This document shows positions 1-40,031 of a DNA stretch of 40,031 nt, one piece after another. The translations under genes were made by a program, and so were the position numbers. The first letter of the stretch is position 1; every line of letters begins with the position of its first letter. The stretch lies in IMG/VR virus record IMGVR_UViG_3300048037_000107, positions 1 through 40,031 of that record; one strand, 5' to 3'. The notes below the pieces were generated by a model. It had not been told where the DNA came from and made no database searches. It saw only the letters and a program-made list of their open reading frames with translations. Source of the stretch: a virus.

Positions 1-1
1 A

Positions 2-547
2 ATCATTGTTCAATCAGTTCGTCAGGCTATGCAGGCAGTAGTGCCCGGGCCGATGTCAGTTATGCGATGGATAGAGAGTGAGGTAGGTCAAGCCATTAAA
101 CGTGGCGAAGATCACATAGAATGGACGACACCTTCTGGCTTCCTAGTTAGACAACGCTACTTCAAGAAGAAGATAGAACGTATCCAGCTACAGCTATTAG
201 GTCGTTGCGATCTTTCCATCGCTGTAGAAGATGGGAAGGATGTCGACATCAACAGGCACAAGGCAGCTACAGCTCCTAACCTTATCCATAGTTTAGATGC
301 AAGCCTCTTACACCTCGCTGTGCGTAAATTCGATGAACCGATTGCACTAATACATGACAGTGTGTTAAGCAGGGCTTGCGATATGGGTAAACTTAGTGCT
401 ATAATAAGGGAGACATACATGATTCTGTTTGCAGAACATGATTACCTCAGAACCTTTGCTCTCTATGTCGGAGCAGAGACAGAACCACCGATCATAGGCG
501 ACTTACAGCCCGAGACGGTTATTGAATCAACTTACTTTTTTTGTTAA
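2..547 (+). CDS. T7-like phage RNA polymerase, C-terminal part (5' end outside window)
   Basis: This is the last ~181 residues of a single-subunit, T7-type DNA-directed RNA polymerase; the frame is open from base 2, so the start lies outside the window. Visible are PNLIHSLDAS, matching the PNFVHSQDGS segment of T7 RNAP, then ALIHDS, which holds the catalytic His-Asp of palm motif C (T7 H811/D812). The protein ends YFFC, the aromatic C-terminus equivalent to FAFA in T7, where the foot contributes to the active site. The enzyme would transcribe the middle and late phage genes from its own promoters, candidates for which lie at 11235 and 38865. The stop is one base before the next gene. Confidence 0.95.
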   Translation: MIVQSVRQAMQAVVPGPMSVMRWIESEVGQAIKRGEDHIEWTTPSGFLVRQRYFKKKIERIQLQLLGRCDLSIAVEDGKDVDINRHKAATAPNLIHSLDASLLHLAVRKFDEPIALIHDSVLSRACDMGKLSAIIRETYMILFAEHDYLRTFALYVGAETEPPIIGDLQPETVIESTYFFC

Positions 548-548
548 A

Positions 549-1127
549 ATGCCCAAGAACGTACACGTTACAGACGAAATCAAATTAGAAGGCTTCCAAG
601 CCATACTAGAACCCGGCAAGTTCGGTTACTCACTCGCTGCTATTGTTGGCGAAGATGTAATTGACAAGCTAGAGACCGAAAGAGCCGAAGTCCTTAGATG
701 GGCTGAAGGCAAGCTCAAGAATCCAAAAAGAGCCACCCTAAAACCTACACCATGGGAAGAGGTAGCTGATGGTAAATTTAAAATCAAGTTCTCGTGGGGA
801 GAAGACAAGAGACCCGGTGTTGTCGACACAGAAGGTACACCAGTCACAGATGCAAAGACACCACTATATGGTGGATCAACAGTTAAGCTTGGTTTCTTTC
901 AGAAGCCATACATACTCAGGGATGGTGTTACCTACGGAAGTTCTCTTAAACTGCTTGGCGTACAAGTTGTTGCTGTAGGAGAAGGTGCTGCTGTAGACAC
1001 AGATAGCATGGACGATGAAGCAGTTGCCGATATGTTCGGTACAACTGAAGGCTTCACAGCAACAGCAGTCGCAAGAAACCCAGAGACAGTAGTAGTAGCA
1101 GATGTCGAAGAAGACGAAGACTTTTAG
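549..1127 (+). CDS. Single-stranded DNA-binding protein, T7 gp2.5 family
   Basis: 192 residues. The protein coats single-stranded DNA at the fork and, in T7, contacts polymerase and helicase through an acidic tail. The central part (FSWGEDKRPG, then TPLYGGSTVKLGFFQKPY, then LLGVQVV) matches the OB-fold core of gp2.5, and the C-terminus VEEDEDF is acidic with a final Phe as the family requires. I chose ATG 549, one base after the polymerase stop, rather than the TTG at 522, because the family begins near MPKNVHV and the extra residues overlap the polymerase. The 3' end overlaps the endonuclease gene by 26 bases. Confidence 0.92.
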   Translation: MPKNVHVTDEIKLEGFQAILEPGKFGYSLAAIVGEDVIDKLETERAEVLRWAEGKLKNPKRATLKPTPWEEVADGKFKIKFSWGEDKRPGVVDTEGTPVTDAKTPLYGGSTVKLGFFQKPYILRDGVTYGSSLKLLGVQVVAVGEGAAVDTDSMDDEAVADMFGTTEGFTATAVARNPETVVVADVEEDEDF

Positions 1128-1470
1128 GTCTAAACTGGAGCAGAGCGTTGCCTCTGTTCTAGATCAAGTTGGTGCTAAGTATGAGTATGAGAGCTGCAAA
1201 GTTGCTTATACCATACAGCACCTTTACAATCCCGACTTTGTCTTGGTCAATGGCGTAATGCTAGAGACCAAAGGCTATTGGGATGCAGAAGATAGACGTA
1301 AGATCAAGGCAGTCATGCGAGACAATCCTGACTTAGATCTACGTATGGTATTTCAAGCACCCTACAACAGGATCAGCAAGAAATCCAAAACAACTTATGC
1401 CCAATGGTGTGAGAAGCATGACATCAAATGGGCAGCAGCACACGCAATCCCCATAGATTGGTTAATATAA
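1102..1470 (+). CDS. Endonuclease I, Holliday-junction resolvase, T7 gp3 family
   Basis: 122 residues, a little shorter than T7 gp3 (149). The enzyme resolves branched DNA and, in T7, helps degrade host DNA for nucleotides. The catalytic PD-(D/E)XK residues are visible: E13 in KLEQSV, E28 or E30, D45 in NPDFV, and E55/K57 in MLETKG, matching T7 E20, E35, D55, E65 and K67. The start lies inside the ssDNA-binding gene, and the stop overlaps the primase-helicase start in a TAATG arrangement, so translation of the three is probably coupled. Confidence 0.93.
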   Translation: MSKKTKTFRSKLEQSVASVLDQVGAKYEYESCKVAYTIQHLYNPDFVLVNGVMLETKGYWDAEDRRKIKAVMRDNPDLDLRMVFQAPYNRISKKSKTTYAQWCEKHDIKWAAAHAIPIDWLI

Positions 1471-3056
1471 TGAATGAAAGCGAATTTGTGGCACACGAAC
1501 CATGTAACAACTGTGGTTCATCAGATGCTAATTCAGTTTACTCTGATGGTCACAAGTTTTGTTTTGCGTGCCAAACGTACACCCCGGCGGACGGGGACAC
1601 ACCTACACCCACAATGAATAATGAACGAGTACAATTCCTCGGATCAGCTGAACAGCTGCATAAACGGAAAATCAGCGAATCCACCAACCAGTTCTACCGC
1701 ATCTACAGATACGGAAACACTCTCCGCTTCCCATATTATAATGAAAGCGGCGATGTTGTTGGATTCAAAATTAAATCAAAAAAGAAAGACTTCCATTACG
1801 AAGGTGGAAAAACAGATCAACTCTTTGGTCAACATCTTTTCCCCACCAACGGGAAGCGAATAGTAATTACAGAAGGAGAACTAGATGCTGCCTCTTGTTA
1901 CGAGGTTATGTCGGGTTGGCCGATGGTCAGCCTACCTCATGGTGCGGCGTCAGCCAAGAAAGACCTCCAAAAAGCAATCCCATTCTTACAGGGATACCAA
2001 GAAATCGTCCTCTTCTTCGACAACGATGAAGCGGGGCGTCAGGCCACTGAATTTGCCACGGGAATACTCCCATCTGGCAGAGTCAAAGTTGCCCGCCTCG
2101 AGAATTATAAAGATGCTTCAGATGCTCTCCAAGCTGGGGATTCTGACAGTATCAGAAAAGCCATCTGGGACGCCAAGCCATACAGACCAGACGGAATCAT
2201 AGATGGTAAGAACCTATTTGATGTAGTTACCGAACCAACTAAACCATGTGACCATGAGTACAAATATAATGGACTCAATGAAAAACTACATGGTATAAGA
2301 TATGGCGAACTTATTACGATCACAGCCGGTACAGGCAGTGGTAAGACTTCATTTGTTAGAGACCTAGCAACTCACCTATGTCAAGTAGGAGAGACAGTAG
2401 GCATACTAGAGTTGGAGTCAAACACAAAACGTACAGCTCTTGGCTTGATGTCAGCAGCTGTAGGTAAAGCACTCCACATCGGAGAACACGAAGAAACAGA
2501 ACTTAAAGAGGCTTTTGATGCTACGCTCGCTAATTGGAACGTTTTTCTTTTTGATGGCTTTGGTAGCTTTGACCCAGATGTTATTTACAACAGGATCGAG
2601 TACCTTGCCAGTGGATTGGAATGTCGTATTATATTCTTAGATCACCTTTCTATATTACTATCAGGACTTGATGGTGACGAAAGAAGGATGATAGATAGTA
2701 CAATGACTAGACTACGTAGTTTAGTTGAACGTACAGGCATCACCCTTTATTTAGTATCGCACTTAAGGAGAAGTAGCAATGACAGTAATACGCACGAGGA
2801 AGGAGGACGTGTATCCCTCGGACAACTACGAGGATCTCATTCGATCTCTCAAATTAGCGATAGCGTCATCGCTCTGGAGAGAGACCAACAAAGCGAAGAT
2901 AGCAACAACACTACAACTGTGCGAGTTCTTAAAAACCGTTACTCAGGAGAGGTTGGAGTCGCTACAAGATTAACGTACGATCTAGAATCGTGCCAATTTT
3001 ATGAGACAGATGAAACTAAGACAACACCAGTTTTCGACGCAAGCACAGACTTCTAG
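1470..3056 (+). CDS. DNA primase-helicase, T7 gp4 family
   Basis: 528 residues from ATG 1470; an ATG at 1428 is in frame but adds 14 residues inside the endonuclease gene. The N-terminal zinc-binding domain has C12, C15, C31 and C34. The TOPRIM primase core shows TEGELDA and FFDNDEAG. The C-terminal RecA-like hexameric helicase has Walker A near residue 285 (AGTGSGKTS), Walker B (IIFLDHLS), the RGSHSISQISD motif and VLKNRYSGEVG. It unwinds DNA ahead of the polymerase and makes primers for the lagging strand. Full length for the family (T7 566). A 41-base gap separates it from the next gene. Confidence 0.95.
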   Translation: MNESEFVAHEPCNNCGSSDANSVYSDGHKFCFACQTYTPADGDTPTPTMNNERVQFLGSAEQLHKRKISESTNQFYRIYRYGNTLRFPYYNESGDVVGFKIKSKKKDFHYEGGKTDQLFGQHLFPTNGKRIVITEGELDAASCYEVMSGWPMVSLPHGAASAKKDLQKAIPFLQGYQEIVLFFDNDEAGRQATEFATGILPSGRVKVARLENYKDASDALQAGDSDSIRKAIWDAKPYRPDGIIDGKNLFDVVTEPTKPCDHEYKYNGLNEKLHGIRYGELITITAGTGSGKTSFVRDLATHLCQVGETVGILELESNTKRTALGLMSAAVGKALHIGEHEETELKEAFDATLANWNVFLFDGFGSFDPDVIYNRIEYLASGLECRIIFLDHLSILLSGLDGDERRMIDSTMTRLRSLVERTGITLYLVSHLRRSSNDSNTHEEGGRVSLGQLRGSHSISQISDSVIALERDQQSEDSNNTTTVRVLKNRYSGEVGVATRLTYDLESCQFYETDETKTTPVFDASTDF

Positions 3057-3097
3057 CTTGCAGAAACCAAACCCACCCACCAGACAAGATAAGAAAC

Positions 3098-3640
3098 GTG
3101 CCAAATTTAGAGACAAAACCTACCACGCTCCTGTTCGATCTGGAGACAACACCTCTAGACGCACAAAAAACTGAAATTCACTGTATCGTTACACTTGATT
3201 ATGAGACAGGTGAGACTACTAGATACAATGATATCGGAGGAGACCAACCTATAGTCAGAGCAGTTCAGTATCTAGAACTAGCTGACACTATTATAGGACA
3301 TAACATCATAGGATTTGATATACCTGTGTTGAAGAGGATATACCCATGGTTTAAGCCACAGGGACGTATCATAGATACATTACTACTATCAAGGCTATAC
3401 CATGCTGATATGCTTGAAGTCGACAGAAAGACTAAGCCATCAGGTATGCCACCAAAGCTGTACGGGCGTCATTCGCTTGAATCCTACGGCTACCGATTAG
3501 GAGAATACAAAGGGGACTTTGGTCAAACTTCTGATTGGCTAGAATGGAGCAAGGAAATGGAAGACTACTGCGTACAGGACACTATTGTTACGAAGAAGCT
3601 ATGCCAACATTTCCACCCTTACCTGATTGGGTCCAACTAG
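3098..3640 (+). CDS. DNA polymerase, separate 3'-5' exonuclease (proofreading) subunit
   Basis: 180 residues equal to the N-terminal exonuclease domain of T7 gp5 (family A). All three exonuclease motifs are intact: Exo I D14/E16 in LFDLETT, Exo II N69/D74 in GHNIIGFD, and Exo III Y157/D161 in YCVQD. The frame ends at TAG 3638-3640, just where T7 gp5 would run into its polymerase domain, which here sits in the -1 frame as its own ORF. The start is GTG 3098; no ATG fits the N-terminus, and the upstream signal is weak (GATAAG). Presumably it works in trans with, or bound to, the polymerase product of the next gene. Confidence 0.88.
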   Translation: MPNLETKPTTLLFDLETTPLDAQKTEIHCIVTLDYETGETTRYNDIGGDQPIVRAVQYLELADTIIGHNIIGFDIPVLKRIYPWFKPQGRIIDTLLLSRLYHADMLEVDRKTKPSGMPPKLYGRHSLESYGYRLGEYKGDFGQTSDWLEWSKEMEDYCVQDTIVTKKLCQHFHPYLIGSN

Positions 3641-4863
3641 AACATCAGGTCGCACACATACTACAACAACAAGAAGAACATGGATGGTATTTCAACGAAC
3701 GAGAAGCATGTGAGCTCGAATCAGCTCTCAGAGGAGAACTGGAAGAAGCTACAGGATTACTACGCAAAAAATACGGGTTCGTTAGCGGAGCGTTGTTTAC
3801 ACCTAAGCGAAATAACAGGACACAAGGGTACGTACAAGGATGCCCATTTACAAAACTTAAGCAACTTAACCCAACATCAAGAGACCACATAGCATGGATA
3901 CTGAAGACTCACGAGGACTGGACACCGACTCAGCTAACTGCCACAGGCAAGCCAGTCGTAGACGAGACAGTATTGAAAGATATTGGGTCGGAGACAGCCC
4001 TGTTGTTTCTGAAATGTCTAGATATTACCAAGAAATTGGGGATGATCTCGGAAGGCGTGAACGCATGGCAGAAGCTATCTACGACGTGTAACAGAATCCA
4101 CCACCATTGCTCAGTCGCAACGAATACATTTCGCTGTGCACACAGAAAACCAAACCTCGCACAAGTACCATCAGATGAAAGATTTAGAAAGCTATTTCAA
4201 GCTACACCTACTAAAGTTCTGGTCTCTGCCGATCTTAGTGGTATTGAGCTCAGGATGCTCGCCCACTACCTCGCCAGATACGATCAAGGACGTTATGCTA
4301 GAATCCTTACCACAGGAGATATACACCAAACCAATGCAGAAAGGATCGGAATTACTAGAAGACAAGTTAAAACAGTTACCTACGCCTTCCTTTACGGTGC
4401 CGGAAACATTAAATTAGGGAGGAGTTTTGATAAGTTATTGTCCGAAGAAGCCGCTGCACGAAAGGGAGCGGATATACGTAAAGCTTATGTTGCTGCCATT
4501 CCGGGTCTTGCGGAGCTGCTACAGGCTTGTAAAAAGTGTAGTAATAGAGGTTATGCAAACGCCATCGACGGTCGTCGTATCAGCGTGGACAAAGGGCATA
4601 AGTTTCTCAACTACCTCTTACAGGGATCAGCAGCGTCGATCGCCAAGAGATGGATGGTCACCATAAATGAGTGCATCCCAGCAGACGGCCACCAATTATC
4701 ATTCGTACACGATGAACTGAACTACGAATGTTACCCCAAAGATGCTAAGGAATTAGCACAATGGCTAGAGCTTGCAGCCAAATTAGCAGGCGAACATTAC
4801 AACCTAAGATGCCCCATCGCAGCTGAAGCTAAGATAGGCAAGACTTGGGCTGACGTACACTAA
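3601..4863 (+). CDS. DNA polymerase, separate family A polymerase subunit
   Basis: 420 residues equal to the polymerase domain of T7 gp5. Motif A has D211 in SADLSGIELRML; motif B has R253, K257 and Y261 in RRQVKTVTYAFLYGAG; motif C is HDE 370-372. The residue equivalent to E. coli Pol I 762 is Tyr, as in T7. The stretch before NPTSRDHI is much shorter than in T7, so a full thioredoxin-binding loop seems absent. I chose ATG 3601, inside the exonuclease ORF (40-base overlap), because EHQVAHIL aligns with the start of the T7 polymerase domain; the frame is open back to 3535. A programmed frameshift joining both parts is the alternative. Confidence 0.9.
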   Translation: MPTFPPLPDWVQLEHQVAHILQQQEEHGWYFNEREACELESALRGELEEATGLLRKKYGFVSGALFTPKRNNRTQGYVQGCPFTKLKQLNPTSRDHIAWILKTHEDWTPTQLTATGKPVVDETVLKDIGSETALLFLKCLDITKKLGMISEGVNAWQKLSTTCNRIHHHCSVATNTFRCAHRKPNLAQVPSDERFRKLFQATPTKVLVSADLSGIELRMLAHYLARYDQGRYARILTTGDIHQTNAERIGITRRQVKTVTYAFLYGAGNIKLGRSFDKLLSEEAAARKGADIRKAYVAAIPGLAELLQACKKCSNRGYANAIDGRRISVDKGHKFLNYLLQGSAASIAKRWMVTINECIPADGHQLSFVHDELNYECYPKDAKELAQWLELAAKLAGEHYNLRCPIAAEAKIGKTWADVH

Positions 4864-4868
4864 CCACC

Positions 4869-5633
4869 ATGAATTTATTAATAGATGCAGACTACATAGT
4901 ATACAAATGCTGTGCAGCCTGCGAAACAGAAATTGATTACGGAGAGGATGTTATATTTGTTACATCAAACTTCACTGACGCATATAAAGCCGTAACCAGA
5001 GATATATCCAACATAACAAAACAATTCGGCGATTTCGCCACACCAATACTATTTTTTAGTGACTCTAATAATTTTAGGAAAAAAATTTCCCCAGATTACA
5101 AGGGTCATCGAAATAGAAAAAAGCCCTGCGGATACAAACGTGTCATACGAAATTTAAGGATACAGTATGAAGTGATTGTGATGAAAACGCTAGAGGCTGA
5201 CGATGCTATGGGTATCTACGCCACAGCACACCCCGGCAACATAATTGTCTCACCTGATAAAGATATGAGACAGATTCCCGGCAAACTATACAACCTAACC
5301 GATACTACCTACGTTACACCAGAAGAGGGTGCTAAGTGGCATCTAATTCAGACGCTAGCAGGCGACCAGACCGATGGTTACAGTGGTGTTCCCGGTATCG
5401 GTGTCAAGAGAGCTGAAACTTTGTTTGACAAAGAGGGTTACAGCTGGCAGACAGTTCTTAAAGCCTTTAACGATAAAGGATTGACTGATGCAGATGCTTT
5501 ACTCAATGCTAGGCTTGCCAGAATACTTACACTAGATGACTATGATACCAAAAGACAAGAACCAATCCTCTGGACGCCCGAAGTTTCCTTTACCATTAAC
5601 GACGGAACAGGACTTCAAGATGCGAGTTATTGA
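4869..5633 (+). CDS. 5'-3' exonuclease, T7 gp6 family (FEN/5'-nuclease fold)
   Basis: 254 residues. The N-terminus NLLIDADYIVYK carries the first metal-binding Asp of the 5'-nuclease fold, followed by the acidic cluster LEADDAMG and SPDKDMRQ, and the helix-hairpin-helix segment GDQTDGYSGVPGIGVKRAE. In T7 gp6 removes RNA primers, degrades host DNA and takes part in recombination and concatemer processing. It begins five bases after the polymerase stop. Length is slightly below that of T7 gp6 (300). Confidence 0.92.
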   Translation: MNLLIDADYIVYKCCAACETEIDYGEDVIFVTSNFTDAYKAVTRDISNITKQFGDFATPILFFSDSNNFRKKISPDYKGHRNRKKPCGYKRVIRNLRIQYEVIVMKTLEADDAMGIYATAHPGNIIVSPDKDMRQIPGKLYNLTDTTYVTPEEGAKWHLIQTLAGDQTDGYSGVPGIGVKRAETLFDKEGYSWQTVLKAFNDKGLTDADALLNARLARILTLDDYDTKRQEPILWTPEVSFTINDGTGLQDASY

Positions 5634-5760
5634 GGATAACTTACGTAAGAATTATGATAAGAAGGAAGATATAATTATTGTCTTCCTCGCTTTACAAAGA
5701 CAGAACTTTGCACTGTCCAACGCATTGAAACAACTATTAGAAAACGCAATTATTTATTAA
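5620..5760 (+). CDS. Small hypothetical protein between exonuclease and nrdA
   Basis: 46 residues if ATG 5620 is used, overlapping the exonuclease end by 14 bases; the stop abuts the nrdA ATG exactly. The sequence begins MRVIEDNLRKNY and has an acidic-basic N-terminus followed by a largely helical stretch (FLALQRQNFALSNALKQLL). I recognise no family. Its tight fit between two real genes and overlap style argue that it is translated. An upstream in-frame ATG at 5536 would lie wholly within the exonuclease and is less likely. Confidence 0.55.
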   Translation: MRVIEDNLRKNYDKKEDIIIVFLALQRQNFALSNALKQLLENAIIY

Positions 5761-7137
5761 ATGTCTAACTTAATCTCCCGTACTGGCAGGGTTGAGTCTT
5801 GGATAGAAGATCCTACATCAAGACTACCAGTGTCATGCACAACTTTCGTGGTTGAAGATTCCATGGAAGGTAACAACGGCATTGAAGCTAGTTGGAGATT
5901 CGCAAGTCACGCACTACGTTACGGTGCAGGCTGTGCAATCCACCTATCTAAGCTTAGACCCGCCGGACATACAAACGACAAAGGACTTGTGGCTACTGGC
6001 CCAGTCAGCTTTGGCAAAATATACTCTGCTTTCAACGAGGTACTTCGTAGAGGTGGAGCCTATAAAAATGGTGCTATAGTATTGCACCTTGATCTATCAC
6101 ATCCAGATGCGGTAGACTTTATAACAGCAAACAGATCTGAATTACCTTGGGTCAAAAGATGTGTCGACATTGACGAAGACATGTGGAAGTTTGCAACTCA
6201 AACTACAAAGGATGCTTTAATCTATGGAATCAAATCAGGAGATGTCTGGCTCAACAAAATCAGATACGACAATACCGGGGAGCGTATCTATGGGAACGTC
6301 TGCCTTGAAGTATACTTGCCCTCACGTGGAACTTGCTTGTTACAGCATGTCAATCTCGGTGCCTGTACACTCGACAACCTACAAGAGGCTTTCGTATCAG
6401 GCATGTCCGAGTTGTGTGATCTCCATGGCCGGACAGGTGTTGGAGAATCTGGAGAATACCTTGCCCCAAGTGTTGACAGACAAGTGGGACTTGGAGTGCT
6501 CGGTCTTGCCAACTTCCTCAGACGTTACAACATCAGCTACGCAGACTTCGGAGAAGCCCTACGTCTTATCAACAGAGGACATAGTGCAACCAACGAAGCC
6601 GGTATGGCGGCTACTGCCCTCAATCAAGCAATTTTTGAAGCGGCACAAGTAGCACACAAACACAATATGGTAAGGGCGTTCGCTATTGCACCCACTGCCA
6701 GTTGCAGCTATCGCAGTAGAGACCTAGACGGCTTTACATGCACACCCGAGATAGCACCACCAATAGCTAGAACCGTAGACAGAGACTCCGGCGAGTTCGG
6801 AGTAACACAAGTAAACTACGGAGACGTTGAGATAGCAAGTGAAGTAGGATGGGACGCATACAAGCGTGTAGCAGACGAAATCATGACGATGCTCGATAGG
6901 ACAGGATTGCTTCACGGCTACAGCTTCAACTCTTGGAGTGATGTAGTTACATACAATGAAGCATTTATAGAGGAGTGGCTAGGAAGCTCACAAACCTCTT
7001 TGTACTACAGCCTTCAGGTAATGGGCGATGTTCAGGATAAGTCTGATGCTTACGCAGCGTTAGCAGACACTGACATTGACAGTTACTTAGATGGTATTTT
7101 AAATGAAAACAAAATCGAATGTGACTGCGAACAATGA
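5761..7137 (+). CDS. nrdA: Class I ribonucleotide reductase, alpha (catalytic) subunit, cyanophage type
   Basis: 458 residues, far shorter than E. coli NrdA (761), with no room for an N-terminal ATP cone. It reduces ribonucleoside diphosphates for phage DNA synthesis. Catalytic residues are visible: C26 in PVSCTT and C192 in GTCLLQ (active-site pair), N179, C181 and E183 in GNVCLEV (radical cysteine loop), and the C-terminal shuttle C454-D-C456. Y415-Y416 in TSLYYS matches the class I radical-transfer tyrosines Y730/Y731. These, and the beta subunit overlapping by four bases, indicate class I rather than B12-dependent class II. Published reannotation of the P-SSP7 enzyme reached the same conclusion. 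Confidence 0.92.
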   Translation: MSNLISRTGRVESWIEDPTSRLPVSCTTFVVEDSMEGNNGIEASWRFASHALRYGAGCAIHLSKLRPAGHTNDKGLVATGPVSFGKIYSAFNEVLRRGGAYKNGAIVLHLDLSHPDAVDFITANRSELPWVKRCVDIDEDMWKFATQTTKDALIYGIKSGDVWLNKIRYDNTGERIYGNVCLEVYLPSRGTCLLQHVNLGACTLDNLQEAFVSGMSELCDLHGRTGVGESGEYLAPSVDRQVGLGVLGLANFLRRYNISYADFGEALRLINRGHSATNEAGMAATALNQAIFEAAQVAHKHNMVRAFAIAPTASCSYRSRDLDGFTCTPEIAPPIARTVDRDSGEFGVTQVNYGDVEIASEVGWDAYKRVADEIMTMLDRTGLLHGYSFNSWSDVVTYNEAFIEEWLGSSQTSLYYSLQVMGDVQDKSDAYAALADTDIDSYLDGILNENKIECDCEQ

Positions 7138-7850
7138 ACCCATACACAAAATTACAAAACAGAAAACGAACATGGACACCAGTCCAACCTACAAAAGGAG
7201 TATTAAAAGAAGGTGCTGAAGAAACCATCAAGCGTGCACTCGCAATACGTCATATGGAGCTACCAGTTGGAGAATTTATTTCTCAAGGACTGGAGAGGAC
7301 TGTCCCGTCAACAGCGAGGGCACTTCTTGAGTCTAACGTACAAGACGAGATTAAACATGATCTCGCACTTGGTTACATTGTTGATGCCCACGGGGCTGAT
7401 CCTAAGTCTGAGCTCGAAGCTAAGAGGTTAAGAGATGCTTGGATTGAACACCCTGATCACACTATCACAAAAGCCCTCGTTGCAGAGCGAGCTATATTCT
7501 TTGTTCTACTACCTATGTTTCGCTTTCTTGGTGATGCTGCTCTCAGAACAGTATCAGCTGATATATCCAGAGATGAACAGATCCACGTTGCGACAAATAG
7601 TCTTGTATGTGCTGAGTTGGGGCTTGTTCCTAGCTCTTCTTTGGATAAGCTTCGGAAGGCAACTATACAATGGGTACTACAACCCCTAACAGAAAACAAT
7701 ACTGATAAATATTTAAGCAAAAAATTTTGGCTGGAAGCGAGCGATCAGTTAATGTATCAGGGCAAAGCCCCACAGTTTTCTGACACCAAAGCAGCTCGTA
7801 TGCCAGCATTTTTTGAACATGCAAACACCAACCTCCCTCAATACGCTTAA
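7134..7850 (+). CDS. nrdB: Class I ribonucleotide reductase, beta (radical-generating) subunit, cyanophage type
   Basis: 238 residues with a ferritin-like four-helix pattern. Metal ligands visible are E72 and H75 in DEIKH, E118 in VAERAIF, and E148 and H151 in DEQIH; the first-helix carboxylate is probably E42, E47 or E54. In E. coli NrdB the radical tyrosine (Y122) is four residues after the first His; here that position is L79, with a Tyr only at 81. So a canonical tyrosyl radical is not expected at that site. The start overlaps the nrdA stop (ATGA), pointing to equimolar, coupled translation. Confidence 0.88.
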   Translation: MNPYTKLQNRKRTWTPVQPTKGVLKEGAEETIKRALAIRHMELPVGEFISQGLERTVPSTARALLESNVQDEIKHDLALGYIVDAHGADPKSELEAKRLRDAWIEHPDHTITKALVAERAIFFVLLPMFRFLGDAALRTVSADISRDEQIHVATNSLVCAELGLVPSSSLDKLRKATIQWVLQPLTENNTDKYLSKKFWLEASDQLMYQGKAPQFSDTKAARMPAFFEHANTNLPQYA

Positions 7851-8004
7851 CTTTCATTCAGATAAGTTAGAAAAATTAGTAGAGGATTTGGAATCCAAGT
7901 TCGCTTGGTATCCCGTCCACCCCAAGGAGGATTTAGCCTCCATTATGTACCGCTCTGGACAACAAGAAGTGGTACAATATGTAAAATCTATTTTAAACGA
8001 ATAA
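7819..8004 (+). CDS. Small hypothetical protein after nrdB
   Basis: 61 residues from ATG 7819, overlapping the nrdB end by 32 bases (a TTG at 7813 is also in frame). The sequence contains LEKLVEDLESKFAWYPVHPKE and DLASIMYRSGQQEVVQYVKS; the second half could form an amphipathic helix. I do not recognise a characterised family. Its position between nucleotide metabolism and virion genes, and its in-phase overlap, support a real gene. Confidence 0.65.
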   Translation: MQTPTSLNTLNFHSDKLEKLVEDLESKFAWYPVHPKEDLASIMYRSGQQEVVQYVKSILNE

Positions 8005-8005
8005 C

Positions 8006-8272
8006 ATGTGTATAAGTTTCGGTAGTAGAGCACCAACACCAGTATCTACACCAGCACCAATACAACCTAGACAGCCTGACTTAGTATCAGCTTCTAAACT
8101 ACCTAGTAAAAAAGAATTACTAGACCCAGACGACACAGCAGGCGTTGAGTATGGCACATCTGCAAAGAAAGATGACGAACGTGGAGCATCTAAGAAAACA
8201 GGTACAGACGCTCTTAAGATTGACATCAACACACCATCAGCTGGTAGTGATAGCGGAGGATTAAATGTATAA
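8006..8272 (+). CDS. T7 gp7.3-like virion/tail assembly protein
   Basis: 88 residues, low-complexity, rich in Pro, Ser, Thr and Lys. The start MCISFGS and the glycine-rich C-terminus SDSGGLNV resemble the small protein just before the portal in T7-like phages; T7 gp7.3 (99 residues) ends in GGGINI. In T7 this protein is needed for tail assembly or adsorption. The gene ends eight bases inside the portal gene. Assignment rests on position, size and the two ends, not on a strong domain. Confidence 0.7.
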   Translation: MCISFGSRAPTPVSTPAPIQPRQPDLVSASKLPSKKELLDPDDTAGVEYGTSAKKDDERGASKKTGTDALKIDINTPSAGSDSGGLNV

Positions 8273-9845
8273 GGCAAGAGAAAGATACTCAATGCTAGCG
8301 TCAGGTAGAACTATGTTTCTAGACACAGCCGTTGAGTGTTCTGAACTTACCTTACCATATCTTGTTAGACAAGATGATGATTCTCGAGGCAAAAAAACTC
8401 TACTCCAACCATACCAGTCAGTCGGAGCTAAGGCAGTGGTGACACTTGCAGCTAAACTTATGCTTGCAATATTACCACCACAGACAGCCTTCTTTAAACT
8501 ACAGGTAAGAGACGACAAGCTAGGCGAGACACTAGATCCACAGATGCGTAGTGAATTAGACTTATCATTTTCTAAGATAGAAAGATTGATTATGGACTAC
8601 ATTGCTGCATCTAGTGATCGTGTTGTAGTACACCAAGCTTTAAAACATCTCATCGTATCTGGTAATGCTCTGATTTTTATGGGCAAAGATGGTCTAAAAC
8701 ACTATCCACTAAACAGATATGTTGTAGAAAGAGATGGTAATGGTAATGTAATAGAAATACTTACAAAAGAATTAGTAAGTCGTAAGGTTTTGGGTATAGC
8801 ACCTCAACCTAACGAAAAGCCAGATGGCGAATACAGTGCTACAGAAGACGACGCTGAGGTATACACCTGTGTTAAAATGGATGAGAGTAGTGGTAGCTGG
8901 AGATGGCATCAAGAAGTGGATGGAATGATCCTAGATGGTAGCCAAAGCACAGCACCTAAAAACACCTCACCATGGTTAGTGCTTCGATTCAATACAGTAG
9001 ACGGAGAGGACTACGGACGTGGTAGAGTAGAGGAGTTTATCGGAGACCTAAGAAGTCTTGATGGATTGTCTCAATCTTTAGTAGAAGGTGCAAGTGTGGC
9101 AAGTAAAGTTGTCTTTCTTGTTTCACCATCTGCAACAACCAAGCCCGGAACACTTGCCAAAGCTGGTAACGGAGCTATCATACAGGGTAGACCAGAAGAT
9201 GTAGGAGTCGTGCAAGTCGGTAAGACGGCAGACTTTGCTACAGCTGCAAATCTAGCAGCACAATTAGAGAAAAGAGTACTCGAAGCTTTCTTGGTTATGA
9301 ACATCAGGAACGCAGAAAGAGTTACTGCTGAAGAGGTACGCCTCACGCAGTTGGAACTAGAGAAGTCCCTCGGCGGACTATTCAGCTTATTAACAGTTGA
9401 GTTTCTAGTACCATATTTAAACAGAACTCTGTTAATACTACAGAGATCTAATCAAATACCAAGACTACCTAAAGATGTCGTAAGACCAAAGATAGTAGCT
9501 GGTATTAATAGTCTAGGTAGAGGACAAGATAACGAAGCCTTGACTACATTTATAGCAACTGTTGCACAAACATTAGGACCAGAAGCGTTGATGAAATACA
9601 TCGACCCAAGCGAAGCTATTAAACGATTAGCAGCAGCACAAGGTATAGACGTACTGAATCTTGTACGTACAGCAGAACAACTAGAACAGATGAAGCAGAC
9701 AAATCAACAAGATGCGACTAACAGGTCACTTGTAGATCAAGCCGGTCAGCTTGCTGGTACACCTTTACTAGATCCTAGTAAAAACCCAGACGCAGCAGAA
9801 CAGGCATCAGCTGTACTAGGTAACTTACAACCACCACAAGAATAA
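8265..9845 (+). CDS. Portal (head-tail connector) protein, T7 gp8 family
   Basis: 526 residues, normal for the family (T7 536). The dodecameric portal sits at the unique capsid vertex; DNA enters and leaves through it. Diagnostic stretches include the N-terminus RSMLASGR-like YSMLASGRTMFLD, LLQPYQSVGAKAVVTLAAKLM near residue 50, RFNTVDGEDYGRGRVEEFIGD, and the C-terminal Gln-rich tail. GGAGGATT upstream of ATG 8265 is a good ribosome site. It overlaps the gp7.3-like gene by eight bases and abuts the scaffold gene. Confidence 0.95.
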   Translation: MYKARERYSMLASGRTMFLDTAVECSELTLPYLVRQDDDSRGKKTLLQPYQSVGAKAVVTLAAKLMLAILPPQTAFFKLQVRDDKLGETLDPQMRSELDLSFSKIERLIMDYIAASSDRVVVHQALKHLIVSGNALIFMGKDGLKHYPLNRYVVERDGNGNVIEILTKELVSRKVLGIAPQPNEKPDGEYSATEDDAEVYTCVKMDESSGSWRWHQEVDGMILDGSQSTAPKNTSPWLVLRFNTVDGEDYGRGRVEEFIGDLRSLDGLSQSLVEGASVASKVVFLVSPSATTKPGTLAKAGNGAIIQGRPEDVGVVQVGKTADFATAANLAAQLEKRVLEAFLVMNIRNAERVTAEEVRLTQLELEKSLGGLFSLLTVEFLVPYLNRTLLILQRSNQIPRLPKDVVRPKIVAGINSLGRGQDNEALTTFIATVAQTLGPEALMKYIDPSEAIKRLAAAQGIDVLNLVRTAEQLEQMKQTNQQDATNRSLVDQAGQLAGTPLLDPSKNPDAAEQASAVLGNLQPPQE

Positions 9846-10646
9846 ATGGCAGAAACTAACACATTTACAGTAGATACTACACCACCAACCGAGACCGTAA
9901 CTGACAATCTTACCACTGACGAGCAAGACTCTCTTGCCGTTGGTGAAAAGATAGTCGAGCAACAGGAACAACTGTTAGCTGGTAAGTATAAAGATGCTCA
10001 AGAGTTAGAGAAAGCATATGTAGAGTTACAGAAAAAACTTGGTGACAAAGAAGAGGGTACAGATACAGCTAGTGCTGAGGAGCAATCAGAAGACACACCT
10101 AAAATGTCTGATGGAGCTACGCTTATTACTGACGCTAGTAAGGAGTACTTCGATAACGGTAATAAGTTATCAGAAGAAACTCTTGCTAAGTTCTCTTCTT
10201 TATCTAGCCAAGATCTTCTTAAGGCTTACATGGAAGTGCAATCTAACCCAGAGTTTCAACAACAAAAGGCACCAGCAGCTGAGATTACTACCGCTCAAAT
10301 CAATCAGATTAAAAACTCAGCAGGCGGCGAACAAGCCTATGCTCAAGTAGTAAACTGGGCTAAGTCTAGCTTACCTACAGAGCAACTCACTGCATTTAAC
10401 GAAGTCGTAAACTCAGGCAGCGTACAAGCTATACAGCTAGCGGTGTCTGGACTCAAAGCAGAATACGATAACGCAAATGGAGTAGAAGGCAGAATGGTAA
10501 CAGGCAAAGCACCAATAAATAAAGGGGACACCTTCCGTAGTCAAGCTGAATTAGTATCAGCCATGAACGACAGAAGGTATGATAGCGACCCAGCCTACAG
10601 GCAAGATGTTATCGAAAAACTAGAACGATCAGATTTGGATTTTTAA
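9846..10646 (+). CDS. Capsid assembly scaffold protein, T7 gp9 family
   Basis: 266 residues. The first third is acidic and Thr/Gln-rich, followed by a helical segment (EKIVEQQEQLLAGKYKDAQE) typical of scaffold proteins that line the procapsid and are expelled on packaging. The C-terminus has GKAPINKGDTFRSQAELVSAMNDRRYDSDPAYRQDV in pieces recognisable from marine T7-like scaffolds. It starts directly after the portal stop. In T7 it is followed at once by the capsid gene; here 3.6 kb of small, photosynthesis and oxygenase genes intervene. Confidence 0.9.
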   Translation: MAETNTFTVDTTPPTETVTDNLTTDEQDSLAVGEKIVEQQEQLLAGKYKDAQELEKAYVELQKKLGDKEEGTDTASAEEQSEDTPKMSDGATLITDASKEYFDNGNKLSEETLAKFSSLSSQDLLKAYMEVQSNPEFQQQKAPAAEITTAQINQIKNSAGGEQAYAQVVNWAKSSLPTEQLTAFNEVVNSGSVQAIQLAVSGLKAEYDNANGVEGRMVTGKAPINKGDTFRSQAELVSAMNDRRYDSDPAYRQDVIEKLERSDLDF

Positions 10647-10648
10647 CT

Positions 10649-10786
10649 ATGCCGATGGGAAAAGGAACCTATGGTTCAAAAAAAGGAAGACCTCCAACTA
10701 AGAAGGGGAAGAAAAAAATAAACCCAAAGCTCGCAAAGCTGCCACCAAAAGTTGCGGCTGCAATCATGAAAAATAAGAAGAAGTAA
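10649..10786 (+). CDS. Tiny Lys/Gly-rich basic protein
   Basis: 45 residues, starting MPMGKGTYGSKKGRPP and ending in NKKK. It is strongly basic (about a third Lys/Arg) with no hydrophobic segment, so nucleic-acid binding is possible but unproven. It starts two bases after the scaffold stop and its stop is separated by one base from the next ATG, as expected for a translated gene. I have seen similar MGKGTYGSK-type small proteins next to scaffold genes of marine phages, but know no function. Confidence 0.65.
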   Translation: MPMGKGTYGSKKGRPPTKKGKKKINPKLAKLPPKVAAAIMKNKKK

Positions 10787-10787
10787 C

Positions 10788-10985
10788 ATGGCTAAAAAAA
10801 AGAAGCAGGGTAGCCCCGGCGATGACATGACTGACTATGGTAAAGACTGGCCTAAACCCGGTACAAGACCTAAGCCAGAAGATAGACCAACTGGCATGCC
10901 CGGAACCGAAAACCCTTTCTTAGTTATGAGAAAGAGAGGTAAAGGTAAATTTGTTAATGATCCAACTACCGGACCAAACGCATAA
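10788..10985 (+). CDS. Small basic Pro-rich hypothetical protein
   Basis: 65 residues, beginning MAKKKKQGSPGDD and containing PGTRPKPEDRPTGMPGTENPF. It is hydrophilic, with Pro and Lys rich, probably disordered. The stop overlaps the next ATG by one base (TAATG). No family recognised. It belongs to a run of three very small proteins between scaffold and the promoter at 11235. Confidence 0.6.
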   Translation: MAKKKKQGSPGDDMTDYGKDWPKPGTRPKPEDRPTGMPGTENPFLVMRKRGKGKFVNDPTTGPNA

Positions 10986-11233
10986 TGGCTGTAAAGAAAA
11001 AGAATGTCAGTCTCAAAATGGGAAAGCACAAGTCCCGTTCTGGTGGACTGACAGCAGCCGGTAGAAAGAAGTACAATGCTGCTACCGGCTCTAACCTCAA
11101 AGCACCACAGCCCGGAGGTGGTGCACGTAAGCGTTCTTTCTGTGCTCGCATGAGTGGAGTAAAAGGACCAATGAAAAAACCAAACGGCAAACCTACACGT
11201 AAAGCACTCGCTCTACGTAAGTGGAAATGCTAG
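10985..11233 (+). CDS. Conserved small basic phage protein (probably DUF6321)
   Basis: 82 residues. The core SGGLTAAGRKKYNAATGSN followed by LKAPQPGGGARKRSFCARMSG is a widespread signature of a small phage protein that I believe is DUF6321; its function is unknown. Two cysteines (SFCARM and the C-terminal KWKC) are present. It is rich in Lys and Arg and often sits among head genes, so a minor capsid or DNA-associated role is a guess. The stop lies one base before the candidate phage promoter. Confidence 0.75.
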   Translation: MAVKKKNVSLKMGKHKSRSGGLTAAGRKKYNAATGSNLKAPQPGGGARKRSFCARMSGVKGPMKKPNGKPTRKALALRKWKC

Positions 11234-11234
11234 T

Positions 11235-11257
11235 GGTCACGCACTATTATAGAGAGA
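11235..11257 (+). promoter_or_regulatory. Candidate promoter for the phage T7-like RNA polymerase (late, psbA/capsid unit)
   Basis: In one of the few intergenic gaps the 23 bases read GGTCACGCACT (upstream half) and then ATTATAGAGAGA (start half). Aligned without gaps to the T7 promoter (-17 to +6) it shares ACG at -13 to -11 and TATAG with GAGA around +1 (G at 11252). A second copy sharing TCACGCACT and the A-G start is at 38865, after the terminase gene. The transcript would begin nine bases before the ATG at 11261. Confidence 0.75.
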
Positions 11258-11260
11258 CAA

Positions 11261-11446
11261 ATGGCAGTAACCTACAATGAAGATGGTAGTAAGAAAGAAA
11301 AGAAAGGTGACAAGATTGCCATGGACATCTTTCCTTCCAAGCTTCCTAAAGATATAGAGAATCAACTCAATGAACCACAGGAACCAAAAGATGGTGCAAA
11401 GATCTTTAAAAGATTAATGAAAAAAATTAAAAAAGGAAAAGTCTGA
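11261..11446 (+). CDS. Small charged hypothetical protein, first gene of the late photosynthesis unit
   Basis: 61 residues: N-terminus MAVTYNEDGSKKEKKGDK, a middle with DIFPSKLPKDIENQLNEP, and a basic C-terminus MKKIKKGKV. Hydrophilic, no membrane segment, no recognised family. It is nine bases downstream of the predicted phage transcription start and overlaps the next gene (TGATG). The transcript leader itself (GAGAG) would have to serve as ribosome site. Confidence 0.6.
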   Translation: MAVTYNEDGSKKEKKGDKIAMDIFPSKLPKDIENQLNEPQEPKDGAKIFKRLMKKIKKGKV

Positions 11447-11625
11447 TGGCTAAGAGAGGATTGTACGCAAACATTCACGCCAAGCGTAAGCGGATTGCCG
11501 CTGGCTCTGGTGAGAAAATGAGAAAGGTGGGTTCTAAGGGCTCTCCCACCGCCGCTAACTTTAAACAGTCAGCGAAAACAGCAAAACCTTACAAGAAAAA
11601 ATCACCCAAAAAGAAAAAGAAATGA
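11446..11625 (+). CDS. Conserved tiny basic protein (MAKRGLYANIHAKRKRI type)
   Basis: 59 residues, beginning MAKRGLYANIHAKRKRIAAG and going on with SGEKMRKVGSKG, then ending in a run of Lys. This N-terminus recurs in many unrelated phages as a small protein of unknown function; about 40% of residues are Lys/Arg. It overlaps the preceding stop by one base and the hli start by four, so the three are translationally linked. Confidence 0.75.
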   Translation: MAKRGLYANIHAKRKRIAAGSGEKMRKVGSKGSPTAANFKQSAKTAKPYKKKSPKKKKK

Positions 11626-11813
11626 CAGATAAACTACTTAACATTTATCCAAATGAGACTCCACCTAGAGTCATTCCAAACTATCCAATTAACAAACATC
11701 CAATTATGACAAACGAAGCAGAAAGATTTAACGGCTGGGCAGCAATGCTTGGTTTCGTAGCAGCAGTAGGTGCTTACGCAACAACAGGACAAATCATCCC
11801 CGGTATATTTTAA
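11622..11813 (+). CDS. hli: High-light-inducible protein (HLIP), chlorophyll-binding
   Basis: 63 residues with one membrane helix. The conserved chlorophyll a/b-binding motif ExxNGxxAMxG is present as E34, N37, G38, A40, M42 and G44, followed by [17 protein letters not shown]. HLIPs associate with photosystem II in the thylakoid membrane and protect it by binding free chlorophyll and carotenoid and dissipating light energy. The phage copy presumably keeps the host photosystem working during infection. It overlaps the preceding gene (ATGA) and the psbA ATG (TAATG). Confidence 0.95.
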
Positions 11814-12895
11814 TGGCAGCTATCTCAGTAACAAGAGGAAGTCAAACTTCCAACTGGGAAAGCTTCTGTGACTGGGTTACAAGCACAAACAACAGACTAT
11901 ATGTAGGTTGGTTTGGTGTCTTGATGATCCCTACATTGCTAACCGCAACAACTTGTTTTATTCTCGCCTTCATCGCAGCACCGCCTGTAGACATAGACGG
12001 CATACGTGAGCCAGTTTCCGGCTCGTTATTATACGGAAACAATATTATATCAGGAGCAGTCGTCCCCTCCTCTAATGCAATCGGACTACATTTTTACCCT
12101 ATATGGGAAGCTGGCACACTGGACGAGTGGCTATATAACGGCGGACCATATCAACTTATTGTCTTTCACTTTCTTATAGGTGTCGCAGCTTATGCTGGTA
12201 GACAGTGGGAACTATCTTATAGACTCGGTATGAGACCGTGGATCTTTGTTGCTTACACAGCACCACTATCCGCAGCACTCGCTGTGTTCTTAGTCTACCC
12301 TTTCGGACAGGGGAGTTTCAGTGATGGTATGCCTCTTGGTATTTCTGGTACTTTTAACTTCATGTTTGTATTCCAAGCAGAACACAATATCCTTATGCAC
12401 CCGTTCCACATGCTCGGTGTTGCTGGGGTATTCGGTGGAGCTCTTGCCGCAGCTATGCACGGAAGTCTCGTTACTTCCTCTATCGTTAAGGAGACAACAG
12501 AAAACGAATCTCAGAATTATGGCTACAAGTTTGGTCAGGATGAAGAGACTTACAACATCGTTGCAGCCCATGGCTACTTCGGTAGATTAATTTTCCAATA
12601 TGCTTCTTTTAATAATTCTCGTAGCTTACACTTTTTTCTCGCTACTTGGCCCGTCGTTGGCATATGGCTTACCTCAATGGGCATCTGCACAATGGCTTTC
12701 AACCTTAATGGTTTTAACTTTAATCAGTCCATTGTCGATACAAACGGCAAAGTCATTCCTACTTGGGCAGACGTTGTAAACAGACAGAACCTTGGTATGG
12801 AAGTGATGCACGAAAGAAATGCACACAACTTTCCACTAGACTTAGCAGCAGCTGAGTCCACAAACGTAGCACTAACTGCACCACAAATAGGATAA
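11813..12895 (+). CDS. psbA: Photosystem II reaction-centre protein D1
   Basis: 360 residues, complete and uninterrupted by an intron. D1 binds P680, pheophytin, the QB quinone and the Mn4CaO5 cluster in the thylakoid membrane. Numbering is one above the usual: TyrZ is Y162, cluster ligands D171, H333, E334, D343 and A345 are in place, as is H199. Position 131 (usual 130) is Gln, the low-light D1:1 type. The C-terminal extension after NFPLDLA would be cut by CtpA. Phage D1 replaces photodamaged host D1 to sustain energy supply. It lies in one transcription unit with hli, two oxygenases and the capsid gene. Confidence 0.98.
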
Positions 12896-12904
12896 CCACC
12901 ACCC

Positions 12905-13420
12905 ATGAAAACAGGAATAGAAAAATTTAAAAATGTTATAGATTCTGAAACTTGTGATTTACTAATTAATCATTTAGAAGATAACATACACAACGTTGTT
13001 ACTACTGAACACAGCGAAGGTCAAAATGTTATTTGTAAAGAAATTAAATTACAACGACAAACAGAGTTAGATAATCTTGTCTTAGAAACTGCCGGAAAAA
13101 TAGCAGCTTTATATGCAGACAAGTACCACCTATTCGGTGCGAATGGTGTATTGCCTTCTCAGCTTAGAAAGATAACAGGTAACACTAAGTATCATGTAGA
13201 TGGTATATCTAAAGATCGTAGAAATGTATCTATCATTATCGGTCTAAATAGTGATTACGAAAAAGGAGAGTTTCATTTTCCATATCAAGATTTTTCTACA
13301 ACTGTAAAACGTGGAGAGGCTATAGTGTTTCCTGTTTATTTTATGTATCCACATTTTGTAGATGCACCTATTGGTAATAGGTATACTATTAATACGTGGC
13401 TCAGGAACTCATACTTATGA
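12905..13420 (+). CDS. 2OG-Fe(II) oxygenase, first of a tandem pair
   Basis: 171 residues with the double-stranded beta-helix fold pattern of 2-oxoglutarate/Fe(II) dioxygenases. The iron triad is H97 and D99 (KYHVDG) with distal H150 (MYPHFVD), and R159 nine residues on is the likely 2OG ligand. GEFHFP and RGEAIVFP are typical of the prolyl-hydroxylase-like group. Substrate unknown; protein, nucleic-acid or small-molecule hydroxylation are all possible. It begins nine bases after psbA and overlaps the second oxygenase (ATGA). It is noticeably more AT-rich at its start than psbA. Confidence 0.85.
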   Translation: MKTGIEKFKNVIDSETCDLLINHLEDNIHNVVTTEHSEGQNVICKEIKLQRQTELDNLVLETAGKIAALYADKYHLFGANGVLPSQLRKITGNTKYHVDGISKDRRNVSIIIGLNSDYEKGEFHFPYQDFSTTVKRGEAIVFPVYFMYPHFVDAPIGNRYTINTWLRNSYL

Positions 13421-13944
13421 ACATCATTGATAATTTTCTTCCTTTAGAAATCTTTAATGAGTTTACTAAGCATGCAATTTCTTCTCCTCATTTTGTAGGA
13501 GTAAGTCATACAGCATATACAACTGAAGCATATAATAATAACTTTGCAGAGCAACAAATGCAAGCAATAATGTTTCAGCGATATATCAATTCATGCGAAG
13601 TATCTGATTGTTACTTACATTTAGAACCTCAGATAAAAAAAATCCATGAGCTATTACAGATAAAAAGACTTTGGTTAATGCGAGTAAATTGCACCTTTGG
13701 TCAAAAAGAACGCTACCAAGGAGCTTGGCATATAGATAATAGTTGGAGTGACTATCTCCAAGAACATGGTAAGACTTGTATCTTATATCTAAATTCTAAT
13801 AACGGAGGAACACAATTTAAAGATGGTCCTTTCGTAAAGTCAGAAGCAAACAGATGTGTTATTGCTCCAACTACAGCAGTACATGCAGGGGTTTGGGCGA
13901 CAGATATTAAATGTCGTTATGTATTAAATATTAATTATGAATAA
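13417..13944 (+). CDS. 2OG-Fe(II) oxygenase-like protein, second of a tandem pair
   Basis: 175 residues from ATG 13417, inside the stop of the first oxygenase. The candidate triad is H105 and D107 (GAWHID) with H156 (TAVHAG), and R167 (CRYVLNINY) as 2OG ligand. The N-terminal NIIDNFLP-LEIFNEF segment is usual for prolyl-4-hydroxylase-like proteins. It is not a simple duplicate of the first: the flanking motifs differ. No SD is visible apart from coupling. Function unknown; the pair may act on related targets or one may modify the product of the other. Confidence 0.8.
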   Translation: MNIIDNFLPLEIFNEFTKHAISSPHFVGVSHTAYTTEAYNNNFAEQQMQAIMFQRYINSCEVSDCYLHLEPQIKKIHELLQIKRLWLMRVNCTFGQKERYQGAWHIDNSWSDYLQEHGKTCILYLNSNNGGTQFKDGPFVKSEANRCVIAPTTAVHAGVWATDIKCRYVLNINYE

Positions 13945-14233
13945 GCCACGTCCGTTCATCCATTTTATGGACGCATGAAACCTAGGCATGGAACGGGGCT
14001 TAGGTATATGGAGATTACAATGCAAGTAACTTACGTATATCGTGGCATTGCTTACACAAAAATTGTGAAGTAATAACAGCACGGGGAGCACCTCAGAGTA
14101 GGACTCCCCTGCAATTGGCAAAAGCCCAGTACGCTGGATACCTTGAGCCGTCTAGACGGTAGGGATAGACCTACAAAAATCTCGAGAAAAAATTTTAGTA
14201 CTAAGCAATATCAATCTTTTTTAATCCATATCA
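13945..14233 (+). other. Structured intergenic region upstream of the capsid gene (candidate ncRNA or leader)
   Basis: 289 bases with only one tiny ORF and at least five predicted hairpins: TCCAT/ATGGA at 13959-13971 with outer TTCA/TGAA; CCTAGGC with GCTTAGG (13981-14004, eight pairs counting a flanking A-T and one G-T); GGGGAG/CTCCCC at 14083-14109 with inner CCT/AGG; CCAG(TACG)CTGG at 14126-14137; and the perfect palindrome CCGTCTAGACGG at 14148-14159. None is followed by a T-run, so they are not intrinsic terminators. The last ~50 bases before the capsid ATG are A/T-rich and lack a ribosome site. I saw no T7-like promoter match or tRNA. Confidence 0.6.
14020..14073 (+). CDS. 17-residue ORF with YRG-Y motif (DUF4278-like fragment)
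   Basis: The ORF encodes MQVTYVYRGIAYTKIVK. GGAG at 14010-14013 sits six bases before ATG 14020, a proper ribosome site, whereas an in-frame ATG at 14008 has none. The LTYRGxxY-type motif resembles the short cyanobacterial DUF4278 proteins, here reduced to the motif. It lies between two predicted hairpins in the long leader of the capsid gene and could be a real micropeptide, a leader peptide or a remnant. Confidence 0.4.
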   Translation: MQVTYVYRGIAYTKIVK

Positions 14234-15403
14234 ATGGCACAACAATCAACTAACGACCCAGCAAGTCTTACACGGACGGGTCAATCTAATGCAACTGGTA
14301 ACGCCAGAGCATTATATTTAAAGTTGTTCAGTGGAGAGATGTTCAAAGGCTTCCAGCGTAACACAATCGCTAGAGACCTTGTAATGAAGAGAACACTTAC
14401 TAACGGTAAGAGTCTTCAGTTCATCTACACTGGACGCACAAAAGCCGAGTATCATACACCCGGTAACAGCATACTAGGTAACTCCGATGGAGCACCTCCA
14501 GTAGCTGAAAAGACAATTACATGCGATGATTTATTAATCAGTTCAGCATTTGTCTATGAGCTAGATGAAACATTAGCACACTACGATCTACGTGGTGAGA
14601 TCTCTAAGAAGATCGGCTATGCTCTAGCTGAGAAGTACGACAGACTCATCTTCCGTCAAATTGCGAAGGGAGCTAGAGTTGCTTCTCCAATCACTAAGTC
14701 AGGCTTCGTTGAGCCCGGTGGAACACAGATCAGAGTAGGTACAAACGCTCAGGCGTCTGATGCTTACGTACCAGCTTCCCTAATAAACGCTTTCTATGAT
14801 GCAGCTGCTGCACTAGATGAGAAAGGAGTTTCTAATGAAGGTAGAGTAGCTGTGTTGAACCCAAGACAGTACTACGAACTAATACAAAACGTTGGTTCTA
14901 GTGGTCTTATCAACAGAGACGAGTCTGGTGATGCACTACAGTCTGGAAACGGCATTATTGAAATTGCAGGCATTAAGATCTTCAAGTCAATGAACATTCC
15001 ATTCTTCGGAAACTACGGTACTAAGTACGGTTCTGCATCTGCAACTAACCCCGGTGTAACATCACCCGGAAACGTTGGTTCATTTATCGGTGAAGGAGCA
15101 GAAGACGGTAGAGCTTCTGTAACAGGTATTAACAATAACTATGGTAATACATCTGACTTTGCTAACAGCTGTGGCTTAATCTTCCAAAAGGAAGGTGCTG
15201 GAGTTGTAGAAGCTATTGGACCACAGGTTCAAGTAACTTCTGGAGACGTTTCAGTTGTATACCAAGGTGATGTAATCCTTGGACGTTTAGCAATGGGAGC
15301 AGATTTCTTAAACCCTGCTTGCTGTGTTGAACTAATTGCTGGTGCTGCTGTAGGTTCTACAGGTAACGCTGCATTTGGTGCTACATACCCAGAGAACGCT
15401 TAA
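14234..15403 (+). CDS. Major capsid protein, T7 gp10 family
   Basis: 389 residues, HK97 fold. Diagnostic are the N-terminus with LKLFSGEMFKGFQRNTIAR, the segment YTGRTKAEYHTPG, and EKYDRLIFRQIAKGAR. It forms the icosahedral shell. The gene ends just before a strong intrinsic terminator, as gp10 does in T7. Glycine- and Asn-rich insertion around residues 255-305 may be an exposed loop. No ribosome site is obvious upstream, odd for the most abundant virion protein; translation may depend on the structured leader. I saw no T7-style frameshift to a longer 10B form. Confidence 0.95.
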   Translation: MAQQSTNDPASLTRTGQSNATGNARALYLKLFSGEMFKGFQRNTIARDLVMKRTLTNGKSLQFIYTGRTKAEYHTPGNSILGNSDGAPPVAEKTITCDDLLISSAFVYELDETLAHYDLRGEISKKIGYALAEKYDRLIFRQIAKGARVASPITKSGFVEPGGTQIRVGTNAQASDAYVPASLINAFYDAAAALDEKGVSNEGRVAVLNPRQYYELIQNVGSSGLINRDESGDALQSGNGIIEIAGIKIFKSMNIPFFGNYGTKYGSASATNPGVTSPGNVGSFIGEGAEDGRASVTGINNNYGNTSDFANSCGLIFQKEGAGVVEAIGPQVQVTSGDVSVVYQGDVILGRLAMGADFLNPACCVELIAGAAVGSTGNAAFGATYPENA

Positions 15404-15424
15404 TCTCTATTTTATTTTTTATAC

Positions 15425-15448
15425 GGGGGCTTCGGCTCCCCTTTTTTT
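15425..15448 (+). terminator. Intrinsic terminator after the capsid gene (T7 Tphi position)
   Basis: GGGGGC, a TTCG tetraloop, then GCTCCCC and seven T, giving a six-pair stem with one G-T. The T-run ends at the very base before the ATG of the tail tube A gene. It occupies the same place as the T7 Tphi terminator after gene 10, so it should cut transcript levels for tail and core genes relative to capsid. Confidence 0.92.
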
Positions 15449-16063
15449 ATGGCTTCCACAACTATTGACCTCGATACCGAACTATCCGCAGTTAACTCAA
15501 TACTGGGAGCTATCGGGCAATCACCATTGACTACTCTTAATTTTGATAATCCAGAAGTAGCAATGATTTACAACCTACTCCGTGATGCTAACGTAGATAC
15601 GCAAGCAGAGGGGTGGCATTATAATACAGAAAAACATGTAAAATATTCACCAGATTCTGTAACTGGCAAGATAGCTATTGGTAACGATATACTGTCTATG
15701 GACTTACATGAAAACCAAGCTCGTCGTACACGTAATCTCGTACGTCGTAATGGATTTATTTATGACAAGCAAGATCACACAGATGTATTTACAGCTGACA
15801 TAGATCTTGACGTTGTCAGGCTATACAACTTTGAAGATTTACCCATTGTCTTTAGAAGATACATAACATATAGAGCATCTAGAGTTGCCGCTACAAAACT
15901 AGTTGCAAACCCTCAGTTGGTAAAACTACTAGCTCAACAAGAAGCACTTTCTAGAGCTGCTTTGATGGAGTATGAGTGCAATCAGGGAGATCACAGTATG
16001 TTTGGATTTGAAGATGATACAGCTTATCAAACCTATCAACCATTCAGAAATTTAAGGAGATAA
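15449..16063 (+). CDS. Tail tubular protein A, T7 gp11 family
   Basis: 204 residues (T7 196). ELSAVNSILGAIGQSPLTTL and EGWHYNTEKH are family hallmarks. It forms the adaptor ring between the portal and gp12 nozzle. The ATG immediately follows the T-run of the terminator, so no Shine-Dalgarno site exists; readthrough mRNA must be translated by another mode. The stop overlaps the next ATG by one base. Confidence 0.94.
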   Translation: MASTTIDLDTELSAVNSILGAIGQSPLTTLNFDNPEVAMIYNLLRDANVDTQAEGWHYNTEKHVKYSPDSVTGKIAIGNDILSMDLHENQARRTRNLVRRNGFIYDKQDHTDVFTADIDLDVVRLYNFEDLPIVFRRYITYRASRVAATKLVANPQLVKLLAQQEALSRAALMEYECNQGDHSMFGFEDDTAYQTYQPFRNLRR

Positions 16064-18843
16064 TGGCAAGTATAACACAAACTATCCCTCAATACTCACT
16101 AGGAATGTCAGAACAGCCTGACCAGCTAAAGTTTCCCGGTCAGGTATCAGAGGTAACAAACGCAATTCCAGACCTAACACAAGGTTTATTTAAAAGACCG
16201 GGTGCTAAACGCATAGGCACTGACGCACTATCGAGTGTACAGAGTGGAGGTTCGTGGTTCCATTACTTTCGTGATGAGACAGAAGGATCTTATATAGGAC
16301 AAGTAGCTGCTGATGGTCAAGTTAGAGTATGGCGTTGTAGCGACGGTACACTAATGACCACAGCTTACGGTACAGGTGGACAGACAGCTATACAAAACTA
16401 TTTAGCTACAAGCACACCAGAAAACTTACAGTTCTTAACTATTAATGATACAACTTTTGTTACCAACCGTGATTCTACTAATGCTAACACTCTCGTTGGG
16501 TCAACGGGAACTACAGATTCTGCACCAGATACTCACTTCGGGTTTGTAGAACTACTACGTACCGAAAATGGTAGGCAGTATGGTTTAAACATTAACGCTG
16601 GTACTACAGTTACAACACTTACACGTGCCACACGTTTAAAAATACAAAGTGATACACTAGCTGAAGGCGATGGTACAGGTCATTGTCCCGGTATAGGTAC
16701 ACAAGTATTTAGTGTAGACTCTGGTAGTAAATTAAATTTAATATTTAGAATTAATGCTTTAGGTCAACAAGGTGTTAGTCCTAACTACAGTGCTGCTGCA
16801 AATGGTCCCGGTGGTAGTAACTACAGATGTAGCTACAACAGAGAAGTTGTACTACTACATGGTGGTGAAGGATGGGTTACAGGTGACACAGTTACAGTAA
16901 CTCTAGACTCTGCATCAACGAGCTATAATTATACTATACTTGTAGAAGATCATGAATCGACTGATGTTAACGCTACAGTTTCTTCTAACGGAGACGGTCT
17001 AATAAGACCCGAACCTACACCTTTTGATGCTGATACAGCTGTGACTGCTGATACTATTATTGGTGGTATGATAGCTGAGTTACCATCAGGAATAACAGGT
17101 AAACATGTAGGAACAGGTATATATCTTTCTAGCTCTAGTGCTTTTAGCGTAGAGGTTGTTGAAGAAGACCTTATGAGATGCTTTCAAAGCACAGTTAATG
17201 ATGTACAAAATCTACCAAACCAATGTAAACATGGGTATATTGTCAAAGTTGCTAACTCTAGAATGTCAGATGAGGATGATTACTATCTTCGTTTTGATGG
17301 ATCAAACAACAGAGATGGTGTAGGATCTTGGTCTGAATGTGCAAAGGGTGGTATCGCTAAGACACTTACAAACATGCCGTTAGTTATACAACGTACAGCT
17401 GTAACTACATTTACTGTTAAACAGTTTACATATCAAGACAGGAGAGTAGGTGATGATACAACTAACCCTATGCCCTCTTTTGTAGGTGCACGTATAAATA
17501 AAGTACTATTTTTTCGTAACCGATTAGCACTGCTGTCAGGTGAAAATGTTATAACATCAAGACCGGGAACTTTAGGAAATCCTGACTTTTTTAATGAAAC
17601 AGCTTTGACTGTATCTGCTAGCGATCCTGTAGATATATCAGCTGCATCTATGTTTCCATCAGAACTATTTGATGGCATAGAGGTTAACACTGGTTTAGTA
17701 GTATTTAGTTCAAACCAGCAATTCCTACTTGCAGCAGATGATACAGTTTTTAACCCTGATACTGCAAAGCTTCGTAGTATATCTACGTTTAATTATAGCG
17801 AAACTATACCACCTATATCTTTAGGAACAACGATTGCATACGTTGATAACTCTGGTAAGTTTAGCCGTTTTAATGAAATGGCAAACATAACACGTGAAGG
17901 ACAGCCAAATATAGTAGACGTAACTAAAGTTGTACCAACATTACTACCAAAAAATATAGATTTATTAACAAACTCTAGAGAAAACTCTATGATATTGTTA
18001 GGTAAAACAGGTTCTGATGACGTTTTTGGTTACAAATATTTCCAAGTATCTGATAAAAGGCAGCAAGCTGCGTGGTTTAAATGGAAACTTAACAATCCAT
18101 TAATATATCATTTTATTATTAATGATGAATATTTCTTTTTAGATAGTGACTATTATTTACAAAGCATTAAGCTAGTACAAACCGATGCAGATCCTTCAAC
18201 AAGTATAAACAGTGTAGACTTTTTACTTCATATAGATAATTATACTACTGTTAGTGGTGGCAGCTTTAACGCAACTACAAACCTAACAACTTTTTCGGGA
18301 GTCAGCTGGTTAAATACAGTTACCACACCTAACCATGAGTTAGTTGTAATTGACGAAGGTGGTACACCAGCCCCTACTAATGACCAAGGTCGGTATGCTA
18401 AATGCACAGTCTCAGGTACAAGTTTTACTGTACCCGGTAATTGGCAAGGTGTAACACTTACGATAGGTTATTTATATCCATACGAAGTAAAGTTTCCTAC
18501 CTTTTATGCAACTAGTCAATCTGGTCAGGGTACTAGATCTGATGTAAATTCATCATTAGTCTTACACAGACTTAAGTTTCACTTCGGTAAGGTTGGTCTA
18601 TATAAAACCACACTTGAACGTATAGGTAAATCAGACTACACAGAAGTGTATGAGTCACCAATTATGGATATTTACAATGCGTCAAGAGCACCTTATCTAG
18701 AAGAACATATTCAAACCGTACCAGTATACGAAAAAAATACAAACGTCGAGGTAATACTCGAATCATCCCACCCAGCTCCAGCTACATTACGTGCTGTATC
18801 TTGGGAAGGCGATTACTCACCCAAATATTACAAACGTGTCTAA
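16063..18843 (+). CDS. Tail tubular protein B (nozzle), T7 gp12 family
   Basis: 926 residues, longer than T7 gp12 (794), consistent with the cyanophage form. The N-terminus ITQTIPQYSLGMSEQPDQLKFPGQV and GLFKRPGAKRIG are typical, as is LFFRNRLALLSGENVITSRPG in the beta-propeller. Six copies form the tail nozzle and part of the DNA channel. Extra Gly/Ser/Asn-rich regions around residues 200-330 may be surface insertions. It overlaps the gp13-like gene. Confidence 0.94.
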   Translation: MASITQTIPQYSLGMSEQPDQLKFPGQVSEVTNAIPDLTQGLFKRPGAKRIGTDALSSVQSGGSWFHYFRDETEGSYIGQVAADGQVRVWRCSDGTLMTTAYGTGGQTAIQNYLATSTPENLQFLTINDTTFVTNRDSTNANTLVGSTGTTDSAPDTHFGFVELLRTENGRQYGLNINAGTTVTTLTRATRLKIQSDTLAEGDGTGHCPGIGTQVFSVDSGSKLNLIFRINALGQQGVSPNYSAAANGPGGSNYRCSYNREVVLLHGGEGWVTGDTVTVTLDSASTSYNYTILVEDHESTDVNATVSSNGDGLIRPEPTPFDADTAVTADTIIGGMIAELPSGITGKHVGTGIYLSSSSAFSVEVVEEDLMRCFQSTVNDVQNLPNQCKHGYIVKVANSRMSDEDDYYLRFDGSNNRDGVGSWSECAKGGIAKTLTNMPLVIQRTAVTTFTVKQFTYQDRRVGDDTTNPMPSFVGARINKVLFFRNRLALLSGENVITSRPGTLGNPDFFNETALTVSASDPVDISAASMFPSELFDGIEVNTGLVVFSSNQQFLLAADDTVFNPDTAKLRSISTFNYSETIPPISLGTTIAYVDNSGKFSRFNEMANITREGQPNIVDVTKVVPTLLPKNIDLLTNSRENSMILLGKTGSDDVFGYKYFQVSDKRQQAAWFKWKLNNPLIYHFIINDEYFFLDSDYYLQSIKLVQTDADPSTSINSVDFLLHIDNYTTVSGGSFNATTNLTTFSGVSWLNTVTTPNHELVVIDEGGTPAPTNDQGRYAKCTVSGTSFTVPGNWQGVTLTIGYLYPYEVKFPTFYATSQSGQGTRSDVNSSLVLHRLKFHFGKVGLYKTTLERIGKSDYTEVYESPIMDIYNASRAPYLEEHIQTVPVYEKNTNVEVILESSHPAPATLRAVSWEGDYSPKYYKRV

Positions 18844-19276
18844 TTACATACACCCACTTACAACGGAGGCTGCCACACAGGTTGCCTCTAATTTACGTCC
18901 AGATGACCGCAGAGAGGTCGAAGAGGGGCATGGGATACCATCTGCCCTTCTACCTATTCTTATGTGTCACAACCCATCCTACGTGTATTTTACAGTGCCT
19001 GACGGCAAGACTGCTGGCATGGCTGGAGTAGGAAAAGAAGGTGATATATGGATGCTATGCACTCCTGATATACACCGATACCCAATTACATTTGCAAGAG
19101 AGGCAAAGCGGTATGTCGATAGCCGACCTGAGCCCCTCCTTTGGAATATAGTTGACAGTAGAAACAAGGCACATTTAAAACTGCTAAAGTTTCTTGGTTT
19201 CAAGTTTTTACGCAAGTTAGAACATGGACCAAACAATATAACATTTATAGAATTTTGCCGTGTGCGTAGACGCTAA
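18836..19276 (+). CDS. Internal virion protein / acetyltransferase-like, T7 gp13 family (DUF2833)
   Basis: 146 residues if GTG 18836 is the start; GTG 18791 also works but lies deep in the gp12 gene. The protein has a GNAT-like pattern (GMAGVGKEGDIWMLCTPDI, then LLKFLGFKFLR) and fits the DUF2833 group that occupies the T7 gp13 position. In T7 gp13 assists virion maturation rather than acetylation. The end overlaps gp14 by 17 bases. The start choice is uncertain. Confidence 0.78.
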   Translation: MSNYIHPLTTEAATQVASNLRPDDRREVEEGHGIPSALLPILMCHNPSYVYFTVPDGKTAGMAGVGKEGDIWMLCTPDIHRYPITFAREAKRYVDSRPEPLLWNIVDSRNKAHLKLLKFLGFKFLRKLEHGPNNITFIEFCRVRRR

Positions 19277-19943
19277 TGCAGGGAAGAGAGCAGCCGCTCG
19301 AGAAAGAGCTGCTCAAAAAGATGCCCTATTTGCTCAAGAAGGACTCAAGTTCTTCAACAAAGAAACACAACTCGCAAGAGCACAGAAAAGAAATGTCATA
19401 GGTTACTCACGTGATTTAAGTGATGCTTATGCTGGTGCGATTGCTGCCCAAGGTAAGGGTAGAAAACGATTAGAAAATGCTTCTCGTAAGTACTTTAGAG
19501 CTAAAGGTACAGTAAACGAAGGTGGCAGATCTAGAAGATTTGGAACAGCACAATTACAAGGACTGCTTGCAGCTCAATCAGAAGTAGAATCAGTTATAGA
19601 TAACGTACTACGTCGTAATATGGCGTATGCTACAGAAGGTGCTAAACGTAAATTCCAAGCTGCACAAGCTCAAGGTCGAGAAGCTTTAGGTATACCGGCT
19701 GCATATGGTGCACCTGTGATGATGCCTCCTACAAACAGATTAGGTGGTGCTTTACAAGTTGCGACTCAGGTAGCAAGTTTAGCTACAGGTATCAGTTCAT
19801 CAGCAGGGTTATTTAACTTTGGACAAAAACCTTCAGTACCCGGTGGTGGTTTAAGTTTTGGTGATGCTGTAGGCACTGGAGGATTAGGTATAGGTAGTTA
19901 TGATGACTATGCTGGATCCATGATCGGAAACCCTTTTAGTTAA
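19260..19943 (+). CDS. Internal core protein, T7 gp14 family
   Basis: 227 residues from GTG 19260 (MCVDANAGKRAA). The long Ala-, Arg- and Gln-rich helical body with RSRRFGTAQLQGLLAAQSEVE and the Gly-rich C-terminus fit gp14 of T7-like phages. On infection it is ejected and forms a pore in the host outer membrane. No ATG fits the N-terminus. It precedes gp15 by four bases. Confidence 0.85.
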   Translation: MCVDANAGKRAAARERAAQKDALFAQEGLKFFNKETQLARAQKRNVIGYSRDLSDAYAGAIAAQGKGRKRLENASRKYFRAKGTVNEGGRSRRFGTAQLQGLLAAQSEVESVIDNVLRRNMAYATEGAKRKFQAAQAQGREALGIPAAYGAPVMMPPTNRLGGALQVATQVASLATGISSSAGLFNFGQKPSVPGGGLSFGDAVGTGGLGIGSYDDYAGSMIGNPFS

Positions 19944-19947
19944 AATT

Positions 19948-22542
19948 ATGACATCATCATTCGGAAATCTCATAGGTAAGGAACGGGATGAAATACCCGG
20001 CTACGGTATAAAAAACTATGCAGAAACAGAACCTGATCTAACTAAAGTAGTTAACGATCAGATTACAAGAAACCAAGAAGATACCGTCCAGTTTTATAAC
20101 GAGATGGCTGAGATACAGAAAGATATTGCAGAGACTCCTATGAAAAACTTGGAGTCTTTAGCAACTTTTTCTACAACAGCCAGTAAAGCTGTGCAAGCTT
20201 TTAAAGATCGTCAAGAAACACAAGAATTAATTAATGAGTCAATGGACTTTTTAGATCGAAACTCTACTGCTGAGTTGTACGAAAAAGAAGGTCAGTTTGA
20301 GTTAGAAAATTCTAGATTTGACAAACAGTTACGTAACGAAGAAGGTGAACTTAAAGAGTCTGCTCAAAACTTTTTAAGAGCTAGAAACATTGAAGTTCCA
20401 GCTGACATTGGAATTAAACAACTACTAAGAATATTAAATGAAAATGGTTATGGCTCTAGACAGCAGTTTATAAACGAAAACGGCGGTCAAGACATTACTG
20501 ATACAGACGAGTATCTTGGTTTACATAATGCTGCTGATGAGTTAATGATTACCAACTTACTACGCAAAGCAAGAGGTCTTGGAGTAGATACTAACAGTAG
20601 AGAATTTAGAAAAGCTTTTTATAATACTATCTACCCTGATATTAAGCAACGAAGAGAAAACAATTTTCAATCTTGGAAAGGTAATGCTAACAGAAACTAT
20701 GAAAGGTTAAATAAGAAAAAAACTAGAAAAATAATTGTTGATACTCTTTCACCATATACACAAGCAGATGATATGAGTATAGATGTAATGACTCTTGTTG
20801 AGACTGTTCAAAACAGAATGGACTTTGACACACCTAAAGAAGCTATACAGTATATATTTAGTGAAGTTGCTGCTGTCTCAGCCGAACCCGAAAGAAATTT
20901 AGACTTACATCATTTAGAATATCTTTTTGATGGAGCTATATTTGAACACTCTGCTACTGGTGTTAAAAGCACTATAGCAGAAGGTGACTTTAAGTTTAAA
21001 GATGGACTTGAAAATATTAAACAACAAGCAGAAATAGAAAGAGCCAGCTTTGTACAACAAAACAATAAAGCTGACGGAATACTAGCAAAAGATGAGTATA
21101 GAGTATTACAAAGTCAATATCCAAACGGTATACCACCAGAAATTGAATCTAATTTTTTACGAGATATAGAAACAAGGTATCCAAGTTTTGACGCAACCAC
21201 ATTAAATAGTGGTTCTGGAAATACTGGTGGAGAATATTCTAATGCTGGTAAACCAGATGCTACCTATGAGTACAAAGCGGATTTACAAAAGGCACTTGTT
21301 GGTGACGAAGATCCAACCAGAGATGAGTTTTTTGAAATAGAAAGAGCATACGGCGATTTACAACGTCGAGTGGCTAACCAAATTGCGGTTGGTGTTAAAC
21401 CAGAAGTTGCTGAAAAAAATGCTTATGACGCAGTTGAAAAAAGTTTAAAAGCTAAGAACTATAAAAATAAGATTATACCAAGAGAAATTGCTCCAGAGGA
21501 TATACTTGCTGATAATCAGTTATTAAGAAATTCTTCTAATAAAACTAGATTTAACTCAAACTTTAACTCTCTCGCAGAACAGATTGCACTTTCAGAATAT
21601 AAAGCTTATAAACTATACAATGAGCCATTTCCAAGTTATTTTAAAGGTGTAACTAGAGGTACTAAAATTTCAGCTATAGATTATGCAGAAGATAGATTTA
21701 GGTCTATGAATGGTTATAACGGTCTAGGTGAAGTTGCTGAACGTTTTAAACTTCAAGACGGTGTAATGGTTGATAAACAGTTTGGTCTTAGTAAAGAACA
21801 GCTAAATAAGTTTGAAGTTAACCCACACCTAACTAAAACTAATATTGAAATGATGAATAATCCAAAGGTTGCAGAAAAAGTTTTAACTGGTTTTCAGAAA
21901 GATGGAAATGAAGCTGGTACATACCAACCATATATAGGTTTTGGTAGAAAAAATGGTGACAAGCTTACAGTAGGACAAATTCTTAACATAGCTGAACGTG
22001 GTGGTTCTAACTTTGGAATATATGGATATACTTATCAAGAATTACGAGAAGCTACAAAATCTGGTGTAATAAGTAAAGACGCTCTATTCGATGAAACCAC
22101 TCAAACTCAAATGGTTTTTGAATTAATTAGGCAGCGTTCTAACAGAACTAACAGTATTAGAGGTGCTATTATACAGGCTAAAAAAGGTGGTGAAGAGACC
22201 ATTTTTGAAGGCGACGAAGAAATTGGAAGATGGGATAGACTTGTAAATATAGCTCCCACTGAAATAGATGCAATTCTTGATATTTTTCCTTTACTAAGAG
22301 AAACACCAGCAAATCAGTTTCAAAATCTTACAGGTGGTGTTGTGTTAGAAATTGAAAAAATATTAAATAAAGAAACTAAAAAACAAACAGAAGAAAAGAA
22401 AGCGTCTGATAAAACAGATAATTTCGAGTTCCAAGTAAACTATTTAGCTAAACAGTTAGGTATTTCAAAAGCAAAAGCAAGAAAAATTTTAACAGATAAA
22501 CAAAACAAAGACAAAGGTACAGTATTCGAAACAAATGACTGA
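19948..22542 (+). CDS. Internal core protein, T7 gp15 family
   Basis: 864 residues (T7 747), hydrophilic and helix-rich, with many Asn, Lys and Glu and no membrane segment. Position between gp14 and gp16, and size, identify it; individual motifs are weak by eye. In T7 it forms part of the internal core and, after ejection, the periplasmic tunnel. The last residues before the stop are Lys-rich. It overlaps gp16 by eight bases. Confidence 0.82.
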   Translation: MTSSFGNLIGKERDEIPGYGIKNYAETEPDLTKVVNDQITRNQEDTVQFYNEMAEIQKDIAETPMKNLESLATFSTTASKAVQAFKDRQETQELINESMDFLDRNSTAELYEKEGQFELENSRFDKQLRNEEGELKESAQNFLRARNIEVPADIGIKQLLRILNENGYGSRQQFINENGGQDITDTDEYLGLHNAADELMITNLLRKARGLGVDTNSREFRKAFYNTIYPDIKQRRENNFQSWKGNANRNYERLNKKKTRKIIVDTLSPYTQADDMSIDVMTLVETVQNRMDFDTPKEAIQYIFSEVAAVSAEPERNLDLHHLEYLFDGAIFEHSATGVKSTIAEGDFKFKDGLENIKQQAEIERASFVQQNNKADGILAKDEYRVLQSQYPNGIPPEIESNFLRDIETRYPSFDATTLNSGSGNTGGEYSNAGKPDATYEYKADLQKALVGDEDPTRDEFFEIERAYGDLQRRVANQIAVGVKPEVAEKNAYDAVEKSLKAKNYKNKIIPREIAPEDILADNQLLRNSSNKTRFNSNFNSLAEQIALSEYKAYKLYNEPFPSYFKGVTRGTKISAIDYAEDRFRSMNGYNGLGEVAERFKLQDGVMVDKQFGLSKEQLNKFEVNPHLTKTNIEMMNNPKVAEKVLTGFQKDGNEAGTYQPYIGFGRKNGDKLTVGQILNIAERGGSNFGIYGYTYQELREATKSGVISKDALFDETTQTQMVFELIRQRSNRTNSIRGAIIQAKKGGEETIFEGDEEIGRWDRLVNIAPTEIDAILDIFPLLRETPANQFQNLTGGVVLEIEKILNKETKKQTEEKKASDKTDNFEFQVNYLAKQLGISKAKARKILTDKQNKDKGTVFETND

Positions 22543-25500
22543 TTCAAATTACTCTGCTAATGTGGATATAAATATTGACCCTGAGTATGCTGATTATTTA
22601 GCAGACGAAGTGGCTCAAGCACAGGATGAGTACGAACAGGCTAGAGATACACGCAAAGATTCTCAGTCTACGTTACAGCAAGAGGAAAGAGTTTCTAAGG
22701 AAGTTCAAGACGATCCTCGAAATGCTGATAACTGGGGTGCTAAGGCACTCATAAAAGAAGGACAGTCGATATTATCAGGTGGTATTCAAGACACAGCGTC
22801 TTCTCTTGCTACTTTTCCAGAACGTACGCTTGATGCGTTGTCTGGTGAAATGCAAAGAGAAAGACAAGAAACTGGTACATATAGACCAGAGTGGAGCCCA
22901 TTTGGAGCATATGACAATCCAATAGAAACAAAAACATGGTGGGGTAAACAGTTACGTGGCTTAGTCCACTTTGGTACACTTGCAGTTGGTACAGTTGCGG
23001 CAGCTAAGGCTGCTGTAGCTACCGGTGCAGTAACAATACCAGCTGGTATACTTGCACTATCAAAAGGTAACATTGTTAGAGGTGCAGCTGTAGGAGCTGT
23101 ATCTGACCTTATATCTAAAGAGTCAGATGAACAGAACGCTCTAGGTGCATTACGTGATAGGTATGGTTGGATAGATACACCACTATCTACTAAAGATACT
23201 GACCATCCAATTATAATGAAACTTAAAAATATCGTCGAAGGCATGGGCATAGGTCTAGTCTTTGACGGTCTCGCTTACTCGCTTGGAAAAGGTGGTAAGA
23301 AAAGTGTTGAGCAAATAACTAAACGTAGTAAAAGTTTAGAAAAGCAAACAGTAGAAGCTGGCGTAGCACAAATACGTAAGGGTGAAACAGAGTTTAGAGC
23401 AGATAAAAATGCACCTATATCTCAACCGCACCAAGGAGCACACATATCAGAAGTAGATCCGCAAACTGCAAGAGATCAATTATCTGGTACACGTAAAAAC
23501 TGGGGCTCAGAAGAAGGATCTACGGGTTCTGTAACTACACCTGTTGAACGTGAGCGTATAGCTTTGGAAGGTGGTACTGATGATGCTACAGTCGAACGTA
23601 TTTTGAGAGGTTTATTAAGCACTGAAAAGTTTGCAAAAGAACTAGAAAAAGCAAAAGGTGACAGAAAGGCACTCGCTGCTACATTTAGAGAAGCTATAGA
23701 AAGTCATCAACGTATAACACAAGGCAGAAATCCTGTTGACATGTCACCACAGGAATATCTAAAAGAGCTATTAGAAGCTCAACCTGATGTAATTGATGGT
23801 GTAGAAATATGGACATCTAAAAACGTAGTAATTGCTGACCTTGTAGTAGGTACACTACTTAAACAAGTTCGTGATTTAGGTACAGCTGGAAGAGAAATAG
23901 CAGATATTGTCGACATACAAGACATAGATGGACCAACAAAACAGCTAGTAGACACTATGCTAACTGCATTGTACGAAACAAAAAAAGCTAGATTTGTAAA
24001 GTCTGATTCATTTAGAGAATTAGGTCTAGGTAAGAAAAGTAAGAAGACTGTAGAAGAAGCAACACAAGCGTCCCTAACAGATGCTAAAGATTCTATTATG
24101 TCTATACTTAAGATTGCTGGTGATGACAAAGACGATAACTTACTTAACGCTTTGTATGAAGCATTTTCTATGATAGATAGTGTTAATACATTAGAAGACT
24201 TTGACAACTGGGCAAGAAAAACTATACTAGGTGGACAGCTAGAAGCTACAAGTCCTAACAGAACAGGTGCTATGATACGTGAGCTAGAAGGTGTAATGAC
24301 ACACAGTATACTGTCTGGTCCTAAAACACCAATTCGAGCTATTATGGGTACATCTACTGCAACAGTATTAAGACCTCTAGCTACAGCACTAGGATCAGTT
24401 TTACGATTACCGTTTGATGGTAATGTAGCTGACGTTAGAGCTAGCCTAGCATCAGTAAACGGTATGGTTGAATCTATACCAGAATCATTTACTATATTTA
24501 GAAGTAAGCTTAACTCATACTGGAAAGGTGATATAAGATCAATCAAGACACGTTATGCAGAGTTTACACAGGCAGATGATAACTGGGAAATATTACGTCG
24601 TTGGGCAGAAGATAGTGGTCGAGCTACTGAAGGAGAGCAAGCAGCTTTTCGTGTAGCTAACATGGCACGTCAAATGAACAACAGTAATTTTTTAACATAC
24701 TCTACTAAGTTAATGGCTGCAACTGATGATGCGTTTGGTTATATACTTGGACGTGCTAAGATGCGTGAAAAAGCAATGCGTAAAGTTCTTGAGTTACAAG
24801 ATAATGGTTATAAAACACCTAAGATTACACCTGAGTTAATGAGAGCATACGAAGATGATTTTTATGCACAGGTATTTGATGCTAATGGTAATATTATAGA
24901 CGAAGCTACTAAGTTTGGTCGTAAAGAAGTAACACTAACACAGGATCTTACAGGCTTTGCAAAAGGTCTAAACGATGTATTTAGTGCTACACCTTTAGCT
25001 AAACCATTCTTTTTGTTTGCTAGAACAGGTGTAAACGGACTTGCTTTAACGGGGAAGTATACACCGGGTTTTAACTTTCTTGTAAAAGAGTTTAACGATA
25101 TAGCATTTGCTAATCCTAATGATTTAGCTAGTGTAAACAAGTATGGTATATTTTCTCCAGAAGAACTAGCTAATGCACGTGCCTTACAAACAGGTAGATT
25201 AGCGATAGGCTCTGCGGTTACATTTATGGCTACACAGGCATGGATGCGTGGTGATCTTAACGGTAACGGACCTGTAGATAGACAAAAAAGACAGCTGTGG
25301 CTTGATGGAAAATGGGAGCCTAGAACATTTAAAGTAGGTGCAGTTCGTGTTGGTTACGACCAGTTTGAACCATTTAACCTTATTATGTCTACAATAGCTG
25401 ACGTAGGTGATGCAAGTCAACTTATGGGTGAAGAGTGGACAGAAAACGAACTAGGTAAAATATCTCTTGTTATAGCTCAAGCTGTTACAAGTAAATCATA

Positions 25501-26242
25501 TTTAGCTGGTATTCAGTCTTTTGTTGACCTATTCGCCGGTAGACCCGGGCAAGGAGGTCGTATTGTGTCTGGTTTAATTAACAACACAGTACCACTAGCT
25601 GGTATCCGTAATGACTTAGGTAAATTATTTACCCCTTACATGCGTGAAATAAACTCAGGTGTGTTCCAGTCAATACGTAACAGAAACTTAGTTACAGAAA
25701 ATCTTGCTGAACAACAGTTACCTCTTAAGTATGATATGCTTAACGGTAGACCTTTAAAAGATTGGGACTTTCTTACTCGTGCATTTAATGCAGTAAGCCC
25801 TGTTACTCTTAATTTAGAACAGAGTGATGGTAGAAACTTCTTATTTGATAGTGGTTATGATTTACGTACATCAACATACTTTGCACCAGATAGCACAAAC
25901 TTAACTGACCATCCTCGTATTAGATCAGAGTTTCAACGAGCACTCGGTTCTCTTAATTTAGAACTAGAACTTGATAAGTTTGCTAAAGATCCTAAAATGA
26001 TAGCATCTATGGAAAAAATGTATGAAGATATACGGTCAGGCAAACGTGCACAGTTTAATGCTAGAGACTATTATCATAACAGAATTATAGATAGATTATT
26101 TAAACGTGCTAAGAAAAAAGCATGGGCATCAATTAAGGATAATCCTAATATAGCAAGAGAGATCGAAAAACAACGTTTAGACAAACAAGCACAGATAGAT
26201 AAACGAAGTGCATCCGCAAACATCCTCAACATTTATAAATAA
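22535..26242 (+). CDS. Internal core protein, T7 gp16 family (no visible transglycosylase domain)
   Basis: 1235 residues, comparable to T7 gp16 (1318). The N-terminal third has Ala/Gly-rich hydrophobic segments ([19 protein letters not shown] and [19 protein letters not shown]) that could insert in the inner membrane. The C-terminal half carries [16 protein letters not shown] and [15 protein letters not shown], familiar from marine gp16 proteins. The lytic transglycosylase motif (catalytic Glu near a GLMQ-type stretch) found at the N-terminus of T7 gp16 is not visible, so cell-wall opening must depend on another protein. It overlaps the fibre gene (TAATG). Confidence 0.85.
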
Positions 26243-28611
26243 TGGCAACAACATTCGTAGATTACACTGGGGATGGAAACGCAACTAAACCGTTTTCTTT
26301 CCCTTCTTATAAAGTAGAAGATATTAAAGTAGCTGTAGACGGCGTCATTAAGACAGTCAGTACACACTATAATATAACAAGCTACACAACAACAGGTGGT
26401 GGTAATGTTGTCTTTACATCAGGCAACATACCAGCAAGCCCAGCTGCAATACGTATTTTTCGTGATACAGACGTAGACAGTGCTAAGGCAACCTACACAG
26501 CAGGGTCATCAGTTAGGGCAGTCGATCTTAACAACAACCATACGCAGTTATTATATGCTGCACAAGAAGAACAGAACCAAACAATATTAACATCTGATAT
26601 AAAAGATGGTGCTGTAACAAGTGCTAAAATATTTGATGGTACTATAGTTAATGCTGACATTAATACTTCAGCAGCAATAGCCGGAACTAAAATTTCACCT
26701 GATTTTGGTTCTCAAAATATAGCAACAACTGGAACAGTTAATGGTGTATCAACAACAGAGTTAGCAATACTAGATGGTGCTACTGTAAGCACAGCAGAAC
26801 TAAATAAACTCGATGGTGTAACTGCTTCTACAGCAGAACTAAATTTAGTAGATGGAGTTACAGCTACCACAGCAGAGATTAATTATGTTGATGGTGTAAC
26901 TTCTAACATACAAACTCAGCTAAATGCTAAACAACCACTAGACGCTGATCTTACAACTTTAGCTGGTATGCAATCAGGCACAGCATCCAAACTTGCTGAC
27001 AGTACAGCTCTTACAGCTGACATAGCCGATCTTAACCAGATTGACGGACTTACAAAACAAACTACAATCTCAGACACAGATTCCAGTTTTCCAACATCTG
27101 GAGCTGTAGTCGATTATGTCACAGGACAGATAGATGATATTGGTGGATTTGAAGCCATAACAAATGAAATATCTTTTCCTAATAGTCAACCCGGTGCAGG
27201 CGTAGTTATTTCGATAGCAGACGCAGCCGGTATTGTAGTAAATGGTAGTGGTACAAGTACAACAGGTAGAACTGTAGGCGGATCTACAGTAACTATAAAT
27301 AATATAAACTCACAGTTTAATAGTTCAACTATAAATACTGGTGTACGTTTTATTGTAATATCAACTGGTTCTGGACAGATATATAACTATCACAAAGCTA
27401 CACTTGCAGAAAGTGATCTTGTGAACCTTAGTGGAGATATTAATGACTTCTCAGAACGATATAGAGTCGGCTCGTCGAACCCTACAAGTAGCCTTGATAG
27501 TGGGGATTTATTTTTTAATACTTCTACAGGTAAGCTACTCGTTTATAATGGAACAAACTCGGCGTGGGAAGAAGCACAGTCGATAGGTAACTTTTTTATA
27601 TCTACATTTAGTGAAGCATTTGATGGTAGTAGAACACAGTTTACTTTATCTAATGCACCAACAAATGCACAACAGATTATACTTTCTTTAAATGGTGTAG
27701 TACAAAAACCCGGTACAGCCTTTACATTATCAGGCTCTACAATAACACTCGCATCAGCTCCAGCATCAGGTACAGATTACTTTGCTGTTGTTATGGGTAG
27801 TACTGTAAACATAGGTACACCAAGTAACAATACAGTAGGAGCTAGTCAACTACAAAATGGAGCAATAACCAATGCTCATGTAGCAGCAAACGCAGCTATT
27901 GACGCAAGTAAAATTTCTGGTCTTTCAACAGACAAAATAAATGAAGGCAACAGCAAAGTTGAAGTTGTAGATACTGGTACTGGTTATGTAACAACTGAAA
28001 TTGATGGTACTGAAGTTTCAAGAGCATTACCTAGTGGAAACACTATATTTACTTCAGCTATCTTTGGATCTACTACAAGTAAAGTAGACGGATCTGGTCA
28101 AGGTATCAGTATTCTTTATGGAGGCGGTACTAGTAATGTTGGAATAATATCTAGTACTTATACAAGTGGTTTACAAATAAGAAATAACGCTGCGGTTACA
28201 TTACAACAAAACGGTTTTCCTAATAATGCTTATGCGTCTTTTTCAAATACAGGAGGATCTTTTTCAACAAATGGTACTGCAAGATTTGATTATGATGGCA
28301 CAAATATTAATTTTGCACTTAATGTTTTACCAGACACAGATAGTAATTACGATATAGGTACAAGTGCAAAAAGATTTGCAAATGTTTATGCCGACACATT
28401 GTATGGGGATGGGTCAAATCTAACAGGTGTATCTTCTCCAGAAGTGTATGGTTTTAAAACTACTGGATCAGAACTACAAGTCACTACTACAAACAGTGGT
28501 GCAGACAATATCTCAGGTACAACTTTTGATACCTTTGAAGATGTTGTATTAGCAGCTACAGGATTTAGTTTTTCTGTAAATGCAAACGGTAAATTAATCG
28601 CAACTATTTAA
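26242..28611 (+). CDS. Tail fibre protein, T7 gp17-like N-terminus
   Basis: 789 residues. The first ~150 (FVDYTGDGNATKPFSFPSYK, then VRAVDLNNNHTQLLYAAQEEQ) match the tail-attachment domain of T7 gp17. Next comes the TAELN-type repeat array and a long beta-rich shaft with Ser, Thr and Asn. Near the end LPDTDSNYDIGTSAKRFANVY and YGDGSNLTGVS are recurrent cyanophage fibre modules. It recognises the host surface; the distal part is expected to be variable. Trimeric by analogy. Confidence 0.88.
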   Translation: MATTFVDYTGDGNATKPFSFPSYKVEDIKVAVDGVIKTVSTHYNITSYTTTGGGNVVFTSGNIPASPAAIRIFRDTDVDSAKATYTAGSSVRAVDLNNNHTQLLYAAQEEQNQTILTSDIKDGAVTSAKIFDGTIVNADINTSAAIAGTKISPDFGSQNIATTGTVNGVSTTELAILDGATVSTAELNKLDGVTASTAELNLVDGVTATTAEINYVDGVTSNIQTQLNAKQPLDADLTTLAGMQSGTASKLADSTALTADIADLNQIDGLTKQTTISDTDSSFPTSGAVVDYVTGQIDDIGGFEAITNEISFPNSQPGAGVVISIADAAGIVVNGSGTSTTGRTVGGSTVTINNINSQFNSSTINTGVRFIVISTGSGQIYNYHKATLAESDLVNLSGDINDFSERYRVGSSNPTSSLDSGDLFFNTSTGKLLVYNGTNSAWEEAQSIGNFFISTFSEAFDGSRTQFTLSNAPTNAQQIILSLNGVVQKPGTAFTLSGSTITLASAPASGTDYFAVVMGSTVNIGTPSNNTVGASQLQNGAITNAHVAANAAIDASKISGLSTDKINEGNSKVEVVDTGTGYVTTEIDGTEVSRALPSGNTIFTSAIFGSTTSKVDGSGQGISILYGGGTSNVGIISSTYTSGLQIRNNAAVTLQQNGFPNNAYASFSNTGGSFSTNGTARFDYDGTNINFALNVLPDTDSNYDIGTSAKRFANVYADTLYGDGSNLTGVSSPEVYGFKTTGSELQVTTTNSGADNISGTTFDTFEDVVLAATGFSFSVNANGKLIATI
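26752..26907 (+). repeat. Four tandem 39-bp / 13-residue repeats in the tail fibre
   Basis: The units are TTELAILDGATVS, TAELNKLDGVTAS, TAELNLVDGVTAT and TAEINYVDGVTSN, with consensus TAEL-x-x-LDGVT. They are common in phage fibre shafts. DNA identity between units is lower than protein identity, so this is an old array. Looser DGxVTxAKI-type repeats occur at 26600-26690 and in the fibre-like gene at 30494. Confidence 0.85.
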
Positions 28612-28612
28612 A

Positions 28613-29122
28613 ATGGCAACAATAGATTTAGGAAAAATTAAACAAGTCTGGCGAGGTACTTACAACAACGGAACTGCATATACAGTTGACGATCTTGTAG
28701 CCTATACAGACGGTGGTGTAACATCCACATATATATGCGTAACAAACTCAACAGGAAATGCACCTTCAAGTAGCGGTTCAGCACACGCAAGCTGGAACTA
28801 TGTAGCAAAAGGTGTAGCGATTCCTGTACCTTTAAACACTCAATCTGGTGCATATGTAGCTGTAGCTGGCGATGCTGGTAAAGCTATTTATATATCAACA
28901 GGTGGAGTAACTATCAATAACTCAGTATTTTCTGGTGGTGATCTAGTAACAATAGTAAATAATAGTGGGTCAAACCAAACTATTACACAAGGTTCTGGCG
29001 TTACTTTATATCAAGCTGCTGACGGTGCCACAGGAAATAGAACTTTAGCACTAAGAGGTGTGGCAACTATATGGTTTGCTTCTGCTTCAGTTGCTTATAT
29101 ATCAGGAGCAGGGTTAAGCTAA
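28613..29122 (+). CDS. Probable fibre-associated or virion surface protein
   Basis: 169 residues. The N-terminus KIKQVWRGTYNNGTAYTVDDLV followed by AYTDGG resembles the carbohydrate-binding-module-like segment (WRGxY..GTxYxxxDLV) common in cyanophage structural proteins. The rest is Ser/Thr/Gly-rich beta sequence (GGVTINNSVFSGGD, TITQGSGVTLY). It starts one base after the fibre stop and ends overlapping the next ATG, consistent with a receptor-binding or decoration role. No enzymatic motif. Confidence 0.65.
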   Translation: MATIDLGKIKQVWRGTYNNGTAYTVDDLVAYTDGGVTSTYICVTNSTGNAPSSSGSAHASWNYVAKGVAIPVPLNTQSGAYVAVAGDAGKAIYISTGGVTINNSVFSGGDLVTIVNNSGSNQTITQGSGVTLYQAADGATGNRTLALRGVATIWFASASVAYISGAGLS

Positions 29123-30126
29123 TGCCTATACAACAAATGTTAGTTGGTATTGGTGCCGGAGAAAAATTTGCAGAAGCAACAGGTGGTACTGTTACCACAG
29201 TTGGGGACTATAAAGTACACGCTTTTACAAGTTCTGGAACTTTTACTGTAACTCAACTAGGAGATACAAACGAATTTGAAACATTAATTGTTGCTGGTGG
29301 TGCTGGTCCCGGAACTCAATGGACTCAAGGTGGTGGCGGAGGAGGTGGTATTGTAAACCATCAAACTGGACAAGCTTTAACTGCTGCTGCATATACAATT
29401 ACAGTTGGTGGTGGCGGTGCTGGTGCTCCTCCCGGAACTGGTTGGGGTTCATATACGGCTGACGGAACCCCCGGAAGTGACTCATCTATTAAGTTAGCTT
29501 CTAATAATTCCATTATTCTTGAAGCTGATATTAGTGATATAGCTAATTTACCGGGTATGAGTTTACCTAACCCACAGGCTAACAATAAATATTCATGGAA
29601 CGTTTATATGCACTCTACTGGAGGTAATAGTGCAAAAGTTGTAAACGGAGTTACTACACAATATAAAGGTATGGGTGGTTGGCATCAAACTGCTTATGCC
29701 GGAGGTGGTGCTGGTGCTGGTGATGACGGAGATCCAGTTAACAGTACATCAGATAGTACTCAATCTTATACTCCACAATGGGCAAATGGTGGTGGTTGCT
29801 CTGCCGGAGGTGGCGGAGGTGATGGCTACGCAACAACTATGGTAACTGGTAGCACTACATACTACGGTGGTGGTGGTGGTGCTGGTACAGGTGGTGCCGG
29901 TTGTAATGGAGGTGGATCCTATGCCCACAATAATTTTGTAGCACCCGGCGGTCTAGGCGGCGGTGGTAATGGATCATGTGTTGGACCCGGCAGTTCAGCA
30001 AGTAGTGGTGTTGCTGCTCAAAACGGTACTGCAAATACAGGTGGTGCTGGTGGCGGTGGCTCTCAGTATAGAGCTTCTGGAAATGGTGGATCTGGTATAG
30101 TCTATATCAAATATAAATATCAATAG
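29122..30126 (+). CDS. Glycine-rich adhesin-like tail protein
   Basis: 334 residues from ATG 29122 (earlier in-frame starts overlap the previous gene). It contains many glycine-rich stretches (TQGGGGGGGIV, TVGGGGAGAPPG, AGGGGGDGYA, GGGGAGTGG, GGLGGGGNGS), which could form polyglycine-II bundles as in T4-like gp38 adhesins. The motif ending YTITVGGGGAG is common in phage tip proteins. I infer a role in host recognition at the fibre tip. It precedes the next gene by eight bases, where a perfect AGGAGG site overlaps its stop. Confidence 0.7.
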   Translation: MPIQQMLVGIGAGEKFAEATGGTVTTVGDYKVHAFTSSGTFTVTQLGDTNEFETLIVAGGAGPGTQWTQGGGGGGGIVNHQTGQALTAAAYTITVGGGGAGAPPGTGWGSYTADGTPGSDSSIKLASNNSIILEADISDIANLPGMSLPNPQANNKYSWNVYMHSTGGNSAKVVNGVTTQYKGMGGWHQTAYAGGGAGAGDDGDPVNSTSDSTQSYTPQWANGGGCSAGGGGGDGYATTMVTGSTTYYGGGGGAGTGGAGCNGGGSYAHNNFVAPGGLGGGGNGSCVGPGSSASSGVAAQNGTANTGGAGGGGSQYRASGNGGSGIVYIKYKYQ

Positions 30127-30134
30127 GAGGTTAT

Positions 30135-30497
30135 ATGGCACATTTTGCAGAATTAGACGATAACAGTATTGTCAAAAGAGTAATTGTAGTTTCTAACGAT
30201 AAGGAAGCTGAAGGTGAAAATTACTGTCACGACTTATTAGGAGGTAACTGGAAACAAACCAGTTATAACGCTAACATCAGAAAAAATTATGCTGCTATAG
30301 GTTATACTTATGATGCAGCTAGAGATGCTTTTACTCCTCCTCAACCTTATCCTAGTTGGACTTTAGACGAAACTACTTGTCAATGGAAAGCACCTGTTGA
30401 TTACCCAAGTGACGGTAAAAAATATAAGTGGGAAGAAACTACTATATGGAAATCAGGAAATATGACACCAACAGGATCTTGGAAGGAGGTTGAATGA
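30135..30497 (+). CDS. Conserved cyanophage protein (HFAELDDNxIVxRVIVV type)
   Basis: 120 residues. The N-terminus MAHFAELDDNSIVKRVIVVSN, with CHDLLGGNWKQTSYN and AIGYTYDAARDAFTPPQPYPSW, is a set of stretches seen repeatedly in marine cyanophages near fibre genes. Function unknown; possibly a virion or fibre-assembly protein. A strong AGGAGG at 30125-30130 precedes ATG 30135, one of the best ribosome sites in the window. The stop overlaps the next start (ATGA). Confidence 0.75.
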   Translation: MAHFAELDDNSIVKRVIVVSNDKEAEGENYCHDLLGGNWKQTSYNANIRKNYAAIGYTYDAARDAFTPPQPYPSWTLDETTCQWKAPVDYPSDGKKYKWEETTIWKSGNMTPTGSWKEVE

Positions 30498-32020
30498 CAC
30501 TAACACAAATAACAAAAGCTGGTCTAGATAATATAGCTTTAGACCATGTTTTTACAATAGGTGCCAGTGGCACAGATCACTACACCTTTCAAGGAGAAGG
30601 TCTTAACGGAACTGTTAATGATCCCACACTTTACCTAACAAGAGGTAAAACATATAGGTTTGAGAACGGCACAGGTGCTCATCCTATAAGAATACAAAGT
30701 ACATCTGGAGCAAGCGGTACTGCATACAATACTGGCGTTACTAACAACGCTGGTAGTGGTACAGTCATAGTTGAAGTACAACATGATGCTCCTGATGTTT
30801 TATACTATCAGTGTACCAGTCATGCAAACATGAACGGTATACTATACATTACTGGTGCGTTAGCAGACGGTGGTGTAACTACAGCTAAGTTAGCAGCAGA
30901 TGCAGTTGACGGAACTAAAATTGCTGCTGGTGCAGTTACTACAGCTAAAATTGCAAATGGAACTATCCAAAGTGAAGATATAGCTGATAACCAAATTATT
31001 ACAACTAAAATTTTAGATACAGCAGTAACACTAGCTAAATTACCGCACGGTACAGTATCTAACGATGGTAAGTTCTTACGAGCAAACAACGGAGCAGATC
31101 CTAGTTTTGAAACAGTTAGCATCCCTGCTGGTACAACAATAAACAACAACGCAGATAACAGAGTTATTACTGGCTCTGGTACTGCTAATACTTTAGAAGG
31201 TGAAGCTACTTTTACTCATAATCCATCGACTTATGATACTACGATTATTCATAATGCAAATTCTCCATCTGATTTAATTGTACAAAATGATAGTAGTGGT
31301 ACTGCTGCTAATGCAAGGCTAACACTACAAAGTGGTAGCAATGCAAACGCTGGTGCTATGTTATCGCTTATTACTGGTTCAGATAATTGGACTTTATTAA
31401 CTCCAAAAAATGCTGGTGCTTTAGATTTTAATGACAACGGAACTCTTGCTTTTAAAATGGCTGGTAATGGCAATTTTGACGTAATAACAGGAGACGTAAC
31501 AATAAACGGCTCAGGTAAAGGTATTGACTTTGCACAGGGAGCTAATACTGGTACTGCTGCAAATATTTTAGACGACTATGAAGAAGGAACTTTTACACCA
31601 TATCCAGTAAACGGATGGGGTATTTTGTATGGTAGTGCTACAACTGCTGGTGCTGCTGCTGATGTTGCACAAGGTAAATATGTAAAAATTGGAGCTACAG
31701 TTTACGTTTTCTTTACTTTTAAAGAAGGTAATAGTTCGGGAGCCAGTTTTCAGGGCACTAAAATTTTATTTTATGGTATGCCTTTTCAATCAGAAGGTCA
31801 GTATGGAACTGGCTCAGATGTTGAGGCTCACCCATTAAACGGATTTGGAAATAGTTTAGGTAGCAATGGTATAGGTTTATTTTTTAGACCAGATTCTAGT
31901 GGTTCAACAGTAGGCGGTTGTCATTACCAAACATCTAGTGGTCAAGCTGATTTTACAGGACAGCATCTTACTAACACTGGGCAGATTTGGTTTCATGGAA
32001 CCTACAAAGTACACCCTTAA
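30494..32020 (+). CDS. Fibre-like protein with N-terminal cupredoxin-type domain
   Basis: 508 residues. Residues ~18-120 look like a cupredoxin: H63 (AHPIRI), then C107, H110 and M113 in YYQCTSHANMNG, with the C-x2-H-x2-M spacing of amicyanin, so a full type 1 copper ligand set is present. It is followed by DGGVTTAKLAADAV / AAGAVTTAKIANGT fibre repeats (~123-180) and a C-terminal beta domain (YEEGTFTPYP, GKYVKIGATVYVFF) typical of phage fibres. Copper binding or electron transfer is unproven; the fold may serve only as an adhesive domain. AAGGAGG at 30483 is a strong ribosome site. Confidence 0.7.
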   Translation: MTLTQITKAGLDNIALDHVFTIGASGTDHYTFQGEGLNGTVNDPTLYLTRGKTYRFENGTGAHPIRIQSTSGASGTAYNTGVTNNAGSGTVIVEVQHDAPDVLYYQCTSHANMNGILYITGALADGGVTTAKLAADAVDGTKIAAGAVTTAKIANGTIQSEDIADNQIITTKILDTAVTLAKLPHGTVSNDGKFLRANNGADPSFETVSIPAGTTINNNADNRVITGSGTANTLEGEATFTHNPSTYDTTIIHNANSPSDLIVQNDSSGTAANARLTLQSGSNANAGAMLSLITGSDNWTLLTPKNAGALDFNDNGTLAFKMAGNGNFDVITGDVTINGSGKGIDFAQGANTGTAANILDDYEEGTFTPYPVNGWGILYGSATTAGAAADVAQGKYVKIGATVYVFFTFKEGNSSGASFQGTKILFYGMPFQSEGQYGTGSDVEAHPLNGFGNSLGSNGIGLFFRPDSSGSTVGGCHYQTSSGQADFTGQHLTNTGQIWFHGTYKVHP

Positions 32021-32029
32021 AAATTAATT

Positions 32030-32296
32030 ATGGCATTAACAGAAACAATAGAATACGACAAAATAGAAGTTGTCGGTTTATTTAAAGCGGTACAAGTCCG
32101 CAAAGCAACAGTTATCAGAAAAGATGGTGTTGAACTAACAAGATCCTTTTTTAGATATACATTAAATCATGGATTAAAAGATCCAAACGGTAACTATGTC
32201 GAAACAGATATAAGCTCAGAACCAGCAGAAGTACAGGCTGTATGTAATGCAGTTTGGACAACAGATGTGGTTAATGCTTATAAAGCAAGTTTATAG
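32030..32296 (+). CDS. Conserved small cyanophage protein near fibre genes
   Basis: 88 residues: MALTETIEYDKIEVVGLFKAV-like N-terminus, then QVRKATVIRKDGVELTRSFF and YTLNHGL. I know this as a recurrent protein beside fibre genes in marine phages, without function. Beta-rich, no signal peptide. The stop abuts the next GTG by overlap of one base. Confidence 0.65.
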   Translation: MALTETIEYDKIEVVGLFKAVQVRKATVIRKDGVELTRSFFRYTLNHGLKDPNGNYVETDISSEPAEVQAVCNAVWTTDVVNAYKASL

Positions 32297-32694
32297 TGGA
32301 ACTACCTACTATAATACTACCAGATATAGTCGATATAAAAACAATAGAAATACCTTTACCTACAGCTGACGTACCATACTATGAACCTATGGTAGTTCCT
32401 CCGAGCGATCTACGAGATCAGGAAGAGGAACCAGTCAAGACTGTCGAAGAAACACCCGAACCACCTACCCTTAAGATACCGTTTATTAAACAGCCAGTTC
32501 CTCAGCCTTCTGCGGAAGTTGTAGTAGCTGCTGTTACAACGGCGGTGACAGCTGTAGCAGCTACAACGCTAACACAGCCTCTAATAGAAAACATTAGAAA
32601 AAAAGCACAGAAGTTCCTACAAGGTAAAATAAATAAATGGAAACAAAACCGCCAGAAAAAAAAGGAATCTTCACCAAGCTCAAAGAAAATGTAG
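32296..32694 (+). CDS. Hypothetical protein with Pro-rich N-part, hydrophobic segment and basic tail
   Basis: 132 residues from GTG 32296, which overlaps the previous stop. It has a Pro/Glu-rich first half (VVPPSDLRDQEEEPVK), a hydrophobic Ala/Val-Thr segment at about 73-91 (VVVAAVTTAVTAVAATTL) that could span a membrane, and a Lys-rich C-terminus. Its position directly before the holin-like gene, with 58 bases of overlap, suggests an envelope or lysis-related role, but I recognise no family. Confidence 0.55.
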   Translation: MELPTIILPDIVDIKTIEIPLPTADVPYYEPMVVPPSDLRDQEEEPVKTVEETPEPPTLKIPFIKQPVPQPSAEVVVAAVTTAVTAVAATTLTQPLIENIRKKAQKFLQGKINKWKQNRQKKKESSPSSKKM

Positions 32695-32930
32695 ATGACC
32701 ATGATGAACAGATGCAAGTACTAGGTGCAGCAGTGCGTTTAGGTGTTGTAATCTGGTCAGGGTTTATCATTACATTAAGCTATGTTGAGCTGCCAATGGT
32801 CAAGAAGTCAGCTACGGCAGGCGATATCACTTTCGTCGCTTCGATTTTTACGGGAGCCCTAGCCACATTCGGCTTGTCTACAGGTAATGGTAAGAAGTCC
32901 GAGAAGAAAGAACCTACTAAACCAAAATAA
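32637..32930 (+). CDS. Probable holin-like two-helix membrane protein
   Basis: 97 residues with two likely membrane segments (about 28-50 and 63-81), a charged N-terminus and a Lys-rich C-terminal tail, the layout of class II holins. Position late in the genome, before terminase genes, is where T7 has gp17.5 holin. I see no endolysin in the window; it may lie upstream of the left edge (T7 gp3.5 is before RNA polymerase partners). It overlaps the preceding gene by 58 bases and the next by one (TAATG). Confidence 0.6.
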   Translation: METKPPEKKGIFTKLKENVDDHDEQMQVLGAAVRLGVVIWSGFIITLSYVELPMVKKSATAGDITFVASIFTGALATFGLSTGNGKKSEKKEPTKPK

Positions 32931-33286
32931 TGAAAACATGGATTCTTCTCTTAGCATTGTTGTCACCCGCAATCGCAAGAGCAAATACTGTCACGCCTCA
33001 GTTTACAACAGGGTCGATGCAGTCAACGACAACAACAACACAAACAATAACAGAAGAGATCGTACACGACGTTCTAGGAGCCAAAGTAGAAACTTGGTCT
33101 GGAACAAATGTTACACCAAGTGCTGCGATTGGTGCAGACGGCACAACATATTCAATAGTATCAGGTGCAACCGAGTGGGATCTATCAATAACAGAGAGAG
33201 CAGCAGGCACAATAGAAACAATAACAATAGACAGAACTATCGAAACAGATTCTACTACAAACTCTTACTCTATCTTTGCACAATAG
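32930..33286 (+). CDS. Secreted protein with signal peptide
   Basis: 118 residues. A typical signal peptide MKTWILLLALLSPAIARA with cleavage after ARA is followed by a Thr-rich mature part (QSTTTTTQTITEE) with GAKVETWSGTNVTPS and a C-terminal Thr/Ile beta stretch ending SYSIFAQ. I recall related secreted cyanophage proteins of unknown role. Presumably exported by the host Sec system late in infection. The run of ACA/ACT codons makes other frames spuriously open here. Confidence 0.75.
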   Translation: MKTWILLLALLSPAIARANTVTPQFTTGSMQSTTTTTQTITEEIVHDVLGAKVETWSGTNVTPSAAIGADGTTYSIVSGATEWDLSITERAAGTIETITIDRTIETDSTTNSYSIFAQ

Positions 33287-33774
33287 GTACACCTGTATTT
33301 GCTGAAGATACAAACGTCAGCAATCCTGTAGCTGCTGCAACTGGTAACGTAACTAACCAAGCTGTACAATTTCAGAACAATGGTGCATCGTCACGTCAGA
33401 TATATGGTCCTAACATACAATGTAATGGATCTACTATGACGTTTAGTCCATTCTATATGGGCAATCATACGAAGCCATTTGATGAATTTATGCAGCCAAG
33501 TAGTTATACCATAGCAGAGAACTGGGGGTTCCAAGTTAATTTTATGGTTCCGCTAGATAAGACAGGATATAAGCAGTGTAAAAAGATGGCAAAGAGATAT
33601 GAAGAAAAAATGAAGCTTGAGTTTGAGATTACTCGAGCACACAAATGTGCAGACTTAATGAAAAAAGGTTTTATGTATAGACCCGGCTCAACTAATTATA
33701 AGATGTGTTCGGACATAGTACCTATCGTTAAAGTCAAACCACCTAAAAAAGAAAAGAAATTTGGATTATTTTAA
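33175..33774 (+). CDS. Secreted cyanophage protein, start codon unclear
   Basis: The recognisable protein begins with a signal-peptide-like core KLLLYLCTIGTPVFA, then EDTNVSNPVAAATGNVTNQAV, QNNGASSRQIYGPNIQCNG and MTFSPFYMGNHTKPF, with cysteines in KQCKKMAKRYEEKMKLE and HKCADLMKKGFMYRPGS. Such proteins accompany the preceding secreted protein in cyanophages. In frame there is no ATG near the signal core. GTG 33175 is the nearest standard start, giving an unusual N-region of 29 mostly Asn/Arg residues; the frame is open back to 32887. A frameshift from the previous ORF or an assembly error is possible. 199 residues on the GTG start. Confidence 0.6.
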   Translation: MGSINNRESSRHNRNNNNRQNYRNRFYYKLLLYLCTIGTPVFAEDTNVSNPVAAATGNVTNQAVQFQNNGASSRQIYGPNIQCNGSTMTFSPFYMGNHTKPFDEFMQPSSYTIAENWGFQVNFMVPLDKTGYKQCKKMAKRYEEKMKLEFEITRAHKCADLMKKGFMYRPGSTNYKMCSDIVPIVKVKPPKKEKKFGLF

Positions 33775-33885
33775 ATGAGTACATTATCAAGAATACTAGC
33801 AGAACGTGAAGAAGCTGCTAAAAAAGCTGCAACAAAGAAAAAGAAAGCAGCTGCCAAGAAAACCACTACAACCACCGAATCATGA
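33775..33885 (+). CDS. 36-residue charged protein
   Basis: MSTLSRILAEREEAAKKAATKK and then Lys/Ala and Thr residues; an amphipathic charged helix followed by a basic tail. It starts right after the previous stop and overlaps the next ATG by four bases (ATGA). Too short for homology; the tight packing supports it as real. Confidence 0.6.
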   Translation: MSTLSRILAEREEAAKKAATKKKKAAAKKTTTTTES

Positions 33886-34037
33886 TTACATTAGTAAAAC
33901 CAATTTTATTTGCCTTTATTAAAACTACAGCAGTTAAAGAACTGATAGTCAAGCTATTAGAGGCATATGCAAAATCTACAGATAATACTGTTGATGACAA
34001 GCTAGTTGAGCTAGTTAAAAAAAACCTATTAGGATAA
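33882..34037 (+). CDS. 51-residue conserved cyanophage protein
   Basis: MITLVKPILFAFIKTTAVKELIVKLLEAYAKSTDNTVDDK in two parts, then LVELVKKNLLG. A hydrophobic, partly amphipathic helix at the N-terminus and an acidic-basic C-terminus. I have seen this KPxLFAxIKTxAVKELIVKLLE pattern in other marine phages; no function is known. Overlaps the previous gene (ATGA) and ends four bases before the next ATG. Confidence 0.65.
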   Translation: MITLVKPILFAFIKTTAVKELIVKLLEAYAKSTDNTVDDKLVELVKKNLLG

Positions 34038-34041
34038 TAAC

Positions 34042-34251
34042 ATGGCAAAATCCGGTGCATCTAAAGGTGCTAAAAAAATTGACGCATTTAACGATGGAAA
34101 GCTAGAGGGTGTAAATGTTGCATCCATGCCTGACCATGTGTTTGAGTCTATACAAAGACAGTATGGGAACAAAAAGTATGGTGATTACACTATTGAAGAC
34201 AAAAAGAACGTGATTAACTATTACAAAAAACAAAAGAAAGGCAAAGTATAA
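34042..34251 (+). CDS. Small hypothetical protein before small terminase
   Basis: 69 residues, basic (KSGASKGAKKIDAFNDGKLEG, DKKNVINYYKKQKKGKV). SMPDHVFESIQRQYGNKKYGDY is its most distinctive stretch. No known family. The stop overlaps the small terminase ATG by one base. Confidence 0.6.
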   Translation: MAKSGASKGAKKIDAFNDGKLEGVNVASMPDHVFESIQRQYGNKKYGDYTIEDKKNVINYYKKQKKGKV

Positions 34252-34514
34252 TGGATGAACTAAAGAAACTACCTAGAAAAGCAACAGAAGAAACCTTTAA
34301 TGAGCTACACTATCTTGTTACAGAGGACTTTCTACATAGAATAAAAAGTGGAGAAGCGACTACACAAGATCTGAAAGCAGCTTGCGATTGGCTAAAAACC
34401 AACGACATAACAGGTGTTGCCTACGATGGTAGTCCTTTAGATAAGCTAAACAAACTTCTACCTACTGTTGACCCTTCACTCGTTAAGAGGAAAGTATATG
34501 GCAAAAACTTCTGA
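34251..34514 (+). CDS. Small terminase (DNA maturase A), T7 gp18 family
   Basis: 87 residues (T7 89). ATEETFNELHYLVTEDFLHRI, SGEATTQDLKAACDWLK and DITGVAYDGSPLDKL are recurrent in small terminases of marine T7-like phages; SGxAxxxDLxAAxxWL-type helices fit the DNA-recognition subunit. It would select concatemer DNA for packaging with the large subunit. In T7 it lies immediately before gp18.5; here the large subunit is 2.6 kb away, with three genes between. Confidence 0.82.
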   Translation: MDELKKLPRKATEETFNELHYLVTEDFLHRIKSGEATTQDLKAACDWLKTNDITGVAYDGSPLDKLNKLLPTVDPSLVKRKVYGKNF

Positions 34515-34743
34515 ATACTACAAGAAGAATCCGAAAGCTGCCGCTAAAAGGCGTAAGCAGCAGAAGAAATACAACAAAACACCAAAAGGTCTAGCAATTA
34601 GAGTCAATGCAAACAAACTTAATAGAAAACTTGGAACTTATGGCAACCGTGACGGAATGGATGCCGCCCATTATAAGGGTAGTAAAACCAAAGGCAGAAA
34701 ACAAAAGCCATCTATTAACCGAAAAAGCAGAACTAAAAAATGA
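34498..34743 (+). CDS. Basic hypothetical protein associated with the HNH gene
   Basis: 81 residues from ATG 34498, overlapping the terminase end by 17 bases; AAGAGG at 34485 is a good ribosome site. Highly basic: YYKKNPKAAAKRRKQQKKYNK and NRKLGTYGNRDGMDAAHYKGS. A similar protein often precedes HNH genes in cyanophages. Possible DNA-binding helper of the nuclease; no evidence beyond charge and context. It ends in an ATGA overlap with the nuclease gene. Confidence 0.65.
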   Translation: MAKTSEYYKKNPKAAAKRRKQQKKYNKTPKGLAIRVNANKLNRKLGTYGNRDGMDAAHYKGSKTKGRKQKPSINRKSRTKK

Positions 34744-35066
34744 CCCCATTACTACCTAACCCTGACCATTATTTACACAATTTAATAACCATGACAAGTT
34801 CAGATTCTAAACGGCTCTGGAGAAGAGCCATTAAAGAGCACTTCAATTGTACATGTGTTTATTGCGGAGAAACTTATGATTTACAAAAACTCACCATTGA
34901 CCACGTACGTCCAAAATGTAGGGGCGGAGAAGATGTGGCAACAAATGTTGTACCGTCGTGTAGAAGATGCAATCAGGAAAAAGGTAGTAAAAACTGGAGG
35001 GACTGGATGAGGTCGACATTTGGCATTACTGATAGAGAACAAACTATTTTATCACACATTAGATGA
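34740..35066 (+). CDS. HNH endonuclease
   Basis: 108 residues. The zinc ribbon pairs CVYC and CRRC, the catalytic LTIDHVRPKCRGGEDVATN and NVVPSCRRCNQEKG show H-N-H in standard order. HNH nucleases beside terminases can aid packaging cleavage (as in HK97-like systems) or be homing enzymes. The small size and operon position between terminase subunits favour a packaging role, but that is inferred. Overlaps both neighbours (ATGA). Confidence 0.9.
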   Translation: MTPLLPNPDHYLHNLITMTSSDSKRLWRRAIKEHFNCTCVYCGETYDLQKLTIDHVRPKCRGGEDVATNVVPSCRRCNQEKGSKNWRDWMRSTFGITDREQTILSHIR

Positions 35067-37126
35067 ATGAAGAAGACGAACTAGATCCGATTGAAAAGGA
35101 ACTAAAAGAAGCACAAGAACAGTACGACGCTGAAAACCAACAGGTCTACGATGAAGTTACTAAAGGTAATGAAGAGATACGTAGAAAACGTACTGAAGAT
35201 GATGATGATGAACAGCTAGAACTACCACTTGAGTCACGTAATTTGGCTCGAGTAGGTACTGGTTTAGCTTTTGAAGTAGGAGCTAACAGTTTACTAGATG
35301 CACTAACATTTGTACCGGCAACTCAAGCTGTCGGATCTGCTGTTATTAACACAATAGCACAAGGTATACGTGGCGGTAAGTTTAGTTTTGGTGAAGTACT
35401 AGGATCAGCTGCGGCTAGTCAAATACCCGGTTTAGCACAAGGTAAAGCTATAACTAAAGCTGGTAGACTAACTAGGGCTGCTGGTACAGGTGCTGTATCT
35501 GGTGCAATAGAAACTACCAGTATAACTGCTGTAGATGAAGGCAGATTGCCTACAGCTCAAGAGTTTGGTCTAGGAGTTGGAGCTGGTGGTGTACTTGGAG
35601 CTGGATTTGCACAAGCTGCTGATCTTGCAGACCCAAGAATTACTGGTCTATTTAGAGATTTACGAGCTAGAATAAATGGTAGTCAAACGCCTTTTCTTCA
35701 AGGCAGTGTAGGAGCCGGATATATTGGTCCAGTATCGAAAGGTTACTTTGAACCCGGAGCTGATGCTGTTGTACCATTACCAAAAGGAGCACCATTTGAT
35801 GCTGATACAGTTAACGACTACGTACAAAGAGCTTACATTCATAGAGCCGAAAGAGTAAAGGAAGGCGGTAAAACAAACTTGATGAAAGGTTTTGACGAAA
35901 TATTACTAAATAAGTCTAATCAAGAATTTATTTTAGTTAAAAAACGTGTACTTAAAAACAAACAAGTGCCTGCTGCTTTTGAAAACTATGACTTAAAAAG
36001 TGTCTTTAATGTTGAAGAGGCGATTGTAGAAAAATTAGGTTATGAAATGAAGCAAGACCCAGACGTTAAATTTTTACAATTAATTAGAAAAGAACTAAAC
36101 AACATTAAACAGCAAGATCCTAAATTATTTTTAACAAACCTTATGGAATATGGAGATGCAGCTTACTTAGAACATAAAGTCGCTAGACGTATGGCTGGTA
36201 AGTTTTGGAAAAGAGTTGAAAAACGTAATCCAGAAGATATAAAAAATGGTTTATTTCAATGGACTGGTGCTACTAACCGTAATACCTTAAAGAATTTACG
36301 TTTGTTATTTGACCCTAATTACAAAACATTAAAAGATACTACTGAACTTAGATTAAATAATTTAGTTAAAACTAAGAAATTACCAGATAATGGAGAACCA
36401 GAAGGTTTTGTCATAACTATTGAAGATCCAAATGAAGCTGCTTTTAGTGCTAAGAGTTTATTTGTACGAAGTAACCCCGGTAATTTACAAGTTAGAAAAG
36501 CTGGAGATGGTCGAGTAGTTGGTATTATACCTGACTTCTATCGTCAAATATATAGCACACAATTTAAAACTGCATATAACAAAAACTTTGGAGCACTTGC
36601 TAGCCCTAATGTTGATATAAAAATTAGAGCACGAGCTGGTGAAACTATAGATCAGTATAGAGAACGGATTATCAATAATATGCTTGATGATGCAGTATCA
36701 GGTAGAGGTGTGCTGTCTGAAGAAGATTATCTCAACGATTTAGGTATGTTTTATAATACCTTTGAAACATTCCAAAAAAATACTAATACAACTTGGGTAC
36801 GTAAACCTAGCTGGGTAGAAGAAATACAAACCGGAAAAAATAATTTCGCTGATCCAGCGGAGGCTGATATACAGGAATTTAATATTAGAGATCTTGATGG
36901 TAATATTATAGAATTAGATGTTGATACTGAAAATGCACTTAGAAACTTGAAAGAACTTGAAGATTTACTAAGAAACCTACCTAGAGAAACTACAGGTAGA
37001 TTTAAAGGCAGTGTATTAACAAGTAAACGTAAAATTGCTCGTGATCTACGTAAAGATATAGATGCTATAAGACAAAAATATAACTTAGGCAAGTACAAAT
37101 TTAACCAAAACGAACTTGATATATAA
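35063..37126 (+). CDS. Large unrecognised protein between small and large terminase
   Basis: 687 residues. It has an acidic coiled-coil-like start (1-50, EKELKEAQEQYDAENQQ and EEIRRKRTEDDDDEQ), a Gly/Ala-rich partly hydrophobic region at about 60-190 (VGSAVINTIAQGIRGGKFSFG; AAGTGAVSGAIETTS; GVGAGGVLGAGFAQAA), and a long hydrophilic remainder with no motif I know. Composition of the middle recalls the membrane-seeking segments of gp16. It could be an ejected virion protein or a toxin-like or defence-related factor. Overlaps the HNH and TerL genes by 4 and 1 bases, so it shares their operon. Confidence 0.75.
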   Translation: MNEEDELDPIEKELKEAQEQYDAENQQVYDEVTKGNEEIRRKRTEDDDDEQLELPLESRNLARVGTGLAFEVGANSLLDALTFVPATQAVGSAVINTIAQGIRGGKFSFGEVLGSAAASQIPGLAQGKAITKAGRLTRAAGTGAVSGAIETTSITAVDEGRLPTAQEFGLGVGAGGVLGAGFAQAADLADPRITGLFRDLRARINGSQTPFLQGSVGAGYIGPVSKGYFEPGADAVVPLPKGAPFDADTVNDYVQRAYIHRAERVKEGGKTNLMKGFDEILLNKSNQEFILVKKRVLKNKQVPAAFENYDLKSVFNVEEAIVEKLGYEMKQDPDVKFLQLIRKELNNIKQQDPKLFLTNLMEYGDAAYLEHKVARRMAGKFWKRVEKRNPEDIKNGLFQWTGATNRNTLKNLRLLFDPNYKTLKDTTELRLNNLVKTKKLPDNGEPEGFVITIEDPNEAAFSAKSLFVRSNPGNLQVRKAGDGRVVGIIPDFYRQIYSTQFKTAYNKNFGALASPNVDIKIRARAGETIDQYRERIINNMLDDAVSGRGVLSEEDYLNDLGMFYNTFETFQKNTNTTWVRKPSWVEEIQTGKNNFADPAEADIQEFNIRDLDGNIIELDVDTENALRNLKELEDLLRNLPRETTGRFKGSVLTSKRKIARDLRKDIDAIRQKYNLGKYKFNQNELDI

Positions 37127-38862
37127 TGGAAAATTCCCTAGCCCTATTACAGCAAGACTTTAAGTTGTTCTTGCAAGCGTTATGGCATGAATTACATCTT
37201 CCACCTCCTACGAGGGCTCAATATGCGATTGCAGATTACTTGCAGACTGGTCCCAAGCGACTACAAATACAGGCGTTTCGGGGCGTTGGTAAGAGCTGGA
37301 TTACTGGTGCTTTTGTTCTATGGACTTTATTTAATGACCCCGAAAGAAAGATCATGATTATCTCTGCGTCTAAAGAACGTGCAGATAACATGTCTATCTT
37401 CTTACAGAAACTTATTATAGAGACACCATGGTTAAATTTTTTAAGACCCAAATCCGACGACTCAAGGTGGTCACGTATAAGCTTCGACGTAAACTGCTCG
37501 CCGCATCAAGCACCTTCAGTGAAAAGCGTGGGTATTACTGGTCAGCTAACTGGATCACGTGCGGATCTTATGATTCTGGACGACGTAGAAGTCCCCGGGA
37601 ACAGTATGACGGAGTTGATGCGTGAAAAACTTTTACAACTCTGTACGGAAGCGGAATCTATCCTTACACCCAAAAGTGATAGCCGTATTATGTATCTCGG
37701 GACTCCTCAGACTACTTTTACTATTTATCGTAAGTTGGCAGAGCGTTCGTATCGTCCCTTGGTTTGGCCAGCAAGATACCCAAGAGGTAAAAACATTACC
37801 CAATACGAAGGACTACTAGCTCCTGAGTTACAGGTAGATATAGATGAAGGGGTCGATGAATGGGCTCCTACAGATGACCGCTTTACTCACGAAGACCTAC
37901 TCGAAAGAGAGTCAAGTATGGGGCGGTCTAACTACATGTTGCAGTTTCAACTAGACACAAGCTTATCAGATGCAGAGAAATTCCCACTTAAGATGGCTGA
38001 TCTCATTGTTACTAGCGTTAATCCTGATACTGCACCCGAGAATATCATATGGTGTTCCGATCCAGCCAATGTCATCAAAGATGCTCCAACAGTGGGACTA
38101 CCGGGAGACTATTTCTATTCACCTATGCAAATGCAAGGGGAGTGGTTGGAGTATGACGAGACCATATGCAGCGTGGATCCTTCGGGAAGAGGAACAGACG
38201 AAACAGCGGCTTGTTATCTATCCCAAAAAAACGGAATCATCTATCTGCATGAAGTGCGAGCATACAGAGACGGGTACAGCGATACTACCTTGCTTGACAT
38301 CCTTAAGGGATGCAAAAAGTATGGAGTTACATCGCTGGTTATCGAAACAAACTTTGGAGACGGAATTGTAAGTGAATTATTTAAGAAACACCTTATTCAA
38401 ACGAGACAGAATATCAATATTGAAGAGGTTAGGGCAAATGTCAGAAAGGAGGACAGGATCATTGATAGTCTTGAGCCTGTGCTTAACCAACACCGCCTTG
38501 TTGTTAACCGCAGTGTTATTGATTGGGACTATACCTCCAACAAAGACAGTCCACCTGAAAGTAGGCTCTTATATATGCTCTTTTACCAAATGAGCCGTAT
38601 GTGTAGACAGAAAGGAGCAGTTAAACACGACGATAGGCTAGATTGCCTAGCTCAGGGTGTTAAATACTTCATAGATGCTCTACATATCAGTGCATTAGAC
38701 CAAATAAAAGACAGAAAAGCAGAAGAGTTTGCTAATATGCTTGCAGATTTCTTAGACAACCCCGAATCTAGTGCTAATCATCTAGTGTTAGGGATGTCTT
38801 TAGAGCAGCGAGAAGAAGCAAGAGGACATGACACTGGGAACTCAGTTCCTAACTGGCGTTGA
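37126..38862 (+). CDS. Large terminase (DNA maturase B), T7 gp19 family
   Basis: 578 residues (T7 586). The packaging ATPase has Walker A at 51-57 (FRGVGKS) and Walker B LMILDDVE; coupling follows in MYLGTPQT. The C-terminal nuclease domain shows CSVDPSGRGTDETA with the catalytic Asp, and the late KHDDRLDCLAQG stretch. It pumps DNA through the portal and cuts the concatemer at the terminal repeat. Its stop is two bases before the candidate promoter at 38865. Confidence 0.96.
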   Translation: MENSLALLQQDFKLFLQALWHELHLPPPTRAQYAIADYLQTGPKRLQIQAFRGVGKSWITGAFVLWTLFNDPERKIMIISASKERADNMSIFLQKLIIETPWLNFLRPKSDDSRWSRISFDVNCSPHQAPSVKSVGITGQLTGSRADLMILDDVEVPGNSMTELMREKLLQLCTEAESILTPKSDSRIMYLGTPQTTFTIYRKLAERSYRPLVWPARYPRGKNITQYEGLLAPELQVDIDEGVDEWAPTDDRFTHEDLLERESSMGRSNYMLQFQLDTSLSDAEKFPLKMADLIVTSVNPDTAPENIIWCSDPANVIKDAPTVGLPGDYFYSPMQMQGEWLEYDETICSVDPSGRGTDETAACYLSQKNGIIYLHEVRAYRDGYSDTTLLDILKGCKKYGVTSLVIETNFGDGIVSELFKKHLIQTRQNINIEEVRANVRKEDRIIDSLEPVLNQHRLVVNRSVIDWDYTSNKDSPPESRLLYMLFYQMSRMCRQKGAVKHDDRLDCLAQGVKYFIDALHISALDQIKDRKAEEFANMLADFLDNPESSANHLVLGMSLEQREEARGHDTGNSVPNWR

Positions 38863-38864
38863 GC

Positions 38865-38887
38865 GATCACGCACTTATACAGGGGAG
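38865..38887 (+). promoter_or_regulatory. Candidate phage RNA polymerase promoter at the genome right end (phiOR-like)
   Basis: The sequence GATCACGCACT followed by TATACAGGGGAG starts just after TerL. It shares TCACGCACT and the TA-x-AG start segment with the site at 11235. The predicted first base is G 38882, giving a GGGGAGGAG leader similar to T7 GGGAGA. In T7 the phiOR promoter lies at the same place (after gene 19) and helps replication start and concatemer processing. Confidence 0.72.
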
Positions 38888-38936
38888 GAGAAGGGTGGAC
38901 TCTTTCCCTGTAACCTAATATCCTCTGATTGGATAT
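38879..38936 (+). other. Two hairpins at the 5' end of the right-end transcript
   Basis: ACAGGGGAGGAG at 38879-38890 pairs with CTCTTTCCCTGT at 38900-38911, giving 12 pairs with two G-T and a nine-base loop; it starts at the predicted transcription start. ATATCC/GGATAT at 38918-38936 forms a second, six-pair stem. ACCTAATA occurs twice, at 38913 and 38937. No T-run follows, so these are more likely RNA-stabilising or processing signals than terminators. Confidence 0.65.
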
Positions 38937-38966
38937 ACCTAATAGACCTCCACTAACTTTAAAACC

Positions 38967-39122
38967 ATGAGAATATTCGCAGCAATTGAGCGTATATTAC
39001 TGGATAGATGGAGTAAGATAAAGCATAACTTAGGCATAAACAAGTGGCCTCTCTTAAACCGTAAAGAACAGCAATTACAGCTCAAGAAACACTATCTAGA
39101 ATCATTACTGGATAAAAAATGA
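38967..39122 (+). CDS. 51-residue protein after terminase (T7 19.5 position)
   Basis: MRIFAAIERILLDRWSKIK and then HNLGINKWPLLNRKEQQLQ, LKKHYLESLLDKK. Amphipathic-helix-like and basic; no membrane segment, unlike T7 gp19.5, although size (49 in T7) and location agree. No clear ribosome site. It is the only gene-like ORF in the 39-kb end segment before 39511. Confidence 0.5.
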   Translation: MRIFAAIERILLDRWSKIKHNLGINKWPLLNRKEQQLQLKKHYLESLLDKK

Positions 39123-39510
39123 CATAAATTTGGGAAGCCTATTATACGTGCAGCACAGGTTGCAATCGCCCCATAGGGGTCGCAGTATAATATAGCAGCT
39201 CAGTCTCATTGCGTCTCGAGCGTCTGACGAGACTCAGCGGAACAAGGACGTAACACACTGTAGACACAGCGTAAGACTCGTCAAGGTGCGGTGTACCGTT
39301 CACAATCAACGCAACATGGACGCAACATGAGACTAGACTAATGTGTCGCTATCTGTAGGCATCGCAGTCTTAGACCAGTATCAATCAGTATTAGACTAAG
39401 ACTCACAATCATGTGCGACTCAAATGGGATGTGTTGTACTGCTCAAATATCATGTTAGTCTCAGATGAATCTATTATAATTAGTATATAAGAGATAAGGA
39501 GATTCCAAAC
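39123..39510 (+). other. Non-coding, repeat-rich right-end region (candidate terminal-repeat/concatemer junction)
   Basis: About 390 bases without a convincing ORF. It holds a hairpin-like CCCC-ATA-GGGG near 39169-39179, an inverted repeat GTCTCG/CGAGAC (39213-39233), a tandem ACGCAACATG twice (39309 and 39320), an 8-bp inverted repeat AGTCTTAG/CTAAGACT (39366-39403) with CAGTAT doubled in its loop, a TATAAT-like box at 39186-39191, and the AGTCTCAT repeats listed separately. This is where T7-like phages have terminal repeats flanked by short repeat arrays. The end itself cannot be read from one assembled copy. Confidence 0.55.
39452..39480 (+). promoter_or_regulatory. Sigma70-type early promoter candidate before 39511 gene
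   Basis: ATGTTA at 39452-39457 as -35, exactly 17 bases to a perfect TATAAT at 39475-39480. The transcript would start about 39488, in front of the AAGGAG ribosome site at 39496. Host RNA polymerase should use it. The -35 is weak, but the -10 and context are good. Confidence 0.7.
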
Positions 39511-39711
39511 ATGACAAACATTAAGACACAAGATAAGACAGCCTTCGGCAGAACATTACATTACGTTACAGATCCAGTCCAAGCAGACGCACTTCAGACT
39601 CTAACTGGTAAGAAAACATTAACAGATAAAGATATTGTTTGTTTACAAATATTAGGATTACAAGTTAACGGTGTTAATTATGTAGAACAATTACAATTAG
39701 TAGGAGTTTAA
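39511..39711 (+). CDS. Small early protein
   Basis: 66 residues: MTNIKTQDKTAFGRTLHYVT, then DPVQADALQTLTGKKTLTDKD and CLQILGLQVNGVNYVEQL. A related FGRTxxYVTDP-x-ALTGKKTL pattern occurs in small cyanophage proteins near early promoters. AAGGAG at 39496-39501, nine bases upstream, fits well. Because it follows a host-type promoter at the genome end it is presumably expressed immediately on entry. Function unknown. Confidence 0.75.
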   Translation: MTNIKTQDKTAFGRTLHYVTDPVQADALQTLTGKKTLTDKDIVCLQILGLQVNGVNYVEQLQLVGV

Positions 39712-39715
39712 TATA

Positions 39716-39913
39716 ATGAATCATCAAAGATTTAAGTTTTATAAACATTCTACTGAATATTACAGACAATTAAGTAATTCGATTACGCACTTAGAAGAGA
39801 ATTGTAAAGATATTAATTACATAGTATTACCATCTACAATTAAATATAATCGTAAATCAAAATTTATTAAAAGTAATAATAATACATATAAGTCTCATAA
39901 GAAAGTAGGGTGA
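39716..39913 (+). CDS. Small basic early protein
   Basis: 65 residues, starting MNHQRFKFYKHSTEYYRQLSN, very AT-rich with many Lys, Asn and Tyr. TAGGAG at 39701-39706 is a good ribosome site nine bases before ATG 39716. It forms an operon with the 39511 gene. Its base composition is more AT-rich than the rest of the window, as often seen for early anti-host genes, but no family is recognised. Confidence 0.65.
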   Translation: MNHQRFKFYKHSTEYYRQLSNSITHLEENCKDINYIVLPSTIKYNRKSKFIKSNNNTYKSHKKVG

Positions 39914-39987
39914 GTCTCATGATTCTCACTCTCATCACAATCAGTCTCATGCGACACAGTATACTCATCGGAGATTCCACACATCTC

Positions 39988-40016
39988 ATGACAGTCTCAT
40001 GTTGAGATGCTATAAT
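39988..40016 (+). promoter_or_regulatory. Strong sigma70-type early promoter candidate at the window's right edge
   Basis: ATGACA at 39988-39993 matches the -35 consensus in five of six positions, the spacer is exactly 17, and the -10 is a perfect TATAAT at 40011-40016. It faces out of the window to the right, toward early genes that are not included. A weaker box TATACT at 39960 with poor -35 lies upstream. The 118 bases from 39914 hold no gene. Confidence 0.78.
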
Positions 40017-40031
40017 ATAAGTATAGAGACA

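Follow-up and report, generated by a model that had tools for sequence, protein, structure and literature searches.

2-Oxoglutarate (2OG) oxygenases couple the decarboxylation of 2OG to hydroxylation. Proteins of the 2OG-Fe(II) type are carried by 14 of 16 cyanomyoviruses, and roles in nitrogen signaling and DNA repair have been proposed for them (PMC3037559). Ten 2OG-Fe(II) oxygenases are encoded by S-CREM1 (PMC9964418), 24 by S-SCSM1 (PMC9602691), and several by pelagiphage podoviruses, where the genes often adjoin ferrochelatase (PMC9599517). In the Phold study, marine-phage members of PHROG 61 were found to be similar to human EGLN3 (PMC12774648). A genome comparison of cyanopodoviruses makes no mention of 2OG oxygenases (PMC4646655), and our literature search on cyanophage prolyl hydroxylases found none. 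In Synechococcus phage S-T4 four neighbouring genes match PF13640, one of them below the cut-off, and therefore clusters of 2OG oxygenases are already known. One gene within this cluster is annotated as ferrochelatase (L044:3686-4543) and has a C-terminal PF13640 domain; when its frame is extended upstream a second HxD-bearing stretch is found.

In this report, two adjacent oxygenase genes of a T7-like cyanophage, OXY1 and OXY2, are compared with these systems. A first-pass annotation had called the setting beside psbA unfamiliar, but it is less unusual than that, because multiple 2OG-Fe(II) oxygenases in one cyanophage are well known from published genomes. The kind of enzyme is already known in cyanophages; our literature search found no description of the pair itself or of such genes placed behind psbA in T7-like cyanophages. 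Podoviruses of ~40 kb provide a tractable setting for such genes: the gene number is small, the insertion sites are defined, and each gene can be compared between close relatives that have it and others that lack it.

The oxygenase genes and their predicted products

The window (the whole stretch of DNA that was analysed, 40,031 bases) is a T7-like cyanopodovirus genome that is possibly incomplete. It contains genes for RNA polymerase, SSB, endonuclease, primase/helicase, DNA polymerase, exonuclease, and ribonucleotide reductase, as well as portal, scaffold, hli, psbA, capsid, tail fibre, and terminase genes. The features from psbA to the capsid gene that are described next are all on the + strand. 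The psbA gene (11813..12895) encodes the photosystem II protein D1, which is ~93% identical in related loci, and is followed by OXY1 (12905..13420, 171 aa) and OXY2 (13417..13944, 175 aa). The ATG of OXY2 at 13417 and the TGA of OXY1 at 13418-13420 form an ATGA overlap (13417..13420). The two ORFs, their coordinates, and the overlap are as the first-pass annotation had given them. Downstream are a glutamine-II riboswitch aptamer (RF01704, 13950..14004), a 17-aa ORF (MQVTYVYRGIAYTKIVK, 14020..14073), and the major capsid protein gene (14234..15403). The GC content of OXY1 and OXY2 is 32-33% versus 44% for the psbA and capsid genes. Elsewhere in the window, two small basic proteins (DUF6321, 10985-11233, and phrog_16028, 11446-11625) are encoded upstream of hli; among relatives these genes shift between the psbA region and the tail-terminase region and sometimes adjoin OXY1 or OXY2. 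A 687-aa ORF (35063-37126) between an HNH-like gene and the large terminase has no PHROG or Pfam match.

OXY1 is above the PF13640 cut-off (31 vs 27 bits) and matches phrog_61 over nearly its full length (E=5.5e-17). OXY2 matches phrog_274 over residues 1-174 (E=2.4e-24). A search of NCBIfam gave no match. The annotation had assigned an HxD...H triad and a distal Arg to each protein (H97, D99, H150, and R159 in OXY1; H105, D107, H156, and R167 in OXY2). These residues are where it placed them, and all eight are invariant in 13 OXY1 and 15 OXY2 homologues, which reach down to 52% and 28% identity, respectively, with the window proteins. The iron triad and distal basic residue by which the 2OG-Fe(II) oxygenase superfamily is recognized are conserved in both proteins. 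The HxD..H..R string by itself is weak evidence because a loose version of the pattern also occurs in the DNA polymerase and terminase ORFs of the window, which are unrelated. Pairwise dN/dS values of 0.08-0.54 are as expected for coding genes under purifying selection.

AlphaFold models were built on the homologue alignments and compared with solved structures using Foldseek and VIA-align. The mean pLDDT is 79.2 for OXY1, with values of 60-66 around the active-site loop (residues 91-110), and 86.0 for OXY2. Structure prediction had been proposed as a check on the assignment, and both models have the double-stranded beta-helix (jelly-roll) core of solved 2OG oxygenases, to which they align with VIA Z scores of 13-16. 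By family match, conserved residues, and predicted fold, OXY1 and OXY2 are genuine, divergent 2OG-Fe(II) oxygenases. No similarity between them is detected by blastp, and hhalign of the OXY1 profile against the OXY2 profile gives a probability of 0.1%. A recent duplication, which the annotation had also discounted, is rejected on these results, and on sequence comparison the two proteins are members of two different branches of the superfamily.

The models differ in their closest relatives. The top Foldseek match of OXY1 is PBCV-1 vCPH (E=7.8e-10), followed by Pseudomonas P4H and PHD enzymes, and all of the best 50 VIA-align rows are prolyl hydroxylases, including P. putida P4H (Z 16.6, 2.9 A over 163 residues) and PHD2 (Z 16.2). 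The length of this list is not independent evidence, since PHD2 has many entries. A profile search of PDB sequences with OXY1 also returned prolyl hydroxylases (E=0.0017), and only for OXY1 are the PHD/P4H enzymes the closest relatives in both fold and sequence. The best VIA row for OXY2 is a Burkholderia 2OG oxygenase (Z 15.5, 2.5 A over 156 residues); PHD enzymes including PHD2 come next (Z ~14), tied with SnoN, OkaE, and ALKBH1 (Z 13.6).

Candidate substrates

We consider it moderately probable that OXY1 and OXY2 are two independent phage-borne accessory genes for 2OG/Fe(II) hydroxylases that recombination has joined in the variable stretch from psbA to the riboswitch/capsid leader, with OXY1 most likely and OXY2 probably acting on protein. 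Recombination would have brought the two genes together between psbA and the glutamine-II riboswitch. In each product Fe(II) would be held by the HxD...H residues and 2-oxoglutarate by the distal Arg, and O2 would be used to hydroxylate the substrate with release of succinate and CO2. OXY1 would hydroxylate a protein side chain in the manner of the PHD/P4H enzymes, and this is its most likely activity given that its nearest folds are protein prolyl hydroxylases and that the second Arg of AlkB is replaced by W165. OXY2, too, probably hydroxylates protein, although with less certainty as to substrate class, since the SnoN, OkaE, and ALKBH1 rows tie with PHD. The location in the psbA-capsid module suggests that the genes are expressed with their neighbours. 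We infer catalysis, a protein substrate, and co-expression with psbA and the capsid genes. Against this explanation, the pLDDT of the OXY1 model is 60-66 at the active-site loop, a shared fold alone does not reveal function, and the pair recurs in two orders, leaving room for some cooperation between the enzymes.

Cyanophages have been proposed to adjust 2OG levels along with NtcA activity (PMC3037559). A small-molecule or metabolic role of this kind, in which the enzymes would turn over a metabolite or lower 2-oxoglutarate and so shift the host nitrogen signal, as Sullivan et al. 2010 proposed for cyanomyoviruses, is unlikely here. The predicted fold of OXY2 is shared with small-molecule 2OG enzymes and the neighbouring riboswitch family senses glutamine, both of which fit such a role, but the closest folds of OXY1 are protein hydroxylases, and the riboswitch occurs without the oxygenases and is located downstream of them. 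Additionally, bulk removal of 2OG by an enzyme that couples its turnover to a substrate would be inefficient.

A role on nucleic acid, in which DNA or RNA of the phage or its host would be repaired in the manner of AlkB or modified in that of TET/JBP, is distinctly unlikely. The AlkB family has a second Arg six residues after the 2OG-binding Arg (R-x5-R). In OXY1, R159 is followed by W165 at that position, and in OXY2, R167 is followed by N173. AlkB is absent from the best 50 VIA rows for OXY1, and ALKBH1, one of the points in favor of this role, appears only as a tied row for OXY2. Neither protein (P0001/P0002) has a Pfam match to a nucleic-acid 2OG family; Tet_JBP (PF12851) gives no match to them at E up to 1 and has a weak match (E=0.015, below the cut-off) only in the S-T4 fusion protein. 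DNA repair has been proposed for cyanophage 2OG-Fe(II) proteins (PMC3037559), and relatives of OXY2 are labelled 'DNA endonuclease V', but that label has no sequence backing. The first-pass annotation had listed D1 or ribosomal protein prolines, DNA or RNA bases, and a small metabolite as possible targets; of these options a prolyl-hydroxylase-type protein hydroxylase fits OXY1 best, and an AlkB-type enzyme is disfavored by the missing second Arg.

T4 DenV is a pyrimidine dimer glycosylase and an all-helical protein. The OXY2 model is a beta-rich jelly-roll, and neither OXY2 nor the labelled phrog_274 relatives have a glycosylase Pfam match, and the 'DNA endonuclease V' identity is rejected on both counts. 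The phrog_274 proteins carrying this name or denV (e.g., L044:1659-2222, L045:3995-4576, and L046:3998-4495) have conserved HxD..H..R columns, and two of the labelled relatives match PF13640 weakly, so the label looks wrong for this large cyanophage family and is flagged here as misleading. The 'ferrochelatase' and 'DNA endonuclease' labels of phrog_3531 and phrog_2297, which OXY1 also matched, are considered label noise or fusions, the S-T4 'ferrochelatase' having PF13640.

Slots and neighbours among related phages

Scans of IMG/VR identified 18 close relatives of OXY1 and 21 of OXY2, and the use of alignments extended these to 44 and 48 loci. In viral metagenomes the main slot of OXY1 is between psbA and the capsid gene, where it is usually alone (L005, L011, and L014, for example), and in the trees 25 of the 32 distinct OXY1 sequences are located there. 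The main slot of OXY2 follows the tail fibres and is bordered by a small conserved ORF (33882-34037 in the window) and the small terminase ORF (34251); the corresponding region of the window (34035..34250, + strand) has no OXY2. This slot or its vicinity holds 27 of the 40 distinct OXY2 sequences, and the copies found after psbA (window, L022/L023, L006, and L028, the last with OXY2 alone) nest inside the tail-side clade. Tail-slot OXY2 proteins begin with MKVLTTQ..., and the window protein starts directly at MNIIDNF; the missing residues suggest that the original OXY2 start was lost when the junction with OXY1 formed. In L016 the gene for a further PF13640 oxygenase (457-1011) is flanked by the scaffold gene and the small basic genes, and therefore some phages have an additional 2OG oxygenase in the psbA-capsid module.

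The window pair is placed exactly between the psbA stop and the riboswitch. Two relatives with nearly the same capsid protein (L127, 99% identical; L129, 97%) have psbA, ~10 nt, and then the glutamine-II riboswitch with no oxygenase, and their short ORF encodes nearly the same 17 aa as that of the window. The first-pass annotation had also called for a survey of psbA neighbourhoods. The psbA-capsid slot can be seen in full in 45 of the nearest capsid loci; 44 of these have no OXY1 or OXY2 match, and the remaining one has a distant OXY2-like gene. In two further loci, in which psbA is cut off, OXY1 is present. The empty slots and the empty sites of near relatives indicate that OXY1 and OXY2 are sporadic accessories. 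The comparison also defines a slot for recombination, bounded on one side by psbA and on the other by the glutamine riboswitch that precedes the capsid gene. Joining of independent genes by recombination, our preferred explanation, is backed by the variable combinations and places of the genes, the nesting of OXY2, the empty sites, and the lower GC content.

The annotation's suggestion of one two-enzyme modification system beside psbA fares less well, as the genes are separable, occur in either order, and are mostly in two different slots; it is rejected as the leading reading. Such a system, in which OXY1 and OXY2 are made together from overlapping genes and act on one substrate sequentially or as a complex, is very unlikely. 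It would account for the ATGA overlap, which is common to the window and L023 and suggests translational coupling where it exists, and for the recurrence of the pair: in the order OXY1 then OXY2 in the window, L023, and L006, side by side with OXY2 first in the tail region of L007 and L113, and on one contig (G006) with OXY1 after psbA and OXY2 in the tail region. However, the genes are separate in most loci, and several contigs of 40-47 kb, which may be incomplete, have one without the other (OXY1 in G001 and G008; OXY2 in G002 and G004). The usual slots differ, the psbA-side OXY2 copies are nested among tail-side ones, and in L006 the genes do not overlap and have a 330-nt spacer. The ATGA junction is derived, and L023 is the one other contig that has it. 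There, a deletion between OXY2 and the capsid leader appears to have removed the riboswitch along with most of the 17-aa ORF (L023:690-870).

The riboswitch of the window scores 49.8 bits. In Rfam searches a glutamine-II riboswitch precedes the capsid gene in three isolates (P-SSP2, P-GSP1, and NATL2A-133) and in a further 18 loci from the environment. It is present in 13 of 14 longer records, and a home-made profile detected it in 45 of the 59 capsid leaders that could be read. The short ORF 3' of the riboswitch keeps YRGxxYT(K/R) in nearly all cases inspected. Judged by sequence, a glutamine-II riboswitch and a conserved 17-aa ORF precede the capsid gene in most of these podoviruses. The riboswitch is not considered part of an oxygenase cassette, since the three isolates have it without these oxygenases; it is the downstream border of the slot. 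Cyanobacteria are known to have downstream-peptide (glutamine-II) RNAs whose ORFs span 17-100 aa (PMC2864571), and it is thought that glutamine binding releases the ribosome-binding site (PMC6698751). Our literature search found no report of this riboswitch before the capsid gene of T7-like cyanophages, and the capsid leader may merit more attention than the oxygenase pair.

A more specific proposal, which we regard as a long shot, has OXY1 acting as a prolyl hydroxylase, alone or together with OXY2, on one particular protein in the course of infection; candidates are EF-Tu, ribosomal proteins, D1, and capsid or tail proteins. The module would then read nitrogen status twice, through the 2-oxoglutarate co-substrate and through the adjacent glutamine-II riboswitch. 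A collagen-like substrate is set aside, as a simple scan of window ORFs of at least 50 aa found no run of at least five G-X-X triplets. A host origin of the genes is rejected: genome-contig scans, which reach only relatives sharing the chosen motifs, gave no OXY1 relative and a single OXY2 relative (L206, 42% over residues 76-174) in the Pelagibacteraceae single-cell assembly AG-365-D19, which may be phage DNA in the cell.

Comparison with described oxygenases

The proteins of isolated phages provide the nearest described relatives. A tblastn search of OXY1 and OXY2 against 50,697 phage records returned, among the best 60 records listed for each, mostly T4-like Synechococcus and Prochlorococcus phages at ~25-34% identity, and no psbA-bearing T7-like isolate was among these matches. 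OXY1 is in the same family as the phrog_61/PF13640 oxygenases of cyanomyoviruses (S-T4, S-H9-1, ACG-2014f, and others), with 25-31% identity to proteins of T4-like cyanophages and <35% to proteins of isolates. Unlike them, it is a single-domain protein encoded in a T7-like podovirus between psbA and the capsid gene. The phrog_274 relatives of OXY2 in cyanomyoviruses are 25-37% identical and keep the HxD, H, and R columns, whereas the podovirus members are usually encoded between the tail fibres and the terminase.

Among solved structures, Pseudomonas putida PPHD (PDB 4j25; 4iw3 with EF-Tu) and human PHD2/EGLN1 are the top VIA rows for OXY1 (Z 16.6 and 16.2). They superimpose on the model with rmsd values of 2.9-3.1 A over 163-171 residues and share the HxD...H...R set, with 13-18% identity. 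Their substrates are EF-Tu or HIF. The PBCV-1 viral collagen prolyl hydroxylase vCPH (PDB 5c5t), the best Foldseek match of OXY1, is 18% identical to it and is likewise of viral origin.

Follow-up and report, generated by a model that had tools for sequence, protein, structure and literature searches.

A palindromic site at predicted early promoters and in the predicted terminal repeat of an uncultured clade of marine cyanopodoviruses

Among the viruses that commonly kill Prochlorococcus and Synechococcus are the cyanopodoviruses. In T7, short imperfect repeats lie beside the direct terminal repeats. Operators made of tandem palindromes are known for the ribbon-helix-helix repressors MetJ and ParR (parC). 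Among activator sites, the pho box is made of direct repeats with an 11-bp period and the MotA box of T4 lies near -30, both replacing a good -35 element about 10-11 bp before the -10 box. Operators at phage early promoters and short repeats beside T7-like terminal repeats are, then, already known. Direct repeats one helical turn apart at the major early promoters are described for Apl of phage 186 in the accessible part of PMC7498355. The ends of P-SSP7 (Tiamatvirus) were sequenced from virion DNA and comprise a 206-bp direct terminal repeat (accessible part of PMC3350473). P-SSP7 also encodes pMarR (PSSP7_011), described in the accessible part of PMC9692554 as a phage-coded dimeric regulator of host-polymerase transcription that binds downstream of the start; it was the one studied regulator of cyanopodovirus early transcription in the literature covered. 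Neither the motif described below nor any operator within the terminal repeat of a cyanophage was found reported in the open PMC literature, and the words promoter and repeat are absent from the accessible part of PMC4646655. What is new here is a combination: in a T7-like cyanophage clade, a palindromic, helically spaced array within the predicted terminal repeat occurs together with two promoter-registered modules, and no regulator is recognisable.

The stretch of DNA analysed (the window) is the whole of IMGVR_UViG_3300048037_000107, a linear virus contig of 40,031 bp; features lie on its plus strand unless stated otherwise. Its genes include psbA and those for ribonucleotide reductase, capsid, tail and terminase, and the closest DNA to its TerL gene was found in cyanophages P-SSP2, P-SSP3 and P-SSP7. 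Its source is an uncultured marine cyanopodovirus of a psbA-bearing clade; psbA, with 83-88% identity to many cyanobacteria, does not settle the host. The terminase large subunit gene, terL (37126..38862; phrog_38, E=2e-114; 76% DNA identity to P-SSP2 over part of the query), is the last of the large late genes ahead of the termini. A small ORF of 51 aa (38967..39122) separates it from the predicted left cut; the ORF was detected by tblastn in part of the clade and had no family match at the cut-off. An HNH endonuclease gene (34740-35066) precedes terL by about 2 kb, with a gene for a DNA packaging protein (34251-34514) nearby; HNH proteins adjoining terminases can participate in packaging. 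The contig opens inside a T7-like RNA polymerase gene, with the C-terminal 172 aa present (1-547), and breaks off at 40031 in the early region, past two early genes. Position 40031 is therefore just a contig or assembly end, and the sequence-only reading, which took it for the genome end, was wrong on this point. The remainder of the RNA polymerase gene and several kb of early genes are absent from the record.

The last 909 bp of the window contain six exact copies of the 8-mer AGTCTCAT, five forward (39202, 39891, 39913, 39943 and 39993) and one reverse (39327), and the remaining 39.1 kb has a single further exact copy (11653, reverse). The claim of a sixfold repeat in both orientations was borne out: dinucleotide shuffles of the 909 bp gave a mean of 0.09 copies, six copies were reached in 0/1000, and the most frequent 8-mer in any of the 1000 shuffles never exceeded four. 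When one mismatch was allowed, the whole window yielded 43 matches vs 42.07 expected, and since the word is not enriched at this level, the unusual feature is the clustering of exact copies. The doubled word ACGCAACATG (39309 and 39320) and the inverted repeats noticed earlier in the same region were also recovered. Chance clustering or an assembly artefact might be suggested by the short word length, the only point found in its favour; six copies in none of 1000 shuffles and matching positions kept in dozens of contigs make this explanation hardly conceivable, and we regard it as refuted by conservation. GANTC was also frequent (11 in 909 bp vs 94 in 39.1 kb), at least partly because the motif itself contributes.

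On sequence grounds, the AGTCTCAT copies are the edges of a longer 9-bp palindrome, TGAGWCTCA. Matches to TGAG-N-CTCA at 7/8 positions or better number 15 in the window, nine of them within the last 909 bp (2.3% of the sequence). Four units form a tandem array (39200..39236), starting at 39200 (TCAGTCTCA), about 39210, about 39219 and 39228 (CGAGACTCA). The array follows a -10-like box, TATAAT (39186..39191), which is conserved in relatives and is designated P0. Such an array was present downstream of P0 in 23 of 44 loci containing gene A66, the first early gene, and these represented 19 distinct sequences. Arrays were selected by G[AT]CTCA in unit 1, units 2 and 3 being outside the rule and unit 4 being taken where G[AT]C occurred at +26 to +29; across the 19 distinct arrays the units lay at 0/+10/+19/+28, with G[AT]C at +10 in 13, at +19 in nine, at +28 in 16 and at +27 in three, and seldom elsewhere. 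Unit 4 was TGAGWCTCA in 15 of the 19, either T-centred (TGAGTCTCA, 12) or A-centred (TGAGACTCA, three), and the centre of unit 1 was T in 14 and A in five. A centre that flips while both half-sites are kept would be expected if a symmetric dimer recognised the site on DNA; it argues against an element acting at the RNA level. The array resembles MetJ and ParR operators in its tandem short sites about one helical turn apart and in overlapping a promoter; unlike them, it is accompanied by no ribbon-helix-helix protein at the Pfam cut-off among the 29 ORFs scanned (see below). It likewise resembles the helical-turn direct repeats at early promoters of phage 186; Apl differs in phage type, in its role in excision and, as far as the accessible part of PMC7498355 goes, in site sequence.

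The array and the P0 box before it fall inside a predicted terminal repeat. P-SSP7, whose ends are given in the accessible part of PMC3350473, has the same junction order as the window (terL, small genes, terminal repeat, early genes), a similar left-edge element and a right-edge sequence of the ATCTGTTG/ACCTGTTG type, and its repeat is 206 bp long vs 208 predicted here. In P-SSP7 a GCAGAAATGTCTGAGGTC element precedes the TATACG start of the repeat, the end of which adjoins ACCTGTTG; in the window ACATAAATTTGGGAAGCC is followed by TATACG at 39143, and ATCTGTAG occurs at 39351. By homology of the TATACG start and the ATCTGTAG right flank to the mapped P-SSP7 ends, a direct terminal repeat of 208 bp is predicted at about 39143..39350. 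Just left of it lies a conserved element, AAATTTGGGAAGCCTAT (39126..39142), which is unique in the window and similar to the element before the mapped left end of P-SSP7; the left-edge pattern, AAAT[TG]T..GA.G.C-like plus TATACG downstream of terL, had a unique match at 39116-39148. Unlike the window, P-SSP7 has no AGTCTCA array and no 7/8 palindrome in the 1900 bp after terL, carries talC in place of the 51-aa ORF, and encodes pMarR.

The edge rule derived from these features was built with P-SSP7 and the window's clade in view, and its right-edge word alone is common; applied to 93 loci with at least 700 bp after terL, it returned 206 for P-SSP7 and 208 for the window, and the lengths obtained in 50 of the 93 were 113-245. 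No edge pair was found by this rule in the other 43, including P-GSP1, NATL1A-7, S-RIP1, S-B28 and S28-C3. In one relative (L034, 95% TerL identity) the contig stops at the base aligned with 39350, where the repeat is predicted to end; this supports the placement, short of proof, being one of 47 contig ends inspected. Earlier, a terminal repeat had been expected in this region and the window end had been taken as the genome end; the first part agrees with the prediction at about 39143-39350 and the second does not. The predicted lengths were grouped at about 113-126, 135-149, 168-179 and 206-226 bp, which suggests block gain or loss. The rule may be used to place terminal repeats in metagenomic cyanophage contigs.

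In the 31 loci for which both edges were found, the predicted terminal repeats contained 74 copies of AGWCTCA (A or T centre), and the reversed-word control gave none. At least one copy was present in 23 of these repeats; the other eight (L036, L014, L026, L027, L063, L081, L084 and L086) had none. Six of the eight nevertheless retain the arrangement at promoter PA described below, while L026 and L063 do not by that rule, and the promoter copies are thus the more constant part of the pattern. In the window, an exact reverse-strand copy of AGTCTCAT (39327..39334, minus strand) is located near the right end of the predicted repeat. Just right of the predicted boundary, an inverted repeat without assigned strand (39366..39403) has motif-like arms (AGTCTTAG / CTAAGACT) and is partly conserved in the alignment; a conserved hairpin was rejected here, as its arms are motif copies and the hairpin is, by eye, broken in several relatives.

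Two further promoter-like modules, PA and PB, lie before gene 39511 and after gene 39716, respectively. The upstream part of PA (39397..39422) is a conserved block with palindrome-like TAAGACTCA (39397), TCACAATCA (39403) and TGCGACTCA (39414), matching the palindrome at 7/8. It is followed by a conserved putative operator copy, TTAGTCTCA (39455..39463), located 11 bp upstream of a -10 box, TATAAT (39475..39480), which is conserved in relatives. In PB, a distal element, TCACAATCAGTCTCATGCGAC (39935..39955), precedes a proximal element, TCTCATGACAGTCTCA (39984..39999), in which two TCTCA words are 11 bp apart. Between these words, and overlapping both, lies a -35-like ATGACA (39988-39993), which together with the -10 box TATAAT (40011..40016, with an upstream TGC) gives an 11/12 match. 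Additional motif copies, TAAGTCTCA and the perfect palindrome TGAGTCTCA, occur at the end of gene B65, the second early gene (39889..39920). Both modules close with a (T/A)TCTCATGACAGTCTCA-like sequence and then TATAAT. As had been noted from the letters, two copies fall between -35 and -10: 39993 at PB, which is exact, and 39457 at PA (AGTCTCAG, 7/8). With starts placed by distance from the -10 boxes, sites at PA and PB lie between -35 and -10, and those at P0 at about +3 to +39. Seven promoter-like sites were counted in the 909 bp, compared with 4.7 +/- 2.5 in shuffles; sites resembling the sigma70-like promoters proposed earlier are present, their number does not exceed chance in the window alone, and their support is conservation in relatives.

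Modules counted as PB had to contain the distal word and a GCTATAAT preceded by CTCA at 8-13 bp, and in all 35 distinct modules the gap from CTCA to TATAAT was exactly 11 bp; these are counts from homologous modules, and shared descent explains part of the rigidity. The distance from distal to proximal element was 50 bp in 26 of the 35, 59 in seven, 60 in one and 110 in one. At PA, TCTCA with a gap of 9-12 bp to the -10 box occurred in 38 of 44 loci (11 bp in the window, 39458-39480). The window's PB fits TCTCA-N6-TCTCA-N11-TATAAT, and 92 copies of AGWCTCA were present in 32 PB regions, with none for the reversed-word control. The expectation that the repeats would be conserved near promoters in relatives was thus upheld.

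We consider it about an even bet (a probability of roughly 0.5) that these sites are putative operators for a regulator of host-polymerase early transcription, probably phage-coded and dimeric and most likely repressing. TGAGWCTCA would be the binding site of this regulator, a small dimeric DNA-binding protein that the phage probably encodes. On phage entry, host RNA polymerase would fire P0, PA and PB; the regulator would then fill the tandem palindromes cooperatively, overlapping all three promoters, and occupancy would change promoter output, most likely lowering it as the phage polymerase takes over. The analysis shows the sites, their palindromic form and fixed spacings, their restriction to this clade and their position on the predicted terminal repeat; protein binding, phage coding of the binder and repression we infer. 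Repression is favoured since a phage-coded binder could not be required for the initial round of transcription, except if it entered together with the injected DNA. The operator function suggested earlier for these repeats is supported in its geometry (35/35 PB modules and 38/44 PA loci), and no binding protein was found among the ORFs scanned. A promoter for the phage polymerase was considered and rejected: the copies do not spread beyond the early region, late genes having almost none (AGTCTCA occurs in the other 39.1 kb twice on the plus and three times on the minus strand).

The rigid 11-bp register and the poor -35 of PA would also fit an activator of the PhoB or MotA type. PB in particular resembles a PhoB/OmpR box, with direct repeats that end 11 bp before the -10 box; an activator bound to TCTCA-N6-TCTCA could replace the -35 element and recruit host RNA polymerase at PA and PB. 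Consistent with this, the PA -35 hexamer is variable among relatives while TCTCA is largely kept, and MarR of P-SSP7 activates a promoter of the host through a site lying downstream of that promoter's start (accessible part of PMC9692554). However, PA and PB are presumably the first promoters used, so that an activator must be injected or host-derived, and the pattern was not enriched in 12 cyanobacterial genomes. The PB -35 is near consensus (ATGACA, and TTGACA in two relatives), a palindromic array downstream of P0 is an unusual position for an activator, and pMarR itself was not found in the 21 clade and neighbour contigs examined. The window also differs from pho and MotA boxes in sequence and in its palindromic array copies, and no response regulator or MotA protein was identified. 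We therefore view activation as possible and rather unlikely.

Relatives were collected from IMG/VR, 29 loci through the first early protein and the best 80 of at least 597 through TerL, and enrichment was calculated for the 37 loci that contain gene A66 and extend at least 1000 bp beyond terL. AGTCTCA was the commonest 7-mer after terL in these A66 loci, with 173 copies in 55.6 kb (3.11/kb) and two for the reversed word, compared with 14 in 204.8 kb (0.068/kb) upstream. Two or more copies were found in 32 of the 37 loci, the exceptions being L036, L063, L076, L014 and L026. In contrast, 40 loci without A66 contained nine copies in 61.5 kb (0.146/kb), against eight of the reversed word, and at least two copies in a single locus. 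Positions relative to A66 were also kept, at about -310, -282, -183, -54, +402, +432 and +482. An exact DNA search with the distal element TCACAATCAGTCTCATGCGAC, which made no use of protein sequence, retrieved 33 stretches in IMG/VR viral contigs; among the 27 newly numbered loci (several on contigs already met), A66 or B65 was detected by tblastn in 26, and the exception, L202 (1.7 kb), lies on a contig already in the A66 set as L030. The sites are restricted to this clade. No comparable array built on another word was found in cultured phages. P-SSP2 and P-SSP3 each had one TTAGACTCA near the right edge, and the predicted terminal repeat of P-SSP2 (L113:6652-6760) had its own ATCAATTAACGCGGGC-like repeats, different in sequence from the window array.

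Another suggestion was that the copies are repeats for replication or packaging, counterparts of the T7 short repeat arrays, and serve as sites for terminase or an end-processing protein. The 74 AGWCTCA copies in the predicted terminal repeats of 31 loci and the closeness of the predicted repeat ends to the array are in line with it. T7, too, has short imperfect repeats close to its direct terminal repeats. However, the copies track the early-gene block (A66) rather than the terminase, which is conserved: P-SSP7-like phages without the motif share about 80-83% TerL identity with the clade, and P-SSP7 itself lacks the 7/8 palindrome over the 1900 bp mentioned above. Eight of the 31 terminal repeats are free of copies, six of them with a PA site, and about 750-850 bp separate the PB copies from the predicted left end. 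Unlike the T7 arrays, the copies are palindromic and promoter-registered; they lie inside the repeat and at early promoters on its early-gene side, the terL side (38863-39142) has no exact copy, and the proposed T7-type flanking arrangement did not hold up. The greater constancy of the promoter copies and the existence of TerL-similar phages without the motif argue against a packaging role, which we consider improbable, and for a role in early transcription.

The location of the array within the predicted terminal repeat would place a copy at both ends of every virion genome, the left copy being among the first DNA to enter the host. It is conceivable, if improbable, that the array acts as a switch through which the close of early transcription is coupled to genome-end processing: a single phage protein would fill the terminal-repeat palindromes as well as PA and PB and silence host-polymerase transcription across the concatemer junction, leaving terminase free to work, and this regulator would stand in for pMarR.

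Candidates for the proposed regulator were sought among the early genes. The first, A66 (39511..39711, 66 aa), has relatives in viral contigs and an AlphaFold2 model with pLDDT 79; it gave no tblastn match in phage records, and its model had no match among solved structures. The viral matches of the model were small uncharacterised proteins, one of them in S28-C3, a phage without the array in which the A66-like gene is about fifth in the early block. A66 was rejected as binder on the lack of a solved-structure match and the occurrence of a structural relative in this array-free phage. The second gene product, B65 (39716..39913, 65 aa), has relatives and a basic C-terminal half, and was likewise set aside, its model consisting of one helix only (mean pLDDT 72.5). 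No helix-turn-helix or ribbon-helix-helix Pfam match at cut-off was detected in 29 ORFs (early ones from L010, 13, and L035, six, plus 10 small ones from the window), a scan that remote homologues may escape and that, for the window, covers the part of the early region the contig contains. The matches above cut-off in these ORFs were DUF3574, pyrimidine-dimer glycosylase, an Api92-like domain, DUF6321, DNA packaging protein and HNH domains. The pMarR family (phrog_9665) was found in P-SSP7 and P-SSP2, and was absent from 21 of 21 IMG/VR contigs of the clade and its neighbours, many of them fragments; three exceed 44 kb, and L010 spans the region from A66 into the RNA polymerase gene. The proposed regulator would resemble pMarR, as described in the accessible part of PMC9692554, in being phage-coded, dimeric and from a related phage, and would differ from it in belonging to a clade in which phrog_9665 was found in 0/21 contigs.

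Alternatively, the sites could be those of a host regulator, copied by the phage to tap into the host's own control. Use of host factors is common among early promoters of phages, and TGAGWCTCA exceeded its reversed control in eight of 12 cyanobacterial genomes (below in two, tied in two), with low numbers per genome (3-13 sites, control 1-7). In contrast, the promoter-register pattern was not enriched in these 12 genomes (five matches vs 14 for the reversed control), and the double-TCTCA pattern was absent from all of them; other cyanobacterial genomes, that of the true host among them, could differ from the 12. The lack of enrichment of the PA and PB patterns points to a phage-coded binder, and we consider a host regulator quite improbable. 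A dispersed motif of host type was similarly not supported by the 12 genomes, in view of the low counts and the lack of promoter-pattern enrichment. A large uncultured clade (one exact 21-bp element in 33 IMG/VR stretches) has rigid, conserved promoter sites and no detectable pMarR, and the identity of its early-switch protein is now directly testable with short DNA probes.

Several additional features of the early region were observed. A 109-aa early protein (phrog_9569, L010:5750-6079) encoded upstream of the RNA polymerase is kept in the clade and also present in P-SSP2 and P-SSP7. A 93-aa early protein (L010:3054-3335) matched DUF3574 and, weakly, phage S-adenosylmethionine lyase (E 1.2e-4, below cut-off); it is possibly an anti-restriction enzyme. 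A second repeat, TCACAATCA, occurs three times (39300-39308, 39403-39411 and 39935-39943), two of them directly beside motif copies. Its core, ATTGTGA, shows an enrichment of about 97-fold after terL in the clade, and the repeat may represent a second site for a protein within the promoter modules. Finally, CGCAACAAGGACG-like words recur at 39241-39329 and, in relatives, downstream of PB, with CGCAACATGGACGCA near 39310 and ACAAGGACGCA before the next gene in relatives. GGACGCA is about 52-fold enriched, and some of the CGCAACAAGGACG-like words may include ribosome-binding sites.
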